Assembly: GCF_014201145.1 (NCBI RefSeq)
Contig: NZ_JACHDP010000001.1
Coordinates: forward strand, 6,324,001 to 6,388,000
DNA length: 64,000 nucleotides
Source of the DNA: Micromonospora parathelypteridis
Lineage (GTDB): Bacteria; Actinomycetota; Actinomycetes; Mycobacteriales; Micromonosporaceae
Direction: 5' to 3'
Positions 1-64,000 of the stretch are shown piece after piece; within the stretch, counting starts at the first letter, position 1, and each line of letters opens with the position of its first letter. The position numbers were made by a program, and so were the translations under genes. The notes under the pieces are model-generated. The model did not search any database, was not told the DNA's origin, and saw only the letters and a program-made list of their open reading frames with translations.

Positions 1-621
1 CATCGTGACCAGTCGCCAGCGGTCGCTGGTCAGCAGCTTGGCCACGGTGTCGTTGGGCTCAGGCCCGTCGAGCAGGCACTTGACGTACGTCGCCGGAAGA
101 TCACCCAGTGGACGGGTCACCACGGCCGGCTCGGTCAGCGTGGCGCCCGGGTGCGGGGTGGCGCCCTCGACGAGCCGTGTCACCTGCTCGTCGGTGAGAC
201 CCTGACCGTCGAACTCGGCCGCACCGAGCGGCGGCCAGTAGCCGTCGTCGGCAAGCAGCGCCTCGAATGCCGCCCGGCCCTGCCACCAGCCGGACGCGAA
301 CGACTCGCCGTCGACCGGCACCTCCGAGTCGACGAAGACCACCCTGGTCAATCGTTCCCCGATCCGCTCGGCGGCCTGACCCACCGGAATGCCCGAGTAG
401 CTGTGCCCCACCAGCACCACGTCACGCAGGTCGCAGCTCTCGATCTCGTCGACAATGTCCTGCACGTGGGTCTGCTGCCCAGCGGGCACGCCCCGCTTCT
501 CGGCCAGCCCGGAGAGCGTCAGTGGGTGGGTGCCATGGCCGGCCGCCCGCAGGGGCGGCACCACCTCGTCCCATGCCCACGACCCCAGCCACGCCCCCGC
601 CACCAGCACGAAATCAGCCAT
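1..621 (-). CDS. alpha/beta hydrolase, C-terminus outside the window
   Basis: I translated this frame directly; it has no stop before the left edge, so 207 codons are visible. The protein starts MADFVLVAGAWLGSWAW, the first strand and oxyanion-loop region of an alpha/beta hydrolase of the methylesterase / salicylate-esterase type, and has a nucleophile elbow GHSYSG with Ser74. The acid (Asp) is probably in the DGPEPND stretch near residue 195; the catalytic His would be beyond the edge. Substrate cannot be told. A TAGGGT box lies 7 nt before the ATG (629-634), so the mRNA is probably leaderless. Confidence 0.85.
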   Translation of the reverse strand, partial: MADFVLVAGAWLGSWAWDEVVPPLRAAGHGTHPLTLSGLAEKRGVPAGQQTHVQDIVDEIESCDLRDVVLVGHSYSGIPVGQAAERIGERLTRVVFVDSEVPVDGESFASGWWQGRAAFEALLADDGYWPPLGAAEFDGQGLTDEQVTRLVEGATPHPGATLTEPAVVTRPLGDLPATYVKCLLDGPEPNDTVAKLLTSDRWRLVTM

Positions 622-660
622 GGCCAGGACCCTAGCGCCGACCTGCGACAGACCGGTGGG

Positions 661-1041
661 TCACGACCAGGTGCGGGCCTCGGCGGCGAACACCTCCGGC
701 GGACTCTCCACCGGTAGCACACAGAGCAGGTGACCACCGGGTGCCCGCAGGACCCGGCACTCGAGCCACTGCGACACCTCGGTGGCGCCCAGGGCCAGCA
801 ACCGCGCGGTCTCGGCTGGCACGTCGTCGGTCTCGATGTCCAGGTGGAAGCGTGGCGCGTCGTCGACCGCCTGAACCGCGGTGACCAGCCCCGGCAACGC
901 CTCGTGCAGACCGACGAACTGCGGCTCCGCCGGAACGGGCCGGGTGCTGACGCCGAGCGCCGCCGACCAGAACTCCGCCGCCCGGGCGGCCTCCGCCTCG
1001 GGAGCGTCGATCAGCAGCGCGTACACCCGGCTTCTGTGCAT
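661..1041 (-). CDS. VOC family (glyoxalase/bleomycin-resistance fold) protein
   Basis: 126 residues, the usual size of a single VOC subunit. It opens MHRSRVYALLIDAPEAEAA and contains the paired beta-alpha-beta-beta-beta modules, with FHLDIETDDVPAETARLLALG in the middle and a C-terminal strand with GHLLCVLP. VOC proteins bind a metal and catalyse or sequester small molecules; the substrate is unknown here. I chose ATG 1041 because a TACCCT box (1049-1054) stands 7 nt upstream, the spacing of a leaderless start; longer readings extend into non-protein-like sequence. Confidence 0.85.
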   Translation of the reverse strand: MHRSRVYALLIDAPEAEAARAAEFWSAALGVSTRPVPAEPQFVGLHEALPGLVTAVQAVDDAPRFHLDIETDDVPAETARLLALGATEVSQWLECRVLRAPGGHLLCVLPVESPPEVFAAEARTWS

Positions 1042-1115
1042 GCACGGCAGGGTATCGAGGATGCGGGAGTGCCGCTCGCCGGCCGCGTCCACACCAGCGC
1101 TGACTGACCGGATGC

Positions 1116-2153
1116 TCAGCCGTGGTCTAGTGGAGGTGGCCCGGCCTCGACCGGCATCCGGTAGATCCGCACCGGATAGTCGACGGCCGGATGTCCACCG
1201 TTGAGCCCGGCGGTCAGGTGCAGCTGGGCCGCCGGCATCCAGAGCCGGGCATCGGCGTCGAGCCACATCGCGTCCACCCAGGCCAGCCGGGGGTCGGCGA
1301 CGAGCGTTCGTACGCTGCGGTCGGGCGCGATGGCGAGCACGCGCCGTCGTTCCACGTCGCTGAGGTAGATGGTGCCGGTGGCGTCGATGGCCGTGCCGCC
1401 GGTGCTCGGAGTGTCGCACCACCGCTCGACCCGCCGGGACATCTCGTCAACGGAGACCGATGGATCGTCCAACCAACGGGTGGCGATCCGGGACATCCCG
1501 CCGGAGGCCGGTTGGTAGTAGAGCCAGCGACCGTCCGGCGACACCTCGAGTTGGTCGACGTGCAGGCGTACCTCGGCGCCGTCCGGGTCACGCAGCGCGC
1601 GACCGTCGGCGACCAACGGCCCGCCCACCGTGCTCGGATGCCCGTCCAGCACCCGTCGGGACCGACCCGAATCGAGGTCGAGCACGATGAGGCCGGGTGC
1701 CCCCGCGTCGCTGAGGTACGCCACGGGGCCGTTGAAACGGGCGTCGTCGACGTAGCTGTTCGGGTGCACCGCCTCGTCGAGGTGGTAGACCCGCTCCACG
1801 TGGCCGCCGTCCGGGTTGATCGCGATCAGCCTGGCACCCCCCGGCACCTGCCGGCCGCCGATCTGCGGCGTACCCGAGTCAATGATCCACAACCGGCCGT
1901 CCGGGCCGGCGCGCAACCCGTTGACGTGGACGAACGCCCGGTCCGGTGGCTGGTCAGGCTGATTCCACGCGGCATCGGGGTACGGGTCACGGCCGCCGTC
2001 CGGCAGCGCCTCGACCACCTGCACGCCGGGACCGTCCGCCGACGGATAGCTCAGGAACACCCGCCCGCGCAGGGAGGTCACGCCCGTGCACACCCGGTCC
2101 TCGCGAAGCACCTGTGTGACCCGGTGATCCTCCTCGGTGGGCAGCGACGACAT
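1116..2153 (-). CDS. Yellow / major-royal-jelly-like beta-propeller protein (L-dopachrome tautomerase-related / SMP-30-like)
   Basis: 345 residues, no signal peptide. Successive blades can be seen: FVHVNGLRAGPDGRLWIIDSG, a middle blade with VAYLSDAGAPGLIVLDLDSG, a blade with LEVSPDGRWLYYQPASGG, and TAIDATGTIYLSDVERRRVLAI. This order (WIIDSG, then YLSD, then LYYQP, then a final TGTIY blade) is typical of bacterial yellow/MRJP relatives annotated as L-dopachrome tautomerase-related. Activity is not established for bacterial members; a lactonase-like role is possible. ATG 2153 is preceded by a GAGGAG-type ribosome binding site. The downstream neighbour VOC gene is 74 bp away. Confidence 0.8.
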   Translation of the reverse strand: MSSLPTEEDHRVTQVLREDRVCTGVTSLRGRVFLSYPSADGPGVQVVEALPDGGRDPYPDAAWNQPDQPPDRAFVHVNGLRAGPDGRLWIIDSGTPQIGGRQVPGGARLIAINPDGGHVERVYHLDEAVHPNSYVDDARFNGPVAYLSDAGAPGLIVLDLDSGRSRRVLDGHPSTVGGPLVADGRALRDPDGAEVRLHVDQLEVSPDGRWLYYQPASGGMSRIATRWLDDPSVSVDEMSRRVERWCDTPSTGGTAIDATGTIYLSDVERRRVLAIAPDRSVRTLVADPRLAWVDAMWLDADARLWMPAAQLHLTAGLNGGHPAVDYPVRIYRMPVEAGPPPLDHG

Positions 2154-2278
2154 CGACCCGCTCCTCACCCGCCCGGCGGCGTCCTCGGCTCCAGCCGGTG
2201 GTCGACGACTCCGGCGATCCGGCGCGGTATCCCCGGAGCGTGCCGGGCGAAACCGCCGGTCGCGCGCAACGTCAGCGC

Positions 2279-2701
2279 TCAGCGGTCCGGCGGTGCCGGG
2301 GGGCCGACCAGGGCGGCGAGCCGCTTCGGGGCCTGCACGCAGTAGCTCTCGGTGAGCAGCTCGCCCACCTCCTCCCAGTCGGTGTCCCCGTCCAGGACCA
2401 TGCCCATCACGTTCAGCCCCCAATCCGGTTTGTAAAAGGGGTGCCCGCCAGCGAGGAGCCCGGCGATCTCGTCGAGTGGAGACCGGAAGGTCAGCAGGCA
2501 GGCGGGCTGGTCGAGTGCGGCGGCTCGCGCCTGGACTGCCTGACGGTCGGGGTCGACGGTGTAGACGTGGGCGACGGTCCGCTTGCGGATCCGCCAGCGG
2601 GTGCCCACCCAGGCGGGCTCCTCGTAGGTCTCCGGCAACCCGAGGCAGATCGGCCGCAGCCGGTCGAGGAGTTCGGGTGGAACATCTCCGGGTTCGGTCA
2701 C
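2279..2701 (-). CDS. MmcQ/YjbR family protein
   Basis: 140 residues from GTG 2701. The YjbR fold (DUF419) is shown by the opening helix with CLGLPETYEEPAW, the strand WRIRKRTVAHVYTVD, the stretch ACLLTFRSPLDEIAGLLAGG followed by HPFYKPDWGLNVMGMVLDG, and the C-terminal helix EEVGELLTESYCVQAPKRLAALV. These small proteins are often called DNA-binding but their role is unclear. A TATGGT box (2710-2715) lies 8 nt before the GTG, consistent with a short or absent leader. Divergent from the acyl-CoA dehydrogenase gene. Confidence 0.8.
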   Translation of the reverse strand: MTEPGDVPPELLDRLRPICLGLPETYEEPAWVGTRWRIRKRTVAHVYTVDPDRQAVQARAAALDQPACLLTFRSPLDEIAGLLAGGHPFYKPDWGLNVMGMVLDGDTDWEEVGELLTESYCVQAPKRLAALVGPPAPPDR

Positions 2702-2855
2702 GGGCAGCGACCATAGTCGGCCGGTGTGACAAGTTCCGCTCGGCGAACGCGGCCCGGGCCGGTGGTGCGCGCCGTGTCGATCCGCCAGGATGGGCCGTGG
2801 CGACCCCGGGCCGTCGTCCTGGCCCGACCCACCCCCGTGCCCGCTGAGGAGTGCC

Positions 2856-4658
2856 GTGCCGTCCACCCTGCTCTCCCGCCGCGACCTCGACTTCCTGCTG
2901 CACGACTGGCTGCAGGTGTGCCAACTCGTCGAGCGTCCCCGCTACGCCGAGCACTCCAGGGAGACCTTCGACGACGCCCTGGACCTCGCCGAACGGGTGG
3001 CAACCGAGCAGTTCGCCCCGCACAACCGCGCCGCCGACCTCGCCGAGCCCACCTTCGACGGGCAGCGGGTGCGGCTGATCCCGCAGGTCCGCGCGGCGCT
3101 GGACAGCTTCGCCGAGACGGGGCTGCTCACCGCCGGGCTGGACGCCTCGGTCGGTGGCCTGCAACTGCCACACGCCGTCGCGGCGGCGTGCTTCACCTGG
3201 TTCCAGGCAGCCAACGTGGCCACCTCGGCGTACCCGTTCCTCACCCTGGGCAACGCCAACCTGCTGCTGGCACACGGCAGCGCCGAGCAGGTCGACACCT
3301 ACGTCCGGCCCATGCTGGAGGGCCGCTTCTTCGGCACCATGTGCCTGTCCGAGCCGCACGCCGGCAGCTCACTGGCCGACATCACCACCCGCGCCGAGCC
3401 CCAGGCGGACGGCACGTACCGGCTCTTCGGCACCAAAATGTGGATCTCCGGCGGCGACCACGAGCTGGCCGAGAACATCGTCCACCTCGTACTGGCACGG
3501 ATCCCCGGCGCGCCGCTCGGGGTGAAGGGCATCTCGTTGTTCATCGTGCCCAAGGTGCTGGTCGGCGCGGACGGGTCGCTCGGTGATCGCAACGACGTGG
3601 TCTTGGCCGGGCTCAACCACAAGATGGGTTTCCGGGGCACCACCAACACCCTGCTCAGCTTCGGCGACGGCGGGCACACCCCGGACGGCCGCGCCGGTGC
3701 GGTCGGCCACCTCGTCGGCGCACCGCATCAGGGTCTGGCGCAGATGTTCCACATGATGAACGAAGCCCGGATCGGGGTCGGGGCCGGCGCCACCGCGCTG
3801 GGTTACACCGGCTACCTCAAGAGCCTGGCGTACGCCAGGGAGAGGCCGCAGGGCCGTCCAGTCGGTGCGAAGGACCCGGCGGCCGGGCAGGTGCCGATCA
3901 TCGACCACCCCGACGTACGACGGATGCTGCTGGCACAGAAGAGCTACGTGGAGGGGGCGCTGGCACTGGTGCTCTACTGCGCGCGGCTGCTCGACGAACA
4001 GCGGACCGCCCCTGCCGACGCCGACCGCGAGCGCGCGCACCTGCTGCTGGACGTGCTCACGCCGATCACCAAGAGTTGGCCGTCGCAGTGGTGCCTCGCC
4101 GCCAACGACCTGGCGATCCAGGTGCTCGGAGGTGCCGGCTACACCCGTGATCACGACGTGGAGCAGCACTACCGGGACAACCGGCTCAACCCGATCCACG
4201 AGGGCACCCACGGCATCCAGGCACTGGATCTGCTGGGGCGCAAGATGACCATGCAGGGCGGTGCGGGTCTTGCCCTGCTGACCCGAACGATCGGGGACAC
4301 GATCGAGCGGGCTCGGCAGGCCGGGGGAGACGAGGCTGGTCTGGCGGACCTCCTGGCCGGCGCTGTGGACCGCGTCACCGCGGTCACCGGTCGGCTCTGG
4401 GCCGACGGTGATCCGGTGCTCGCGCTGGCCAACGCCAGTGCCTACCTGGAAGCGGTCGGGCACGTGGTGATCGCGTGGATGTGGCTGGAGCAGGTGCTGG
4501 CGCTGCCGCCGGAGGGGACCGGCGACACGTTCCACGCCGGCAAGCGGCAGGCCGCGCGCTACTTCTTCACCGTCGAGTTGCCCCGGACCGGTCCGCAGTT
4601 CGACCTGCTGCACAGCCGGGACCGGACCACCCTCGACATGCGGACCGACTGGTTCTGA
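2856..4658 (+). CDS. acyl-CoA dehydrogenase, ~600-residue FadE type with C-terminal extension
   Basis: 600 residues, much longer than the usual 380-400 because of an added C-terminal domain, as in actinobacterial FadE5-like enzymes. FAD-dependent alpha,beta-dehydrogenation of an acyl-CoA in fatty-acid beta-oxidation is the expected reaction. Visible family signatures are MCLSEPHAGSSLADITT (FAD/substrate region), LFGTKMWISGGDHEL, GLNHKMGFRGTTN and QVLGGAGYTRDHDVEQHYRD, with the probable catalytic base Glu in NPIHEGTHGIQ. GTG 2856 is chosen because GAGGAG ends 5 nt before it; the frame is open further upstream but that part is low-complexity. Chain-length preference is not readable. Confidence 0.93.
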   Translation: MPSTLLSRRDLDFLLHDWLQVCQLVERPRYAEHSRETFDDALDLAERVATEQFAPHNRAADLAEPTFDGQRVRLIPQVRAALDSFAETGLLTAGLDASVGGLQLPHAVAAACFTWFQAANVATSAYPFLTLGNANLLLAHGSAEQVDTYVRPMLEGRFFGTMCLSEPHAGSSLADITTRAEPQADGTYRLFGTKMWISGGDHELAENIVHLVLARIPGAPLGVKGISLFIVPKVLVGADGSLGDRNDVVLAGLNHKMGFRGTTNTLLSFGDGGHTPDGRAGAVGHLVGAPHQGLAQMFHMMNEARIGVGAGATALGYTGYLKSLAYARERPQGRPVGAKDPAAGQVPIIDHPDVRRMLLAQKSYVEGALALVLYCARLLDEQRTAPADADRERAHLLLDVLTPITKSWPSQWCLAANDLAIQVLGGAGYTRDHDVEQHYRDNRLNPIHEGTHGIQALDLLGRKMTMQGGAGLALLTRTIGDTIERARQAGGDEAGLADLLAGAVDRVTAVTGRLWADGDPVLALANASAYLEAVGHVVIAWMWLEQVLALPPEGTGDTFHAGKRQAARYFFTVELPRTGPQFDLLHSRDRTTLDMRTDWF

Positions 4659-4670
4659 GCGGGGCCGGTC

Positions 4671-4847
4671 TCACCGTCGGCGGGCCTGGTGGTTCATGGC
4701 CTGCCGTCCCTTGATCACGCCCAGGATGATCACGATCACCAGTGCGATCAGGCCGATGATGATCAGCCAGCGGACCGCCTCGAGGATCAGCCCCAGCAGA
4801 ATCAGCACGCCAGCGACCACGCCGACGACCCAGAGCAGTGCACGCAT
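4671..4847 (-). CDS. small membrane protein, 58 residues
   Basis: Too short for most gene callers. The peptide opens MRALLWVVGVVAGVLILLGL and continues with a second hydrophobic run after EAVRW, then ends in a basic tail (KGRQAMNHQARRR). It is therefore a two-helix hairpin or one long membrane segment with a cytoplasmic basic end. ATG 4847 has a GGGAGG ribosome binding site 5 nt upstream. Function unknown. It is convergent with the acyl-CoA dehydrogenase gene, 12 bp apart. Confidence 0.75.
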   Translation of the reverse strand: MRALLWVVGVVAGVLILLGLILEAVRWLIIIGLIALVIVIILGVIKGRQAMNHQARRR

Positions 4848-4943
4848 GTCGACCTCCCGTGACCGGCCGCGCCTGGTACGGCCGGCCCGGCTACACGTTC
4901 CCCGTCCGGCCGACACCATGCGCGGGCGGCATGCCGGAGTCGA

Positions 4944-5663
4944 TCAGGGGCCGGTACGCGCCACGTAGACGGTGTTCGCCGACTCACCGCCGGTCAGCGG
5001 ATTGGCGAACGGCACGACGTGCGCCCGTACGCTCGCGAACACCTCGGTGAGCGCCGCGGTGAACTCGGTGTCCGGCGGGTCGTCCGACCAGAGCGCGAAG
5101 ACCCCCTCCGGGCGTAGCAGGGCGGCCAGCCGGCGCAGCCCGGCCGGCGGGTAGAACGCCGCGTGGCTGGGGTGCAGGACGTTGCGCGGGGAATGGTCGA
5201 CGTCGAGCAGCACAGCGTCGAACCGCCGCCCGGGCGCCTCGACGTCGAAGCCGACGTCACCGGCCACCGCCGCGAAGAAGTCGGCCTGCACGAACCGGGT
5301 CCGCGGATCCTCGGCGAGCCCCGCCGCGAACGGCAGCAGCCCCTGCCGGTGCCAGTCGATCACGTCCTCGATCGCCTCCACCACCAGCAGCGAACGCACC
5401 CGGGGGTCGCCCAGTGCCGCGCACGCCGTGTATCCCAGCCCCAGACCGCCGACCACCACGTCCAGCGAGTCACCGGCCACCTCGGCGAGACCGAGCCGGG
5501 CCAGCTCGATCTCCGCGACCGGGAACAGGCTGGACATCAGGAACTCGTCGTCGAGCTTGACCTCGTACACCTCGACCTGGAGCGCCGGGTCCCGCCGCCG
5601 GCGCAGGCTGATCGCGCCGATCGGGGTCTCCCGCCAGGCCAGCTCTTCAAAACGCGCGCCCAC
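4944..5663 (-). CDS. spermidine-synthase-like SAM-binding protein
   Basis: 239 residues with a Rossmann core: LDVVVGGLGLGYTACAALG (motif I), SLLVVEAIEDVIDWHRQGLLP (ribose-binding acidic residue), then FDAVLLDVDHSPRNVLHP, which matches the D-x-D-H-x-P signature region of spermidine-synthase-like enzymes. Polyamine synthesis is not certain, since many actinobacterial members lack the canonical substrate residues. GTG 5663 has a GAGAGGG site just upstream and begins VGARFEELAWRETPIGAISL. It is divergent from eccB. Confidence 0.8.
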   Translation of the reverse strand: MGARFEELAWRETPIGAISLRRRRDPALQVEVYEVKLDDEFLMSSLFPVAEIELARLGLAEVAGDSLDVVVGGLGLGYTACAALGDPRVRSLLVVEAIEDVIDWHRQGLLPFAAGLAEDPRTRFVQADFFAAVAGDVGFDVEAPGRRFDAVLLDVDHSPRNVLHPSHAAFYPPAGLRRLAALLRPEGVFALWSDDPPDTEFTAALTEVFASVRAHVVPFANPLTGGESANTVYVARTGP

Positions 5664-5752
5664 GGGTGCCCTCTCGCCGCCGGATTCGTCCCCGGATGGT
5701 ACCGGTTGCCCCGTGCCGGCAACGCAGGGCTACGGGACATCGACGCAACGCA

Positions 5753-5758
5753 TATCCT
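5753..5758 (+). promoter_or_regulatory. candidate -10 box for eccB
   Basis: TATCCT at this site would start transcription near 5765, giving a ~24-nt leader that carries the GGAAGGGA ribosome binding site before ATG 5789. I see no convincing -35 box. Confidence 0.4.
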
Positions 5759-5788
5759 GTGCGCGGCCGATCCATCGGAAGGGACACC

Positions 5789-7165
5789 ATGCCGTCGCGG
5801 CAGGACCAGCTGCACTCCTACCAGTTCAGCGTCCAGCGGGCGGTTGCCGCCCTGGTCATGCGGGAGACCGACCCCGCACAGTCGCCGTTTCGGCGGTTGG
5901 CCGGCGCAGGTCTGGCCAGCGTCCTGGTCGCGGCGATCGGGCTCGGTGGCTCGGCGCTCTACGGCCTGTTCGCCGGTGGCGGCAAAGGGTGGCGCGACCA
6001 GGGTGCGGTGATCGTGGAGAAGGAGTCCGGCGCCCGGTTCGTCTATCGCGAGCAGAAGCTGCACCCGGTGCTCAACTACGCCTCGGCGCTGCTCATCGTG
6101 GGCGCGGACAGGTCGAAGACCGTGCTGGTGTCCCGACGCACGATCGACGGCGTGCCGCGCGGGCTGCCGCTGGGCATCGCCGACGCGCCTGATTCGCTGC
6201 CCGCCGCCGGGCGGCTGGCCACCGCTGCCTGGACCGTCTGCTCAACGGCTTCCGCCGGAGAGGCACCCCGCTCCGCGCTGCTGATCGGCACCGAGCCCGA
6301 CGGCGGCCGGCTGCTGGGCGACGAGGCGTTGCTGCTGAGTCACCCCGACGGTGGGCTGCACCTGGTCTGGCACCAACGGCGCTACCTCGTCCGCGATCCC
6401 AGCAGGGTGTTGGCGGCGCTCGCCACCACGCGGGCGCAGGCGGTGCCGGTGGCGCCCGCCCTGCTCAACTCGCTGCCCACCGGCACCGACCTCGCCCCGC
6501 TCGACCTACCCCAGCTGGGTCAGTCCGCCACCCAGGTGCCGGGAGCCACGATCGGCACGGTCTACCTGGTGAGCAACTCCGGCGGCGGCCGACAGTACGC
6601 GGTTGCTCTCGACGCCGGGCTGGCGGGCATCACCGAGCTGCAGGCGGGGTTGTTGCTGGCCCGCACCGGGCAGGGTGAGCCGGTGCCGATGACCTTGGGC
6701 CAGTTCGCCGCGCTGCCCACGGTGCCCGACCTCGCTCCGACCGGCCCGAACGCCCCGCCGCCGACCCCGCCCCGGCTCGCGGCCGGCGGCGAGGGGGCGC
6801 TCTGCACCCGGGTCGCCGACGACGGTGGGGTTGGTGAGGTGCGCTGGGGCGTACCGCTGCGGGACCTGGCGGCCGCGCCGCGGACCGCGCCGACCGGCGG
6901 CGCGGTGCTGGCCGATCATGTGGTGGTGGAGCCGGGTCGCGGCGCGGTGGTCGAGGCCGCCGCGGCGCCCGGCGCGACCGGCGGCGCGGTCTCCGTGGTC
7001 ACCGACCTGGGCCGACGGTACGTGCTGGCCGACCGGGAGGTCCTCGCGATGCTCGGCTACCGCGACGTGCGCCCGTTGCGACTGCCGGCCGGCCTGGTCA
7101 GCCTGGTGCCGGCCGGCGCGACCCTGGACCCGGCTGCCGCCCGGGCCGTTGCCGCCCCGGGCTGA
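5789..7165 (+). CDS. eccB: type VII secretion protein EccB
   Basis: 458 residues, close to the usual EccB length. EccB is a membrane-anchored periplasmic ATPase-associated subunit of the ESX/type VII secretion core. The family start MPSRQDQLHSYQFSVQRAVAAL is intact, followed by one membrane helix at about residues 39-62 and a long extracytoplasmic domain with the expected repeats (YLVSNSGGGRQYAV and RYVLADREVLAMLGY). ATG 5789 has GGAAGGGA upstream. No other ESX gene (eccC, eccD, mycP, esxAB) lies near, so this copy is an orphan within the window; it may serve an ESX locus elsewhere or be a relic. Confidence 0.92.
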   Translation: MPSRQDQLHSYQFSVQRAVAALVMRETDPAQSPFRRLAGAGLASVLVAAIGLGGSALYGLFAGGGKGWRDQGAVIVEKESGARFVYREQKLHPVLNYASALLIVGADRSKTVLVSRRTIDGVPRGLPLGIADAPDSLPAAGRLATAAWTVCSTASAGEAPRSALLIGTEPDGGRLLGDEALLLSHPDGGLHLVWHQRRYLVRDPSRVLAALATTRAQAVPVAPALLNSLPTGTDLAPLDLPQLGQSATQVPGATIGTVYLVSNSGGGRQYAVALDAGLAGITELQAGLLLARTGQGEPVPMTLGQFAALPTVPDLAPTGPNAPPPTPPRLAAGGEGALCTRVADDGGVGEVRWGVPLRDLAAAPRTAPTGGAVLADHVVVEPGRGAVVEAAAAPGATGGAVSVVTDLGRRYVLADREVLAMLGYRDVRPLRLPAGLVSLVPAGATLDPAAARAVAAPG

Positions 7166-7187
7166 GGGTGACGCCGCCCGAGGGGTG

Positions 7188-7793
7188 TCAGTCGGCCGGG
7201 CGGCGCAGGACGCTGACCGCGAACGGCGCGTCGTCGCGCCACGGGCGCAGGTCCCAGGTGGCGAAGCGCTGCTCCACCCGCAGCCCGGCGGCCACCGCGT
7301 CGGCGTCGAACGCCGTCAGCGGGTAGCCACGCTCGGTGCCGAAGCCCACGGTCAGCACGCCGTCGGGCCGCAGGTGCGCGGCGACCCGGCGCAGCACCTC
7401 CGGTTCGGTGCCGACGGCGACGAAGGCGAGGACGTTGCCGGCCAGCACCGCCGCGTCGAACGGCTCGGCCTCACCCATCGCCGGTAGGTCCAGCTCGGCG
7501 AGGTCGGCGACCAGCCACGTCGGGCCGGGGTAGTCGGCGCGGGCCGCGGCCACCAGCGCGGGATCGGCGTCCACCCCGACCACGGTGTGCCCACGCTGGG
7601 CCAGCGCGGCACCAACGCGGCCGGTGCCGCTGCCGGCGTCGAGAATCCGGGAGCCGGGCGCGACGAGAGCGTCCACCAGTCGGGCCTCGCCGGCCAGGTC
7701 CGCGCCCTCGGCCGCGAGCTTCCGAAACCGGTCGATATACCACTGTGAGTGCTCGGGGCCGGTGTCGGTCGCCCAGCGGGTCGGGTTGGCCAT
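7188..7793 (-). CDS. class I SAM-dependent methyltransferase
   Basis: 201 residues. Motif I is ILDAGSGTGRVGAALAQRGH, followed by VVGVDADPALVAAARADYP and the motif-IV-like FDAAVLAGNVLAFVAVGTEPEVLRR. This is the small Methyltransf_25/11 type; the methyl acceptor cannot be read. ATG 7793 starts MANPTRWATDTGPEHSQWYI, a common opening for actinobacterial members. Convergent with eccB, 22 bp apart. Confidence 0.85.
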   Translation of the reverse strand: MANPTRWATDTGPEHSQWYIDRFRKLAAEGADLAGEARLVDALVAPGSRILDAGSGTGRVGAALAQRGHTVVGVDADPALVAAARADYPGPTWLVADLAELDLPAMGEAEPFDAAVLAGNVLAFVAVGTEPEVLRRVAAHLRPDGVLTVGFGTERGYPLTAFDADAVAAGLRVEQRFATWDLRPWRDDAPFAVSVLRRPAD

Positions 7794-7847
7794 GTGGCCA
7801 CCGTAACCGGGCTGCCGAGGGCGCGGCCGGAGACCTGGGGGAGACGC

Positions 7848-8714
7848 TCATCCCTTCTCCGCGCCGCTGGTCAGCCCCTCGGTGAGCAGCCGCTCGCTGG
7901 CGAAGAAGAGGATCACGATGGGCAGGGTGAGGACGACCGACCCGGCCATCAACACCGTCTTGGGCACCTCCACCCCGTCGGCGAGCAGGGACAGCCCCAA
8001 CGACACCGTCCACCGGTTGGGTTTGTCGACCAGGAACAGCAGGGCGAAGAGGAACTCGTTCCAGGCGATCATGAAGTCGTAGAGCGCGACCGCCATGATC
8101 GACGGCATGGCGAGGGGCAGGCTGACCCGCCGGATGATGCCGAGTCGACCAGCGCCGTCGATGGCGGCGGACTCTTCCAGGCTGACCGGGATGGTCTCGA
8201 AGTAGTTCCTCAGCATGTAGACCGACACCGGCAGGGTCTGCGAGATGTAGACCAGCACCAGGCCGAACAACGAACCGCGCAGTTCGGCGAGGCTGAACAC
8301 CACGAACAGCGGGATCGCGATGACGATCGACGGGAACAGATAGACCGCCAGGAAGAGGAAGTCGACCTGCCGCCGCCCGAAGAACCGCAGGCGGGCCACC
8401 GCGTACGCGCCGGGGATCGCCACCACCAGGGTGAGCACGGTCGCCGCGACCGCGACCACGCCACTGTTGCGGATGAAGGTGAGGAATCCCTGCCCGCCGT
8501 CGTCGGTGGCCTTGAGGACCTCGGCGTACGTGGCCACGGTCAGCTCACCGAAGCCGACCACCAGCGAGCCGGGGTCGAGCAGTAGCCGCTCGATGGGGCG
8601 TACCGAGAGCACCAGCATGTAGTAGAAGGGGAAGACGGTGACCACCAGGAACGCGGCGATCACCAAGCGGCGCAGCCAACGCAGGCTCACCGTCTCGACG
8701 AGGTCCCGCTCCAT
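7848..8714 (-). CDS. carbohydrate ABC transporter permease, MalG type
   Basis: 288 residues with six hydrophobic segments. The cytoplasmic EAA loop reads EESAAIDGAGRLGIIRRVSLP, the contact site for the ATPase. It is the inner-membrane partner of the MalF-type permease next to it: its ATG shares one base with the stop of that gene (TGATG at 8712-8716), so the two are translationally coupled. No ATPase gene follows, so the importer probably uses a shared MsiK-type ATPase encoded elsewhere, as is common in actinobacteria. Confidence 0.93.
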   Translation of the reverse strand: MERDLVETVSLRWLRRLVIAAFLVVTVFPFYYMLVLSVRPIERLLLDPGSLVVGFGELTVATYAEVLKATDDGGQGFLTFIRNSGVVAVAATVLTLVVAIPGAYAVARLRFFGRRQVDFLFLAVYLFPSIVIAIPLFVVFSLAELRGSLFGLVLVYISQTLPVSVYMLRNYFETIPVSLEESAAIDGAGRLGIIRRVSLPLAMPSIMAVALYDFMIAWNEFLFALLFLVDKPNRWTVSLGLSLLADGVEVPKTVLMAGSVVLTLPIVILFFASERLLTEGLTSGAEKG

Positions 8715-9673
8715 CAACCCACCCTCCGTCCGAAGAAGCGCAGGTAGATCAGCACGAACACGATGAGCACCACGGCCAGCACGACTGCCTGGGCGGAGGC
8801 CGCGCCGATGTCGGTACGGGCGGTGAGGAACTCGTAGACCCGCACGCTCACCACCTCGGTGCCGGCGGCTCCGCCGGTGAGCAGGTAGACGTCGTCGAAC
8901 TTGTTGAACGTCATGATGAAGCGCAGCACGCCCAGCAGCGCGATCACCGGCAGCAGTTGCGGCAGCAGGATGTGCCGGAAGCGTTGGGTGGGGGTGGCGC
9001 CGTCGACCCGGGCGGCCTCCTCCAGCTCCGCGGGCACCGCCTGGAGCCGGGCCAGCAGAAACAGGAACGCGAACGGGAAGTACCGCCACGCCTCGAACAC
9101 GATCACCGTGGTCAGGGCGGTCGACTCCTGGGACAGGAACGGCACCGGGGCGTCCCAGCCGAGCAGCCGTTGACCCCACGCGTTGACGATGCCGAGCTGG
9201 GGGTCGAGCATCACCTGCCAGACGAACGTCACCGCGACCACCGGCGCCACGTACGGCAGCAGCATGGAGGCCCGGACCAGGGTGCGGCCCCGGAACGGCC
9301 GGCGCACCACCAGGGCGGCCACCAGACCGAGCAGGATCGACCCGACGGTGCCACCGACGCTGTAGACCAGGGTGACCCACAGTGTGTCGGCGAAGCCGGG
9401 GGTGTGCAGCACCCGGTCGATGTTGTCCATCGTGAACTCGCCGAACAGGCCGGTCTTTCGCAGCGTGGCGAGCCGGACCCGCTGGAAGGCCAGCACCACG
9501 GTCCACACGATCGGAATGCCGATGACGGCGATGGTGACGAGCAGGGTCGGTGCGACCAGTGCGAGCCCGGCGCGGGACTCACGGCGGCGCAGGGTGAGTG
9601 GCCCGCGTCGGCGGGATCGCGCCGGCCGCTCCCGGGTGGGGGAGCGGCCGGTCTCGGGTGCGGTGGTGGTCAA
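8714..9673 (-). CDS. carbohydrate ABC transporter permease, MalF type
   Basis: 319 residues. A 35-residue basic cytoplasmic N-terminus precedes six hydrophobic segments, and the EAA loop is EEAARVDGATPTQRFRHILLP. The start is TTG 9673, overlapping the stop of the binding-protein gene as TTGA, which is why I prefer it to an internal start. Middle gene of a three-gene import operon (binding protein, MalF-like, MalG-like). Confidence 0.93.
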   Translation of the reverse strand: MTTTAPETGRSPTRERPARSRRRGPLTLRRRESRAGLALVAPTLLVTIAVIGIPIVWTVVLAFQRVRLATLRKTGLFGEFTMDNIDRVLHTPGFADTLWVTLVYSVGGTVGSILLGLVAALVVRRPFRGRTLVRASMLLPYVAPVVAVTFVWQVMLDPQLGIVNAWGQRLLGWDAPVPFLSQESTALTTVIVFEAWRYFPFAFLFLLARLQAVPAELEEAARVDGATPTQRFRHILLPQLLPVIALLGVLRFIMTFNKFDDVYLLTGGAAGTEVVSVRVYEFLTARTDIGAASAQAVVLAVVLIVFVLIYLRFFGRRVG

Positions 9674-11064
9674 TTGACGCCCGCCTTGATGGCCTCGACG
9701 TCCTTCTTGGCCCGGTCGGCGGCGGCTGCGGCGTCGGACTTGCCGGAGTAGACGTCGTTCAACGCCTTGGGCACCGGTAGCTCACCGAGCATGGCGCCGA
9801 CCAGCTTGCCCTGTCCCTGGGTGAGCCCCCAGCGTTGGAAGGTGTCCGGGCTGCGGCGCAGGTTCGCGAGCACCTCGTCGCCGTACACCTCGGCCAGGGG
9901 CTTCTTCACGTCCACCCCGGCCTGGCTGGTGTTCCAGGCGGTGAGGAACTTCTCCGGCTCGGCGACGGTGCCCTTGCGGACCGGGAAGCGGCCCTCCGGC
10001 GACATCCCGAACCAGCGGGGGTAGCCGTCGCCGAGCATGAACTCCACGAAGGACTTCGCCGGGTCGGCCGCCGCGCCGTCCAGTACGGCCCAGGAGCTGA
10101 TCTCGCCGTACTGCGCGGGTTCGGTGCCGTTCGGGCCCTTGATCGCGGTGACGAACCCGCTGTTCTTCGCCAGGAACCCCGGGTCGGCCTGGCACTGTGG
10201 GCAGGTCGGTTTGGCGTCGTTACGCAGCCCGGCCAGCTCGTCGAGGATGAACGGCGACCAGATCACCATGGCCGCCTTGCCGGCGAAGTAGGTGGCCCGG
10301 GTGGTGTCCACGTCCTGTGCGCCCTTCACCGAGCTGGTGCGGATCAGGTCGCCGTAGAAGCGGAACGCCTCGACGCACTGGGGCGAATCCAGGGTCACCT
10401 TTCCGGAGTCGTCGGTGAGCTGGCAGCCGTTGGCCAGTGCCAGGTGCTCGAAGGTCTGCTGGGTGAAAACGTCGCTGGGGGCGGTCGCCGCGGTGATCCC
10501 GGCGACGCCGCCGGTGTTCAGTCTCGCGGCGGCGGCGGTGATCCGCTCGTACGTGTCGGGGGCGGCCAGTCCGGCGGCGGCGAACAGGTCCTTGCGGTAG
10601 ACCAGCAGCTGCCCCCACCCGTCGCTGGGCACGGAGAGTTGTCTGCCGTCGTCGGCGGTGAGCTCCAGCGCTCGGGGGGAGAACGTCTGCTTGCCCAGCT
10701 TGTCGACGACCTCCGCGTTCGCCGAGGCGTGCAGCAGCTCGTTGCCGGCGAGCGTGCGGATGCCGGCCAGGGAGACCGACCCGACCACGTCGGGCAGGTC
10801 GCCGGCGGCGGCGTTGGCGGCGATCAGGGAGGGGAACTGGTCCTCGTTGACGGTGACGAGGTCGACCTGGATCCCGGTCTGGGCGGTGAAGTCGGCGATG
10901 ATCGCCTTGGTGGCGGTGACCCGGTCGGCGACGTCCTCCAGGCTCCAGACGGTGATCTTTTTGCTGTTGCTGTCCGGTTCGTCGTCTCCGCAGGCGAGCA
11001 GGGTGGACGCTGCTAGTGCCAGGATCAGGGTGGTGGCGAGTATCCGCCTCGGAGGTGCTGACAT
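9670..11064 (-). CDS. sugar ABC transporter substrate-binding lipoprotein
   Basis: 464 residues. A signal sequence with lipobox LLAC puts the lipidated Cys at residue 25, so the protein is anchored outside the membrane. The fold is that of family 1 extracellular solute-binding proteins: KKITVWSLEDVADRVTATKA at the start of the mature part, LPSVPSDGWGQLLVYRKDLF-type hinge region and FVEFMLGDGYPRWFGMSPEG near the end. It is the first gene of the importer operon and sets ligand specificity. ATG 11064 has GAGAGGAG upstream; a start nine codons earlier lacks this. Confidence 0.93.
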   Translation of the reverse strand: MSAPPRRILATTLILALAASTLLACGDDEPDSNSKKITVWSLEDVADRVTATKAIIADFTAQTGIQVDLVTVNEDQFPSLIAANAAAGDLPDVVGSVSLAGIRTLAGNELLHASANAEVVDKLGKQTFSPRALELTADDGRQLSVPSDGWGQLLVYRKDLFAAAGLAAPDTYERITAAAARLNTGGVAGITAATAPSDVFTQQTFEHLALANGCQLTDDSGKVTLDSPQCVEAFRFYGDLIRTSSVKGAQDVDTTRATYFAGKAAMVIWSPFILDELAGLRNDAKPTCPQCQADPGFLAKNSGFVTAIKGPNGTEPAQYGEISSWAVLDGAAADPAKSFVEFMLGDGYPRWFGMSPEGRFPVRKGTVAEPEKFLTAWNTSQAGVDVKKPLAEVYGDEVLANLRRSPDTFQRWGLTQGQGKLVGAMLGELPVPKALNDVYSGKSDAAAAADRAKKDVEAIKAGVN

Positions 11065-11110
11065 CGGTGGCACTCCTCTCGAAGGGTACATGCCGGATTC
11101 AACACCTTCG

Positions 11111-11147
11111 ATTGATCAATAACAAGACATATCGCGATTTTGTGTCT
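11111..11147. promoter_or_regulatory. candidate operator in the divergent sugar-locus promoter region
   Basis: The 116-bp gap between the binding-protein gene and the dehydrogenase gene is the most AT-rich place in the locus. It holds a perfect 10-bp palindrome ATTGATCAAT (11111-11120) and an 8-bp palindrome ATCGCGAT (11131-11138) flanked by AGACA (11125-11129) and TGTCT (11143-11147). A central CG is typical of LacI-family operators. No regulator gene is adjacent. Confidence 0.4.
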
Positions 11148-11180
11148 ATCCTGGAGCCCAGTGCTACCGGGATGTGACAC

Positions 11181-12218
11181 ATGGGCAACTGGGTTGTCTC
11201 ACTCGCCGGGCCTCGACGGATCAGCCTCGAGCCCTGCCCGCCGGATCCGCTCGGCCCCGGCCAGGTCCGGGTCCGCACCTGCTACTCGGGAATCTCCGCC
11301 GGCACCGAGCTGACCCTCTACCGGGGCAGCAATCCCCGGCTCAGCAAGGACTGGGACGACGTCGCCCGGATGTTCGTCCCGCGGCAGACCCCGGTGCCCT
11401 ACCCGCTGATCGGCTTCGGCTACGAGGAGGTCGGCGAGATCGTCGAGGTGGCGCCGGAGGTCACCGACCGGCACCCGGGGCAGCTCGTCTGGGGCATCTG
11501 GGGGCACCGGGCCGAGGCGGTGCTGGCCGCCGACGCGGTCCGTCCACTCCCCACCGGGCTGGACCCGCTCGCCGCGGTGTTCGCCCGACCCGGCGCCATC
11601 GCCCTGACCGCCGTGCTCGCCGGTGACCTGCACCTCGGCGACTGGGTCGGTGTCTTCGGGCAGGGCGTCATCGGGCTGCTCGCCACCCGACTCGCCGTTC
11701 TCTCCGGGGCCCGGGTGGTGGCCGTCGACCGGATGCCCGACCGGTTGGCGCACGCCGCCCGCTACGGCGCCCGCGCCACCGTGGACGTCGGTGTCGAGTC
11801 CGCGGCCGCCGTGCTGCGCCGGGCCACCGGAGGCCGGGGCGCGGACGTCTGCCTGGAGCTGTCCGGCGCGTACCCGGCACTGCACGAGGCGATCCGATCC
11901 ACCGCACATGCCGGCAGGGTCGTGGCCGCCGGTTTCTACCAAGGTCAGGCCGACGCGCTCGGCCTTGGCGAGGAGTTCCACCACAACCGCATCCAGATGG
12001 TGGCCGCCCAGGTCTCCGGGCCCACCCCCGCGCCGAGCATGGCCGGCCGGTGGACCGGAGACCGGGTGGCGCAGACCTTCATGGATCTGGTGGCTGAGCA
12101 CAGCCTCGACCCGCTGCCGCTGGTCAGCCACATCGTCGACGCCAGCGCGGTCGCCGACGCCCTCGCGCTGCTCGACAGCGGCGCCGGTGACGTCCTCCAA
12201 GTGGTGTTGAGGTTCTGA
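11181..12218 (+). CDS. zinc-binding medium-chain dehydrogenase, sugar locus
   Basis: 345 residues. The N-terminal GroES-like domain has YSGISAGTELTLYRG, and the Rossmann domain has WVGVFGQGVIGLLATRLAVLSGA followed by VVAVDRMPDRLAHAARYGA, so NAD(P) binding is clear. The canonical catalytic zinc Cys and the structural four-Cys lobe are missing in the usual places, as in the L-threonine-dehydrogenase-like / 'alcohol dehydrogenase' relatives found in sugar loci. Probably oxidises a sugar or polyol taken up by the adjacent importer. First of three tightly packed genes; the next ATG directly follows its stop. Confidence 0.85.
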   Translation: MGNWVVSLAGPRRISLEPCPPDPLGPGQVRVRTCYSGISAGTELTLYRGSNPRLSKDWDDVARMFVPRQTPVPYPLIGFGYEEVGEIVEVAPEVTDRHPGQLVWGIWGHRAEAVLAADAVRPLPTGLDPLAAVFARPGAIALTAVLAGDLHLGDWVGVFGQGVIGLLATRLAVLSGARVVAVDRMPDRLAHAARYGARATVDVGVESAAAVLRRATGGRGADVCLELSGAYPALHEAIRSTAHAGRVVAAGFYQGQADALGLGEEFHHNRIQMVAAQVSGPTPAPSMAGRWTGDRVAQTFMDLVAEHSLDPLPLVSHIVDASAVADALALLDSGAGDVLQVVLRF

Positions 12219-13040
12219 ATGACCACCATCGCGCTGGCCTGCCAGGAACAACTCCTGCCGGGCACCGACCTGATCCAGAAGTACGCCCTCGCGGCCGCCC
12301 TCGGCTACCAGGGCATCGAGCTGCGCGGCCGTGGCGACCTGGCGTTCGCCCGCCGCCTGCCCGAGCTGCGCCGCGCCCGGGCGGCCGGGGTGGTGATGCC
12401 CACCGTCTGCGTCGAGATGGACCATTTCATCGGCGACTTCGACCCCGCCCGGTCCGCCGACGCCGTCCGCAACCTGCGCTCGCAGCTCTCGGTGATCGCC
12501 GAGCTGGGCGGCGTCGGCGTGATGACCCCGGCAGCCTGGGGAATGTTCTCCCGGCGGCTACCGCCGTTCGAGCCACCGCGCCCGCCAGCCGGCGACCGGC
12601 AGGTCCTCCTCGACGCCCTCGGCGAGCTGGCCGAGCACGCCAGGGCCGAGGGGGTCACCCTCTTCCTCGAACCCCTCAACCGGTACGAGGACCACATGGT
12701 CAACCGTCTCGACGAGGCGGTCGCGCTCTGCGCCGCGCTCGGGCTGCCCTCGGTCCGGGTGGTCGCTGACACCTTCCACATGAACATCGAGGAGGACGAC
12801 ATGCACCGCGCGCTGCGCGCCGCCGCGCCGTACCTCGGGCACGTGCAGGTCAGCGACTCCAACCGGCTCCAACCCGGCGCCGGGCACCTGGACTGGCCCG
12901 CACTGGTGCGTACCCTGCTGGAGCTGGACTACCAGGGCTGGCTGGCCCTGGAGTGCCGGCTGCGCGGCGACCCGGTGCGCGCGCTGCAGCAGGCCGCCAC
13001 GGTGCTGCGACACGCGCTGCCCCGCAAGGCCGCCGCGTGA
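12219..13040 (+). CDS. sugar phosphate isomerase/epimerase (xylose-isomerase-like TIM barrel)
   Basis: 273 residues. The AP-endonuclease-2 / xylose-isomerase-like barrel is shown by GYQGIELRGRG near the N-terminus, FLEPLNRYEDHMVN with the metal-binding Glu, VRVVADTFHMNIEEDD with Asp/His ligands, YLGHVQVSDSNR, and WLALECRLRGDP with the last Glu. This residue set matches family 2-keto sugar epimerases / myo-inosose-type enzymes. It sits between the dehydrogenase and the glycosidase with no spacing, which ties it to the same pathway. Exact substrate unknown. Confidence 0.87.
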   Translation: MTTIALACQEQLLPGTDLIQKYALAAALGYQGIELRGRGDLAFARRLPELRRARAAGVVMPTVCVEMDHFIGDFDPARSADAVRNLRSQLSVIAELGGVGVMTPAAWGMFSRRLPPFEPPRPPAGDRQVLLDALGELAEHARAEGVTLFLEPLNRYEDHMVNRLDEAVALCAALGLPSVRVVADTFHMNIEEDDMHRALRAAAPYLGHVQVSDSNRLQPGAGHLDWPALVRTLLELDYQGWLALECRLRGDPVRALQQAATVLRHALPRKAAA

Positions 13041-14392
13041 CCGCCGGTGGGGTGACCGCCGACGCCGACCCGGCCCGCACCGGTGGGCCGGGCGACGTCG
13101 CCGGGCTGCGCCGACTCGCGGTCGACACGCTCGACGCCAACTGGGAACACGACCACACCGTGCCGTCGCGCACGCTCTACCCGCACCAGTGGAGCTGGGA
13201 CTCCGCGTTCATCGCGATCGGCCTGGCCCAGATCCGCCCCGAACGAGCCTGGCGGGAGCTGGCGAGCCTCTTCCGAGCGCAGTGGGCTGACGGACGGGTG
13301 CCGCACATCGTGTTCAACCCGGCGATGCGCGTCGGCGCGTACTTCCCGGGGCCGGAGATGTGGCGTTCGGCGGACGCCCAGGGCGCACCGACGGTGGCCA
13401 CCTCCGGGCTGGTCCAGCCGCCGGTGCACGCGCTCGCCGCGTGGCTGGCGTACCGGCGGGCGCCCGGCCCGGCCGGCCTGGCCGCGCTGGGCGGGCTCTA
13501 TCCCGCCCTGGTCGCCCAGCAGCGCTACCTGGCCGACCGGCGCGACGTCGCCGGCGACGGGTTGGTCTGCATCGTGCATCCGTGGGAGTCCGGGTTGGAC
13601 AACAGCCCCGCCTGGGACGAGCCGATGGCCGCGGTCGAAGCCGAGGCGGCCGTCATGCGGGCGTACCGTCGGCATGACACCACCCACGCCGACGCCGCGC
13701 ACCGCCCCACGGACCTGGACTACGCGCGCTACCTGGCGATCGTCACCGCCTACCGGGACCACGGCTACTCCGACCGCGACCTCGCCGGCGGTCACCCGTT
13801 CCTGGTGGAGTGCCCGCTGTTCAACGCGGCGTTCGGGGCTGCCGAACACGCCCTGGCCGAGATCGCCGCGCTCATCGGCGCCGACCCCGGGCCGCACCGG
13901 GTCCGCGCGGCCCGGGTCACCGAGGCACTCCTACGACGGCTGTTCGACCCGAGCACCGGCACGTTCCAGCCCCGCGACCTGCGCACCGACCGGCTGGTCG
14001 GCGCCCGTACCGTGCTGGGGCTGACGCCGTTGATCCTGCCCGACCTGCCGGCGCGGCACGCCGACGCGCTGGTCGTCGAGGCCCGGTCGGCCCGGTTCGG
14101 GGTGGCCCGGCGGATGGACCGGCCGTTGCCCACCCACGACCGCACCGCGCCCGATTTCGAGCCGCTGCGCTACTGGCGCGGGCCGAGTTGGCTGAACATC
14201 GGCTGGCTGGTCCGGCGCGGGCTGCTCGCGCACGGGCACCCGGAGCTGGCCGCCGGACTACGCCGCTCGATGGTCGGCCTGGTCGCCGGAGCGGGCTGCC
14301 ACGAGTACTTCCACCCGGACACCGGCGCCGGGCTGGGCTCGCCGGCGTTCAGCTGGACCGCCGCGCTGCTGCTCGACCTGCTGGCGGAGTGA
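13037..14392 (+). CDS. GH63-type alpha-glycosidase, glucosylglycerate-hydrolase-like
   Basis: 451 residues, (alpha/alpha)6-barrel type. GTG 13037 overlaps the previous stop as GTGA. Conserved family segments are YPHQWSWDSAFIAIGL, HPWESGLDNSPAWDEP and HEYFHPDTGAGLGSPAFSWT. The likely acid is Asp188 (in ESGLDNSP) and the likely base Glu423 (in CHEYF); mycobacterial glucosylglycerate hydrolase, as I recall it, uses Asp182 and Glu419 in a protein of similar length, so order and spacing agree. No signal peptide, so it works in the cytoplasm on an imported glycoside. Glucosyl- or mannosylglycerate is a reasonable guess; other GH63 substrates remain possible. Confidence 0.85.
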   Translation: MTAGGVTADADPARTGGPGDVAGLRRLAVDTLDANWEHDHTVPSRTLYPHQWSWDSAFIAIGLAQIRPERAWRELASLFRAQWADGRVPHIVFNPAMRVGAYFPGPEMWRSADAQGAPTVATSGLVQPPVHALAAWLAYRRAPGPAGLAALGGLYPALVAQQRYLADRRDVAGDGLVCIVHPWESGLDNSPAWDEPMAAVEAEAAVMRAYRRHDTTHADAAHRPTDLDYARYLAIVTAYRDHGYSDRDLAGGHPFLVECPLFNAAFGAAEHALAEIAALIGADPGPHRVRAARVTEALLRRLFDPSTGTFQPRDLRTDRLVGARTVLGLTPLILPDLPARHADALVVEARSARFGVARRMDRPLPTHDRTAPDFEPLRYWRGPSWLNIGWLVRRGLLAHGHPELAAGLRRSMVGLVAGAGCHEYFHPDTGAGLGSPAFSWTAALLLDLLAE

Positions 14393-14453
14393 GTCCGCGT
14401 TCGGCGGGCGTCCGGTGGTAGCGTGCCCGGTCCCAGCGGCCAGAAGGAGCATC

Positions 14454-14852
14454 GTGCGCGAGATCGACAAGGTGGCCTGGATCCTCCTCGAGGACGGGCG
14501 GGTGCTGAGCACCCGATCCTCGGGCAAGGACGTCTGGTACCTGCCGGGGGGCAAGCGCGAGCCGGGCGAGACCGACCTGGAGACCCTGCACCGGGAGATC
14601 GACGAGGAGTTGAGCGTCGAGGTGGACGTACGCGGCGCGGAGCACCTGGGCACGTTCACCGCGCAGGCGCACGGGCACGCGTCCGACGTCACCGTCCGCA
14701 TGACCTGCTACCGGGCCGGATATCGGGGGCAGTTGCGCCCGGCCAGCGAGATCGCCGAGATGGCCTGGCTCGGGTACGCCGACCGGCACCGCACCTCCCC
14801 GGTCGACCAGCTCATCTTCGACCACCTGCGGTCGGCGGACCTGCTGCGCTGA
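14454..14852 (+). CDS. Nudix hydrolase
   Basis: 132 residues. The Nudix box starts at GGKREPGET and continues to REIDEELSV; it fits G-x5-E-x7-R-E-U-x-E-E except that the final Gly is Ser. Mg-dependent cleavage of a nucleoside diphosphate linked to another group is expected; the substrate is unknown. GTG 14454 has AAGGAG 4-5 nt upstream, and TAGCGT (14419-14424) is a good -10 box for it. Confidence 0.88.
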   Translation: MREIDKVAWILLEDGRVLSTRSSGKDVWYLPGGKREPGETDLETLHREIDEELSVEVDVRGAEHLGTFTAQAHGHASDVTVRMTCYRAGYRGQLRPASEIAEMAWLGYADRHRTSPVDQLIFDHLRSADLLR

Positions 14853-14943
14853 CCGCCGCACCGGTGGCGGCCGTGGCGCTGGCGGTGGTCCTCCGCGCTG
14901 GCGGCGCAGTTTGTCGGAGCCGGTCGCGGGTAACCGCCCGGGC

Positions 14944-15489
14944 GTGACCGACAGCGCGGGCGGCGACGGGTTCCCGCACTTCATCGACGCGGTGTCCCGG
15001 CGGTCCGGCCTACCGACCGAGCAGGCCGCCGCCCTCGCCCGCGCCGTCCTGCAGACGATGGCCGAGCGCGTGACCGGCGGCCCGCCGGATGCGCTGGCCT
15101 GGCACCTTCCGAACAACGTGGGCGGTTACCTGACCGGCCCGACCCCGGATCCGGCCGGGGCCGTTGGCCCGGACCTCGGCGTGGGGCCGTATGTGGGCGG
15201 TGGCCCGGAACCCGGCGTGGGTGGGCTGGACACCGGCGTGGATCTGGAGGTCGGTGGCGCCGCGGCGCCTCCACCACCGGCGGATGCCGGTCCGGCGGAC
15301 TTCCTTCGTCGGGTGGGACAGCGCGCCGGGGTGGACCCGGCCACCGCTCGGGCCGGTACCGGCGCCGTGTTCGCCACCCTGCGGGAGGCGATGACCGTCC
15401 GAGAGTTCCGGGAGATGGTGGCGCGACTGCCGCGCGACGACGACGGCGGTGGGCCTGCGCCCGTTCCGCCGGATCCGTACCTGTTCTGA
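14944..15489 (+). CDS. DUF2267 domain protein
   Basis: About 181 residues. Two half-domains of the DUF2267 helical fold are seen: FIDAVSRRSGLPTEQAAALA near the N-terminus, and FLRRVGQRAGVDPATARAG near residue 120, joined by a Gly/Pro-rich linker (residues ~55-115). The linker has near-repeats of G-V-G and P-D/P. Role unknown. GTG 14944 is preferred, with TAACCG 7 nt upstream; a TTG at 14911 is the other possible start. Confidence 0.7.
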   Translation: MTDSAGGDGFPHFIDAVSRRSGLPTEQAAALARAVLQTMAERVTGGPPDALAWHLPNNVGGYLTGPTPDPAGAVGPDLGVGPYVGGGPEPGVGGLDTGVDLEVGGAAAPPPPADAGPADFLRRVGQRAGVDPATARAGTGAVFATLREAMTVREFREMVARLPRDDDGGGPAPVPPDPYLF

Positions 15490-15564
15490 CTCGGCGGCCC
15501 ACCGCGGATCCGGAGTGTCGGGATTGGCCGGACTCGCCGGTTACTGGCGTGGTACGAGTGCTCG

Positions 15565-16767
15565 GTGGATTCCGATGATGGTCACCGGCACAACGTCCGC
15601 CCACGGCGTGGCCGTGTCGCGGAACGGGTGAAGGCTGTCACCGGCCGGATCCGTGGTCGTGGTGGCCGGGCGGGGCGACTGCGGCTGAGTCAACTGGAAG
15701 CCGCCGCGGTGATCTCGGTGCAGGCGGGACTCGCCGCAGCCCTGGCCTGGTCGATCGGACACGACGTGCTGGGGAACCCCTCGCCGATCTTCGCACCCTC
15801 CGCCGCTGTCGGCACGATCGTCGCCGCGCTCGGCCAACGTGCCCACCGGACCATCGAACTGCTGCTCGGAGTTGGTCTCGGCATCGCCACCACCGACCTC
15901 CTGCTGGGCTTTCTGGGCACCGGCTTCTGGCAGACCGGATTCGTCGTCGGGTGTGCCGTCCTCGCCACGCTCGTGCTGTTCGGCCGAAGCGGAGCCGCCG
16001 TCGGCCAGGCTGGCGGTACGGCGGTGCTGCTCGCGACCCTCGCTCCAGCGCAGAACAACCTCGAATGGCCTCGGATCGTCGAGGCGATGGTCGGCGGTGC
16101 GGTGGGCCTGGTGGTGGTCGCGTTGCTGGTGCCGTTGAACCCGATGCGGATTCTCGATCGTGACGCGGCTCCCATCTACCAGCGCCTCTCCGGTCAGCTG
16201 CGGGAGGTGTCCGCAGCGCTCTCCACCGGCGATCAGCAGCGGGCGGTTCGCGCGCTGGACTCACTTCGCGACATGGGCCCGGCCCTGGACCGGATGCACC
16301 AGGCACTGAGCGGTGCCGAGGAGGTGGTCAGCCTCGCCCCCGCCCGCTGGCTGCGTCGGCAGGACGTGGAGCGGTTCGCCCGCGCGAGCCAGTACGTGGA
16401 ACGCGTGATGGAACACAGCCGGGGAGTTGCCCGCCGATCGGCGATGGCGTTGCAGTACAACGAGCCGATCCCCCCTGACCTGCCCGCCAGCGTCGGACAG
16501 CTCGCCGACGCGGTCGACCTGCTGCGCCGTGAGCACCGCTCCGGTCGACCGACCGAGAGGACCAGTCAGGCCGTGCGCGGCGCCGCCCACAAGGCTGGCC
16601 GTGCTCGCGCCCAGGGCGTCGACGAATTCGGCGACGCGGTGGTGACCCAGCTGCGTACCGCCGCCAGCGACCTGCTCCGCGCGGCCGGCTACGACCCCAC
16701 GTCGGCCAATGACGAGGTACGCAAGGCGGTGCAGGGCGGCGAGGACTCCGTCCACGGCGTCGGGTAG
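15565..16767 (+). CDS. FUSC-family / aromatic-acid-exporter-like membrane protein
   Basis: 400 residues. After a basic N-terminus come about six hydrophobic segments (residues ~48-190), including FAPSAAVGTIVAALGQRAHRT, the characteristic FUSC block, and QAGGTAVLLATLAPAQNN. The C-terminal half is soluble and helical (RLSGQLREVSAALSTGDQQR onward). FUSC/ArAE proteins are implicated in export of aromatic compounds; the substrate is unknown. GTG 15565 has TACGAG 6 nt before it; GTG 15628 is an alternative. Confidence 0.8.
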   Translation: MDSDDGHRHNVRPRRGRVAERVKAVTGRIRGRGGRAGRLRLSQLEAAAVISVQAGLAAALAWSIGHDVLGNPSPIFAPSAAVGTIVAALGQRAHRTIELLLGVGLGIATTDLLLGFLGTGFWQTGFVVGCAVLATLVLFGRSGAAVGQAGGTAVLLATLAPAQNNLEWPRIVEAMVGGAVGLVVVALLVPLNPMRILDRDAAPIYQRLSGQLREVSAALSTGDQQRAVRALDSLRDMGPALDRMHQALSGAEEVVSLAPARWLRRQDVERFARASQYVERVMEHSRGVARRSAMALQYNEPIPPDLPASVGQLADAVDLLRREHRSGRPTERTSQAVRGAAHKAGRARAQGVDEFGDAVVTQLRTAASDLLRAAGYDPTSANDEVRKAVQGGEDSVHGVG

Positions 16768-16797
16768 GCCCGAACGAGCTGGTGCGCGCCGCGCTGA

Positions 16798-18036
16798 TCA
16801 CCGGTCGGAAGCGTCGGCCTCGGGCAGGTCCTCGGGCTCGGTGACCCAGGCGGAGAAGACCGGCACCCCGTGCCACGGCCCGGTGGTGCCCTCGGCCCGG
16901 GTGTCGGTGGCGACGGCCACCACGGCGTACGGGTGGCCGAAGCGCAGCTCGGCGGTGCGTGCCACGCCCTCGGGCGGCAGGCTGACCACCCCGAACATTC
17001 CGGTGACCGCCGCCGCCTCGAAGCCGTAGCGGCCGTAGCGGGCCATCGCCGTCTGTCGCGCCTCGAAGCCCCGCACCGGCTGGGCCAGCGCCTTCGCCAG
17101 CGCGGCCGTGGCCGCCGGGAAACCGAGCGCCGCAGCGGCAAGGTCGTGCTCGCTCTGGGCCGACCAGCAGGGGAGTGTCGCGTTGTGTCGCTCCTCGCGG
17201 CCGTCGCGGGCCCGGGTCCGGACCCGCTCCTCGCTCAGTGTCCAGAGCGGAGTTTCGCCGAGCGGCAGGTCGAACAGTGAGCGGCTGCCGGTCGGTTGCG
17301 CGCCGTCGGCCGCGCCGGCGCTGAGGTCGTACGCGACGGCCAGCACCTCGGCCGGCGGCACCTGCGGTGCGGCCGCCACCGAGAGCACCACCAGGCCCGC
17401 GCCGTTGTCGGCCTGGGCCGGCGCGGCGTGCATGATCACGTCACCGACCCGCGTGTCGGACACGATGGCGCACCGGTGGCCATGGCTCGGGGTGCGTAGC
17501 GCCCGGCGCAGACCGCGCGCCCAGCCGCTGCCGGCGCCGAGTGCGCGAGCGTCGGTGAGGTCGAACGGGGTCGCCCAGGAGATCTGAGTGGCTAGCGCGC
17601 TGGCCAGGGCGAAGACCACGTCCGGGCTGACCTTCAGGGGGAAGGTGTCGATCAGGCCGTGGGTGTGCTCGCGCGCCCACGCGTCCAACCCGGCCTGATC
17701 GGGGAGCACGCCGACGTCGGTCGTCGTGGGCAGCGTGGCTCGCCACTCGGGCGACCCGGCGCTGCCCTGGCCCGGCCGGTGCCAGAGCGCCGTGGCGGAC
17801 GCGACCAGCGGATGCGGCGCGTCCAGTAGCGCGCGGGCGACTTCGGCCGCGCGGGTCAGGTCGGTGCCCAGAGCGCGAGCCAGATCCTCGGCGGTTGGGT
17901 CGGAGTCGGCCGCGGTGGCGCAGACGGCGAGCAGCAGCCAGGCGCCGAGCGGGGAAGCGACGTGGTGCCGGTCGCCGATCGTGGCGTGCAGCCGTGCGGC
18001 GTACGCGGAGAGCGGCCCGTGCAGATCGGTCGTCAT
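16798..18036 (-). CDS. serpin-like protein
   Basis: 412 residues, the normal serpin length, with no signal peptide. Landmarks run in serpin order: SPLGAWLLLAVCATAADSD (28-46, helix B region), LDAWAREHTHGLID (117-130, like the conserved helix-F 'N-x-W-V-x-x-x-T-x-G-x-I'), LATQISWATPFD (148-159, like 'F-K-G-x-W-x-x-P-F'), a hinge-like RYGFEAAAVTG (336-346), and a C-terminal LRFGHPYAVV then VPVFSAWVTEPEDL (like 'F-x-x-x-R-P-F' and 'F-x-G-x-V-x-x-P'). By hinge numbering P14 is Phe339, where inhibitory serpins have Thr/Ser, so inhibition of a protease is uncertain. CAGAGT (18043-18048) stands 6 nt before ATG: leaderless. Confidence 0.72.
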   Translation of the reverse strand: MTTDLHGPLSAYAARLHATIGDRHHVASPLGAWLLLAVCATAADSDPTAEDLARALGTDLTRAAEVARALLDAPHPLVASATALWHRPGQGSAGSPEWRATLPTTTDVGVLPDQAGLDAWAREHTHGLIDTFPLKVSPDVVFALASALATQISWATPFDLTDARALGAGSGWARGLRRALRTPSHGHRCAIVSDTRVGDVIMHAAPAQADNGAGLVVLSVAAAPQVPPAEVLAVAYDLSAGAADGAQPTGSRSLFDLPLGETPLWTLSEERVRTRARDGREERHNATLPCWSAQSEHDLAAAALGFPAATAALAKALAQPVRGFEARQTAMARYGRYGFEAAAVTGMFGVVSLPPEGVARTAELRFGHPYAVVAVATDTRAEGTTGPWHGVPVFSAWVTEPEDLPEADASDR

Positions 18037-18062
18037 GCCCCCACTCTGCCCGCCAGCCCGGC

Positions 18063-18578
18063 TCACGACCACAGCTCGAAGGGCTCGTCGATCTCCTCGC
18101 CGGCGAGGAAGGGGGTGATCAGCCGGGGGAGTGGCCCCGGGTAGAACCGGTCCCGGCTGGCCGCCACCTCCGGCAGCGGCCACCAGCGGAAGGCGAAGTA
18201 GTCCTCCCGCTCGTAGTCGAGCCGGTCCGTCTCGTCCACGTCGGGGCCGGGGCCCTCCAGCCGTACGGCGACAACCACCTCGTCCTGGACGTGCCGCAAC
18301 TGGCGGTGCACGAAGCTCGCCCGCCGACGCCAGGTCGGCGCGCCCACCTGGTCCGCGGTGACCACGATGCCGGTCTCCTCGCGTAGCTCTCGCACCGCCG
18401 TGTCGAGGTAGGTCTCCCCGGGGTCCATGCCGCCGCCAGGCAGCTCCCACCAGGTGCCCAGCCGGGGATGGTCCGGGTCGCGGGTGTGGAACAGCAACAC
18501 GCGGTCGGTGCCGTCGGTGACCACCACCCGCACCGCGCGCCGATTCACGACCGGCAGGTCGTTGGGTAGGTCAATCAT
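18063..18578 (-). CDS. Nudix hydrolase
   Basis: 171 residues with a perfect Nudix box: GGGMDPGET, then RELREETGI. The N-terminal strand is NRRAVRVVVTDGTDRVLLFHT, and the C-terminal part has WWPLPEVAAS, as in NUDIX proteins acting on ADP-ribose or nucleotide sugars. ATG 18578 has CAGACT (18585-18590) 6 nt upstream, a leaderless arrangement. The serpin-like gene follows 26 bp downstream but has its own promoter-like box. Confidence 0.9.
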   Translation of the reverse strand: MIDLPNDLPVVNRRAVRVVVTDGTDRVLLFHTRDPDHPRLGTWWELPGGGMDPGETYLDTAVRELREETGIVVTADQVGAPTWRRRASFVHRQLRHVQDEVVVAVRLEGPGPDVDETDRLDYEREDYFAFRWWPLPEVAASRDRFYPGPLPRLITPFLAGEEIDEPFELWS

Positions 18579-18643
18579 GGGGTCAGTCTGCCGCAGCAAC
18601 GCCCCCGCCGACGGCTCGCGCGGCGGCGGGTAGGCTGCCCGCC

Positions 18644-19135
18644 GTGGCTGGTCTGTTGAGGAATGTCGCGGCTCGCATCTCCCGGGTAGGCGCGGTGATC
18701 CCGTCACCCCGACGGACCGGGCCGGCTCCCGCTCAGGTGGCACGCCGTCGTCAGGTGAGCGCCTTGCAGCGTCGGGAGCTGACCTACGCACCGGAGCGCG
18801 ACGGTCAGGCAGACCCCGGTGAGATCGTCTGGACGTGGGTGCCGTACGAGGACGACCCCCGGCAGGGCAAGGATCGGCCGGTCCTGGTCGTCGGGCGGCA
18901 CAGCCGGACGCTGTTCGGGCTGATGCTGTCCAGTCAGAGCGAGCGGGACGGGCAGCGGCACTGGTTCGCGCTCGGGCCGGGTGAGTGGGACCGGGACAAC
19001 CGGCCGAGCTGGGTCCGGCTGGACCGGGTGCTCACCATGCGCGAGGACAGCATCCGTCGTGAGGGCGCCGTGCTGGACCGGCCCCGGTTCGACCGGGTCG
19101 GGCAGGCGCTGCGCGCCGGCTACGGCTGGCGCTGA
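18644..19135 (+). CDS. PemK/MazF-like protein without adjacent antitoxin
   Basis: 163 residues. After a basic ~55-residue N-terminal extension comes the MazF/PemK core: DPGEIVWTWVPYEDDPRQGK, DRPVLVVGRHSRTLFGLMLS and a C-terminal SWVRLDRVLTMREDSI. MazF-type proteins are ribosome-independent mRNA endonucleases; long actinobacterial versions are common and have not all been shown to be toxic. No small antitoxin ORF precedes or follows. GTG 18644 is 7 nt after TAGGCT (18631-18636), so the mRNA is probably leaderless. Divergent from the Nudix gene. Confidence 0.8.
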   Translation: MAGLLRNVAARISRVGAVIPSPRRTGPAPAQVARRRQVSALQRRELTYAPERDGQADPGEIVWTWVPYEDDPRQGKDRPVLVVGRHSRTLFGLMLSSQSERDGQRHWFALGPGEWDRDNRPSWVRLDRVLTMREDSIRREGAVLDRPRFDRVGQALRAGYGWR

Positions 19136-19201
19136 CCGCGCGCCGCTGCGGCTGCCCCTGTTCGAGGTCTCTCAGGCCGCCCTGTCGAAGGGTTCGCGTG
19201 T

Positions 19202-19219
19202 TGCCCCATTGCTGGGGCA
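19202..19219. terminator. short stem-loop between convergent genes
   Basis: TGCCCCA, a 4-nt loop (TTGC), then TGGGGCA: a perfect 7-bp stem in the 150-bp gap between the PemK-like gene and the reductase gene, which converge. No T-run follows. A weak bidirectional terminator is the simplest reading. Confidence 0.4.
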
Positions 19220-19285
19220 GCTCTACAGCAAGGCAGGCAGGCAGGCGTCCTGGGTCAGGAACCGGCGCGGGCCTGATCGACGTGG

Positions 19286-19936
19286 TCAGGCCGGCTCGTG
19301 GCTCGCGCCGACCGCGGCACCCTTCGCGTCCGGCGGCGGGTACGGCCGGTCGGCGAGCAGCCGGGCCAGGTGTGCGGTGTTGAGCGCCAGGGCCTTCGTG
19401 GTGCGGCCGGTCGTCTCGGGCTTGGGGCCGGCGTCGCGGTAGTCCACCTTGTGCAGTGCCTCGCCGACCCAGTAGGTCGCCGCGGCGGCGGCGAGGGTGA
19501 ACCCGACCTCGTTGAGTGCCTGCTGCACCTCGCCGATGGTGTGGTGCGCGCCGTCCTCGTTGCCGACGACGGCGACGCCGGCCACCTTGCCGTAGGTGAG
19601 GAGCCGACCGTCGGTGTCGGTCTCGGAGAGTTCGGCGTCGAGGCGTTCGAGGACCATCTTGCAGACGCTGGCCGGTTGACCGAGCCAGATCGGCGTGGCG
19701 ATGATGAGCACCTGGGCCGCCAGCAGCTTGGCGCGGATCGCCGGCCAGCCGTCACCGTGGCCCTCATCCGTGGACACCCCGAAGCGCACGTCGTGGTCGA
19801 CCACCCGGACCAGATCGCCGTCCACGCCCTGTGCGGCCAACTCGGCGAGCACCTCCCGACCGAGCTGCTCGGAGCTCGATGGCGCCGGCGACGGCTTGAG
19901 GGTGCAGTTGAGCACGAGGGCACGAATGCTCGCCAC
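19286..19936 (-). CDS. flavodoxin-like NAD(P)H-dependent oxidoreductase
   Basis: 216 residues. The flavodoxin/FMN-reductase fold is shown by IRALVLNCTLKPSPAPSSSEQ (first strand and phosphate loop), LIIATPIWLGQPASVCKMVLER (the 'T-P-x-W' FMN loop) and GKVAGVAVVGNEDGAHHT. Probably FMN-dependent quinone or azo-compound reduction. GTG 19936 is preceded by GGAAGGA; earlier in-frame codons read as low-complexity. Confidence 0.85.
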   Translation of the reverse strand: MASIRALVLNCTLKPSPAPSSSEQLGREVLAELAAQGVDGDLVRVVDHDVRFGVSTDEGHGDGWPAIRAKLLAAQVLIIATPIWLGQPASVCKMVLERLDAELSETDTDGRLLTYGKVAGVAVVGNEDGAHHTIGEVQQALNEVGFTLAAAAATYWVGEALHKVDYRDAGPKPETTGRTTKALALNTAHLARLLADRPYPPPDAKGAAVGASHEPA

Positions 19937-20049
19937 GTCGGTTCCTTCCGGCCGTCGTACGGGTGACCCGCGTGGACTTACCCGGGCAGCGTCCCCGAAC
20001 ACCTCGGAAGCGGACCGGCCGATACGGCTCAAACCGTTGACGGGACCGC

Positions 20050-20096
20050 GTTGACCTGTATATTCAACTCACAGGTTGATAAACCGATTAGTTGAA
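20050..20096 (+). promoter_or_regulatory. promoter and candidate ArsR operator
   Basis: TTGACC (20050-20055) is a good -35 box, and TTGATA (20075-20080) can act as -10. The half-site TTCAAC at 20062-20067 is mirrored by GTTGAT at 20074-20079 and perfectly by GTTGAA at 20090-20095, giving an inverted and a direct repeat across the promoter, as expected for autorepression by the ArsR protein encoded at 20105. Confidence 0.5.
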
Positions 20097-20104
20097 AGCG
20101 ACAG

Positions 20105-20449
20105 ATGACGACAGACCCCGCCGACGCCGTGTTCGCCGCGCTCGCCGATCCGACCCGCCGGGCCATCCTGGCCCGGCTGGCGACCGGCGAGGCGACGGTC
20201 AGCGAACTGGCGGCACCGTTCCCGATAAGTGTCCAGGCGATCTCCAAGCACCTCGCCGTGTTGGAGCGTGCCGGGCTGATCGTGCGGACCCGCGAGGCGC
20301 AGTGGCGTCGCTGCCGGCTGGATTCGGCACCGCTGCGGACGCTCGCCGAGTGGGTCGACCAGTACCGCCGGCTCTGGGACGACCGTTACGACACCTTGGA
20401 CGACTACCTACGCGACCTGAAGGAGACCCACCATGAGCAAGCTCCCTGA
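20105..20449 (+). CDS. ArsR-family transcriptional regulator
   Basis: 114 residues, a single winged-helix domain: FAALADPTRRAILARLATGE, then VSELAAPFPISVQAISKHLAVLERAGLI (recognition helix) and RTREAQWRRCRLD (wing). No metal-binding Cys pair is seen, which fits the subclass that pairs with SRPBCC/AHSA1 proteins rather than metal sensors. It overlaps the next gene by 17 bp. Confidence 0.92.
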   Translation: MTTDPADAVFAALADPTRRAILARLATGEATVSELAAPFPISVQAISKHLAVLERAGLIVRTREAQWRRCRLDSAPLRTLAEWVDQYRRLWDDRYDTLDDYLRDLKETHHEQAP

Positions 20450-20906
20450 CCTGACGATCGACCTGCCGACCGACCGGGAGATCACCCTCACCCGGTCCTT
20501 CGACGCCCCACGCGAGTTGGTCTACGCCGCACACACCCAGGCTGAGCACCTCAGGCACTGGTGGGGGCGGGGCAACCCGCTGGACGTCGAGATCGACTTC
20601 CGGGAGGGCGGCCACTACCGCTACGTCGAGCACGCCGACGACGGCAACGACTACGCCTTTCGCGGTGAGTTCCGGGAGATCGTCGTGCCGGAGCGGATCG
20701 TGCAGACCTTCGAGTTCGAGGGCATGCCCGGCCACGTGGCGGTGGAGACGCTGGTCTTCACCGAGCGGGACGGGCGCACCACCGTCACCGGCACCACCCG
20801 CTTCGACACCACCGAGGAACGCGACGGCCTGGTCGACTCCGGCATGGCACAGGGCGCCGCCGAGTCGTACGCCGCGCTGGACCGGCACCTGGCCACGCTG
20901 ACCTGA
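20433..20906 (+). CDS. SRPBCC / AHSA1-like domain protein
   Basis: 157 residues. The START-like ligand-binding fold opens with LTRSFDAPRELVYAAHTQAEHLRHWW and includes GGHYRYVEHADDGNDYAFRG-type strands, ending in the long helix GMAQGAAESYAALDRHL. Members bind small hydrophobic ligands or act as Hsp90-activator-like domains; role here unknown. Co-transcribed with the ArsR regulator, the usual pair in actinobacteria. Confidence 0.9.
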   Translation: MSKLPDLTIDLPTDREITLTRSFDAPRELVYAAHTQAEHLRHWWGRGNPLDVEIDFREGGHYRYVEHADDGNDYAFRGEFREIVVPERIVQTFEFEGMPGHVAVETLVFTERDGRTTVTGTTRFDTTEERDGLVDSGMAQGAAESYAALDRHLATLT

Positions 20907-20988
20907 CCGGCGCCTCGCGGCGCTGCGCTGACCGGCGCGGCCGGTTTCTCGGGTGCGTCGGCAGCCCGGCCGGTGGCAAGGTGTCCGC

Positions 20989-22011
20989 ATGATCGAGGAC
21001 GTGTCGCGGCGGGTGGTCAACCGGGTCCGCGTCGAGTTCGGGCTGAACCTGTCCACGATGGACCGAGTGACCCACGGTGCGGACGAGCACGCACGACTGT
21101 GGCTGGCCCAGGACACCGACGGTGCCCGGTACGCGGTCAAGCTGAGCGGTGGCGGCACCGCGGCCGGCCTGGTCGTGACGGCGTACCTGGCCGGACAGCG
21201 AGTGCCCGGCATTGCCGCGCCGCTGCGGACCCACGACGGACGGCTCTGCGTCGACCACGACGGCCACCGCCTCTCGGTGGTGCCGTGGGTCTCCGACCAG
21301 CGGGCGCTCGACGGCCCGATGACCGACGCGCACTGGCGCGCGTACGGCGAAGTGCTGGCCGCCGTGCACGCGGTGCCGGTGGCCGAGGAGTTGAGGCGGA
21401 TGCTGCCGACGGGCGGGGCGGCGTACCCCTCGATCGTGGCCACGACCCGCGCGATGGCCGAGCGGCTGCGCGACCCGGCCCTGGTCGACCCCACCGGTCC
21501 GCTGGTCGCGGAGCTTGCCGCGGTGTGGTCCGCGGAGGCCGGCCGGGTGAGCACGCTGATCCGTGAGGTGGAGCGTCTCGCCGTCGACCAGCGCGACCGA
21601 ACCGGACCGGTCGTCGTCTGCCACGGCGATCCGCACCTGGGCAACCTGCTGCTCGGCGCCGACGGGCAGGTGTGGCTGATCGACTGGGACGACGCGGTGC
21701 TCGCCCCGCCCGAGTGCGACCTGATGTTCGTCGTCGGCGGAGTGCTGGCCTTCGCGCCGATCACCGCCGGTCAGCAGCGCGCTGCCCTCGCCGGCTACGG
21801 CCCGGCGGACCTCGACCCGGCACGCCTGGCCTGGTTCCTCGCGGTCCGCGCGCTCGACGACCTCAGCGACTGGACCCGCCAGGCGTTGGACCCCGACGCC
21901 GAACCGGCCGACCGGGGTCGCGCGGCACGGATCGTGCGGGGGCTGGTGTCACCGGTCGGACTGGTCACCCTCGCCGACGCGGCGCTGCGCGACCTCGACC
22001 GGCGGCACTGA
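20989..22011 (+). CDS. aminoglycoside-phosphotransferase-like kinase
   Basis: 340 residues of the APH/ChoK fold. The lysine strand is RYAVKLSGGGTAAG, the catalytic loop is VVVCHGDPHLGNLLL (Asp and Asn), and the metal-binding Asp is in WLIDWDDAVLAPPECDL. Spectinomycin and other antibiotic kinases, but also homoserine or choline kinases, share this pattern, so the substrate is open. ATG 20989 stands 6 nt after CAAGGT (20977-20982). Confidence 0.88.
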   Translation: MIEDVSRRVVNRVRVEFGLNLSTMDRVTHGADEHARLWLAQDTDGARYAVKLSGGGTAAGLVVTAYLAGQRVPGIAAPLRTHDGRLCVDHDGHRLSVVPWVSDQRALDGPMTDAHWRAYGEVLAAVHAVPVAEELRRMLPTGGAAYPSIVATTRAMAERLRDPALVDPTGPLVAELAAVWSAEAGRVSTLIREVERLAVDQRDRTGPVVVCHGDPHLGNLLLGADGQVWLIDWDDAVLAPPECDLMFVVGGVLAFAPITAGQQRAALAGYGPADLDPARLAWFLAVRALDDLSDWTRQALDPDAEPADRGRAARIVRGLVSPVGLVTLADAALRDLDRRH

Positions 22012-22035
22012 CCGGCGACCACGTCGTGGCAGGGG

Positions 22036-22698
22036 TCAGCGCTCCACCAGGCGGACGCTGTCGATCAGTTGCCGGGGCGATCGTGCGCCGCCGAGGCTCT
22101 TCGCCTGGTACATGGCGGCGTCGGCACGGCTGAGCGCGTCGGTGAGCTGGGCCGGGCCGGTCACCGGGGCGAGCCCGACGGAGGCGGTGACCCGGACGCT
22201 GCACCCGTTGAGCCGAATCGGGGCGGCAACGGTCTCACTGAGGCGGCGAGTGGCGTGCTCGATCCAGCGCCGGTCGACGGTGGGGGTGGAGAGCAGCCCG
22301 GCGAACTCGTCGCCGCCGAGTCGGGCGACGAGATTGTCCCCGGCGAAGCCGGCGAGGCGATCGGCCACGCTGATCAGCACCTGGTCGCCGGCGGCGTGCC
22401 CGTACCGGTCGTTGATCTGCTTGAAGTCGTCCAGGTCGAGCACGACGGCGATCAACGGCTCGCCGGCCGCGTCGGTGAGCAGGGTGGCCGCCAGGCGGTA
22501 GAAGGCGCGTCGGTTGGGCAGACCGGTGAGGGGGTCGTGACTCGCGGCGTGCCGCTCGGCGGCCAGTTCGGCTTGGAGGTGCCCGATCTCGGCCTCGGCG
22601 CGCACCGCGCGTCTGCGCAGTTGCCAGGAGGAGAGCAGTGCGCCGGCGGCACAGATGCCGGAGGCGACACTCATCGGATCCGGCACGAACCCTCCCAT
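22036..22698 (-). CDS. GGDEF-domain diguanylate cyclase
   Basis: About 220 residues from ATG 22698: a short hydrophobic segment (MSVASGICAAGALLSSW), a coiled-coil-like linker, then the GGDEF domain: HDPLTGLPNRRAFYRLAATL, VVLDLDDFKQINDRYGHAAG, and the intact active site RLGGDEF. The Arg of the inhibitory RxxD site is missing (FAGDN), so product inhibition by c-di-GMP is probably weak. The start is uncertain: the frame remains open to 22875, and ATG 22674 is another choice with GGAGGG upstream. Confidence 0.85.
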   Translation of the reverse strand: MGGFVPDPMSVASGICAAGALLSSWQLRRRAVRAEAEIGHLQAELAAERHAASHDPLTGLPNRRAFYRLAATLLTDAAGEPLIAVVLDLDDFKQINDRYGHAAGDQVLISVADRLAGFAGDNLVARLGGDEFAGLLSTPTVDRRWIEHATRRLSETVAAPIRLNGCSVRVTASVGLAPVTGPAQLTDALSRADAAMYQAKSLGGARSPRQLIDSVRLVER

Positions 22699-22951
22699 CG
22701 CCTCGACCGCCTCCAGCCTCCGGTCAACGCGGCGCGCCGCGTCGGGCCACGTTTTGCCTGATGGTTGCCCCTGTCGGGGTAACTCAACGTGAACGGATGG
22801 CCACCGATCATGTGCGTTATCATGCTCGCCGTCCGATGCAGATGCAATAGCAGATGCACGTGCAGGAAAGTCCAATGTCGATACCGCACCCCCTCGCCGT
22901 CACCGCTCCTCCCACGGCCACCGGCGGGCTCGTGAGCAGAAAGACGCCCTC
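22699..22951. other. divergent intergenic region, 253 bp
   Basis: It contains a near-perfect inverted repeat (GTTGCCCC at 22764-22771, GGGGTAAC at 22776-22783, one mismatch, 4-nt centre), a TATCAT box (22818-22823) and three GATGCA copies around 22840-22858. This may hold promoters for the GGDEF gene and the DUF397 gene. Confidence 0.35.
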
Positions 22952-23191
22952 ATGCAACAGCCACCCAATGGCGTACCGATCCATCAGTTGCCTCCGCTGA
23001 GCTGGCAGAAGAGCCGCCGAAGCAACCCCAGCGGCAACTGCGTCGAACTCGCCGAACTGCCCGGGGGAGCGGGCATCGCGGTCCGCAACTCACGACATCC
23101 GGAGGGGCCGGCACTGATCTACACAGTGGACGAGATCGCGGCCTTCGTGCTCGGTGCCCGCGACGGCGACTTCGACCATCTGATCAACTAG
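22952..23191 (+). CDS. DUF397 protein
   Basis: 79 residues with the whole DUF397 pattern: LSWQKSRRSNPSGNCVELAEL, then GIAVRNSRHPEGPALIYTVDEIAAFV and DGDFDHLI. Such small proteins usually pair with an XRE/DUF5753 regulator and are thought to act as its partner or antitoxin-like antagonist. Here it lies upstream of the regulator gene, the reverse of the usual order. Confidence 0.92.
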   Translation: MQQPPNGVPIHQLPPLSWQKSRRSNPSGNCVELAELPGGAGIAVRNSRHPEGPALIYTVDEIAAFVLGARDGDFDHLIN

Positions 23192-23334
23192 GCGTTCGGC
23201 GGCGGGGATCGTCCCGCCGACGAGACCGAATCGCCGGTCCGGAGGAGTTCACCTCACTGTCGGTCCATGGCATGCTTACACGTCGGCCGGGCCGGGTGCC
23301 CGGGCACCGTGGGTCGGTATCCGGAGGTCCGCAC

Positions 23335-24222
23335 GTGACGATGGTCCCCGCCGAGGGTGGCCCGACAACGGGGCCGACCGTGCTGCGCATACTGCTTGGC
23401 GCCCAGTTGCGCCGCCTGCGGGAGTCCAGCGGGGTGACCCGGGAGGGCGCCGGCTGGGAGATCCGCTCCTCCGAATCCAAGATCAGTCGGATGGAGTTGG
23501 GTCGGGTCGGCTTCAAGGAGCGCGATGTCTCCGACCTGTTGACCCTCTACGGCGTCACCGAGGACCACGAGCGCGAGGCGCTGCTCAAGCTCGCGCGCGA
23601 CGCCAACAGTCCCGGCTGGTGGCACCGTTACGGCGACGTGTTGCCGACCTGGTTCCAGTCGTACCTGGGGCTGGAAGCCGCGGCCGCGCTGATCCGCAGC
23701 TACGAGGTGCAGTTCGTGCCGGGCCTGTTGCAGACCCGGGAGTACGCCCGGGCGGTCGTGCTGCTCGGGCACGGCGCGGCCGGTCCGGCCGAGATCGACC
23801 GACGCGTCGCCCTGCGGATGCAGCGTCAGCAGTTGCTCCGCCGGGAAAGCCCTCCGCAGCTCTGGGCCGTGGTGGACGAGGCGGCGTTGCGCCGCCCGAT
23901 CGGCGGTCCCACGGTCATGCGCGGCCAGCTCACCGCACTCATCGAGGCGACCAAGTCGCCCAACATCCGGCTCCAGGTCATCCCGTTCGCCGCCGGTGGC
24001 CACGCCGCCGCCGGTGGCGCCTTCACCATCCTGCGCTTCGGTGACCAGGAGTTGCCCGACATCGTCTACATCGAACAGCTCACCAGCGCCATCTACCTCG
24101 ACAAGCGCGACGACCTGGACTACTACGCGGTGGCCATGGAGCGGCTCTGTGTCGAGGCCGAGCCGCCGGAGCGTACGCCGGAGATTCTCGGCCGACTGCT
24201 GGACGACCTCTATCCGGCGTGA
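23335..24222 (+). CDS. XRE-family regulator with DUF5753 domain
   Basis: 295 residues. Helix-turn-helix at about residues 20-70 (LGAQLRRLRESSGVTREGAG, SESKISRMELGRVGFKERDV), then DUF5753 with WFQSYLGLEAAAALIRSYEV, VPGLLQTREYARAV and QLLRRESPPQLWAVVDEAAL. These Streptomyces BldB/WhiJ-type regulators control development and secondary metabolism with a small DUF397 partner. GTG 23335 has GGAGGT 6 nt upstream, which fixes the start. Confidence 0.93.
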   Translation: MTMVPAEGGPTTGPTVLRILLGAQLRRLRESSGVTREGAGWEIRSSESKISRMELGRVGFKERDVSDLLTLYGVTEDHEREALLKLARDANSPGWWHRYGDVLPTWFQSYLGLEAAAALIRSYEVQFVPGLLQTREYARAVVLLGHGAAGPAEIDRRVALRMQRQQLLRRESPPQLWAVVDEAALRRPIGGPTVMRGQLTALIEATKSPNIRLQVIPFAAGGHAAAGGAFTILRFGDQELPDIVYIEQLTSAIYLDKRDDLDYYAVAMERLCVEAEPPERTPEILGRLLDDLYPA

Positions 24223-24312
24223 CCTGCGCCCGAGGGCCACGGCCACGGTCGCGGTGCGATTAGCATGGCGGTCGACCGGCGACAGTGGACAGACGTCATC
24301 GCGGAGGCTGCC

Positions 24313-25155
24313 TTGACCACCGATGCTTCGGGCACGAGAGCCGGCTCGCCGAGCGACCGGATCGACACCTCGGTGGCGCACCCGGCGCGCCGCTACAACT
24401 ACTGGCTGGGTGGTAAGGACAACTTCCAGGCCGATCGTGAGTCCGGCGACGTGATGGCGGCGGCCTTCCCGACCATCCGCACGTCCGCTCTGGAGAACCG
24501 CCGCTTCCTGCAGCGGGCGGTGGGGTATCTGGCCGGCGAGGCGGGCATCCGGCAGTTCCTCGACATCGGCACCGGCATCCCGACCGCCAACAACACCCAC
24601 GAGGTCGCCCAGGCCGTCGCGCCGGAGACCCGGGTGGTCTACGTGGACAACGACCCGATCGTGCTGGCCCACGCCCGCGCGTTGCTGACCAGTTCGTCGG
24701 CGGGCGCCACCGCCTACATCGACGCCGATCTGCGTGACCCGGAGCGGATCCTCGCGCACCCGGAGCTGAGACGCACCATCGACCTGTCGCAGCCGGTCGC
24801 CCTCATGCTGGTGGCGGTCCTGCATTTCGTGCCCGACGGCGACGATCCGTACGCGCTGGTACGCCAGTTGCTCGACGCGCTGCCGGCGGGCAGCTATCTG
24901 GCCGCGTCGCACGCCACCCACGAATACCTTCCGCCGGAGGTGGCCGCGGAGGCCAAGGCGGCGGCCAAGGGCGGCGGCCCGCACGGTCTGATCAACCTGC
25001 GTACCCGGGACGAGTTCACACGCTTCTTCACCGACCTCGACGTGGTCGAGCCGGGCATCACCTCGGTCGCCGAGTGGCGGGCCGAGAGCGAGCCGCAGCC
25101 GCGTCCCTCGGTGGTCGAGGTGAGCATGTACGGCGGGGTCGCCCGCCTGCCCTGA
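24313..25155 (+). CDS. DUF574-family SAM-dependent methyltransferase
   Basis: 280 residues. The family signature RIDTSVAHPARRYNYWLGGK is intact, followed by LDIGTGIPTANNTHEVAQAV (SAM motif I) and VVYVDNDPIVLAHARALL. I prefer TTG 24313, which has GGAGG 6-7 nt upstream, over ATG 24265, because TAGCAT (24261-24266) looks like the -10 box and would leave that ATG at the transcript start. DUF574 genes often neighbour XRE/DUF397 pairs in Streptomyces and relatives. Target unknown. Confidence 0.87.
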   Translation: MTTDASGTRAGSPSDRIDTSVAHPARRYNYWLGGKDNFQADRESGDVMAAAFPTIRTSALENRRFLQRAVGYLAGEAGIRQFLDIGTGIPTANNTHEVAQAVAPETRVVYVDNDPIVLAHARALLTSSSAGATAYIDADLRDPERILAHPELRRTIDLSQPVALMLVAVLHFVPDGDDPYALVRQLLDALPAGSYLAASHATHEYLPPEVAAEAKAAAKGGGPHGLINLRTRDEFTRFFTDLDVVEPGITSVAEWRAESEPQPRPSVVEVSMYGGVARLP

Positions 25156-25192
25156 TCGGGCCGATCAACTCTGTGCGAGTCGAGCCACCGTA

Positions 25193-25222
25193 TTGACCAA
25201 CGCCGACTGGTCGAGCTAGTCT
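25193..25222 (+). promoter_or_regulatory. promoter of the LacI-type gene
   Basis: TTGACC (25193-25198), 18-bp spacer, TAGTCT (25217-25222). Transcription would start near 25229, inside the palindromic operator that begins at 25222. Confidence 0.65.
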
Positions 25223-25252
25223 CTGTATCGATACAGACTGGATCGATACAGA
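25222..25252. promoter_or_regulatory. LacI-type operator over the promoter start
   Basis: A perfect 16-bp palindrome TCTGTATCGATACAGA (25222-25237) with the central CG typical of LacI-family sites. The half ATCGATACAGA recurs at 25242-25252, 15 bp on, ending in the ribosome binding site (GAGAGG). Its position predicts autorepression of the 25262 gene. Confidence 0.8.
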
Positions 25253-25261
25253 GAGGCGCCG

Positions 25262-26326
25262 GTGAAACCAACACTGCAAGCCGTAGCTGACGCCGTCGGC
25301 GTCTCCCGCAGCACCGTGTCCAACGCCTACAGCCGCCCCGACCAGCTCTCCGCCACCCTGCGCGAGCGAATCCTGGACGCCGCCCGGCAACTCGGGTACC
25401 CCGGCCCCAACCCCACCGCCCGCTCCCTGCGCCGCGGCTACGTCGGTTCGATCGGGGTGCTGTTCACCTCGCAACTCTCGTACGCCTTCACCGACCCGTT
25501 CGCGGTCCGGTTCCTCGCCGGGGTCGGCGCGGCCGCCGAGCGGCACGGCACGAGCATGTTGCTGGTGCCGCTGCCACCGGCGCAGACCGACGCCCGCAGG
25601 GCGGTGGAGAACGCCGCGGTCGACGGCTTCTGCGTCTACTGCGTCGCCGACGAGGAGTGGGCGTTGGACGTTATCCGGGACCGCGGGCTGCCGTACGTCA
25701 GCACGGCCTCCCGCGACGACGCCGGCCCCGACGAGCGGTTCGTCGGCATCGACGAGCGGGCCGCCGCCCACAGCGCCGCGGCGCACGTCGCCGGGCTCGG
25801 ACACCGCCGGGTGGCGCTGCTCGCCGACTCCGTGCTGCCGGACGCGCCGGCCGGCCGCCTCACTCTGGCCGGGGTCGACCAGGCGGTGCATCCCACCACC
25901 CGAGGCAGGCTCACCGGCTTCGCCGACGCCTTCGCCGAAGTCGGTGTCGACTGGTCCGAGCTGACCCTGGTCAACGCCACCGGAAACAGTCGGCAGGCAG
26001 CCATCGCCGCCGTCGCCGGGCTGTTCGATCAGCCCGCACCGCCGACCGCCGTGCTGGCCGGCTCCGACGTGCTCGCGCTCGGCGTACTGGACGCCCTGGC
26101 CGCGCGGCCGGCCGGTGATCGTCCACCGGTCTCGGTGACCGGTTTCGACGACGTCCCCGAGGCCGCTGCGGCCGGCCTCACCACCGTCCGGCAGCCGGCC
26201 GAAGAGAAGGGCCGGATCGCCGCCGAACTCCTGCTCGACCCGCCCGCGGACGCCGCGGCCGGTCATGTGTTGCTACCCACCGCACTCGTCGTCCGGGACT
26301 CCACCGGACCTGTCCCGAGGAGTTGA
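25262..26326 (+). CDS. LacI-family transcriptional regulator
   Basis: 354 residues. The helix-turn-helix and hinge are clear (TLQAVADAVGVSRSTVSNAY, then LDAARQLGYPGPNPTARSLR), followed by the periplasmic-binding-like sensor domain with GSIGVLFTSQ, FVGIDERAAAHSAAAHVAGL, GHRRVALLAD and VTGFDDVPEAAAAGLTTVRQ. Effector unknown. GTG 25262 has GAGAGG upstream. A small gene follows 2 bp after the stop; no transporter is adjacent, so the regulon besides itself is not visible. Confidence 0.93.
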   Translation: MKPTLQAVADAVGVSRSTVSNAYSRPDQLSATLRERILDAARQLGYPGPNPTARSLRRGYVGSIGVLFTSQLSYAFTDPFAVRFLAGVGAAAERHGTSMLLVPLPPAQTDARRAVENAAVDGFCVYCVADEEWALDVIRDRGLPYVSTASRDDAGPDERFVGIDERAAAHSAAAHVAGLGHRRVALLADSVLPDAPAGRLTLAGVDQAVHPTTRGRLTGFADAFAEVGVDWSELTLVNATGNSRQAAIAAVAGLFDQPAPPTAVLAGSDVLALGVLDALAARPAGDRPPVSVTGFDDVPEAAAAGLTTVRQPAEEKGRIAAELLLDPPADAAAGHVLLPTALVVRDSTGPVPRS

Positions 26327-26328
26327 CC

Positions 26329-26532
26329 ATGGAACTTCCCACCGGCTACGTCACCGCGCTCGACGCGATGAACCGGCACATCAACTCGGCCCGACCGGAC
26401 GCCCCGGTCCAGGCCGAACGCGACCGCCGTGCCCTGCTCACCCCGACCCGGCAGGCCGCCGCCGTCGCCCTGCGCCGGCTCGCCGACCGCATCCAGCCGC
26501 GACCGCTGCCCGTCGCCCCCCGCTGCTCCTGA
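26329..26532 (+). CDS. small protein in the lacI-type operon, 67 residues
   Basis: ATG 26329 lies 2 nt after the regulator's stop with GAGGAG 6-7 nt upstream, so translation is well supported. The peptide opens MELPTGYVTALDAMNRHINS and is basic towards the end (RRLADRIQPRPLPVAP). Helical, no membrane segment, no family I recognise. Confidence 0.65.
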   Translation: MELPTGYVTALDAMNRHINSARPDAPVQAERDRRALLTPTRQAAAVALRRLADRIQPRPLPVAPRCS

Positions 26533-26630
26533 CCCGCTCGAAACCCATTTTGGTACGTGCGGGACAAACAGTGTGGCTCCGGACACGGAGGGTGGTCGAG
26601 TAGGGCGCGGCCAGGCAGACTGGTGAAGCC

Positions 26631-28085
26631 ATGTCGCCCTTCATGCCTACCCTCCGTCTCCACGACCGCTACGTGCTGCACGAGCGGATCGGGCTCGGTG
26701 GCATGTCCGAGGTGTGGCGGGCCGACGACGACGTGCTCGGCCGGCCGGTCGCGATCAAGGTGCTCGCCGGGCAGCTCGCCGCCGACCCGCAACTGCGGGC
26801 CACCATCCAACGCGAGGCCCGCGCAGCCGCCCGGCTGACCCACCCCCACGTGACCCAGGTGTACGACTACGCCGAGGCGACCCTGGCCAGCGGTGTAGTC
26901 GTCCCCTACCTGGTGATGGAGCTCGTCGAGGGCCACAACCTGGCCGACCGGCTGCGGTCCGGGCCGCTGCCCTGGCCGGAGGCGGTCCGAGTGGCCGGAC
27001 AGATCGCCGCCGCGCTCGCCGCCGCGCACCGCATCGGCGTCGTGCACCGCGACGTCAAGCCGGGCAACGTCATGCTCACCGACACCGGTGCCAAAGTGCT
27101 CGACTTCGGCATCGCCGCGCTTGGCGGGCTCGATGGTCAGTCCGGCGAGCCGCTGATGGGCACACCCGCCTACTTCGCCCCGGAGCGGCTCACCGCCGGC
27201 CCACCCGACCCGGCCAGCGACGTGTACGCCCTCGGCGTGCTGCTCTACCGCACCCTCACCGGGCAGGCACCCCTGCCCGTGCAGAGCTGGGAGGACGCGC
27301 TGGAGGTGCACCGGCGCGGCACTCCGGTGTCGCCGCTGCGGGTGCCCGGCCTGCCCTCCGACATCGCCGAGCTGACCGTCGCCTGCCTGGCCGCCGACCC
27401 GGCCCACCGGCCGAGCGCCGCGCAGTTGGCTCGCCGCTTCGGCGCCGGACAACCGGTCGAGCCGCCCACCGAGCTGTTGCGCATCCTGCCGGCGGCGCAC
27501 CCTCCCACCTTGATCGACCGCTCGGCGGCGCGCCCCGTCCCGGTTGCCGCTGTGCCGGCCCGCCGCCGATCGCGCCGAACCCTCGCCGTGCTGGTCGCGG
27601 CCGGTCTCGCCGTGCTGGTCGGCCTGGGCGCACTGCTGGCCGAGGGTCCGTTCAACGACCCCGCCGCACCCAACCGGGCCGAGGTCGCCGGTCCGCCGTC
27701 GACCACCACCCCGGCGCCCGCGCCCACGACACAATCGCCGACGCCGGCGGCACCGTCGTCGCCGCCACCCGCAAGCAGCACCGCGCCTCCGACCGTCGGG
27801 CAGCAGATTCCCGTCAGCCTCCGGGAGGTGACCAGCGAGTTCGGCGCCGTCCTCGCCGCGGCGGTCGCCCGCGGGGACGTCGAGCGCAAGACCGCCGAAG
27901 ATCTGCGCGATGACCTCGCTGACCTGAGCCGCCGCACCAGAGACCGGGCCAAGCGCGTCGCCGACCTGCGCGAACACATCGCCGAACTGGTGGAACGCGA
28001 CCGGCTACCAGCACAGACGGGCGCTCAGCTCGACGCGTTGCTGACACAGGCCAGCAGCTTTTCCACCGCCCGTACGGACGACTGA
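26631..28085 (+). CDS. membrane Ser/Thr protein kinase (PknB-like)
   Basis: 484 residues. Kinase domain ~14-275: Gly-loop RIGLGGMSEVW, Lys43 in VAIKVL, catalytic loop VVHRDVKPGNVML, DFG in VLDFGIAAL, and TPAYFAPERL. Then a basic juxtamembrane stretch (PARRRSRRT), one membrane helix at about 315-340, a Pro/Thr/Ser-rich stalk, and a ~100-residue charged helical extracellular domain from IPVSLREVTSEFGAVLAAAV to the end. That sensor domain is not PASTA. It has likely coiled-coil character and its ligand is unknown. ATG 26631; ATG 26643 is possible. Confidence 0.92.
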   Translation: MSPFMPTLRLHDRYVLHERIGLGGMSEVWRADDDVLGRPVAIKVLAGQLAADPQLRATIQREARAAARLTHPHVTQVYDYAEATLASGVVVPYLVMELVEGHNLADRLRSGPLPWPEAVRVAGQIAAALAAAHRIGVVHRDVKPGNVMLTDTGAKVLDFGIAALGGLDGQSGEPLMGTPAYFAPERLTAGPPDPASDVYALGVLLYRTLTGQAPLPVQSWEDALEVHRRGTPVSPLRVPGLPSDIAELTVACLAADPAHRPSAAQLARRFGAGQPVEPPTELLRILPAAHPPTLIDRSAARPVPVAAVPARRRSRRTLAVLVAAGLAVLVGLGALLAEGPFNDPAAPNRAEVAGPPSTTTPAPAPTTQSPTPAAPSSPPPASSTAPPTVGQQIPVSLREVTSEFGAVLAAAVARGDVERKTAEDLRDDLADLSRRTRDRAKRVADLREHIAELVERDRLPAQTGAQLDALLTQASSFSTARTDD

Positions 28086-28118
28086 TACCTCTGTCTATGC
28101 CGCTGGCATGATGTGCCG

Positions 28119-28760
28119 ATGCGGACACGTCTGATCTTCGTGCGACATGGCGAGTCACTCCACCAGCTCGAAGGAATAGTGGGCGGGCCACGTGGTTGTC
28201 GAGGCCTCACCGCCCTCGGCCACGAGCAGGCACACGACCTGGCCACCCGGCTCACCGGTGACGTCGCTGCCGACGGACCAGTAGCGGTCTACTCGTCCGT
28301 GCTGCGCAGGGCTGTCGAGACAGCGGAACCGATCGGCGCGGCGTTCGGCGTCCGACCGGTGGCCGACTGTGGCCTGTGCACCTGGCACACACCCCCGTAC
28401 GCCGACGGCCTGCCGACAGCTCGCTTCCGCACCGAACACGCGGTTGCTGGTGGGGGTGTCTTCCGGCCGTTCGAGGAGGGCAACGAGAGCTGGGCCGAAC
28501 TCGTGGTCCGCGTCAGCCGCGCGATCATGGAAATCGCCCACCGGCACCGAGGCGCCACCGTCGTCCTGGTCGGCCACAGCGAGACCGTCGAGGGAGCGTT
28601 CCACGCGCTCGCCGCCCAGCCGATCTTCCGGGCGTTCGACCTGGACGTGCCCCCGGCCTCGATCACCGAATGGACCACCGATCACGACCCCGGCGGTTGG
28701 CCGCCGGCCCGTTGGACGCTACGTCGCTTCGGCGACATCGGCGGGTGGCCCAGAGCCTGA
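28119..28760 (+). CDS. histidine phosphatase family protein
   Basis: 213 residues of the phosphoglycerate-mutase-like fold: LIFVRHGESLHQ with the phospho-accepting His, LTALGHEQAHDLATRL, VYSSVLRRAVETAEPIGAAF and a second His in VVLVGHSETVEGAFHAL. Substrate unknown. A CATGAT box (28107-28112) lies 6 nt before ATG 28119, so it is probably leaderless. Confidence 0.9.
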   Translation: MRTRLIFVRHGESLHQLEGIVGGPRGCRGLTALGHEQAHDLATRLTGDVAADGPVAVYSSVLRRAVETAEPIGAAFGVRPVADCGLCTWHTPPYADGLPTARFRTEHAVAGGGVFRPFEEGNESWAELVVRVSRAIMEIAHRHRGATVVLVGHSETVEGAFHALAAQPIFRAFDLDVPPASITEWTTDHDPGGWPPARWTLRRFGDIGGWPRA

Positions 28761-28811
28761 TCCGGCACGGCGTGGTCGTCCACCGGCGTCCACCGGCCGT
28801 AGTCTCACCGA

Positions 28812-29687
28812 ATGACGACAACGCAGACGCACACCCTCGCCGTACCCGGCGTCGACCTGGTCTACGACGTCCGCGGCCCGCTGCCCCCGTCCAGCGGGCG
28901 CCCCGCGCTGCTCATGATCGGCCAGCCGATGACGGCAGAGGGCTTCACCGCCCTCGCACCGCACTTCACCGACCGCACAGTCGTCACCTACGACCCGCGT
29001 GGCCTGGGCCGTAGCACCCGCAAGGACGGCCGCACCGACCACACGCCGCAGCAGCAGGCAGCCGACCTGCACCTGCTGGTCGAGGCGCTCGGCGCCGGCC
29101 CGGTCGAGGTGTTCGCCAGCAGCGGCGGGGCGGTGACGGCACTCGAACTCGTCGCGACCTACCCGGGCGACGTCGTCACGCTGGTAGCGCACGAGCCACC
29201 GATCAACGCGGTGCTCCCCGACGCCGGGGCCGCCGAACGCGCACGGGCCGACTTCTACGAGGCGTACCAGGCGAAGGGCACGGGGGCCGGCATGGCCGCG
29301 TTCATCGCGATGACGTCGTGGCAGGGCGAATTCACCGATGCCTACTTCGGTCAGCCCGCCCCCGACCCGGCGGCGTTCGGCATGTCTACCGACGACGACG
29401 GCAGGCGCGACGACCCGCTGCTGTCGAAGAGTTCGTGGGCGATCACCGACTACCGCCCCGACGCGAGCCTGCTCACCACGGCGCCGACTCGGATCGTGAT
29501 CGCAGTGGGCGAGGAGTCGGCGGGGACGTACACCGCGCGTACCGCCCACGGCATGGCGGCCCTGCTCGGCCAGCAGGCCGTGGTGTTTCCGAGTCACCAC
29601 GGCGGCTTCCTCGGTGGTGAGTTCGGTTACGCGGGCAAGCCCGAGGAGTTCGCGGCACGGCTGCGGGAGGTGCTGGACGCCGGGTGA
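28812..29687 (+). CDS. alpha/beta hydrolase
   Basis: 291 residues. Fold elements: ALLMIGQPMTAEGFTALAPHF, VVTYDPRGLGRSTRKDGRTD, nucleophile elbow EVFASSGGAVTALEL (an unusual A-S-S-G-G in place of G-x-S-x-G), acid strand TRIVIAVGEES and a late His in FPSHHGGFLG. TAGTCT (28800-28805) 6 nt before the ATG suggests a leaderless mRNA. Substrate unknown. Confidence 0.88.
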   Translation: MTTTQTHTLAVPGVDLVYDVRGPLPPSSGRPALLMIGQPMTAEGFTALAPHFTDRTVVTYDPRGLGRSTRKDGRTDHTPQQQAADLHLLVEALGAGPVEVFASSGGAVTALELVATYPGDVVTLVAHEPPINAVLPDAGAAERARADFYEAYQAKGTGAGMAAFIAMTSWQGEFTDAYFGQPAPDPAAFGMSTDDDGRRDDPLLSKSSWAITDYRPDASLLTTAPTRIVIAVGEESAGTYTARTAHGMAALLGQQAVVFPSHHGGFLGGEFGYAGKPEEFAARLREVLDAG

Positions 29688-29696
29688 CCGCGCGCG

Positions 29697-30194
29697 CTAC
29701 TCGTTCAAGAGTTGCTCACGCAGGATCTCGGCGTGCCCGCAGTGCTGGGCGAGCTCGCGCAGCACGTGCAGGTACACCCACCGCAGCGGCAGTGGGCCGC
29801 GCCGGTTGCCACGAAGCACGTCGTCCAGGCCCAACGAGGACGTCGCGCGGCGCGAGGCTTCGCAGGCTTCCCGGTGCGCCTGCTGGATGGTGGCGATCGT
29901 GTCGCTGTCGTCGAGGATGAACGACTCGTCCGGCGCCGCGGGAATGCCGATCTCGGCACGGGACCGGCACGTGACCGCCTCGTCGAACCAGACCTTCTCC
30001 ACGAACGCGGCGTGCTTCACCAGACTCAGCAGCGTGGTCCGGGACGGCACCAACGATCGGCGCACCTGCTCCTCGGTCAGCCCGTCCAGGCAGCCGTTGA
30101 GCGCTCTGCGGTGCTCGTCGATGAACGCCTCGAACTGCACCTTGGCCGATTCGCCGATGACATCGTCGGCGTAGGTCGCCGGGAAGGTAGTCAT
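29697..30194 (-). CDS. DinB-family protein
   Basis: 165 residues with the DUF664/DinB four-helix pattern: FEAFIDEHRRALNGCLDGLTEEQVRR, SLVKHAAFVEKVWFDEAV and, near the end, LRWVYLHVLRELAQHCGHAEILREQL with the third His of the metal site. These often act as mycothiol- or metal-dependent enzymes. GATGCT (30201-30206) is 6 nt before ATG 30194. Confidence 0.88.
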   Translation of the reverse strand: MTTFPATYADDVIGESAKVQFEAFIDEHRRALNGCLDGLTEEQVRRSLVPSRTTLLSLVKHAAFVEKVWFDEAVTCRSRAEIGIPAAPDESFILDDSDTIATIQQAHREACEASRRATSSLGLDDVLRGNRRGPLPLRWVYLHVLRELAQHCGHAEILREQLLNE

Positions 30195-30240
30195 CCGCGA
30201 AGCATCCCAAGCTCGCCGCCGAGGAGCAAACAGCACACCC

Positions 30241-30681
30241 TCAGCCGAAAGCGAGGAGCGCGCCGCGCTCGTCGAAGCGGGCCGTGCCCGCCCACGCGAT
30301 CTCCCAGCGGTTGCCCTCCGGGTCGGCAAAATAGCCGGAGCGCCCACCCCAGGGCCGGTCGGTCGGCTCCGCCACCACCACCGCGCCCGCCGCGACAGCC
30401 TCCGCGAAGGCCGTGTCCACCTGCTCGCGGCTGTCGACGATGGTGGCCAGGGTGACACCGGACCACCCGCCGGCCGGATCGGGCACACCCGGCGCCGCCT
30501 CGGCGGCCAGGTCCGGCAGCGGGTAGAGCGCGAGCAGGACGCCACCGAGCAGGAAGGCCGACCAGCCATCGTCGCTGGACGGCAGCTCGGTCCAACCCAG
30601 CGACCGATAGAACGACCGCAGCGCGCCGGTGTCGCGTGCTCCCAGCGTGACCACGGACAGTCGAGAGGGGAGGGTGCTCAT
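30241..30681 (-). CDS. VOC family protein
   Basis: 146 residues: LSVVTLGARDTGALRSFYRSLGW, FLLGGVLLALYPLPDLAAEA, LATIVDSREQVDTAFAEAVA and GYFADPEGNRWEIAW, the standard C-terminal VOC signature with a metal-ligand Glu. Function unknown. CAGGAT (30689-30694) stands 7 nt before ATG 30681, so I take this start rather than one 15 codons upstream. Confidence 0.9.
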   Translation of the reverse strand: MSTLPSRLSVVTLGARDTGALRSFYRSLGWTELPSSDDGWSAFLLGGVLLALYPLPDLAAEAAPGVPDPAGGWSGVTLATIVDSREQVDTAFAEAVAAGAVVVAEPTDRPWGGRSGYFADPEGNRWEIAWAGTARFDERGALLAFG

Positions 30682-30729
30682 GCGGACGATCCTGCCCCAG
30701 ACGTACGACACTCCGCCCGGCGCCACCGA

Positions 30730-31530
30730 TCAGTCGGCGCGGCCGGCGAAGTGCTCGGCGAGCACCGGTGCCAGCACCTCGGCGGGAACACCATGCCACT
30801 GCCCGGGCAGCGTGCGGTGCCGCCCGGCTGGCAGCGTCTCGGCCACCCCCTGCGCCCAGCCGCGCAACCGTGCGTCACTCTGGTCGCTGTCGAGCACCAA
30901 CGTCGGGATGGTGAGTGCCCTCAGCGCCTCGACCGGCAATGCCGTGAGCAGGGTGAGGTCGTAGACCAAAGTGTGCGCCAAGGCTTCCAGCGCCGGCCAA
31001 CCCGGCCCGTTGCGCATACCGTCGATGAACTCGGCTGGCACCCCGATGCTGCGCTGGAAGTGGAGCATCGCGTCACCCCGTCGGCCGGCGGCCACCAGCT
31101 CGACGATCTCCGCAGCCAGGTCTGGCTCGTCCGTCGACTGCTCGCTCTGCTCGTACGGTGGCTCCAGCACAGCCAGGCGGGTGACCGACAGGCCGCCGGC
31201 CGCGGCGAGCAACGTCAGCACCGCACCGGAGGAGAAGCCGTACAGGGCAGCCGACCCACCGACCGCCCGAATAAGGGCTTCCAGATCCTCGACCTCTCGC
31301 TGCGGCGCGTATGGCAGGGTGTCGGTGCTCAGCCCCCGGCCCCGCCGGTCATAGGTGAGCACGGTGAACTCGTCGACCAGGTGAGCCGCCAGTGACCTCA
31401 GCGGACCCATCTCCCGGAACCCGCCCGCCGCATCCACCATGATCACAGCGGGGCCGGTGCCGCTGCGCTCGTACGCGATGGTGGTGCCGTCGTTCGAACG
31501 GACCGTGCCCATCGTTGTCGCCTCGCCCAT
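30730..31530 (-). CDS. alpha/beta hydrolase
   Basis: 266 residues. AYERSGTGPAVIMVDAAGGF, VLTYDRRGRGLSTDTLPYA, nucleophile elbow LYGFSSGAVLTLLAA (Ser in G-F-S-S-G), acid strand IPTLVLDSDQSD and His in LPGQWHGVPAEV. The TIGR/Pfam-type is general; many relatives are annotated only as hydrolases. ATG 31530 has a perfect AGGAGGAG 6 nt upstream. Confidence 0.9.
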   Translation of the reverse strand: MGEATTMGTVRSNDGTTIAYERSGTGPAVIMVDAAGGFREMGPLRSLAAHLVDEFTVLTYDRRGRGLSTDTLPYAPQREVEDLEALIRAVGGSAALYGFSSGAVLTLLAAAGGLSVTRLAVLEPPYEQSEQSTDEPDLAAEIVELVAAGRRGDAMLHFQRSIGVPAEFIDGMRNGPGWPALEALAHTLVYDLTLLTALPVEALRALTIPTLVLDSDQSDARLRGWAQGVAETLPAGRHRTLPGQWHGVPAEVLAPVLAEHFAGRAD

Positions 31531-31593
31531 GGGCTCTCCTCCTGTCGATGGCGGTGCCCCACCTTAGGGGAAGGGTCGGACGCTGACGGCGTT

Positions 31594-32376
31594 TCAACCG
31601 ATGCTGGTGCTGACCAACTCGCCCGGCTGTGTGCCCGCGCGTACGTACACCTCGCCCGCCCGCGTCCAGATGCCCGACTGGCCGGCTGCCTCGGCGTAGC
31701 CCCCGCCGGTCGACCCGGCGAAGCTCGCCACCGCCACCCAGACCCGGTGGGCGGTGGCGATCCGGTGCGCCCGCTCGCCCGTCACGGCGGCATCGCTCGC
31801 CGACTCCAGGATCCCCGCCGCGTACACGTCGATCCCGAGTGCGGCGGTGCGCGCCGCGTGCGCGGCGACGCCGGTGTCCTTGCAGATCGCCAACCCCACC
31901 CGCCAACCGTCCACATCGAGCACGGAGGGCGTGTCGCCCGGTCGGAACCGGCGGGCCTCCGCGTCGCCCAGCCACATCTTCCGGTACGCCACCGACACAC
32001 CGTCACCGGTCACGGCCAGCATCGCGATGTGGTCACCGGCGACGGGTGCGCCGGCCAGCGCCAACGCTCCCGTCTCGGCACAGGCCTCGACCAGCGGCGC
32101 CAACCGCGGGTCGTCGACCGACACGACCGCCGCGTCCAACTCGTACCCCGTCAGCGACAGCTCCGGAAAGAGCACCACCCGGGCCCGCGCCGCGCGGACC
32201 GCGGCGGCGTGCGCCCGAGCGTTCGCCGCGACATCGAGGGGTACGCACAGCGGCTGCACCGCCGCGAGCCGCAGCGGAGTACGGTTTTCCGCACCCCTGC
32301 CGCTGTGGTCGACCCGTGCGACCGGGCGGTCGACCGCATGGTCGACTCTCAGGATCACTTCGTACGGTGGGTGCAT
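31594..32376 (-). CDS. carbon-nitrogen hydrolase (nitrilase superfamily)
   Basis: The Glu-Lys-Cys triad is visible: Glu in VVLFPELSLTGYEL, Lys in VAYRKMWLG and Cys in VGLAICKDTG. The conserved core begins at PLRLAAVQP, so the true start is near there; ATG 32376 (260 residues) and GTG 32358 are the only in-frame starts close by and neither has a good ribosome binding site. ATG 32376 lies back to back with the DedA start, which makes that choice doubtful. Amide or nitrile hydrolysis is expected. Confidence 0.8.
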   Translation of the reverse strand: MHPPYEVILRVDHAVDRPVARVDHSGRGAENRTPLRLAAVQPLCVPLDVAANARAHAAAVRAARARVVLFPELSLTGYELDAAVVSVDDPRLAPLVEACAETGALALAGAPVAGDHIAMLAVTGDGVSVAYRKMWLGDAEARRFRPGDTPSVLDVDGWRVGLAICKDTGVAAHAARTAALGIDVYAAGILESASDAAVTGERAHRIATAHRVWVAVASFAGSTGGGYAEAAGQSGIWTRAGEVYVRAGTQPGELVSTSIG

Positions 32377-33169
32377 GATTCGAACGTCCCACGCCCTGCT
32401 CGCCACCGGAACCCCCACCGCCGCAGCGGAACCGCCGCAGGGTGGGATCGTCGGATACGTCAGTGACCTGGTGGAACGGCTCGGCGGGCCGGGCGCGGGC
32501 CTGGCGGTGGCACTGGAGAACCTCTTCCCGCCGATCCCCAGCGAGGTGATCCTGCCGCTGGCCGGGTTCGTCGCGGCGCAAGGCCGGATCAGTCTGGTCG
32601 GTGCGATCTTCTGGACCACGCTGGGTTCGGTGGTGGGCGCGCTGGCGCTCTACCTGATCGGCGCGTCGCTCGGTCGCGACCGGATGCGCGCCATCGTGGC
32701 CCGGCTGCCACTGGTCAAGCTCAGCGACGTGGACCGGACCGAGGCATGGTTCCTCCGGCACGGCGTGAAGGCCGTCTTCTTCGGCCGGATGATTCCGATC
32801 TTCCGCAGCCTGATCTCCATTCCGGCCGGAGTGGAACGTATGCCGGTGGCCACGTTCCTGCTCTACACCACCCTGGGCAGCCTGATCTGGAACGCCACCT
32901 TCGTGCTCGCCGGCTACCTGCTCGGCGACAACTGGCACCTCGTCGAGGGGTACGTCGGCGCCCTCCAGAAGGTGGTGATCGTGGTCTGCGTGGCGGCGGT
33001 CGCCTGGTTCGTCGGGTCCCGCGTACGGCGAGCCCGCCGTGCCGCCCGCAACCCCGAGATGACCGAACCCGATGCCTTCGGTCCGGACGACCTCTCGTCC
33101 GGGGTGCCCGATCCCGGCGGGCGCGGCACGCTCTACCGGAGCGGATCGTGGGCCTCGGACGACCGTTAG
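32375..33169 (+). CDS. DedA / VTT-domain membrane protein
   Basis: 264 residues, with about five hydrophobic segments. DedA signatures: ALENLFPPIPSEVILPLAGF, GSVVGALALYLIGASLGRDR, FFGRMIPIFRSLISIPAGVERM (the F-x-x-R-x-x-P-x-x-R motif region) and SLIWNATFVLAGYLLGDNW. DedA proteins act in lipid scrambling or carrier recycling and membrane homeostasis. TACGGT (32363-32368) lies 6 nt before ATG 32375, supporting this start. Confidence 0.9.
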   Translation: MIRTSHALLATGTPTAAAEPPQGGIVGYVSDLVERLGGPGAGLAVALENLFPPIPSEVILPLAGFVAAQGRISLVGAIFWTTLGSVVGALALYLIGASLGRDRMRAIVARLPLVKLSDVDRTEAWFLRHGVKAVFFGRMIPIFRSLISIPAGVERMPVATFLLYTTLGSLIWNATFVLAGYLLGDNWHLVEGYVGALQKVVIVVCVAAVAWFVGSRVRRARRAARNPEMTEPDAFGPDDLSSGVPDPGGRGTLYRSGSWASDDR

Positions 33170-33585
33170 CCCGAACTCGGAGGTATGCCGGTTACCGCCA
33201 CCGGATCCTGGCCGTGTCGGGCTGGCCAGAAACCTGACGCGCGCAGGGCCGGAGGCGGGTTGGTCGTGGGCCGGTCGCATGGCGTGTGTCGGCGGTCGTG
33301 GGGCGTCCGTGGGGTGGTCGTGGGGCGTTCGCGGGGTGGTGGCGGGTCGCGGTGGCATGATCGACACAACTTCGCCGATGTCGGGGTATCCCGTGCGTCG
33401 GTTACCGCAATGTCGGCGATCTGGAGTGGGTCTTGCGCCCGCCCGGCCACGCGAGGCCTGATCGTGTCGGGTGTCGGGTGATTTGTCCGGTCTGGGGGTG
33501 TCAGGGCTGGGCGACCCGCGTCGTGTGCGTGGCCGGTTGTCCGTTCTGGGGTGCTCTGGCCTGTGACCGGTCGCACCCGTGGGCC
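33170..33585. other. gene-free segment with short tandem and dispersed repeats
   Basis: No convincing coding frame on either strand. It contains a 22-bp tandem duplication (33295-33316 and 33317-33338, two mismatches; GTCGTGGGGCGT core) inside a long GT-rich run, and one copy of the dispersed palindromic element (33356-33427). The rest shows nothing I can name. Confidence 0.6.
33356..33427 (-). repeat. dispersed ~70-bp intergenic element, copy 1
   Basis: Read on the minus strand it starts ACTCCAGATCGCCGACATTG and ends near GTCGATCATG. It aligns along its full length with the plus strand at 58535-58603, sharing the blocks ACTCCA, TCGCCGA, TTGCGGT, GGGATACCCC, TCGGCGA and GTCGATCA. Two copies in opposite orientation 25 kb apart show it is a repeat family rather than chance. 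Confidence 0.7.
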
Positions 33586-33944
33586 GGAATCATGGCCGGG
33601 CCGGGGTCGTTACATACACTGACGATCGCAGCACCGCCAGCCAGTCCCTCGGGTTGGAGTGCCTAGCCCAGGGTTGGAATGCAGGCCCCGGCCCGGTCGT
33701 TGCGATCCCCACGAACGACCGCCCGGCCGCCGCCTCCACGAGGTGCCGATGGACGGGCCACCCCCGGAATGACCCCGGCCCCCGGGTCGTTACACCTGGA
33801 CCCGACGCCATGAGCTCTCCGCTCGTGAGCCGCCCCCGGGAATGGCCCCGGACCTCGGGTCGTTACACATGGACCCGGCGCCACGAGCCCCCCGCGTTTG
33901 TAGGCCGCCGACCCGGCGCCACCAGCCCCCCGCTTGTGGGCGCC
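33586..33944 (+). repeat. array of four 29-bp motifs with hairpin-forming cores
   Basis: The pattern GGAAT-N13-GGGTCGTTACA occurs at 33586, 33676 (CGGTCGTTGCG variant), 33766 and 33839, always with the same 18-bp offset; spacing is 90, 90 and 73 bp. In copies 3 and 4 the core forms a 6-bp stem CGGGTC/GACCCG (33783-33804 and 33856-33877) around near-identical 10-nt loops GTTACACCTG and GTTACACATG. Copy 2 forms an 8-bp stem CGGTCGTT/AACGACCG (33694-33721). A second repeat starting GACCCG(G/A)CGCCA occurs at 33799, 33872 and 33910. The array ends ~100 bp before the secreted-protein gene. Confidence 0.75.
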
Positions 33945-33998
33945 GACCCCTCTTAAGACTTTCCCCTGTTTGTTTGTGCAGCGCCGGACGAGGTGCTC

Positions 33999-34034
33999 AC
34001 ACCCGCTTGCCACCCCCTGTTGGTGTGCGGGTGT
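33999..34034 (+). promoter_or_regulatory. leader hairpin before the secreted-protein gene
   Basis: ACACCCGC (33999-34006) pairs perfectly with GCGGGTGT (34027-34034) across a 20-nt loop. It ends 11 nt before the GAAGGAG ribosome binding site (34045-34051), so it could affect mRNA stability or translation. Confidence 0.5.
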
Positions 34035-34059
34035 TCCTACCCCCGAAGGAGCTACCCCC

Positions 34060-34644
34060 ATGAACACGATCATGCGTAAGAGTGTGCTGTCCGTTGCTGG
34101 TCTCGCGTTCGCCGGTGGTGTGTTCGCCGGTCCGATCGCCGCCCACGCCAACCCGGTCGACGCCAAGCCCGTCGCCGTGGCGGTGCAGGCCGACAAGCCC
34201 GACACGAGCAAGCTGATCCCGCACGGCACCCAGGGCGACCAGTCCCGCATCACCCTCAACGACGAGCAGACCGGCAACGCCAAGGCGATCATCGCCGCCA
34301 CGAAGAAGGCCGGCCTCCCGGAGCGGGCCGCGGTCATCTCGATCGCGACGAGCCTGCAGGAGTCGAAGCTGGAGAACCTCGGTCACCTCGGTGACATGAA
34401 CGACCACGACTCGCTGGGCCTGTTCCAGCAGCGGCCGAGTTCGGGTTGGGGTACCCCGGAGCAGATCACCGACCCGGCCTACTCGACCACCGCGTTCCTC
34501 AAGGGCCTGCGACAGGTTGACGGGTGGCAGGACATGCCCCTGACCCAGGCCGCGCAGACCGTCCAGGTCTCCGCCTACCCGGACGCCTACGCGCAGTGGG
34601 AGCAGCAGGCCGCCGACCTGGTTGGCCAGTACTGGAACAGCTGA
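34060..34644 (+). CDS. secreted lysozyme-fold protein (transglycosylase-like)
   Basis: 194 residues. Signal peptide 1-30 (MRKSVLSVAGLAFAGGVFAG, cleavage after AHA). The mature part has a disordered ~35-residue start, then a lysozyme-like domain from residue ~72: AKAIIAATKKAGLPERAAVI, IATSLQESKLENL with the probable catalytic Glu101, DHDSLGLFQQRPSSGWGTPEQ, and AAFLKGLRQVDGW-like helices. Similar domains occur in actinobacterial cell-wall hydrolases. ATG 34060 has GAAGGAG 8 nt upstream. Its promoter must lie in or just after the repeat array; the AT-rich TCTTAAGACT at 33951-33960 is a candidate -10 region. Cell-wall remodelling is the likely role. Confidence 0.85.
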   Translation: MNTIMRKSVLSVAGLAFAGGVFAGPIAAHANPVDAKPVAVAVQADKPDTSKLIPHGTQGDQSRITLNDEQTGNAKAIIAATKKAGLPERAAVISIATSLQESKLENLGHLGDMNDHDSLGLFQQRPSSGWGTPEQITDPAYSTTAFLKGLRQVDGWQDMPLTQAAQTVQVSAYPDAYAQWEQQAADLVGQYWNS

Positions 34645-34664
34645 CCCCGCACATGAACACCCGA

Positions 34665-34704
34665 CCGTTGGCCGGCACCCCGCACCCGGGGTGCCGGCCA
34701 ACGG
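34665..34704 (+). terminator. strong terminator hairpin
   Basis: A 17-bp perfect stem (34665-34681 with 34688-34704; starts CCGTTGGCCGGC) around a 6-nt loop, 20 bp after the stop of the secreted-protein gene. No T-run follows, as is common for actinobacterial terminators. Confidence 0.85.
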
Positions 34705-34869
34705 CATATCCACACCCCACCCCGCACCGGCACCGCTACCCCCCAACGGCACTGCCACCCGCGCCCCCTGGACCCGCACCCGCGCTGCCCCGCCTCGCCC
34801 CGCGTCTCCCGCCCCGCGCCCGCCTGCCCGCCTCGTCCCGCGCCGCCCCGCCCTCCGCCTGCTCCTGCG
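34705..34869. other. C-rich, strand-asymmetric tract
   Basis: About 165 bp almost without G on the plus strand over long stretches (runs such as CACCCCACCCCGCACCGGCA). The minus strand has many G-tracts and could form G-quadruplexes. No coding frame with protein-like composition. Confidence 0.5.
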
Positions 34870-34943
34870 TCGATCATGGACTTGTGGTGCCCGGTCGGGG
34901 ATGCTTCAGGTGGCTTTGTTCCCCACCACAACTCCTTGATCGA
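34870..34943. repeat. 74-bp palindromic intergenic element
   Basis: 20-bp arms (34870-34889 and 34924-34943, two mismatches) beginning TCGATCATGGACTTG and ending CTCCTTGATCGA, with a 34-nt loop. Arms closing on TCGATC resemble repeats I associate with Micromonospora intergenic regions. Confidence 0.7.
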
Positions 34944-34991
34944 CGCGGGCTGGCGTGTCGCGTGCGCCATCGGCCGCTACACGGCTTGGCA

Positions 34992-35036
34992 ATCTTGGAC
35001 AGTTTCCGTCAGCGGCGGACGGAAACTGCCCAAGAT
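34992..35036. repeat. 45-bp palindromic intergenic element
   Basis: 19-bp arms (34992-35010 and 35018-35036, one mismatch; ATCTTGG...GTTTCCGTC) around a 7-nt loop. Distinct in sequence from the element 50 bp upstream. Confidence 0.7.
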
Positions 35037-35133
35037 CTCGGCGACTGAGCGGGTCGGGCGGGTTGAGCCGTCGGGCGATCGGCCGGGCGGTGGGAACATC
35101 GTGGGGGTCCGGCTGGTTGTGGAGAGTGTCGGT

Positions 35134-35274
35134 GTGACTCAGTGTCCCCGGGCCTCACCTAATAAAGCCTTCGCGGAATACCGTTCGGCTGGAGCCGCGT
35201 CGCGCCACTCGCCGAGAGGCGACCTGCACACCGACACCAGCGCCGCCCCCGCCAAACGGCCGGGGGCGGCGCTG
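35134..35274 (+). other. possible short transcript ending in a strong hairpin
   Basis: TAATAA (35160-35165) is the only AT-rich -10-like site here. Downstream is a CGCC-GAGA-GGCG hairpin with a GNRA loop (~35211-35222), and the segment ends in a 14-bp perfect stem (CAGCGCCGCCCCCG 35238-35251 with 35261-35274) that looks like a terminator. No ORF lies between. It could be a small RNA or only a terminator reading towards the phosphatase gene. Confidence 0.3.
35238..35274. terminator. terminator-like hairpin
   Basis: Perfect 14-bp GC stem with a 9-nt loop, 40 bp upstream of the phosphatase start; it would insulate that gene from upstream transcription. Confidence 0.7.
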
Positions 35275-35314
35275 TCTGTGCCCACCGTCAGGCCAGCGGC
35301 GGCACAATGCTCGG

Positions 35315-35734
35315 GTGACTGATGCTCAGCCGTGGTCGGAGCAGTCGGGCGTACTCGTGCTTCCCGGTGGAGCGACGGTGCGCGGACGCCGTATCGGCGC
35401 GGCTGCCTCGCCTGCCGACTTCGCCCTGCTGTTGGCGCCCGGCCCGGAGCCCACCTGGTCGTATCGGCGGATCCGGTGGCCCGACTTCTGGGTACCTGTC
35501 GATCGGGCGGATGCCCTCGATGCCCTGCGGGTGGCGCTGCGGCGGGCGCAGGACGGTGAGCGTGTCGAGGTTGCCTGCCGGGGTGGGGTCGGGCGTACCG
35601 GAACGGCGTTGGCGGCGTTGGCGATCCTCGACGGCCTGCCGGTGGAGCGGGCGGTGCCGTGGGTCCGGGCGGGTTACCACCCGAAGGCGGTGGAGACTCC
35701 CTGGCAGCGACGCTGGCTGCGCCGCGTCTCCTAG
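35315..35734 (+). CDS. protein-tyrosine-phosphatase-like protein
   Basis: 139 residues. The C-x5-R signature is VACRGGVGRTGTALA with Cys88 and Arg94, and a W-P-D motif (55-57) gives the general-acid Asp57. The usual His before the Cys is Ala87, which may alter Cys acidity. Dephosphorylation of a phosphotyrosine or other phosphoester is expected. GTG 35315 has CACAAT (35303-35308) 6 nt upstream (leaderless). The stop lies in the first unit of an 18-bp triple repeat. Confidence 0.85.
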   Translation: MTDAQPWSEQSGVLVLPGGATVRGRRIGAAASPADFALLLAPGPEPTWSYRRIRWPDFWVPVDRADALDALRVALRRAQDGERVEVACRGGVGRTGTALAALAILDGLPVERAVPWVRAGYHPKAVETPWQRRWLRRVS

Positions 35735-35770
35735 CTGCGCCGCTTTTCCTAGCTGCGCCGCGTCTCGGAG
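35717..35770. repeat. three 18-bp tandem units across the phosphatase stop codon
   Basis: CTGCGCCGCGTCTCCTAG (35717), CTGCGCCGCTTTTCCTAG (35735), CTGCGCCGCGTCTCGGAG (35753). Each is in frame; units 1 and 2 both end in TAG, so the gene has two successive stops, while unit 3 reads through. Confidence 0.85.
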
Positions 35771-35789
35771 CAGCCGCCGGCCCACGCCG

Positions 35790-38084
<2,295 letters not shown>

Positions 38085-38144
38085 GCGAACCCTTCACGGA
38101 GTCATGGCGGGAGTTTCTCCCGCCCGGCACTGGCAGGTTCCATT

Positions 38145-38219
38145 GTCTCATTCAGGTCCATGTAGAGACTTTTGCCGAGATCCAAGCACTGGCCTCGACA
38201 GGACGCCCCGGGAAGTCTC
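38145..38219. promoter_or_regulatory. candidate operator sites between UvrA-like and MerR-like genes
   Basis: GTCTC (38145-38149) and GAGAC (38165-38169) form an inverted repeat with 15-bp spacing; GAGACTT (38165-38171) and AAGTCTC (38213-38219) form a second. The three GTCTC half-sites in one short intergenic region suggest binding of the divergently encoded MerR protein. Confidence 0.45.
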
Positions 38220-38250
38220 AAATCACGTGGTAAGCAGTACGGTGACTCGC

Positions 38251-38979
38251 GTGGACATCGCCCCGGAGGATCGGCTGCGGGCCGTGGACCTGGCGGCCAC
38301 CGTCGGGATCTCGGTGCAGCAGGTGCGCAACTACGTCGAGCTGGGTGTGCTGCCGCCGGTGCGGCGCACCGCGAGCGGGTACCGGATCTTCACGACCGAG
38401 CACGCACGGGCGCTGGCCGTGGCGCGCCGGCTGGCCGAGGGGCACGGCTGGAGCCGTACCCGGGAGATCCTGGCGGCGGTGCACCGGGGCGACCTGCCGG
38501 CGGCCCTCGCGGCGCTCGACGGCGGCCATGCCGAGTTGAACCGGGAACGCGCCGAGATCCGCCGGGTGCTCGGCGCCTTCGAGACCGTGCTGGCCAGCCC
38601 ACCACAGGCCCGGCCGGCACCGCGCCGCGGCGTCCGCATCGGCGAGGTCGCCGCCCTGGTCGGGGTTCGGACCTCGCAGCTGCGGCTGTGGGAGGAGCGC
38701 GAACTGCTGCGGCCGAGCCGCACCCCGGGCACCAACTACCGGGTGTACGACGAGGCGGAGCTACGCGCCGCGCAGGTCATCGCGTTGCTACGCCGAGGCG
38801 CGTACCCGTTCGAGATCATCGAGGCGGTGCTGGGCGAACTTCGGAGCACCGGCAGCGCTCAGCGGGTCCGCGCCGAGCTTGCCCGCCGCGAGCAGGAGTT
38901 GCACGCCCGCAGCCTGCGTCGGCTGCGGGGGAGCGCCGCGCTGCACGACTACCTGCGTGGTCGCGGCGACGTAGGTTGA
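38251..38979 (+). CDS. double MerR-type regulator
   Basis: 242 residues with two MerR helix-turn-helix domains in tandem: AVDLAATVGISVQQVRNYVE (N-terminal, ~10-75) and RIGEVAALVGVRTSQLRLWE (~118-185), each followed by a wing (ASGYRIFTTEHARALAVARR and GTNYRVYDEAELRAAQVIAL). No Cys-rich metal site. I take GTG 38251 because TACGGT (38238-38243) lies 7 nt upstream, the same -10 as the DedA gene; GTG 38242 is possible. Divergent from the UvrA-like gene. Confidence 0.87.
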   Translation: MDIAPEDRLRAVDLAATVGISVQQVRNYVELGVLPPVRRTASGYRIFTTEHARALAVARRLAEGHGWSRTREILAAVHRGDLPAALAALDGGHAELNRERAEIRRVLGAFETVLASPPQARPAPRRGVRIGEVAALVGVRTSQLRLWEERELLRPSRTPGTNYRVYDEAELRAAQVIALLRRGAYPFEIIEAVLGELRSTGSAQRVRAELARREQELHARSLRRLRGSAALHDYLRGRGDVG

Positions 38980-39032
38980 CCGACCGGGGTATCCCGTCCC
39001 GCCCGCCGATCTTGTTGACTAGGGTCGGGCAC

Positions 39033-40244
39033 ATGAGAGCTGCGCTGCTGGCCGCCACGGCGTCCGTCATCCTGCTCGCTCCCGCGCCGGTCGCCGCCGC
39101 GGGAGCGCCTTCCGGGCCCACGGTGCGATGCCCCCGGGTGCCGGCGCCGGCGATGTCCCGTCCGCCCCGGCCCTCGCCCCCGCCCGCCGTGCCCGAGCAG
39201 CGGGTGGTCGGCGGCGCGGCGCTGGACACGGCGGGGCTGGTCGTGCCGGCCGCCGCCGCCGCACCACCGGGGATCACGGCCACGTCGTGGCTGGTCGCCG
39301 ACCTGGACAGCGGCCAGGTGCTCGGCGGCTGCGGCCCACACGAGTACGGCACCCCGGCCAGCGTGCAGAAGCTGCTGCTGGCGGCCACGATGCTGCCCCG
39401 ACTGGACCCGAAGCAGACGGTCACCGTCACCGCGGAAGACATGAACATCGAGCCCGGATCATCCGCCGTCGGCCTGGTCAAGGGCGGTCGCTACACCATC
39501 GAGACCATCTGGCTCGGTCTGCTGCTCAACTCCGGCAACGAGGCGGCCAACGCGCTGGCCCGCCTCGGCGGCGGCGGGAACGACGCGGCCGACGGCGTAC
39601 GCGCCATGAACGAGCAGGCACACCGGCTCGGCGCGCTCCAGACGCACGCGGTCACCCCGTCGGGGCTGGACGGCAAGGGTCAGTTCACCAGCGCGTACGA
39701 CCTGGCGCTGATCGCCCGGGCCTGCTTCGCCGAGCCGGCCTTCCGCCGGTACGCGCTGACGAAGCAGACGGCGATCCCCGCCCAGCCAGCACAGCGCACC
39801 AAGGGTTTCCAGATCCAGAACGAGAACCAGCTCATCTACCGGTACCCGGGCGCGCTCGGCGGCAAGACCGGCTTCACCGACCTGGCCCGGCACACCTACG
39901 TGGGTGCCGCCGAACGCGACGGGCGACGGCTGGTGGTGACCCTGTTGGGTGCCGAACCGGCGCCGAAGCGCGGCTGGGAGCAGGGCGCGGCCCTGCTGGA
40001 CTGGGGCTTCACGCTGCCTCGGGACGCGTCCGTCGGTCGGCTGGTCGAGCCGGGCGAGCTGACCGCCACGCCGTCGGCGGCGCCGTCCGCGCTGGCGGTG
40101 CCCGGTGGTCCTCGGCCGGCGGCGGCCAGCGGGCCGGCGCGTACCGGCTCGGGATGGTTGTGGTCGGTGATCGCGGTGAGCGGCGCGGGAGTGCTGGTGC
40201 TGTTGGGCGGGATGCTGTGGCGGCGTCGCAGTCGGCTGCCCTGA
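39033..40244 (+). CDS. D-alanyl-D-alanine carboxypeptidase (peptidase S11, PBP5-like)
   Basis: 403 residues. Signal peptide 1-23; Pro-rich linker to ~80; penicillin-binding domain with S110-V-Q-K113, S167-G-N169 and K278-T-G280, all three active-site motifs intact. A C-terminal membrane anchor follows (SGWLWSVIAVSGAGVLVLLG, then RRRSR). It trims the terminal D-Ala from peptidoglycan stem peptides outside the membrane. TAGGGT (39020-39025) is 7 nt before ATG 39033 (leaderless). Confidence 0.93.
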   Translation: MRAALLAATASVILLAPAPVAAAGAPSGPTVRCPRVPAPAMSRPPRPSPPPAVPEQRVVGGAALDTAGLVVPAAAAAPPGITATSWLVADLDSGQVLGGCGPHEYGTPASVQKLLLAATMLPRLDPKQTVTVTAEDMNIEPGSSAVGLVKGGRYTIETIWLGLLLNSGNEAANALARLGGGGNDAADGVRAMNEQAHRLGALQTHAVTPSGLDGKGQFTSAYDLALIARACFAEPAFRRYALTKQTAIPAQPAQRTKGFQIQNENQLIYRYPGALGGKTGFTDLARHTYVGAAERDGRRLVVTLLGAEPAPKRGWEQGAALLDWGFTLPRDASVGRLVEPGELTATPSAAPSALAVPGGPRPAAASGPARTGSGWLWSVIAVSGAGVLVLLGGMLWRRRSRLP

Positions 40245-40271
40245 CGGATCGACATCGGGCGCTGGCGTCCA

Positions 40272-40277
40272 TAGACT
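40272..40277 (+). promoter_or_regulatory. -10 box of the cyclophilin gene
   Basis: TAGACT; transcription would start near 40284, giving a ~31-nt leader with a strong AGGAGGAT ribosome binding site. Confidence 0.55.
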
Positions 40278-40314
40278 CCGGTCTTTCTGGCACCACGAGT
40301 CCAGGAGGATCTCA

Positions 40315-41160
40315 GTGTCGAGTGAACTCGAACCGCGCCCCGGTGTGGCGGCACCCCGCCGGCCGGTGCGCGCCCTGTCCCGCCTCGCGGGGGTGACCGT
40401 GCTCGCCGGTGCGCTGGTCGTCGGCGCGTCCGCCACCGCGCTCGCCGCGCCCGGCCCGTCGGCCGACGCGGTGACGGCGTCCGCCACGGCGGCCACCGCC
40501 TTCGACGCGGCCACCCGACCGCCGCGCACCACCCACGGCCCCTGCGCGTACACGCAGACTCCGGACGAACCCGCGGCCCGGCCGGTGCCGCTGCCGCCCG
40601 ACCCGCGACGCACCCCGGCTCGGGGCAGCGTCCGGGTGACCTTGGCGACGAACCACGGGCCGATCGGGTTGACCCTCGACCGGGCCACCGCGCCGTGCAC
40701 CGTGCAGAGCTTCCTGCACCTGGTCGGCAAGCGCTTCTACGACCGCACCTCGTGCCATCGGCTCACCGCGTATCCCACGCTGAGCGTGCTGCAGTGCGGT
40801 GACCCGTCCGGCACCGGCGAGGGTGGCCCGGGCTACCGGTACCGCGACGAACTGCCGACCGACCTGCCGCCGGCGCCGACCGACCCGACCGGGGAGCGTC
40901 GGGTGTACGCGCGGGGCGTGCTGGCCATGGCCAACGCCGGGCCGGACACCAACGGCAGCCAGTTCTTCCTGGTCTACGCGAACTCCGCGCTGCGCCCCAA
41001 CTACACGATCTTCGGCGAGATCGACGGGGCCGGTCTGGCCACGCTGGACCGGATCGCCGCCGGGGGAGTGGCACCGACCGCCGAGGACCCGGCACCGGTC
41101 GACGGCGCGCCCGCGCTGCCGGTCGACATCCGCAAGGCCGTCCGCTCGCACCACCACTGA
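40315..41160 (+). CDS. secreted peptidyl-prolyl cis-trans isomerase (cyclophilin type)
   Basis: 281 residues. An N-terminal membrane/signal segment (LSRLAGVTVLAGALVVGASA, probable cleavage at ALA-AP), a ~60-residue linker, then the cyclophilin domain: VTLATNHGPIGLTLDRATAP, FYDRTSCHRLT (catalytic Arg region is modified to T-S-C-H-R-L), GVLAMANAGPDTNGSQFFLVY and YTIFGEIDGAGLATLDRI. Assists folding outside the membrane. GTG 40315 with AGGAGGAT upstream. Confidence 0.92.
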   Translation: MSSELEPRPGVAAPRRPVRALSRLAGVTVLAGALVVGASATALAAPGPSADAVTASATAATAFDAATRPPRTTHGPCAYTQTPDEPAARPVPLPPDPRRTPARGSVRVTLATNHGPIGLTLDRATAPCTVQSFLHLVGKRFYDRTSCHRLTAYPTLSVLQCGDPSGTGEGGPGYRYRDELPTDLPPAPTDPTGERRVYARGVLAMANAGPDTNGSQFFLVYANSALRPNYTIFGEIDGAGLATLDRIAAGGVAPTAEDPAPVDGAPALPVDIRKAVRSHHH

Positions 41161-41167
41161 CCGCGCG

Positions 41168-41200
41168 GCGCGGTGGGCGACCCTCGGTCGCTCACCGCGC
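41168..41200. terminator. bidirectional terminator
   Basis: 15-bp stem (41168-41182 with 41186-41200; GCGCGGTGGGCGACC on the left) with a CTC loop and one G-U pair, 7 bp after the cyclophilin stop, between convergent genes. Confidence 0.8.
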
Positions 41201-41298
41201 GAGCGGGTCCAGGACCGTAAGCCGGGTACGCCCGCCGCCCGGAATTCTCGGGAGCGGGGCGGAACTGGTCCAACCGGTTACCGACCTAGTTCCGGCCG

Positions 41299-42333
41299 TC
41301 ACGACGGGCCAGTCGACCCGGTCGGCGGGGCGGTGCTGTCGCGGACGACCAGTTCCGTGGCGAGTTCCACCCGTGGCGAGTCGATGCCCTCGCCCTGGGC
41401 CAGGCGCAGCACGGTCCGTGCCGCCAACCGTCCCATCTCGACCAACGGCTGGCGCACCGTGGTCAGCGGTGGTGAGGCCCAGCGGGCCTCCGGCAGGTCG
41501 TCGAAGCCGACGACGCTCACGTCGTCCGGCACGCGTAGCCCTCGGCGCCGGATGGCCTCGTAGACGCCGAAGGCCATCTGGTCACTGGCGGCGAAGATGC
41601 CGGTCGGCGGATCGGCGAGGTCGAGCAGCGCGGTCCCGGCGGCGAACCCGGAGGCGTGGTAGAAGTCGCCCGGGTGGATCAGCACGTCGTCCACCGGCAC
41701 CCCGGCGCTCTCCAGCCCGGCCCGGTAACCGTCGAGCCGCGCGCGACTGCACAGCAGACTCGTCGGCCCGGCCACGAAGCCGATGCGCCGGTGCCCGATC
41801 GCGAGCAGGTGCTCGGTCGCGGCGAGCCCGCCAGCCCAGTTGGTGGCGCCGATCGTCGGCACGTCCATGGCCGGCACGCCGGCCGGGTCGACGACCACCA
41901 CCGGCACGTTGAGGCGGCGCAGCTGGGCGTGCAGCGGTGGGCTCAGGTGCGAGGTGACGAAGATGACGCCGTCGGTGGCCCGGGTGCGCAGGTTCTGCAA
42001 CCACTGCCGGGCCGCGGTGGGCTGGCGGTGGATCGCGGAGACCACCGTGCCGACGCCCGCGCCGTGCCCGACATCCTCCACACCTCGGATGATTTCCACG
42101 GCCCAGGGGCTGTCCAGGTCGTTGAAGACCAGGTCGACGAGGCCGGCGCGGCGGACGCTACGGCTGGTGCGACGCCGGTAGCCGTGGTGGCGCAGCAGCT
42201 CCTCGACTCGCTCCCGGGTGTCCGGGGCCACATCGGAGCGACCGTTGAGCACCCGTGACACGGTCGGCACCGACACCCCGGCCTCCCGTGCGATCGCGGT
42301 GATGGTCACCCTGCGTCCGTCGTCCGCGCCCAC
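41299..42333 (-). CDS. LacI-family regulator next to acetyl xylan esterase
   Basis: 344 residues from GTG 42333, which has AAGGAG 8 nt upstream (a longer frame to 42369 lacks this). Helix-turn-helix and hinge: VTITAIAREAGVSVPTVSRV, then RSDVAPDTRERVEELLRHHG. Sensor domain: GLVDLVFNDLDSPWAVEIIR, DGVIFVTSHLSPPLHAQLRR, GHRRIGFVAGP and SVVGFDDLPEARWASPPLTT. The closest actinobacterial relatives respond to xylo-oligosaccharides or similar sugars. Divergent from the esterase gene it probably represses. Confidence 0.93.
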   Translation of the reverse strand: MGADDGRRVTITAIAREAGVSVPTVSRVLNGRSDVAPDTRERVEELLRHHGYRRRTSRSVRRAGLVDLVFNDLDSPWAVEIIRGVEDVGHGAGVGTVVSAIHRQPTAARQWLQNLRTRATDGVIFVTSHLSPPLHAQLRRLNVPVVVVDPAGVPAMDVPTIGATNWAGGLAATEHLLAIGHRRIGFVAGPTSLLCSRARLDGYRAGLESAGVPVDDVLIHPGDFYHASGFAAGTALLDLADPPTGIFAASDQMAFGVYEAIRRRGLRVPDDVSVVGFDDLPEARWASPPLTTVRQPLVEMGRLAARTVLRLAQGEGIDSPRVELATELVVRDSTAPPTGSTGPS

Positions 42334-42440
42334 CCGCGTCTCCTTCACCGAGCCGGAAGAACGACCCACAAGACGTCGTCAACCGTGTGTCCCGAAACGG
42401 CTTGCCCGTTCCACGCGCCATCTTGCCCCACCGATGCGGG

Positions 42441-42469
42441 TTGACGACATGCCAGGTCGGTTCTAGCGT
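42441..42469 (+). promoter_or_regulatory. promoter of the acetyl xylan esterase gene
   Basis: TTGACG (42441-42446), 17-bp spacer, TAGCGT (42464-42469). Predicted start near 42476, just ahead of the palindromic operator. Confidence 0.7.
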
Positions 42470-42480
42470 TCGCCAAGTTA

Positions 42481-42497
42481 CGGAAACCTTCCGGAAG
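42481..42497. promoter_or_regulatory. candidate LacI-type operator
   Basis: Nested palindromes: CGGAA-ACC-TTCCG (42481-42493) and CTTCCGGAAG (42488-42497). It lies at about +5 to +22 of the predicted transcript, a repressing position. Confidence 0.6.
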
Positions 42498-42517
42498 TTC
42501 ATCGGACTGGGGACGGC

Positions 42518-43483
42518 ATGTACACCGATCTACCTGAGGAAGAGCTGCGCGGCTACCGCGGGGTGGTCCGGGAACCAGCGGACTTCGACGACTTCTGGGC
42601 TGGCACCCTGGCGGAGGCCCGGAGTGCTGGCTGGCCGGTGCGGGCCGAGCCGGTCGAAACCGGGCTGGCCAGCATCGACGTACTCGACGTGACCTTCGCA
42701 GGTTTCGCGGGCCAGCCCGTGCGAGCCTGGCTGCGGGTGCCTCGCGGCGCCGACACGGCGCTGCCAACCGTGGTCCAGTTCGCCGGCTACGGCGGCGGGC
42801 GCGGGCACCCGTTGGAGAACCTGCTCTGGGTGTCGGCCGGGTTCGCGCACCTGCAGATGGACACCCGGGGCCAGGGCTCGGGATGGAGCCGGGGTGACAC
42901 CCCGGACCTCGGCGCGGCCGGTCCGGAGGCGCCCGGGGTGACCACCCGGGGCATCGCCGACCCGAAGACCTACTACTACCGGCGGCTGATCACCGATGCG
43001 GTCCGGGCGGTGGACGCCGTCCGGACCCTGCCGGTGGTCGACCCGACCCGGGTGGCGGTGCTCGGGCACAGCCAGGGCGGCGGGTTGGCGCTCGCGGCCG
43101 GCGCGTTGGCCCCCGGGGTACGGGCGGTGGTCGCATTCGTGCCGTTCCTCTGCGACATCCCGCGCGCGGTGGTGACCACCGCCGCCCGCCCCTACCGGGA
43201 GATCCGCGACTACCTGGCGATCCACCGGAGCGCCGAGGAGCAGGTGCTGACCACCCTGGCGTACATCGACGGGGTCAACTTCGCCCGACGCTGCCGCCGC
43301 CCGGCGCGGTACTCGGTGGCGTTGATGGACGACATCGTGCCGCCGTCGACGGTCTACGCGGCGGTCAACACCCACGCCGGACCCACCGAGTTGGCGGTGT
43401 GGCGGTACAACGGCCACGAGGCCGGCGGGATCGACGACGACGAGGCGGCGCTGGTCTTCCTGCGCGAACACCTCAAGGGCTGA
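42518..43483 (+). CDS. acetyl xylan esterase / cephalosporin-C deacetylase (AXE1, CE7)
   Basis: 321 residues, typical CE7 size, no signal peptide. Family features: DFDDFWAGTLAEARS near the N-terminus, RAWLRVPRGADTALPTVVQF, the CE7-specific GYGGGRG, RGQGSGWSRGDTPD, nucleophile Ser in VAVLGHSQGGGLALAA, and Asp/His in ALMDDIVPPSTVYAAVN and RYNGHEAGG. It removes acetyl groups from xylo-oligosaccharides in the cytoplasm. Paired with the divergent LacI regulator. Confidence 0.93.
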   Translation: MYTDLPEEELRGYRGVVREPADFDDFWAGTLAEARSAGWPVRAEPVETGLASIDVLDVTFAGFAGQPVRAWLRVPRGADTALPTVVQFAGYGGGRGHPLENLLWVSAGFAHLQMDTRGQGSGWSRGDTPDLGAAGPEAPGVTTRGIADPKTYYYRRLITDAVRAVDAVRTLPVVDPTRVAVLGHSQGGGLALAAGALAPGVRAVVAFVPFLCDIPRAVVTTAARPYREIRDYLAIHRSAEEQVLTTLAYIDGVNFARRCRRPARYSVALMDDIVPPSTVYAAVNTHAGPTELAVWRYNGHEAGGIDDDEAALVFLREHLKG

Positions 43484-43522
43484 TCCGGCACGGGGCGCCG
43501 GGCTGGCTGCTAGACAGGACTG

Positions 43523-44359
43523 GTGCGCTACCGCCTCGCCGTCGTGCTCGCGCTCGCCGTGCTGCTCGGTGGTTGCTCGCGGCCGGAGCCCCGCCCCGCG
43601 CCGGCCGCGCCGCAACCGACGCCGGTGAGCCCCACCCCCGCCTCGTCGGCGTCCGCGGCGGACCGGCTGCCGGGGTTCGTGGTGCTGACCGACTTCGACC
43701 CGCGCGTCCACGCCGACATCCGGTACGCCACCGCCCACAACTTCGTCGGCCGCCCGATCACCGCGTATCCGGAGCCGCTCTGCCTGCTCACCCGACAGGC
43801 CGCCGAGGCGCTGCGCCGGGTGCAGGACGCCGCGCTCGCCGGTGGGCACAGCCTCAAGGTGTACGACTGCTACCGCCCGCAGCCGGCGGTGGACGACTTC
43901 GTCGCCTGGTCCAAGAGCCCCGGCGAGCAGCAGACCAAGGCCGAGTTCTATCCGGATGTGGCCAAGAACCGGCTCTTCGCCCAGGGTTACATCGGGGCGC
44001 CCACCGCGCACAGTCGGGGCAGCACCATGGACCTGACCCTGGTCGACGAGCCCGCCGCCAGCCAACCCCCGTACCGGGTCGGGCAACCACTTGTCGCCTG
44101 CACCGCGCCACGGGCGCAGCGCTTCCCCGACAACAGCATCGACATGGGTACGGGCTTCGACTGTTTCGACGCCCGCGCGCACACCGCCGACCCTCGCGTC
44201 ACTCCGACGGCGCGGGACAACCGTCGGTTGTTGCAGCGGCTGATGACCGACGCCGGATTCGTCAACTACGAACTCGAGTGGTGGCACTACAGCCTCCGCG
44301 ATGAGCCGTACCCGGACACGTTCTTCACCGCGCCGGTCGCCCGCTCCTCGATCGGCTGA
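43523..44359 (+). CDS. D-alanyl-D-alanine dipeptidase-like lipoprotein (VanX/DdpX family)
   Basis: 278 residues. Lipobox LLGGC with Cys18, then a Pro/Ala/Ser linker to ~48. Catalytic domain: FDPRVHADIRYATAHNFVGR, LKVYDCYRPQ, zinc ligands in AHSRGSTMDLTLVD (His and Asp), and catalytic Glu plus third zinc His in YELEWWHYS. Unlike cytoplasmic VanX it is exported, which fits wall recycling rather than vancomycin resistance; no vanHA or vanRS genes are near. TAGACA (43511-43516) lies 6 nt before GTG 43523, so it is probably leaderless. Confidence 0.92.
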   Translation: MRYRLAVVLALAVLLGGCSRPEPRPAPAAPQPTPVSPTPASSASAADRLPGFVVLTDFDPRVHADIRYATAHNFVGRPITAYPEPLCLLTRQAAEALRRVQDAALAGGHSLKVYDCYRPQPAVDDFVAWSKSPGEQQTKAEFYPDVAKNRLFAQGYIGAPTAHSRGSTMDLTLVDEPAASQPPYRVGQPLVACTAPRAQRFPDNSIDMGTGFDCFDARAHTADPRVTPTARDNRRLLQRLMTDAGFVNYELEWWHYSLRDEPYPDTFFTAPVARSSIG

Positions 44360-44361
44360 GC

Positions 44362-45621
44362 TCAGGTCCAGTAGAGGATCCGGCAGGCCGGCACGCGCGC
44401 CGCGAGCTCGGCGTGGAACCACTCGCGCAGCTCGGCCATGGTGTCGCGCGGGTAGACGTACTTCACCGCGCCGAACTTGCCGTGTTTGCGACTGCGAGAC
44501 TCCTCGTCCATCTCCAGGCGGGTACGCGGGTACCAGCCGAGCAGCACCTCCTTGCTGCCCGGGGTGAACCGGTGCGTGATCAGCTCGGCGGTCAGGTCCA
44601 ACTCCGGCACCCCGTCGACCGCCGCGCGGACCTGGTCGAGCAACTCGCCGTAGCGCTCCCGCCAGTCAGGCAGCGCGATGATCGGCGCGATGGTCAGCCC
44701 GACCGGGTAACCGTCGAGGGCGAGCCGGCGCAGCGCGGCCAGTCGGTCCGGCACCCGGGCAGTGCCGCCCTCGAACCGCTCGCTGACCGGGGCGCAGTTG
44801 ACGCTGAACCGGACCCGGGTCCGACCGGCGTGCGGCAGCCCGACGAAGGTCTCCACGTCGGCGTACTTGGTGGTCCAGCGCAACTGCACCGGCGCGTCCC
44901 AGTCGGCGAAGTGTTGCACCGCCCGCCGCCAACTCCCGGTCAGGTGCTCCAACGCCAGCGGGTCCGTGTAGCAGGACGCCTCGAAGGTGGTGCCCTCGTC
45001 GGCGCGCCGTGCGTTGCGGCTGGTCACCGTTCCACGCCCGGCGTACGCGGCCAGCCCGCCCAGGATGTCCTCGAGGTCCGCGTACACCCGGGTCACCGGC
45101 GGGCCGGACAGCGATCCGGCGAGGTAGCAGTACTGGCAGTGTGCGGGGCAGCCCTCGGCCAGGTCGACCCGCCAGTCGGCGCTCGGCGCGATGGGTTGCA
45201 GGGCGCGTCGTGAGGGTGGGCTCACCACGATCGCCATGGTCGCCTTGGCCCGCGCGTACGTCTCCCGGTCGGTCTGCCCGCGTACCCCGGTCAGTCGGTT
45301 GGAGCGCAGGTGTTCCACCTCGATGCCCTGTGCCTGCACCAGTTCGACGATCCGCTGGCCGTGCGGGTGCTCCAACGCGGCCGGCGTGGCGACCACCCGG
45401 CCCGGGGTCCAACGGCGCGCCGACCTGGCCGGCGGCGCGAGGCTGGTCAGGTCGCGAGTCGGCACCCGCTCTCCGCTCGCGTCGTGCGGCGCGGCGGGCA
45501 CGTCCACGGCGAGCGGCTGGTCGACGTTCACCACATCCGGGCTGGTCACCGGCGCGGAGTACCCGTTGTCGCAGGAATCCCACCGGATCGGTCGGCCGGC
45601 GATTGACGCCACCCGGCGCAA
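44362..45621 (-). CDS. SPL-family radical SAM protein (spore photoproduct lyase-like)
   Basis: 419 residues. The 4Fe-4S radical SAM motif is GCPAHCQYCYLAGSLSG (C-x3-C-x2-C). Spore-photoproduct-lyase-like context: RRWTPGRVVATPAALEHPHG near the N-terminus, TTFEASCYTDPLALEHLTGS and ELITHRFTPGSKEVLLGWYP near the C-terminus. Repair of UV-induced thymine photoproducts is the named activity of the family, but actinobacterial members are uncharacterised. TTG 45621 has GAAAGG 7 nt upstream; GTG 45612 is possible. Confidence 0.88.
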   Translation of the reverse strand: MRRVASIAGRPIRWDSCDNGYSAPVTSPDVVNVDQPLAVDVPAAPHDASGERVPTRDLTSLAPPARSARRWTPGRVVATPAALEHPHGQRIVELVQAQGIEVEHLRSNRLTGVRGQTDRETYARAKATMAIVVSPPSRRALQPIAPSADWRVDLAEGCPAHCQYCYLAGSLSGPPVTRVYADLEDILGGLAAYAGRGTVTSRNARRADEGTTFEASCYTDPLALEHLTGSWRRAVQHFADWDAPVQLRWTTKYADVETFVGLPHAGRTRVRFSVNCAPVSERFEGGTARVPDRLAALRRLALDGYPVGLTIAPIIALPDWRERYGELLDQVRAAVDGVPELDLTAELITHRFTPGSKEVLLGWYPRTRLEMDEESRSRKHGKFGAVKYVYPRDTMAELREWFHAELAARVPACRILYWT

Positions 45622-45709
45622 GGCATAACCTTTCGTCTATCTGTAAACCTTGTGAACAAATGATTCAGGTCGACGCGGCGGCGCGCGTTCCCAGCGAAGG
45701 GACGATCAG

Positions 45710-47023
45710 GTGATCGCAGAACTCTCCTCCCGTACCAGACGGATCCTGTCGTTGTTGGTCGCCCTGGTGGTCGCGTTGAGCGCCGGCCTCGCGGTCAACG
45801 CCTCGCGGCAAGCGCAGGCCGCGCCGACGTTCAAGGTCCTGGCCTTCTACAACGGCACCTGGGACGCCGCGCACATCGACTTCGTCAAGGACGCCCGAGC
45901 CTGGTTCCCGCAGGCGGCCGCCCAGTACGGCTTCTCCTGGGAGGCCACCAACAATTGGAGTCTGCTGAACACCGCCAACCTGGCCCAGTACAAGGTCATC
46001 ATGTTCCTGGACGACGCGCCGCCCAGCGGGCAGCGCGCCGCGTTCCAGCAGTACATGCAGAACGGCGGGGCATGGCTGGGCTTCCACGTCAGCGCGTGGA
46101 CCGACAACCCGTCGAGCTGGAGCTGGTACTACAACACCTTCCTCGGCACCGGTGCGTTCCAGACCAACACCTGGGGCCCCACCCGGGTCACGCTGCGCGC
46201 CGACAACCGCACCCACGCCGCCACCCGGAACCTCCCGGCGACGTTCCCCTCGTCGATCAGCGAGTGGTACTCCTGGAGCAACGACCTGCGGCAGAACCCC
46301 AACATCGACATCCTCGCCTCGGTCGACCCGTCCAGCTTCCCGGTCGGCACCGACCCCAACCAGTCCTGGTACGGCGGCTACTACCCGCTGGTGTGGAGCA
46401 ACCGGCAGTACAAGATGCTCTACGCCAACTTCGGGCACAACGCGATGAACTACAGCACCAACACCGGACTGTCGTCGACCTTCGACAGCGCCCAGCAGAA
46501 CCGACTGCTGATCGACGGGCTGCACTGGCTCGCCGGCGTCGGCACCGTCCCCCCGACGACGACCCCACCGCCGACCGACGGCGCGATCTCGCCGACCGCC
46601 TGGCACACCGTGGTCAACCGGGGCAGCGGAAAGTGCGTGGACGCGCGGGCCGCGTCCAGCGCGAACGGCACCGCCATCCAGCAGTACGCGTGCAACAGCA
46701 GCGCCGCGCAGCAGTACCAGTTCGTGCCGACCAGCGGCGGTTACCTGCGGGTCAACAACCGCAACAACAGCGCCCAGGTGCTCGACGTGACAAACGTGTC
46801 GACCGCCAACTCGGCGCCGATCCAGCTCTGGTCCTACAGCGGCGGCAACAACCAGCAGTGGCGGGCCGAATCGGAGGGCGGTGGCTACTACCGCCTGGTC
46901 AACCGCCTCAGTGGCAAGTGTCTCGACGTGCCGGGAGCGTCCACGGCGGACAGCGTCCAGCTCGTCCAGTACACCTGCAACGGCACCGCCGCCCAGTCCT
47001 TCCGGCTGGTACCACAGGCGTAG
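45710..47023 (+). CDS. secreted ThuA-like protein with ricin-B lectin domain
   Basis: 437 residues. Signal peptide 1-38 (ILSLLVALVVALSAGLAVNA, cleavage around AQA-AP). ThuA/trehalose-utilisation-like domain ~40-280: FKVLAFYNGTWDAAHIDFVK, VIMFLDDAPPSGQRAAFQQY, NGGAWLGFHVSAWTDN and YYPLVWSNRQYKMLYANFGH. A Pro/Thr linker (PPTTTPPPTDG) leads to a ricin-type beta-trefoil ~295-437 with repeats VNRGSGKCVDARAASSANGT and VNRLSGKCLDVPGASTADSV. Probably binds a polysaccharide and acts on a sugar outside the cell. GTG 45710 with GAAGGGA upstream. Confidence 0.9.
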   Translation: MIAELSSRTRRILSLLVALVVALSAGLAVNASRQAQAAPTFKVLAFYNGTWDAAHIDFVKDARAWFPQAAAQYGFSWEATNNWSLLNTANLAQYKVIMFLDDAPPSGQRAAFQQYMQNGGAWLGFHVSAWTDNPSSWSWYYNTFLGTGAFQTNTWGPTRVTLRADNRTHAATRNLPATFPSSISEWYSWSNDLRQNPNIDILASVDPSSFPVGTDPNQSWYGGYYPLVWSNRQYKMLYANFGHNAMNYSTNTGLSSTFDSAQQNRLLIDGLHWLAGVGTVPPTTTPPPTDGAISPTAWHTVVNRGSGKCVDARAASSANGTAIQQYACNSSAAQQYQFVPTSGGYLRVNNRNNSAQVLDVTNVSTANSAPIQLWSYSGGNNQQWRAESEGGGYYRLVNRLSGKCLDVPGASTADSVQLVQYTCNGTAAQSFRLVPQA

Positions 47024-47046
47024 ACCCGCCCCGGTAACCTCCCGCC

Positions 47047-47508
47047 ATGGCGATTCCCGACCGTGTGCCGATCGCGTACGAGCCTGACTACCGCACCCGC
47101 TTCATCGGGCGGTACGACAAGGGCCAGTTCTTCGGCTCCGTCACCGCGACTCTGGAGGACGGTGCCGGAGCCGAAGACAACTGGTACCGCCACAAGCGGT
47201 GGTACGCGGTGCTGCACCGGTTCGACGCCGACGGCGTGCACACCGACTCGGACATCTGGTTCGCCGGCACCAGCGAAGACGAGCAGGCCTCCATCGACCT
47301 GGCGGAGGCCCGCCTCGTCGAATGGCTCGACGCGCTGCCCGGCCGGGAATACGCCGACATCGCCATCGGGCTGTTCCAGGTCGAGGTCAACGGGCACGTC
47401 TTCGGGCTGGTCGACTGGTCCGAGGAGTACGACGGCGAGGACCACGCCGAGTTCCTCCCCGACGACCTGGGCTTCGATCCGCCCTGGGACGGCTGCTACG
47501 ACACCTGA
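47047..47508 (+). CDS. conserved-looking hypothetical protein
   Basis: 153 residues, acidic, no signal or membrane segment. It has a regular alternation of strands and a helix (RFIGRYDKGQFFGSVTATLE, WYAVLHRFDADGVHTDSDIW, AEARLVEWLDALPGREYADI, HVFGLVDWSEEYDGEDHAEF). I do not recognise the family. TAACCT (47035-47040) 6 nt before ATG suggests a leaderless, expressed gene. Confidence 0.75.
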   Translation: MAIPDRVPIAYEPDYRTRFIGRYDKGQFFGSVTATLEDGAGAEDNWYRHKRWYAVLHRFDADGVHTDSDIWFAGTSEDEQASIDLAEARLVEWLDALPGREYADIAIGLFQVEVNGHVFGLVDWSEEYDGEDHAEFLPDDLGFDPPWDGCYDT

Positions 47509-47530
47509 CCTCGCGGCGGCCACCAGCGGA

Positions 47531-47546
47531 TACCGCATTCGTGGTA
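47531..47546. promoter_or_regulatory. candidate response-regulator operator, site 1
   Basis: TACCGC-ATTC-GTGGTA, one mismatch from a perfect inverted repeat. Its centre is 42.5 bp upstream of the predicted start at 47581, a class II activator position. A near-identical site lies at 49537-49552. Confidence 0.6.
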
Positions 47547-47580
47547 TGCCGGTGGCCACCGTCTTCCGTACCGTGAGTAG

Positions 47581-48855
47581 GTGACGTTCGAGGCGTTGCG
47601 GCGCTGGTGGGCGACGGTGCCGCCGTGGGTCGGCGAGTCGGCCCTGGTGGTCGTCGTGGCGGTGGCGACCGTCTTCCGGATCCGGACCGGCGTGCTGCAG
47701 CCCGCGGACCGGCCACCGGACCAGGCGGCGTACCTGCTCGGGCTGGCCATGTCGACGGTGCTGGCGCTGCGCCGCCGCTGGCCGGCGCTGGTGCTCGCGC
47801 TGGTCACGGTCGGCTGGCTGGCCTACCACATGCTCGACTATCCGGGTGGGGCGCCGGCCGTGCCGGTCTGGGTCGCGCTCTACAGCGGTGCCGCCGCGAC
47901 CGACCGGGCCGCGTCGATTCCCGTCGCCGCGATCCTGATCGGATCCGATCTGCAGGGGCGCGTCGCCACCCAGAACCTCGACCCCCTCGATCCCACTCTG
48001 GACGGCTCGTTCGCTGTCTTCATCGCCGCGCTCCTGCTCGGCGAGGCCACGCGCAGCCGCCGCCACTGGCAGGCCGAGACCCGCGCCCGGCTCGCGCTGC
48101 TCACCGCCGAGCGGGATCGGGTCGCCGCGGACCGGGACCGGGCGGCAGCGGAGCGCCTTGCCCGGGAACGGATCCGCATTGCCCAGGAGTTGCACGACAT
48201 CACGGCGCACACGATCGCGGTGATCGGGGTACAGGCCGGGGTGGCGGCGGAGACGCTGAGGGACTCGCCCGAGCAGGCCCGGGCGGCGCTCGGCGCCGTA
48301 CGCCAGGCGAGCCGGGAGGCGATGCGCGACCTGCGCGCGGCGGTGGGCGTACTGCGGGACGGCACCCCTGCCACGGCGGATCCGCCCGGCGACGCCGATC
48401 CGGCGGACACCGGTCTACCCGAGGGCGTCCCGCTCGGCGCGACGCCGGCCCAACCGGAGCCGCCGGCGCCGAGCCTCGACCGGCTGCCGGTGATGGCCCA
48501 GGCCTGCGGGGCCGGCGACGGGCCGGCGGTGGCGCTCACCTGGCGCGGCGACCGCCGGCCACTGCCCCAGGCGGTGGAGGCGACCGCGTACCGGATCGCC
48601 CAGGAGTCGCTGACCAACGTGCTGCGGCACGCCGCCGCCAACCGGGTCGACGTCACCGTGGAGTATCTGCCGGACGGACTGCGACTGGAGATTGTCGACG
48701 ATGGCACTCAGCCGGCCACGCCGGGGACCGGGTTCGGCATCCGCGGGATGGCGGAGCGGGCCGGCAGCCTCGGCGGCTGGCTGGCCGCCGGCTCGGAGCC
48801 GGCCGGCGGCTTCCGGGTGCGGGCCTGGCTGCCGGTACGGGAGGCGACGACGTGA
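47581..48855 (+). CDS. sensor histidine kinase, NarX/DesK type
   Basis: 424 residues. Several hydrophobic segments in residues 20-155, a coiled-coil linker (TAERDRVAADRDRAAAERLA), the HisKA_3 motif IAQELHDITAHTIAVIGVQA with phospho-accepting His205, and an HATPase domain with AYRIAQESLTNVLRHAAANR and GFGIRGMAERAGSLGG. Signal unknown. The downstream regulator overlaps its stop (GTGA). TACCGT (47569-47574) is 6 nt before GTG 47581 (leaderless). Confidence 0.93.
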   Translation: MTFEALRRWWATVPPWVGESALVVVVAVATVFRIRTGVLQPADRPPDQAAYLLGLAMSTVLALRRRWPALVLALVTVGWLAYHMLDYPGGAPAVPVWVALYSGAAATDRAASIPVAAILIGSDLQGRVATQNLDPLDPTLDGSFAVFIAALLLGEATRSRRHWQAETRARLALLTAERDRVAADRDRAAAERLARERIRIAQELHDITAHTIAVIGVQAGVAAETLRDSPEQARAALGAVRQASREAMRDLRAAVGVLRDGTPATADPPGDADPADTGLPEGVPLGATPAQPEPPAPSLDRLPVMAQACGAGDGPAVALTWRGDRRPLPQAVEATAYRIAQESLTNVLRHAAANRVDVTVEYLPDGLRLEIVDDGTQPATPGTGFGIRGMAERAGSLGGWLAAGSEPAGGFRVRAWLPVREATT

Positions 48856-49520
48856 TCCGGGTGCTGGTGGCCGACGACCAGATCCTTGTCCGCGGTGGAC
48901 TGCGGGCACTGCTGGAGCGGGCGGACGACATCGAGGTGGTCGGCGAAGCCGGCGACGGCGCGGAGGCGATCGCGTTGACCCGGGCGCACCGCCCCGACGT
49001 GGTGCTGATGGACATCCGGATGCCGGGGACGGACGGGCTCACCGCGACCCGGCGGATCCTCGCCGACGACCGGCTGCCGGGCGTGCGGGTGTTGATGCTG
49101 ACCACGTTCGAGCTGGACGAGTACGTCTACTCCGCCCTGCGCGCCGGGGCGAGCGGATTCCTGCTCAAGGACATCGAGCCGGAGGAGTTGCGGCAGGCGG
49201 TACGGACGGTGGCCCGCGGCGACGCGATGCTCGCGCCCGCCGTGACCCGGCGCCTGATCGCGGCGTTCGTTGGCCGGGCCGAAGGTCCGGCGGTTCCGGC
49301 CGCGTCGTTGGCCGCACTCACCCAGCGCGAGCGTGAGGTGATCACGCTGGTCGCGGCCGGGCTCTCCAATGAGGAGATCGGGGTACGCCTGACTGTGAGC
49401 CCAGCGACGGCGAAGACGCACATCAACCGGGCAATGGTGAAACTGGGCGCCCGGGACCGGGCGCAACTGGTGGTCTTCGCCTACCAGTCCGGTCTGACGG
49501 GTCTGCCGCCGTCGCGGTAG
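48852..49520 (+). CDS. NarL/LuxR-type response regulator
   Basis: 222 residues. Receiver domain with Asp54 (VVLMDIRMPGTDG), Thr and Lys of the switch (VLMLTTFELDEYVYSALRAG, GFLLKDIEPEEL), and a LuxR helix-turn-helix at ~155-215 (LTQREREVITLVAAGLSNEE, VSPATAKTHINRAMVKLGAR). GTG 48852 overlaps the kinase stop. Probably binds the two TACCGC-N4-GCGGTA sites nearby. Confidence 0.95.
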   Translation: MIRVLVADDQILVRGGLRALLERADDIEVVGEAGDGAEAIALTRAHRPDVVLMDIRMPGTDGLTATRRILADDRLPGVRVLMLTTFELDEYVYSALRAGASGFLLKDIEPEELRQAVRTVARGDAMLAPAVTRRLIAAFVGRAEGPAVPAASLAALTQREREVITLVAAGLSNEEIGVRLTVSPATAKTHINRAMVKLGARDRAQLVVFAYQSGLTGLPPSR

Positions 49521-49542
49521 CCGGCGCTTCGACGGCTACCGC
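49514..49542. terminator. inverted repeat over the response-regulator stop codon
   Basis: GCGGTAGCC (49514-49522) and GGCTACCGC (49534-49542), 11-nt loop. It shares bases with operator site 2, so one of the two roles may be incidental. Confidence 0.4.
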
Positions 49543-49552
49543 GTTTGCGGTA
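49537..49552. promoter_or_regulatory. candidate response-regulator operator, site 2
   Basis: TACCGC-GTTT-GCGGTA, a perfect 6+6 inverted repeat (7+7 with the flanking C and G). The centre is about 65-66 bp upstream of the predicted start of the 49611 gene, consistent with class I activation. Confidence 0.6.
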
Positions 49553-49610
49553 GTGCGGCGACCGCGTTCGCCGGACGGATCGAGCCAGGTCGAACCATAG
49601 CGTCATCGGC

Positions 49611-50309
49611 ATGACAACTTACTCGCAAGAAGCGCAGGAACTGCCCAGGTCGTACCGGTGGATCGCGGGGGTCGGGCTGCTGCTCGGTCCGGCGTTGAGC
49701 GTCGTCGGCACGTTCTACTGGCAGGACGGCGGCGTGCAGGGAGTCGACGCCGCGGTGTTCAACGTGCTCTCCTCCCTGGCCTGGCTGGTCGGCCTGGTCG
49801 GGGTGTTCCGGGCGATCGAGCCGTGGGCACCCCGGTACGCCGCCATCGCCCTGCCGCTGGCCTGCTACGGAGTGCTGGGCGGGGTGGCGTTCGGGCTGCA
49901 GGGCATGCACGAGGAGCTGTTCGGCGTCTCGCACGGCGATGCGGTACGGCTGCTCGAGCCGTACCCGGTGGCCGCGTCGGTGCTCTTCTGGTTCGCCGGC
50001 CCGCTCTTCCCGACCAGCCTCTTCGTCCTCGGCCTGGTGCTGGCCCGGATCCGTGCCGTGCCGGTGGCGATCGGCGGGCTGATCTGCCTGGGGGCCGTGG
50101 TCTTCCCGATCAGCCGCATCCCGCGCGAGGTGCTGGTAGCGCATGCCGCGGATCTGCTGCTCCTGCTCCCGTTCCTCTACGTCGGGATACAAATGATCGC
50201 CGGGCGGTTGCGTCCCCGGGCGGCCGCCCGGTCCGTGCCGACCTCGCCGACGCTGGCCGAGGATCGTGCCGCCACGGGCGGCACCGCGCTTCACGGTGAC
50301 CGACGTTAG
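49611..50309 (+). CDS. multi-span membrane protein, likely target of the two-component pair
   Basis: 232 residues with six hydrophobic segments (e.g. WIAGVGLLLGPALSVVGTFY, VFNVLSSLAWLVGLVGVFRA, YAAIALPLACYGVLGGVAFG) and a short cytoplasmic tail. No family recognised. TAGCGT (49598-49603) is 7 nt before ATG, and operator site 2 lies upstream. Confidence 0.8.
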   Translation: MTTYSQEAQELPRSYRWIAGVGLLLGPALSVVGTFYWQDGGVQGVDAAVFNVLSSLAWLVGLVGVFRAIEPWAPRYAAIALPLACYGVLGGVAFGLQGMHEELFGVSHGDAVRLLEPYPVAASVLFWFAGPLFPTSLFVLGLVLARIRAVPVAIGGLICLGAVVFPISRIPREVLVAHAADLLLLLPFLYVGIQMIAGRLRPRAAARSVPTSPTLAEDRAATGGTALHGDRR

Positions 50310-50348
50310 GCACCCATCCAGGTGGGTGCACTCCCTCGCAGGAGGGAG
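50310..50348. terminator. two adjacent hairpins
   Basis: GCACCCA-N6-TGGGTGC (50310-50329) is followed directly by CTCCCTC-GCAG-GAGGGAG (50331-50348). They start at the first base after the membrane-protein stop and end ~22 bp before the -10 box of the next gene, so they may terminate or act as an operator. Confidence 0.5.
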
Positions 50349-50382
50349 GTGGCCCGGCCCGCCCGTTCCTAGCGTCAGTGAC

Positions 50383-50994
50383 ATGAGAACACGTGATCAG
50401 CGTGGCGGCGCCACGCCGTTGTTCCCGGTGGCCGCCGGAACCGGAGAATCGCGGCCACGTGCGGCGTGGCGGGCGGCCCATGCCCCGGTGGCCGGAGTGC
50501 CCCGGTGGGCGCGGTTTGCCGCCTACGCCATCCCGTTCACCGTCCTGCCGTCGGGTCTCTGGCGGCTTCCGGTCGCGTTCCGCGACGGCGTCGGGCTCGA
50601 CGGGCGGATATACGTCGTCTCCCTCTCGATCGTGGCGGAGGTGGTGGCGTTCACCGCCGTCGGGCTCATCGCCGGTTGGGGGGAGCGGCTCCCGCGCTGG
50701 GTTCCCGGGCTGCGGGGCCGCAGAGTGCCGACAAGCGTCGCCCTCGTCCCCGCGACGCTCGGCGCGGCGATCCTGACCGTCCTGTGGACCACCGCCTTCG
50801 TCCGAATATTCGCCGGGGTCACCATGAGAGGCGGGCCGCTCCCCGCGGACTTCCCCACCCAGGGCGGGCAGTGGGAGGCCGCGATCTTCTATGCCTGCTA
50901 TCTCCCGCTGCTGCTGTGGGGACCATTGCTCGCCGCGGTCGCCTACGCCTACCACCGACGCCGCCGAAGCCCAGGCGGCGGCTACGGCACCTGA
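50383..50994 (+). CDS. membrane protein of unknown function
   Basis: 203 residues with about four hydrophobic segments (WARFAAYAIPFTVLPSGLWR, IYVVSLSIVAEVVAFTAVGL, VALVPATLGAAILTVLWTTA, and FYACYLPLLLWGPLLAAVAY) and a conserved-looking loop TMRGGPLPADFPTQGGQWEA. TAGCGT (50370-50375) is 7 nt before ATG 50383. The 3' end overlaps the convergent WYL gene by 13 bp. Confidence 0.8.
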   Translation: MRTRDQRGGATPLFPVAAGTGESRPRAAWRAAHAPVAGVPRWARFAAYAIPFTVLPSGLWRLPVAFRDGVGLDGRIYVVSLSIVAEVVAFTAVGLIAGWGERLPRWVPGLRGRRVPTSVALVPATLGAAILTVLWTTAFVRIFAGVTMRGGPLPADFPTQGGQWEAAIFYACYLPLLLWGPLLAAVAYAYHRRRRSPGGGYGT

Positions 50995-51941
50995 GCGGCC
51001 CGCCCGAACCGGGCGGCGACGGCACGGATGACGGCGCGCAGCTCCGGCGGGTCGAGCACGTCGAAGTCGACCGCGAGGGTGCCGAGGAAGGCGGCCAGGT
51101 TGGCCAGCGACTCCCCACCGGTGTGCAGCAGACAGGTCTGCTCGTCGATCGCCTCCAGCAGGCCCGCTGTGGTGGGGATCCGTTGGGCCATCTGGTCGGC
51201 CGACGCGTGCAGGCGTACCCGGGCGGGGTGTGGCCAGGCCGTGGAGCCGACGCCGCGCAGCACGTGCGCGACCGCGTCACCACCTGGCGGCTCTCGGGGT
51301 GTGAAGCGCGGGCCGGTCGGCGTCCGGGGTCGGATGCGGTCGGCGCGGAAGGTCCGCCAGTCGGCGCGGTGGGTGTCCCAGCCGAGCAGGTACCAGCGCC
51401 GGCCGGTGTAGACGAGACGGTACGGCTCGACGTCGCGCACGGTGGTCGTGCCGTCATGCCCGGCGTAGTCGAACCGCAGGCGCTCCCGGGAGTGCACGGC
51501 GGTGGACACGGCCGTGAGCGTGTCGGCGTCGACGGTCGGGCCGCCGCCCGCGGCGGAGACCGTCGCCGTGCGCAGGGCGTCCACCCGGTGCCGCAGCCGC
51601 GACGGCAGCGACTGCTCCAACTTGGCCAGCGCCCGCAGCGACGTCTCCTCGATGCCGGTCACCGAACCGCCCGCGGCCGCCCGCAGCCCGACCGCCACCG
51701 CCACCGCCTCGTCGTCGTCGAGCAGCAAAGGTGGCAACGCGGACCCCGCACCGAGCCGGTAGCCACCGGCCACGCCGGGATGTGACTCGATCCGATAGCC
51801 CAGCACCCGCAGCCGCTCCACGTCGCTGCGGACGGTGCGGGTGGTGACCGCCAGCCTGTCGGCCAGGTCCGCGCCGGACCACTCCCGGCGTACCTGCAGG
51901 AGGGTCAGCAGCCGCAACAGCCGCACCGAGGTCTCCACCAT
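50982..51941 (-). CDS. WYL-domain transcriptional regulator (DeoR/YafY-like HTH)
   Basis: 319 residues: HTH_11 helix-turn-helix (LTLLQVRREWSGADLADRLA, VTTRTVRSDVERLRVLGYRI), then a WYL domain (VEPYRLVYTGRRWYLLGWDT; the motif itself reads W-Y-L) and a C-terminal WCX extension. WYL domains sense nucleotides or nucleic-acid ligands. ATG 51941 has CAGACT (51949-51954) 7 nt upstream. Confidence 0.93.
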   Translation of the reverse strand: MVETSVRLLRLLTLLQVRREWSGADLADRLAVTTRTVRSDVERLRVLGYRIESHPGVAGGYRLGAGSALPPLLLDDDEAVAVAVGLRAAAGGSVTGIEETSLRALAKLEQSLPSRLRHRVDALRTATVSAAGGGPTVDADTLTAVSTAVHSRERLRFDYAGHDGTTTVRDVEPYRLVYTGRRWYLLGWDTHRADWRTFRADRIRPRTPTGPRFTPREPPGGDAVAHVLRGVGSTAWPHPARVRLHASADQMAQRIPTTAGLLEAIDEQTCLLHTGGESLANLAAFLGTLAVDFDVLDPPELRAVIRAVAARFGRAAQVP

Positions 51942-51993
51942 GTCCGCGAGTCTGCCAGGCATCGCGGAAGCTGATCTTCCGCAATGACGGGAG

Positions 51994-53493
51994 CTATTGG
52001 CTGGTCGTGCGCTCCAGGAGGCTGATGCTCAGCAGCGGGTACTGCCAGCGCTGCACGGACCGGTAGCCGTCGTTGATCCGTTCCCGCTTGCCGGGCGCCA
52101 TGTCCCGCAGCGGGTCGGCCACCGGGTCGGCCCCGACGACCCAGACGCGCGGTGGGGTGCCGAGACAGCTGGCGTCGGGGCACTCGGTGGCCAGGAACCT
52201 GCCATCGGTGCGCTGCGCGGCGACGCGCAGCACGTCCGGAGGGCGCGGGGCGGGCAGGTAGCGTTCGTAGATGTCCCGTGGTGACCACGGGATGCTCGGG
52301 TGGCTGTCCGGAAACACCACCACGTCGCCGGGTTGGTAGCGGGGGCCGATGACCGCCGCGATGCGGTAGGAGTCCTGGCTGTGCCCGGCGTGGGCCCGGA
52401 TGGCGACGTGTGCGGGACAGCTCAGGACGGCCGCCAGGCAGAACGCGACGACGGCCGATGATCGTCCGGCGTGGGCCAGGGCAGACGCGGCGAGGACGGC
52501 CAGCGCCGGCAGCACGACCAGCACGTAGCGGGCCACCCAGACGTGCAGGTGGGTGCCGGCGAGCAACAGCAGCGCCATCGGAACGAACGCCGCACCGGCC
52601 AGGCAGACGTACGCCGGGGCGCGGCGCACGCCGAGAACCGCGAGTACGAGGACGAGCCCGCCGACGGCCGCGGAGTGGAAGAGCCGCTCGGGGAACGCCT
52701 GCAGGGCACTCAGGTTGACCAGCGCGATCCAGGACACCTGCGCGGTCTGACCGGCACCCCAGACGGCCAGCGCCAGCGCCGGCAGCACCCCCACACCGGC
52801 CGCCGCCGCCCAGCGTCGCGCGGTCCGCCACCCCTCGGCACGTCGAGGAAGCTGCCACCAGCCGAGCGCGACGGCGTGACCCGCGAGCATGAGCAGACCG
52901 TTGAGCGGATGCAGCAGGCCGACGAATCCGACGGCGGCGGCGTATCCGGTCAGTCGACGGCGCGAGGGTTCCTCCAGCAGCCGGACCAGGCACCACACGG
53001 CGACAGCGGCCCCGAGGATCACCAGCGCGTAGGACCGGGCTTCCTGCGCGTACCGGGACGTGACCGGCAGGATCGCGAAGAGCAGTCCCGCCAGCAGACC
53101 CAACCGGGTGCCGCCGAGCCGGCGCCCGAGCGCGGTCACCACGACCGTGGCGACGATGATGGCGGCGACCGAGGGCAGCCGCAACGCGGCAGTGGACGTG
53201 CCGGCCACGGCCGCGTACACCTTCATCAGGACGTAGTAGGGCGTCAGGACCGCGTCCACCGAACCGGCGAGCTGCCACAGCTGCGACCAGCTCAACCGGA
53301 CCGCGCCCCAGGTGGCCAGCTCATCGGCCCAGAGCGCCGGACCGGTCAGCCGCCACAGGCCCAGCACCAGTGCGACCAGCGCGGGGACTGCCCAACTCGC
53401 CACCGCCCAGCCCGGTCGGGTGTCGCTCACCTCCCGACTCGCATCCGCCCGAGGGAGGTCCGGTGGTGTGGCGACGGTGCCGGCGTGGTGCAA
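51994..53493 (-). CDS. GT39/ArnT-like membrane glycosyltransferase
   Basis: 499 residues with 10-12 hydrophobic segments. The acidic first extracellular loop has PALWADELATWGAVRLSW, matching the D-E position of GT-C fold mannosyl- and arabinosyltransferases; SRYAQEARSYALVILGA is another GT39/83 landmark. A ~100-residue soluble C-terminal domain follows (SYRIAAVIGPRYQPGDVVVF). The donor is probably a polyprenyl-linked sugar. The start is unclear: TTG 53493 lacks a ribosome site, whereas GGGAGA (53518-53523) precedes an in-frame ATC at 53509-53511. Confidence 0.85.
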   Translation of the reverse strand: MHHAGTVATPPDLPRADASREVSDTRPGWAVASWAVPALVALVLGLWRLTGPALWADELATWGAVRLSWSQLWQLAGSVDAVLTPYYVLMKVYAAVAGTSTAALRLPSVAAIIVATVVVTALGRRLGGTRLGLLAGLLFAILPVTSRYAQEARSYALVILGAAVAVWCLVRLLEEPSRRRLTGYAAAVGFVGLLHPLNGLLMLAGHAVALGWWQLPRRAEGWRTARRWAAAAGVGVLPALALAVWGAGQTAQVSWIALVNLSALQAFPERLFHSAAVGGLVLVLAVLGVRRAPAYVCLAGAAFVPMALLLLAGTHLHVWVARYVLVVLPALAVLAASALAHAGRSSAVVAFCLAAVLSCPAHVAIRAHAGHSQDSYRIAAVIGPRYQPGDVVVFPDSHPSIPWSPRDIYERYLPAPRPPDVLRVAAQRTDGRFLATECPDASCLGTPPRVWVVGADPVADPLRDMAPGKRERINDGYRSVQRWQYPLLSISLLERTTSQ

Positions 53494-53687
53494 CGGCCAG
53501 GTGGCGGTGATGGTGGTTCTCCCTGAACAGGGGCGGAAAATGCCCGCGCGAATCTAGCCACGTCAGGTGAGCGAACGACGTCGCACAGCCGGCCAGACGG
53601 TGAACGAAAGCGCCGGTTATTCGGTTGCCCGAGCCGCGGCGACCTGCTGAACTACCCGAAACCGCCACCAACCTCCAGGGAGTAACA
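53494..53687. other. regulatory region of the ribosomal protection gene
   Basis: 194 bp with no ORF. It holds promoters for the divergent glycosyltransferase and the Tet-like gene, but I cannot fix boxes; TTATTC near 53617 is a weak -10 candidate. The end carries the ribosome binding site of the leader ORF. Confidence 0.4.
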
Positions 53688-53798
53688 ATGCGCGCTGCGT
53701 CGATGTCCGACCAGAAGGGATCTGTCGCCTACCTGAAGGACCTGACGCTGCGTGAAAACCCTGAACCTCGGCATCCTGGCTCACGTCGATGCCGGTAA
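53688..53798 (+). CDS. leader peptide overlapping the Tet-like gene, 36 residues
   Basis: ATG 53688 has AGGGAG (53677-53682) 5 nt upstream, a better site than that of the main gene. The peptide starts MRAASMSDQKGSVAYLKDLT and ends RHPGSRRCR; its last 47 nt overlap the start of the 53752 gene in another frame. Ribosomal-protection genes such as tet(M) are known to be controlled through leader peptides; here slow translation of the leader could affect initiation at GTG 53752. Confidence 0.55.
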   Translation: MRAASMSDQKGSVAYLKDLTLRENPEPRHPGSRRCR

Positions 53799-55749
53799 GA
53801 CCAGCCTGACCGAGCGGCTGTTGCACGATGTCGGTGTGACCGACCAGCTCGGCAGTGTCGACGCGGGCAGCACCCGTACCGACACCCTGGCGTTGGAACG
53901 GCAACGCGGGATCACCATCCGCTCGGCTGTCGTCTCCTTCGTGCTGGACGACGTGACCGTCAACCTGATCGACACGCCCGGTCACCCGGACTTCATCGCC
54001 GAGGTCGAACGGGTGCTTGGCGTGCTCGACGGCGCGGTGCTGGTGATCTCCGCGGTGGAGGGCGTGCAGCCGCAGACACGGGTGCTGATGCGGACACTGC
54101 GCCGGCTGCGCATCCCGACGCTGATCTTCGTCAACAAGGTCGACCGGGCCGGGGCGGACCCCGAGCGGGTCGTACGGGCCGTCGCGGAGAAGCTCACCGA
54201 GGCCGTCGTGGCGATGGGCTCGGTGGCGGCGGCGGGGACCCGCGGCGCCCACTGCACGCCGTACGGGTCCGCCGACGTCGCCTTCACCGACCGGCTGCTC
54301 GACCTGCTCGCCGGGCAGGACGACGTGCTGCTCGCCGACTGGGTGACGGACACGGCGTCGCTGCCGTACTCGCGGCTGCGCCGTGCGTTGGCGGCGCGGA
54401 CCGGCCGCGCCCTGGTACAGCCGGTGTTCGCCGGCTCAGCGATCACCGGCGCCGGGGTGGACGCGCTGATCGCCGGGATCACCGAACTGTTGCCCACCGT
54501 CCAGGGCGACGTCGACGCCCCGGTATCCGGCACCGTGTTCGCCATCGAACGGGGCCCGGCGGGGGAGAAGATCGCCCTGGTCCGGCTCTTCGCCGGCACG
54601 ATCCGGGTCCGTGACCGGGTCCGCGTCGGCGCTGCCGACGCTGTCCTGGTCACCGCGGTACGCGTCGTCGCCCACGGGGCCGACATGGTGGCGTCGGCCG
54701 TCGAAGCCGGCCACATCGCCCGGTTGTGGGGTCTCACGGACGCGCGGATCGGCGACCCGGTGGGCGTAACCCTCGAACGTGCCGGCGCGGACCGCCACTT
54801 CGCGCCACCCACGCTGGAGACCGTCGTGGTTCCGGCGCGTTCCGTCGACCGGGTCGCGCTGCACGCCGCGCTGATCCAGCTCGCCGAGCAGGACCCGCTG
54901 ATCAACCTGCGGCAGGACGACCGACAGCACGAGATCACCGTGTCGCTCTACGGCGAGGTGCAGAAGGAGGTCATCCAGGCCACCCTGGCCGACGACTTCG
55001 GCGTGGGGGTGACGTTCCGGGAGACCAGCACGGTGCACGTGGAACGGGTGTCCGGCGTCGGCTCGGCCGTCGAGGTGATCGCGGTGGCGCCCAACCCGTT
55101 CCTGGCCACCGTCGGACTGCGGGTCGCGCCGGCGCCGACCGGTGCCGGTGTGAGTTTCCGGCTCGGTGTCGAGCTGGGTTCGATGCCACCGGCCTTCTTC
55201 GCCGCCGTGGAGGAGACCGTGCGCCGAACCCTGCGCCAGGGCCTGCACGGGTGGGAGGTCCCCGACTGCGAGGTGACGCTGACCCACGCCGGCTACTGGG
55301 CGCGGCAGAGTCATTCCCACGGCACCTTCGACAAGAGCATGTCCAGCACGGCGGGGGACTTCCGCAATCTCACCCCGTTGGTGCTGATGACCGCGCTCAC
55401 CCGTGCCGGCACGCGGGTCCACGAGCCGGTGCACCGCTTCCGGTTGGAGGTGCCGGGTGACGTCCTCGGCACGCTGCTGCCCGCGCTCACCCGACTGGAC
55501 GCGGTGCCGACCGCCACCACCGGGCAGGGGGCGTCGTATCTGGTGACGGGCGAGATTCCGGCGGGCCTGGTGCATGCGTTGGAGCGTCGCCTGCCCGCGC
55601 TGACCCGGGGCGAGGGCGTGTTGGAGACCGAGTTCGACAGCTACCGGCCGGTGCGTGGTCCCGCCCCTGGCCGGGCCCGCTGGGACAACAACCCGCTGGA
55701 TCGTAAGGAGTATCTGCTGGCGGTCAACCGCCGGGTCGGCGGCCGGTAG
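53752..55749 (+). CDS. ribosomal protection GTPase, Tet(M)/OtrA type
   Basis: 665 residues, EF-G-like. GTPase motifs: LGILAHVDAGKTSLTERLL, the effector ERQRGITIRSA, LIDTPGHPDF and IFVNKVDRAGAD. Domains II-V follow, with the domain IV region QSHSHGTFDKSMSSTAGDF (similar in place to the Tet(O)/Tet(M) decoding-centre loops) and a final NPLDRKEYLLAVNRR. These proteins release tetracycline from the ribosome; many actinomycetes carry a chromosomal copy, sometimes with unproven resistance function. AAGGA lies 13 nt before GTG 53752; translation may depend on the leader ORF. Confidence 0.92.
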   Translation: MKTLNLGILAHVDAGKTSLTERLLHDVGVTDQLGSVDAGSTRTDTLALERQRGITIRSAVVSFVLDDVTVNLIDTPGHPDFIAEVERVLGVLDGAVLVISAVEGVQPQTRVLMRTLRRLRIPTLIFVNKVDRAGADPERVVRAVAEKLTEAVVAMGSVAAAGTRGAHCTPYGSADVAFTDRLLDLLAGQDDVLLADWVTDTASLPYSRLRRALAARTGRALVQPVFAGSAITGAGVDALIAGITELLPTVQGDVDAPVSGTVFAIERGPAGEKIALVRLFAGTIRVRDRVRVGAADAVLVTAVRVVAHGADMVASAVEAGHIARLWGLTDARIGDPVGVTLERAGADRHFAPPTLETVVVPARSVDRVALHAALIQLAEQDPLINLRQDDRQHEITVSLYGEVQKEVIQATLADDFGVGVTFRETSTVHVERVSGVGSAVEVIAVAPNPFLATVGLRVAPAPTGAGVSFRLGVELGSMPPAFFAAVEETVRRTLRQGLHGWEVPDCEVTLTHAGYWARQSHSHGTFDKSMSSTAGDFRNLTPLVLMTALTRAGTRVHEPVHRFRLEVPGDVLGTLLPALTRLDAVPTATTGQGASYLVTGEIPAGLVHALERRLPALTRGEGVLETEFDSYRPVRGPAPGRARWDNNPLDRKEYLLAVNRRVGGR

Positions 55750-55761
55750 CGGCGATATCCA

Positions 55762-55790
55762 TTGCGGACGCGCCGCGGCCCTCCTACTCT
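55762..55790 (+). promoter_or_regulatory. promoter of the 41-codon gene
   Basis: TTGCGG (55762-55767), 17-bp spacer, TACTCT (55785-55790). Predicted start near 55797. Confidence 0.6.
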
Positions 55791-55833
55791 CGTCGGTGCA
55801 AGGTCGACCGATCACACCCCGAGGGAGTACGCC

Positions 55834-55959
55834 GTGCCGCGACGCGTCCGCACCGACGCCGCCTTGCGCCTGCTCCCTGCCGGCGCCTCTGTGCTCACCT
55901 ATGCCAAAACCCGTGCCTGCCGCCCCGTGCGGCGCCCCGAGTCGGGGTGGCGCGACTGA
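55834..55959 (+). CDS. small basic protein, 41 residues, own promoter and terminator
   Basis: GTG 55834 has GAGGGAG about 6 nt upstream. The peptide starts VPRRVRTDAALRLLPAGASV and ends RPVRRPESGWRD. It has an Arg-rich N-terminus, one hydrophobic helix-like stretch and a single Cys. It is framed by a promoter at 55762 and a strong hairpin at 55981, a complete transcription unit. I do not recognise a family. Confidence 0.6.
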   Translation: MPRRVRTDAALRLLPAGASVLTYAKTRACRPVRRPESGWRD

Positions 55960-55980
55960 CGCCGACGCTGACGCGTCCGC

Positions 55981-56012
55981 CGGCCGCCCATCCCACGGGG
56001 ATCGGGCGGCCG
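55981..56012 (+). terminator. terminator of the 41-codon gene
   Basis: CGGCCGCCC (55981-55989) pairs with GGGCGGCCG (56004-56012); inner ATCC/GGAT extends the stem with one bulged C. GTTTCAC follows. Confidence 0.8.
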
Positions 56013-56112
56013 TTTCACATCCGCCTACCGCCGCCGGACCCCGGACCGCCGGCACCTGATCATTAACGGTCACCGCTCGGTGGTGACCACCGCACTTCAC
56101 GAGGAGACCACG

Positions 56113-57312
56113 ATGGGATTCACCCCTCTCGCCGGTACCCGGGCACCGGTCCGGGTCTGGACCGACCCGTACGCCATCGAGCCGCAGGCCGCCCGTCAGC
56201 TGCGCAACATCGGTGCGCTGCCCTGGGTGCAGGGCGTCGCCGTCATGCCCGACGTGCACTTCGGCAAGGGCGCCACGGTCGGCTCGGTGATCGCGATGCG
56301 GCAGGCGGTCTCGCCGGCCGCGGTCGGTGTCGACATCGGCTGCGGAATGTCGGCGGTACGCACGTCGCTGACCGCCGCCGACCTGCCGGACGACCTGGCC
56401 GGGCTGCGTTCCGCGATCGAGGCCACCATCCCGGTCGGCTTCGCGCAGCGGCCGGACTCGGTCGACACGCGTCGGGTCCGCGGCCTGGAGCAGGCCGGCT
56501 GGGACGACTTCTGGGGGCGGTTCGCCGGCCTGGACCGGCGCGTGGCGCAGCTGGAGACGCGGGCGCGGCGGCAGCTCGGGACCCTCGGCGGGGGCAACCA
56601 CTTCATCGAGGTCTGCCTGGAGCAGGGTGGCGCCGACTCGGGCCGGGTCTGGCTGATGCTGCACTCGGGGTCCCGCAACATCGGCAAGGAGCTGGCCGAG
56701 CGGCACATCGACGTGGCCCGGAAGCTGCCGCACAACATCGATCTGCCCGACCGGGACCTGGCGGTGTTCCTCACCGGCACGCCGGAGATGGACGCGTACC
56801 GGCGGGACCTCTGGTGGGCGCAGGAGTACGCGCGGCGCAACCGGGCCGTCATGCTGGCCCTGCTCTGCGGCGTGGTGCGTGAGCACTTCCCGCAGGTCGC
56901 CTACGACGAGCCGATCTCATGCCACCACAACTACGTCTCGGAGGAGAGCTACGACGGGGTGGACGTGCTGGTCACCCGCAAGGGCGCGATCCGGGCCGGC
57001 CGGGGCGACCTGGGCATCATCCCCGGATCGATGGGCACCGGTTCGTACATCGTGCGGGGTCGGGGTAACCCAAACGCGTACTGCTCGGCGTCGCACGGGG
57101 CCGGGCGGCGGATGTCGCGGGCGCAGGCCAAGCGGACGTTCAGCACGGAGGACCTGGCCTCGCAGACCGCCGGGGTGGAGTGCCGTAAGGACGCCGGGGT
57201 GGTCGACGAGATTCCCGGCGCGTACAAGGACATCACCGAGGTGATGGCCCAGCAGGAGGACCTGGTCGAGGTGGTGGCGCACCTCAAGCAGGTGGTGTGT
57301 GTGAAGGGCTGA
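56113..57312 (+). CDS. rtcB: RtcB-family RNA ligase
   Basis: 399 residues. RtcB joins 2',3'-cyclic-phosphate or 3'-phosphate ends to 5'-OH RNA using GTP and Mn. Metal and GMP-binding residues are visible: Asp in VMPDVHFGKGATVGS, Cys in VGVDIGCGMSAVRT, His in LGGGNHFIEVCL, His in LHSGSRNIG, HH in ISCHHNYV, and the guanylated His region YCSASHGAGRRMSR. ATG 56113 with GAGGAG upstream. No rtcA, rtcR or archease gene adjacent. Confidence 0.95.
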   Translation: MGFTPLAGTRAPVRVWTDPYAIEPQAARQLRNIGALPWVQGVAVMPDVHFGKGATVGSVIAMRQAVSPAAVGVDIGCGMSAVRTSLTAADLPDDLAGLRSAIEATIPVGFAQRPDSVDTRRVRGLEQAGWDDFWGRFAGLDRRVAQLETRARRQLGTLGGGNHFIEVCLEQGGADSGRVWLMLHSGSRNIGKELAERHIDVARKLPHNIDLPDRDLAVFLTGTPEMDAYRRDLWWAQEYARRNRAVMLALLCGVVREHFPQVAYDEPISCHHNYVSEESYDGVDVLVTRKGAIRAGRGDLGIIPGSMGTGSYIVRGRGNPNAYCSASHGAGRRMSRAQAKRTFSTEDLASQTAGVECRKDAGVVDEIPGAYKDITEVMAQQEDLVEVVAHLKQVVCVKG

Positions 57313-57339
57313 CGTGTCCGCCGTGGCACCGGCCACGAG

Positions 57340-57373
57340 CCGACCGGCCCGCGCGATCGCGCGGGCCGGTCGG
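57340..57373. terminator. bidirectional terminator, 34-bp perfect palindrome
   Basis: CCGACCGGCCCGCGCGA followed by its exact complement, with no loop bases left over. It fills the 66-bp gap between the convergent rtcB and dehydrogenase genes. Confidence 0.9.
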
Positions 57374-57378
57374 TGGTG

Positions 57379-58377
57379 TCACGCGCCGGTGGTGTCGAAC
57401 GTGAAGAGCACCTTGCCGGTACGCTCCGGCGACGCGTTGCGGGCGAACGCCTCCGCGTAGCGGTGCAGCGGGTAGGTCGAGTCGACCGGGACCACCAGCT
57501 CACCCCCAGCGACGAGGTCGACGAGGTCGGCGACCACCTTCTCGATCTCCGCCCGGGGCGCGGTGTGGAACCAGTTCACCACCCACAGGCCGCGCAGGCT
57601 CAGCTCGCCGTAGACGAGGCTGCCGAGGGGCAGCACGGGTGGTTCCCCGGTTGCCGACGAGTAGCTGACCACGGTGCCGCCGGGCTCCAACCCGGTGGCG
57701 AGGGCCCCGGCGGTGCTGCCGCCCGCGCCGTCGAGCACGAGGCGCAGCCGCTGACCCGCCAGCGCCGACGCGGTGCGCTCGGCGAGGTCGTCGCCGTCGA
57801 CCAGGACGAGGTCGCCGCCCGCGGCCCGAGCCTCCTCGGCGGCCTTCTCACTGCGGACGACGCTGAGCGTCCGGACGCCCGCGATCCGGGCCAGGGTGAT
57901 CACGGACCGGGCGACGGCCGAGTTGCCGAGGGTCTGGGCGATCCAGTCTCCCGGCTTGAGGTCCACGTACCTGGTGAGCATGAGGTGAGCGGTGATCGGG
58001 TTGATGGTGAGCATCGACAGTTGGGTGGCGTCGATCCCCTCGGGGACGGCGACGACGTTGCGGGCGGGGACGACGACCTGGTCCGCCCAGGCACCCTGCT
58101 CGTAGCTGCCAAGGATCACCACGCGCCGCCCGGCGAGGGTCGGGTCGACAGCGGCGCCGATCGTGCGCACCCGGCCCACGCCCTCGCTACCGATGAAGCT
58201 GGGCACCTGCGGCTGCACCGCGTACCAGCCGTTGGAGAAGAGATTGTCGACCGGGTTGATCGGGGCCGCCTCCATCTGGAGGAGGACGTCGTCGGGGCCG
58301 ACGGTCAGCTCCGGCTGCTGCTCCAGGCGGACGTTCTGCGCGTAATCGCCGATGCCGGTGAGGACGAGTTGGCTCAT
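57379..58377 (-). CDS. zinc-binding-dehydrogenase-family oxidoreductase (quinone / enoyl reductase-like)
   Basis: 332 residues, MDR superfamily without zinc ligands. Features: VLLQMEAAPINPVDNLFSNG, PSFIGSEGVGRVRTIGAAVD, WIAQTLGNSAVARSVITLAR (nucleotide loop, T-L-G-N-S-A-V as in 2-enoyl thioester reductases) and VLDGAGGSTAGALATGLEPG. Enoyl-ACP/CoA reduction like eukaryotic MECR is likely; quinone reduction is possible. ATG 58377 with AGGAG upstream. Confidence 0.88.
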   Translation of the reverse strand: MSQLVLTGIGDYAQNVRLEQQPELTVGPDDVLLQMEAAPINPVDNLFSNGWYAVQPQVPSFIGSEGVGRVRTIGAAVDPTLAGRRVVILGSYEQGAWADQVVVPARNVVAVPEGIDATQLSMLTINPITAHLMLTRYVDLKPGDWIAQTLGNSAVARSVITLARIAGVRTLSVVRSEKAAEEARAAGGDLVLVDGDDLAERTASALAGQRLRLVLDGAGGSTAGALATGLEPGGTVVSYSSATGEPPVLPLGSLVYGELSLRGLWVVNWFHTAPRAEIEKVVADLVDLVAGGELVVPVDSTYPLHRYAEAFARNASPERTGKVLFTFDTTGA

Positions 58378-58406
58378 GGGAAGCGCTCCTAGCGAGAGAC
58401 TCTGTC

Positions 58407-58428
58407 AGGCGTAATTGGCTTAACGCCT
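58407..58428. promoter_or_regulatory. candidate operator upstream of the reductase gene
   Basis: AGGCGT (58407-58412) and ACGCCT (58423-58428), a perfect 6+6 inverted repeat with a 10-bp AT-rich centre, 30-50 bp before ATG 58377. Confidence 0.4.
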
Positions 58429-58534
58429 TTGACTCTTACGACGCTAGCAGGCGGAATCCGGGAATGTAAGGGGCATGGGATTTAGACCACTACAGCTCGA
58501 CGCGCCGGAGTTGGGCGTGGAGGGCGGTTGGTCG

Positions 58535-58603
58535 ACTCCATGTCGCCGAGGTTGCGGTTTCCCCGCGCTGGGATACCCCCAGGTCGGCGATCTGGAGTCG
58601 ATC
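58535..58603 (+). repeat. dispersed ~70-bp intergenic element, copy 2
   Basis: 18-bp arms (58532-58549 and 58584-58601, two mismatches) beginning TCGACTCCA and ending TGGAGTCGA, with GGGATACCCCC in the loop. Full-length similarity to the minus strand of 33356-33427. Confidence 0.75.
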
Positions 58604-58746
58604 ACTGCCGAGCCCACCTTTGCCGACGCCCCACGGGCCGCGCATTCTGCTTTAAACGGGCATACTGGCAGCCCGTGACCTCATGTCCGTGCGCATCGGG
58701 CTGCACCCGTCCCACACATGCGGGCAACGGCGGTGGACCAGCCAAG

Positions 58747-58912
58747 ATCGTGCTCGATCCTGGAAGTAGGGGTCTCGACCTTGCGCCGATACCACTAAAA
58801 CCAGGATCGAGCACGATCATGGCCTGCGAGGCCACTACAACCTGGATCGAGCGCGATCTTGTCGGCTCAGCTCGCGCTGACACCACTACGACCTGGGTCC
58901 GGTGCGATCTTG
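58747..58912. repeat. 18-bp perfect inverted repeat plus two degenerate copies
   Basis: GATCGTGCTCGATCCTGG (58747-58764) pairs perfectly with 58801-58818 across 36 nt. The unit CCACTA-N2-ACC-N-GG, followed by an ATCGAGC/GCGATC-type block, repeats at 58793, 58832 and 58883, each ending in CGATCATG or CGATCTTG. The pattern looks like a palindromic element with decaying tandem half-copies. Confidence 0.7.
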
Positions 58913-59138
58913 TTGGTTGCCCGCGAGGAACGAACGTTCGTCCTGCGCTGGCCCTCGCCGTCACGCGATTCCCGTCGGTGGCGGCCCGCGCCCCGCTGAC
59001 GTACCGCCGGCCCGCAGTCCGGGTGGCGGACGACGGGCCGGAACCGGCGCACATCGCCGCCACCGGGCCCGCTCAGCCACGATCGGCGGCACGGTTGCCG
59101 CCACAGGGCTGAGCGGAGCCCGGAGAGAGCCCGCAGGC

Positions 59139-59930
59139 TCAGAAGCCGGCGAAGACCCGGCGCAGGTCGTCCAGCGTCAGCGGGCCGGTCACCCGCACAC
59201 CCTCCGGGGTGTGCGCGGGCCCGAGCCGACCGACCGCCAGCCGCAGCCACGCCTCGGCGGGTGCGGTCAGCTCACCGTCGGCCTGCTCCGGCGCGTCGAC
59301 CACCTCGACCTTCTCACCCAGCCGCAGCCCGAACGCCCGCTCGGGCGCGTGCAGCCGAACCAGCAGGGTGGCCTCCCGGCCGGCCAGCTCCTGCGGCCGG
59401 CTGGTCCAGCCCAGCATGCCGCCGACCTGGTCGAGCAGGAGCGACACCGCCTCCGGCGTCACCGCCGCGAACGGGTTGAACGCCACCTCGGCGTCCCACT
59501 GGTGCAGAGCGAACTCGCTGAGCCGGAACCGGCCCGCGGTGGCCACGTCGACCGGTTCCGGCAGGAACCCGAGGTCGATCCGCAGCGAGGCCCGGGTCTC
59601 GGCGTCCAACGACTCGTACGCCTCGACCAGCCGCTCGTTGGCGGCGAGGAAGCCGGCCGCGTGCTCGGCCGGGGACATCGCGTCCCAGCGCGCCCAGACG
59701 GTGCGGTTGAAGTCCCCGTTCGGGCCGGGAGTGCCGGTGCGGGCGGCGTCCAACGACGCCAGGTTGATCTCGGCGCCGCTGCCCAGGTGGCTCAGCACCT
59801 GGGACACCTGCCACTCGCTGGCCCCCGAGGGTCGTAGCAGGTCGTCTTCCTTGAGATCCCGCACGAGCGCGGCGAGCTCCTCGTGGCCCGCACGCAGAGC
59901 TGTGATGATCTGGTCAGCTGGGGTCGACAT
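59139..59930 (-). CDS. maleylpyruvate-isomerase-type (DinB_2) protein
   Basis: 263 residues of the TIGR03083 type: ALRAGHEELAALVRDLKEDD, the metal-binding region WQVSQVLSHLGSGAEINLAS, FRLSEFALHQWDAEVAFNPF with the second and third His, and a C-terminal MDMPI/SCP-like domain (EATLLVRLHAPERAFGLRLG). Often mycothiol-dependent; substrate unknown. ATG 59930 has GAGGAG 4-5 nt upstream. Confidence 0.9.
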   Translation of the reverse strand: MSTPADQIITALRAGHEELAALVRDLKEDDLLRPSGASEWQVSQVLSHLGSGAEINLASLDAARTGTPGPNGDFNRTVWARWDAMSPAEHAAGFLAANERLVEAYESLDAETRASLRIDLGFLPEPVDVATAGRFRLSEFALHQWDAEVAFNPFAAVTPEAVSLLLDQVGGMLGWTSRPQELAGREATLLVRLHAPERAFGLRLGEKVEVVDAPEQADGELTAPAEAWLRLAVGRLGPAHTPEGVRVTGPLTLDDLRRVFAGF

Positions 59931-59974
59931 GGATCTCCTCAAACGGACTTTCGACGATGGTCGGGACGTTACCG

Positions 59975-60032
59975 GAAGCGGCCGCCGACCGGCCCACCCC
60001 AGGGTCGGGGTGGTCCGGCCGGCGGCCGCTTC
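59975..60032 (-). terminator. long terminator hairpin after the MFS gene
   Basis: 26-bp arms (59975-60000 and 60007-60032, two mismatches; GAAGCGGCCGCCG start) around a 6-nt loop, 9 bp beyond the MFS stop. Confidence 0.85.
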
Positions 60033-60040
60033 AGTCAGGT

Positions 60041-61534
60041 TCAGCCCATGTGCACGGCGTTGCCGGTCGGGATGTCCTCCTTGCGCACCTTGACCAGGAT
60101 CAGGGTGGCCAGTCCGGCGAGCACGATCAGTGCCGCGCCCCAGGCGAACGCCACGCGGTAGCCGTGCACCAGCGCCTCGACCTGGTTGACCGGGTTCGGC
60201 GCCCGGCCGACCAGGTACGCGGCGACCGCGCTGGTGTACAGGGTGTTCAACAGCGCGGTGCCCAGCGAGCCACCGATCTGCTGAGTGGCGTTGAGCGTGG
60301 CGCTGGCCGCGCCCGCGTCGTGCTCGGGCACCCCCACCAGGGCGAGGCTGGACAGCGGGACGAAGGTGAAGCCCAGACCCATGCCGAGGATGACCTGGGC
60401 GGGCAGCAGGAGGGTGAGGAACGAGGTGTCCACGTCGATCTGGGTCAGCACCAGCATGCCCACGGCGGCGAGGACGGCGCCGCCGACCATCAGCGGCTTG
60501 GCCCCCACCCGTGGCATCAGCTGGCTGGCGCCACCCGCGGCGATCAGCACACCCGCGGTGACCGGCAGCGACGCGAGCCCGGCCTCAAGGGGCTTGTACT
60601 GCAACACCACCTGGAAGTAGAAGGTCAGGAAGAGGAACGCGCCGAACAGGCCGGCGCCGATCAACGTCGACGTGAGGTACGCCCCACCCCGGTTGCGGTC
60701 CAGGATGATCCGCAGCGGCAGCAGCGGGTGGTTGGAGCGCAGCTCGATCACCACGAAGACGGCGAGCAGCGCCACGCCCGCGGCGATGAAACCGAGCGTC
60801 GCGGCGGCGTCCCAGCCGTCCTCGGCCGCCTTGGTGAAGCCGTACACCAGCGAGACCAGGCCGGCGGTCACCACGATCGCGCCGGGCACGTCGTAGCGGG
60901 TGTTGCCGTGTGCCCGGCTCTCCGGCACCAGCGGGAGCGCGAACGCGATGGCGATCGCGGCGACCGGGATGTTGACCAGCAGGCACCAGCGCCAGTCGGC
61001 GTACTCGGTGAGCACCCCGCCGAGCAGCAGACCGACCGCTGACCCACCGCCGGCGATCGCGCCGTACACCGCGAAGGCCTTGGCCCGCTCGGTGGCCTCG
61101 GTGAACAGGACGGTGAGCAGCGCCAGCGCGGCCGGGGCGAGCAGCGCGCCGAAGGCGCCCTGCAGCGCGCGGGCGGCGAAGAGCATTTCGCCGGTGGTGG
61201 CGAGGCCACCCAGCGCGGAGGCGAGCGCGAAGCCGGTCATGCCGACCAGGAAGGTGCGCTTGCGCCCCCAGTAGTCGGCGATGCGGCCGCCGAGCAGCAG
61301 CAGCCCGCCGAACGCCAGCGTGTAGGCGGTGATGACCCACTGCCGGTTCGCGTCGGTGATGCCCAGGTCGACCTGGGCCTTCGGCAGCGCGATGTTCACG
61401 ATGGTGGCGTCCAGGACGACCATCAGCTGCGAGACCGCGATGACCGCCAGCGCGATCCAGCGCCGCGGGTGCGGCGCGCCTGTCGACGTCCCGGCGCCGG
61501 GTGCGCCGGGCGCGGTCGAGGTAGTTCCGGGCAT
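60041..61534 (-). CDS. MFS drug transporter, DHA2 family (EmrB/QacA-like)
   Basis: 497 residues with 14 predicted membrane segments. Motif A is GGRIADYWGRKRTFLVG; motif D1-like LMVVLDATIVNIALP is the DHA2 signature; GGGSAVGLLLGGVLTEYADW contains the antiporter motif C. Proton-driven efflux of drugs or metabolites. ATG 61534 with GGAAGG upstream, 35 bp after the TetR-type gene, so it is probably co-transcribed with its repressor. Confidence 0.93.
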   Translation of the reverse strand: MPGTTSTAPGAPGAGTSTGAPHPRRWIALAVIAVSQLMVVLDATIVNIALPKAQVDLGITDANRQWVITAYTLAFGGLLLLGGRIADYWGRKRTFLVGMTGFALASALGGLATTGEMLFAARALQGAFGALLAPAALALLTVLFTEATERAKAFAVYGAIAGGGSAVGLLLGGVLTEYADWRWCLLVNIPVAAIAIAFALPLVPESRAHGNTRYDVPGAIVVTAGLVSLVYGFTKAAEDGWDAAATLGFIAAGVALLAVFVVIELRSNHPLLPLRIILDRNRGGAYLTSTLIGAGLFGAFLFLTFYFQVVLQYKPLEAGLASLPVTAGVLIAAGGASQLMPRVGAKPLMVGGAVLAAVGMLVLTQIDVDTSFLTLLLPAQVILGMGLGFTFVPLSSLALVGVPEHDAGAASATLNATQQIGGSLGTALLNTLYTSAVAAYLVGRAPNPVNQVEALVHGYRVAFAWGAALIVLAGLATLILVKVRKEDIPTGNAVHMG

Positions 61535-61569
61535 GGTGAAGCCTTCCGTGTTGCGAATGTCGGTGTGAA

Positions 61570-62199
61570 TCAGGCCTGAGACGGGCGGTCGGGCTGGTAG
61601 CGGAGTACCGGGATCAGCACCTCATCGACGACCTGGGTGAGGAACGCGTCGTCGGCGGGTAGACCGTGCGCGACGATGCGGGACATGGTGAGCGCGGGCG
61701 CCAGATCGTGGAACAGCTCCCGTTCGCCGGCCTCCGGCGGGATCTCCCCGCGGGCGGCGGCGCGGACCAGGATGGCGGTGCTGGCCACCCGCCCGGCCGG
61801 CAGCACCTGGTGGCGCACCAGGCGTTCCAGCTCGGGGTTGGTCCGCATGGCGAAGGTCAGCGCCTGCATCAGGTCGCAGTCGGCCACACAGATCGCGGCC
61901 GTGGCGCGCAGCAGCTCGACCAGGTCACCGCGCAGGGAGCCGGTGTCGGGCGGGTTGTGCACGCTCACGTGCCGGTCACGCAGGGCGGCGACGACCAACT
62001 CGGCCTTGCCGTCCCAGCGCCGGTAGATGGTGGCCTTGCTGACGTGGGCGCGGGCGGCGACGGCGTCGATGGTCATCCGGTCGAAGCCGACCTCGCGCAG
62101 CAGGTCGGTGACCACGGCGAACAGGTCGCTGTCGGTGCACCGTGGCACCCGGGCTGCCGGAACTCCGGCACCCGCGCCCACCTGCTGACCACCCAGCAT
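61570..62199 (-). CDS. TetR/AcrR-family regulator of the MFS gene
   Basis: 209 residues. Helix-turn-helix: LFAVVTDLLREVGFDRMTID, AVAARAHVSKATIYRRWDGK. C-terminal ligand domain of the TetR_C_11/MmyB type: LVELLRATAAICVADCDLMQ, RTNPELERLVRHQVLPAGRV. ATG 62199 keeps 20 residues before the HTH. A short palindrome (62223-62235) upstream may be its operator. Confidence 0.92.
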   Translation of the reverse strand: MLGGQQVGAGAGVPAARVPRCTDSDLFAVVTDLLREVGFDRMTIDAVAARAHVSKATIYRRWDGKAELVVAALRDRHVSVHNPPDTGSLRGDLVELLRATAAICVADCDLMQALTFAMRTNPELERLVRHQVLPAGRVASTAILVRAAARGEIPPEAGERELFHDLAPALTMSRIVAHGLPADDAFLTQVVDEVLIPVLRYQPDRPSQA

Positions 62200-62222
62200 C
62201 CCCGAAGCCCCCCGCGAAACGA

Positions 62223-62235
62223 TGTCGTACTGACA
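62223..62235. promoter_or_regulatory. candidate TetR operator
   Basis: TGTC-GTACT-GACA, about 25 bp before the regulator's start; the minus-strand TAGTGT next to it could be the -10 box, so binding would block transcription of both genes. Confidence 0.45.
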
Positions 62236-62339
62236 CTAGTTCGCGGTTATCCGAACGTGCAGGTTTTCGTGAGTTGCGTCGCACTGAGTCGACGAAACGA
62301 TTGCGTTTCCATCGGGGGTCCGGCAGGTGAACCTGGTGG

Positions 62340-63254
62340 TCAACCGCCGGGCGCGAGGAGCACCGGCACGGCCATCGTGTTGATCCGCGTGCCATCGCGC
62401 GCGGACACCTCGTACACCTCGACCGTGCCTTTCTGCTCCCGTGCCGTGCGCCAGGCGACCACCACCCGGTAACCGCCCCGGCAGCCACTGCCGCAACTGG
62501 CGGTGCCGAAGCCGGTGGCCACCTCCCGGCCGGCGGCGTCCAGCACCCGGACGCTCACGGTGGCCTCGAACACGTCGGCGGTGCCGGTGACGATGAGAGG
62601 GGTGGAAACCCGCTCACCGGGGAGTGGGCCGGTGACCACGATCGGCGGCAGCAGGTCCGCGTAGTCGGTCCGGTCGACCGGGTCATCGTCGTCGACGCGA
62701 ACCTCCCGCACGGTGGGGAACTGGGTCAGCGTCCACACCACCTGCGCTTCGCGCAGCCGCCGCTGCGCCGGGTCGTCGGCGGGCGGGACCCGCAGCGTCG
62801 CCGTGCCAGCGGTGATGCGGGTGACCTCGACGCCGGCCGGGACGAGGGTGGTCAGCCCGGTGGCGGCCTCCGCCGGCGTGGGCCCGGCGGCCAGCTCGGT
62901 CAGCGCCAGCCGCGACGTCGCCACGGTCGCCGGCCGCACCCGCCTGGTCGGTACGAGCTGCCCGGCGCGGACGAACCACAGCTCGATGGTGACGGTGTCA
63001 CGGGTGGTGGTGCCCGCCGGCGCCGGTGGGGTCGACGCGGGTGCCCCGGGTGGGTCCGAGGGCGGCATGGAGGTCGGAACCGGACGTCCGGACGGCGTGG
63101 CGCTCGGCGGTGCGCCGCTCGACGGTGTGGCGCTCGACGGCGCGGTGGTGGGCGCGGGGCCGAGCGCACCGGAGCGGGGACCGCCGCACCCGCTGACGAG
63201 CAGCGCGGCGACGAGCACCGGCGCGATCGCGCCGGCAACACCCCGCCGGATCAC
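62340..63254 (-). CDS. GerMN / Gmad2-domain lipoprotein paired with a histidine kinase
   Basis: 304 residues. Lipobox LLVSGCGG, a ~70-residue Pro/Ser/Thr stalk, a GerMN domain (TIELWFVRAGQLVPTRRVRP, LALTELAAGPTPAEAATGLT, VVWTLTQFPTVREVRVDDDD) and a Gmad2 immunoglobulin-like domain (ISTPLIVTGTADVFEATVSV-type strands, VVAWRTAREQKGTVEVYEVS). GTG 63254 overlaps the kinase stop (GTGA). The kinase/lipoprotein order recalls mtrB-lpqB, but the protein lacks the LpqB beta-propeller. Confidence 0.88.
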   Translation of the reverse strand: MIRRGVAGAIAPVLVAALLVSGCGGPRSGALGPAPTTAPSSATPSSGAPPSATPSGRPVPTSMPPSDPPGAPASTPPAPAGTTTRDTVTIELWFVRAGQLVPTRRVRPATVATSRLALTELAAGPTPAEAATGLTTLVPAGVEVTRITAGTATLRVPPADDPAQRRLREAQVVWTLTQFPTVREVRVDDDDPVDRTDYADLLPPIVVTGPLPGERVSTPLIVTGTADVFEATVSVRVLDAAGREVATGFGTASCGSGCRGGYRVVVAWRTAREQKGTVEVYEVSARDGTRINTMAVPVLLAPGG

Positions 63255-63999
63255 CTCGCACCGCCCGCCGCCAGGCCGACACTCGGGTCCCGCTGCTCGC
63301 CGTCGTCGCTCGGTGCCTCGGCGGGACCACGGGCCGGCAGCTCCAGGAGGAAACGGGTGCCGTTGCCGGGCCCGCTGCGAACGCTCAGCACCCCGCCCAG
63401 CAGGGCGGTGTGTTCCCACGCGATGGCCAGCCCGAGCCCACTGCCCGGTGCGGAGCGGGACGGGTCGACCTTGTGGAACCGGTCGAACACGCGTGGCAGG
63501 TGCTCCGCCGGGATGCCCGGCCCCTGGTCGCTGACCTCGAAGACGACCAGCGGGTCGGCATCGGTCACGGTGGCCCGGATCTCCCCGCCGCCATGCTCGA
63601 TCGCGTTGGTGACCAGGTTCGCCAGCACGCGCTCCAGGCGGCGCGGGTCGGTGCGGAGCGTGACCGGATCTCCGCTGACCCGCACCCGCTGCGACCAGCC
63701 GCGCGCGCTGACGATCCCGTACAGCAGCGCGACCGCGTCGACGGGCCCGACGGCCGGCTGCTCGCGCCCGGCGTCCAGCCGGGAGATCTCCATCAGGTCC
63801 TCGACCAGCCGGCGCAGCCGGACCACGTCGCCGACCAGCAGTCGGGCGGCCGGTCGAGCGTCGTCGGGCAACTGGTCGAGGTGCTCGCGCAGCAGCGACG
63901 CCGCGGCCACCAGCGCGGTCACCGGGGTACGCAGCTCATGCGCGACATCGGCGGTGAACCGCCGCTCGCGGGCCTGCGCGGCCGACAGCGCCGCGATCT
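63251..63999 (-). CDS. sensor histidine kinase, C-terminal part
   Basis: Runs off the right edge; about 248 residues seen. HisKA: RERRFTADVAHELRTPVTAL with the phospho-accepting His, then RRLVEDLMEISRLDAG. HATPase: RVLANLVTNAIEHGGGEIRA (N box), VSDQGPGIPAEHLPRVFDRF (G1), SGLGLAIAWEHTALLGG (G2). The sensor part and any partner regulator lie outside the window. Confidence 0.92.
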   Translation of the reverse strand, partial: IAALSAAQARERRFTADVAHELRTPVTALVAAASLLREHLDQLPDDARPAARLLVGDVVRLRRLVEDLMEISRLDAGREQPAVGPVDAVALLYGIVSARGWSQRVRVSGDPVTLRTDPRRLERVLANLVTNAIEHGGGEIRATVTDADPLVVFEVSDQGPGIPAEHLPRVFDRFHKVDPSRSAPGSGLGLAIAWEHTALLGGVLSVRSGPGNGTRFLLELPARGPAEAPSDDGEQRDPSVGLAAGGAR

Positions 64000-64000
64000 T

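Follow-up and report, generated by a model that had tools for sequence, protein, structure and literature searches.

In Streptomyces coelicolor, SigR is freed when its anti-sigma factor RsrA is inactivated by thiol oxidation, and antibiotics that inhibit translation raise SigR synthesis. The gene rpmE and thioredoxin genes are among the targets of SigR. The available part of PMC9205884 gives GGAAT-N18-19-GTT as the consensus of SigR promoters and rbpA as a direct target, and the available part of PMC4921905 describes a SigR regulon of more than 100 genes, PrfA included. We analyzed a stretch of 64,000 nt of the genome of Micromonospora parathelypteridis (hereafter, the window), in which a four-copy array precedes a gene encoding a predicted secreted muramidase-like protein. 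This array very likely represents four tandem SigR-type promoters (SigR/SigH_actino class of ECF sigma factors) that would drive the gene starting at position 34060 in a SigR-dependent manner, because GGAAT-N18-GTT fits the consensus found in the available part of PMC9205884. This reading is based on the promoter anatomy of the copies, their strict spacing, the occurrence of this motif also ahead of sigR and rbpA, and the conservation of multiplicity.

The four copies start at positions 33586, 33676, 33766 and 33839 of the forward strand (periods of 90, 90 and 73 bp). The first-pass annotation had described them as GGAAT-N13-GGGTCGTTACA recurring with invariant internal spacing; the positions and periods were recovered and the motif is exact in three of the four copies, but copy 2 (CGGTCGTTGCG) deviates at three positions. 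All four copies present the -35 element GGAAT and a -10 element starting with GTT, separated by 18 bases where the consensus has 18-19: copy 1 (33586..33614; GGAAT at 33586-33590 and GTTACA at 33609-33614), copy 2 (33676..33704; GTTGCG), copy 3 (33766..33794; GTTACA) and the proximal copy 4 (33839..33867; GTTACA), with the start codon 221 nt further on. The array lies far beyond chance expectation. With up to three mismatches, the motif was found five times in the window relative to 0.18 expected, and none of 100 shuffles reached five. The pattern GGAAT-N18-GTT yielded on average 0.2 matches per shuffled window, and three matches within 300 bp were observed in none of 200 shuffles. Searching both strands of the window for the core GGAAY-N18/19-GTT returned six matches, four of which constitute the array. 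Copies are separated by 72-111 bp in this genome and mostly by 74-99 bp in relatives (up to 289 bp, with some copies possibly missed), and fixed helical phasing was rejected on these distances only.

The gene downstream of the array (34060..34644, forward strand) encodes a 194-residue protein whose N-terminus resembles a signal peptide, which upholds the wall-enzyme context proposed in the first-pass annotation. It is preceded on the same strand by a probable ribosome-binding site (GAAGGAG; 34045..34051), read from the sequence and conserved in relatives, and a 17-base inverted repeat just 3' of the gene (34665..34704, forward strand) possibly represents the transcription end. The protein is similar to the solved muramidases 8b2h (E = 3.5e-14; residues 56-185) and 8b2e (E = 3.4e-13; residues 68-182), and it also matches profiles of phage endolysins and tape-measure proteins. 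At 0.001, the 194-residue protein had no match to a Pfam or NCBIfam family, and the best 120 of 4698 relatives are mostly named hypothetical or secreted protein. The product is muramidase-like and, judging from these similarities, probably enzymatically active. Further downstream, stretches of positions 34848-35278 are found again, at 80-92% identity, behind several of the other gene copies and apparently constitute a separate intergenic repeat.

We searched for the motif across the genome, a single contig of 7.01 Mb. The strict motif GGAAY-N18-GTTACA was found 30 times, relative to zero for the reversed pattern. All 30 sites belong to arrays upstream of 11 genes, which encode either six near-identical muramidase-like proteins (the window and loci L020-L024; 97-100% identity) or five C39-like peptidases (L016-L019 and L025; Pfam PF13529, E = 1.2e-23, for the one tested). 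The random positions that the first-pass annotation had associated with a mobile repeat were therefore not seen. The core GGAAY-N18/19-GTT was found 4, 4, 5, 5, 5 and 4 times before the muramidase genes (27 sites, every one GGAAT-N18) and 5, 2, 4, 2 and 2 times before the C39 genes (15 sites, seven with GGAAC and one with N19). Across the ten loci outside the window (8.0-10.5 kb), the core is present 42 times in 187,018 strand-bases, and 38 of these matches are array sites of the enzyme genes. Of the 31 matches to the looser motif GGAAT-N18/19-GTTAC in the genome, 26 are array sites and two belong to sigR and rbpA; the remaining three are located before a luciferase-like monooxygenase gene, before an open frame and without evident target. 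Both families of secreted proteins share N-terminal regions of about 45-48 residues that are 44-53% identical, and their catalytic domains belong to different families; promoter and signal peptide look as if they formed a shared cassette.

The multiplicity of these sites is conserved in relatives. The closest loci with a species name, those of Micromonospora alfalfae, trifolii, arida and noduli, encode the muramidase-like protein of the window at 93-96% identity. Relatives were taken as the best 80 of 431 related loci from named genomes, all Micromonospora except one "Micromonosporaceae bacterium", and sites were counted in the 73 loci with at least 450 nt upstream (seven shorter muramidase loci were left out); these loci are related and the counts are not independent. 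The core was present in 73/73 loci, with one site in 2 loci, two in 29, three in 26, four in 15 and five in 1, so that 71 of the 73 contain at least two. All 203 sites present GGAAT, with a spacer of 18 bases in 200 and 19 bases in three, and every other spacer length between 10 and 26 yielded at most six matches (highest for N17). As a control, no core site was found in the first 582 nt of coding sequence of the 73 loci. Homologues without the motif, a possibility raised in the first-pass annotation, were found only as distant paralogues in the same genome (49-51% identity; no such site in front) and never among the 73 close relatives. Some 300 nt upstream of a seventh muramidase paralogue (L312; G000:C1:6449063-6449614; 62% identical), which contains one in-frame TGA, lies one SigR-type site.

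The base following GTT is A in 126 of the 203 sites, G in 76 and T in 1. When the initial motif (GGAAY-N18-GTTACA, up to one mismatch) was used, nine of the 73 loci presented no site; with the published core these nine loci contain two to three sites each, with GTTG at -10, which indicates that ACA after GTT is not essential. Beyond the published SigR consensus, each base of a GGTC ahead of GTT is kept in 189-198 of the 203 sites, which could be explained by common ancestry or by a second protein. Strict sites were detected in all 61 genomes of the genus that were searched (2-30 sites; 0-2 for the reversed pattern). Among 30 listed loci of the genus, a muramidase or C39 gene is present in 18 and absent from 12, of which at least one is truncated by the end of its contig. 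In five of these 12 (L028, L029, L033, L034 and L036), a conserved single GGAAT-N18-GTTACA is flanked by genes for a GntR/FCD regulator and a transporter-like protein. Twenty further loci of the genus comprise 15 with muramidase or C39 genes, two with thioredoxin genes, two with the regulator/transporter site (one assigned by site likeness alone) and one with none of them. At the scale of the family, own genus included, 85 of 121 genomes contain at least one strict site, many of them only one or two, which is near the control level.

The same motif precedes sigR and known SigR targets. The SigH_actino model matched 31 stretches of the genome, one over the cut-off (352 bits) and 30 below. The match over the cut-off, the sigR gene of this genome, presents GGAAT-N19-GTTACA 65 nt ahead of its open frame and adjoins an rsrA-like zf-HC2 gene. 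The genome contains two RbpA-family genes (L222 and L223), and the promoter was read for L222, which was found by family and is also preceded by GGAAT-N19-GTTACA. A SigR orthologue was detected in 31/31 genomes of the family. Starting from the gene (30 loci fetched, two without landmark left out), GGAAY-N18/19-GTT was found within 450 nt of the landmark upstream of 27 of 28 sigR orthologues, the sole miss having just 373 nt of upstream sequence. These 27 sites consist of 14 N18 and 13 N19, one of them with GGAAC; spacers of 14-17 and 20-23 bases together yielded two matches, and the -10 element reads GTTACA in 7 of the 27. Starting from the pattern, we read 15 of 30 loci of the family search, picked for site recurrence between genomes, and 14 of these precede rbpA (7), rpmE (5) or thioredoxin genes (2) in other genera, the exception being L185. 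Within the genus, thioredoxin genes at L145 and L149 carry the site, and at L153 it lies within coding sequence; L153, L185 and L254 represent pattern-first sites without evident target. Target identities have Pfam support for one RbpA, one L31, two thioredoxins and one release-factor domain, and the rest were assigned by eye. In one other genus (g32), the motif was found at sigR (there identified by likeness), muramidase and C39 genes. The proximal array site lies about 220 nt from the start codon, relative to 64-76 nt at rbpA or thioredoxin genes. In another genus of the family, a 16.5 kb region (L263; G079:C1:3725000-3741500) contains at least five muramidase-like stretches with four SigR-type sites among them.

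Three other explanations of the array were weighed. The first-pass annotation had proposed either a functional RNA or a multi-site protein-binding array, and only the latter half stands for the repeats, with SigR-containing RNA polymerase as the most likely protein. Complementary arms do exist in copies 2-4, as had been noted, and a stem of at least six pairs at the -10 element was found in 42 of 150 distinct copies relative to 11% when the 3' part was shuffled, mainly in second-position copies with AACGACC. Yet these hairpins are mostly not beyond chance when folded: 47-nt pieces of copies 1 to 4 folded alone yielded z-scores of -0.10, -1.51, -2.68 and 0.09, respectively, so that copies 1 and 4 have no advantage over shuffled sequence, and the score of copy 3 takes in a second hairpin further downstream. 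The supposed conservation of structure and loop fails in relatives, where GGAAT, the 18-base spacer and GTT are conserved instead. Indeed, the CGGGTC/GACCCG stem of copies 3 and 4 is complete in just 1 of 46 distinct proximal copies; when all positions are counted, 3 of 150 distinct copies have it in full, and 69% of its cells pair relative to 54-63% when slid by one. In four second-type copies with an altered -10 flank the other arm presents no matching change, and no stem kept by compensatory change was found among the copies of relatives. Rfam returned no match for the repeats at the gathering threshold, and one chance-level match on the opposite strand (E = 0.42). A riboswitch or other known RNA was rejected on the Rfam result, and conserved hairpins in the repeats were rejected because the stems are not kept in relatives. 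It is most improbable that the repeats constitute an RNA element of tandem hairpins acting in the transcript.

The array could also represent a passive by-product of duplication, with a dispersed cassette containing internal tandem repeats whose number has no regulatory meaning. Indeed, array and gene are duplicated together at six places: pairwise alignments of the cassettes cover 1,092-1,755 bp, in most cases beginning some 500-700 nt ahead of the gene and ending some 70-100 nt beyond the stop codon, and the neighbouring open frames differ between cassettes. In L023, moreover, a copy-3 type unit is found in tandem duplicate with identical cores. However, GGAAT, N18 and GTT are invariant across diverged species while the spacer varies, at least two sites are kept in nearly all related loci as reported above, and no similar DNA was found on the 72,556 plasmid records searched, on which result a plasmid-borne repeat was rejected; we consider this explanation quite improbable. 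Finally, the sites might be ECF promoters read mainly by another ECF sigma factor whose specificity overlaps that of SigR, for instance a SigE-like sigma factor of the envelope stress response. SigH and SigE of Corynebacterium have many promoters in common according to the available part of PMC10012870, the target is an envelope enzyme, all but one of the SigH_actino matches fall below the cut-off and GGAAC is found in 7 of the 15 sites of the C39 genes. Against this, sigR itself bears the same motif. The same part of PMC10012870 states that GGAAC is needed by SigE of Corynebacterium and M. tuberculosis, and GGAAC is found in none of the muramidase sites (GGAAT in 27/27 in this genome and 203/203 in relatives). 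Every muramidase site thus has T where, on that account, Corynebacterium SigE needs C, which makes a SigE-like reader less likely; at the mixed C39 arrays, such a reader may be at work. Overall, we regard reading by another sigma factor as unlikely, and SigR-type promoters as the preferred explanation.

A structured mRNA leader lies between the array and the ribosome-binding site, just ahead of the latter and some 110 bases after copy 4. On the forward strand, it consists of hairpin P1 (33980..33997; AGCGCC/GGTGCT) and hairpin P2 (33999..34034; ACACCCGC/GCGGGTGT with an inner CCAC/GGTG stem), and the fold of the window leader yielded a z-score of -2.91. The alignment comprised 58 rows, one for the window and the others for 57 of the 80 loci; loci with shifted starts and 11 more were excluded. 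In these rows, 94.6% of cells pair relative to 25-65% when slid by one to three columns. Changes on both sides were observed in 43 cells relative to 16.2 in shuffles, and none of 500 shuffles reached 43. The numbers of pairs with double changes (6 relative to 4.0 in shuffles; 30/500) and of pair types (19 relative to 16.7; 39/500) are less striking. The covariation support comes from P2, in which four of the five main-stem pairs changed on both sides and 92.8% of cells are paired; in P1, 99.6% of cells are paired over the 58 rows, and changes are one-sided only, with no double change. A model of the leader detected the six muramidase leaders at E = 0.001 and nothing else among 150 candidates scored; at the C39 loci it matched L025 weakly (E = 0.0075), and the other loci gave chance-level matches or nothing. 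No Rfam family matched the leader (33980-34034), and its hairpins possibly represent an undescribed cis-regulatory RNA. Between the array and these hairpins, a T-rich GACTTTCCCC-like stretch (33950-33979) is conserved in the window and relatives.

The presence of sigR next to an rsrA-like gene suggests that, as in Streptomyces, thiol oxidation would inactivate RsrA and free SigR, and that translation-inhibiting antibiotics would raise SigR synthesis. RNA polymerase carrying SigR would then start a few bases past each GTTACA and produce nested transcripts with leaders of about 190-440 nt. All transcripts would contain the two leader hairpins, a structure supported by covariation that probably tunes stability or translation. 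Several promoters per gene and six dispersed gene copies may together provide more secreted wall-cleaving enzyme under stress. Four points are inferred here: the sites are read by SigR, none of the copies is silent, more copies give more output, and this output matters under thiol stress. Because the five secreted C39-like genes carry the same kind of sites, both families probably form one co-regulated set. More tentatively, it is conceivable that the SigR response has been rewired in Micromonospora and some related genera, with 42 core sites before 11 genes driving a redundant secreted wall-cleaving set; promoter number may have evolved by tandem duplication as a dosage dial, perhaps soaking up free SigR, and the conserved hairpin leader may add a second control layer. 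If true, a cytoplasmic redox alarm would directly control the secretion of wall-cleaving enzymes throughout a genus of antibiotic producers; no such link was met in the available parts of the literature searched. The natural series of one to five near-identical promoters per gene also offers a way to measure promoter number against ECF sigma output.

The promoter type itself is already known. Its serial use ahead of dispersed, related genes for secreted wall enzymes was not met in the available parts of the literature searched, the main SigR regulon papers (2001-2012) lying outside it. Relative to the solved muramidases 8b2h and 8b2e, the window protein is similar in sequence, but it is shorter and no SH3b domain was seen. 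Corynebacterium SigH/SigE promoters, given as GGAAC-N17-18-cGTT in the available part of PMC10012870, present the same architecture; the C39 arrays described here mix GGAAT and GGAAC, whereas the muramidase arrays contain GGAAT only. The closest likeness is with the SigR promoters of actinomycetes (SigH in mycobacteria and corynebacteria), which share the -35 element, spacer length and -10 element of the array, and the same motif precedes sigR, rbpA, rpmE and thioredoxin genes in this family. In contrast to these known promoters, the GGTC before GTT and, in some species, the ACA after GTT are also conserved here, and up to five promoters are found in series before one gene. Finally, the genes preceded by these arrays encode predicted secreted wall enzymes rather than cytoplasmic redox or ribosome-linked functions.
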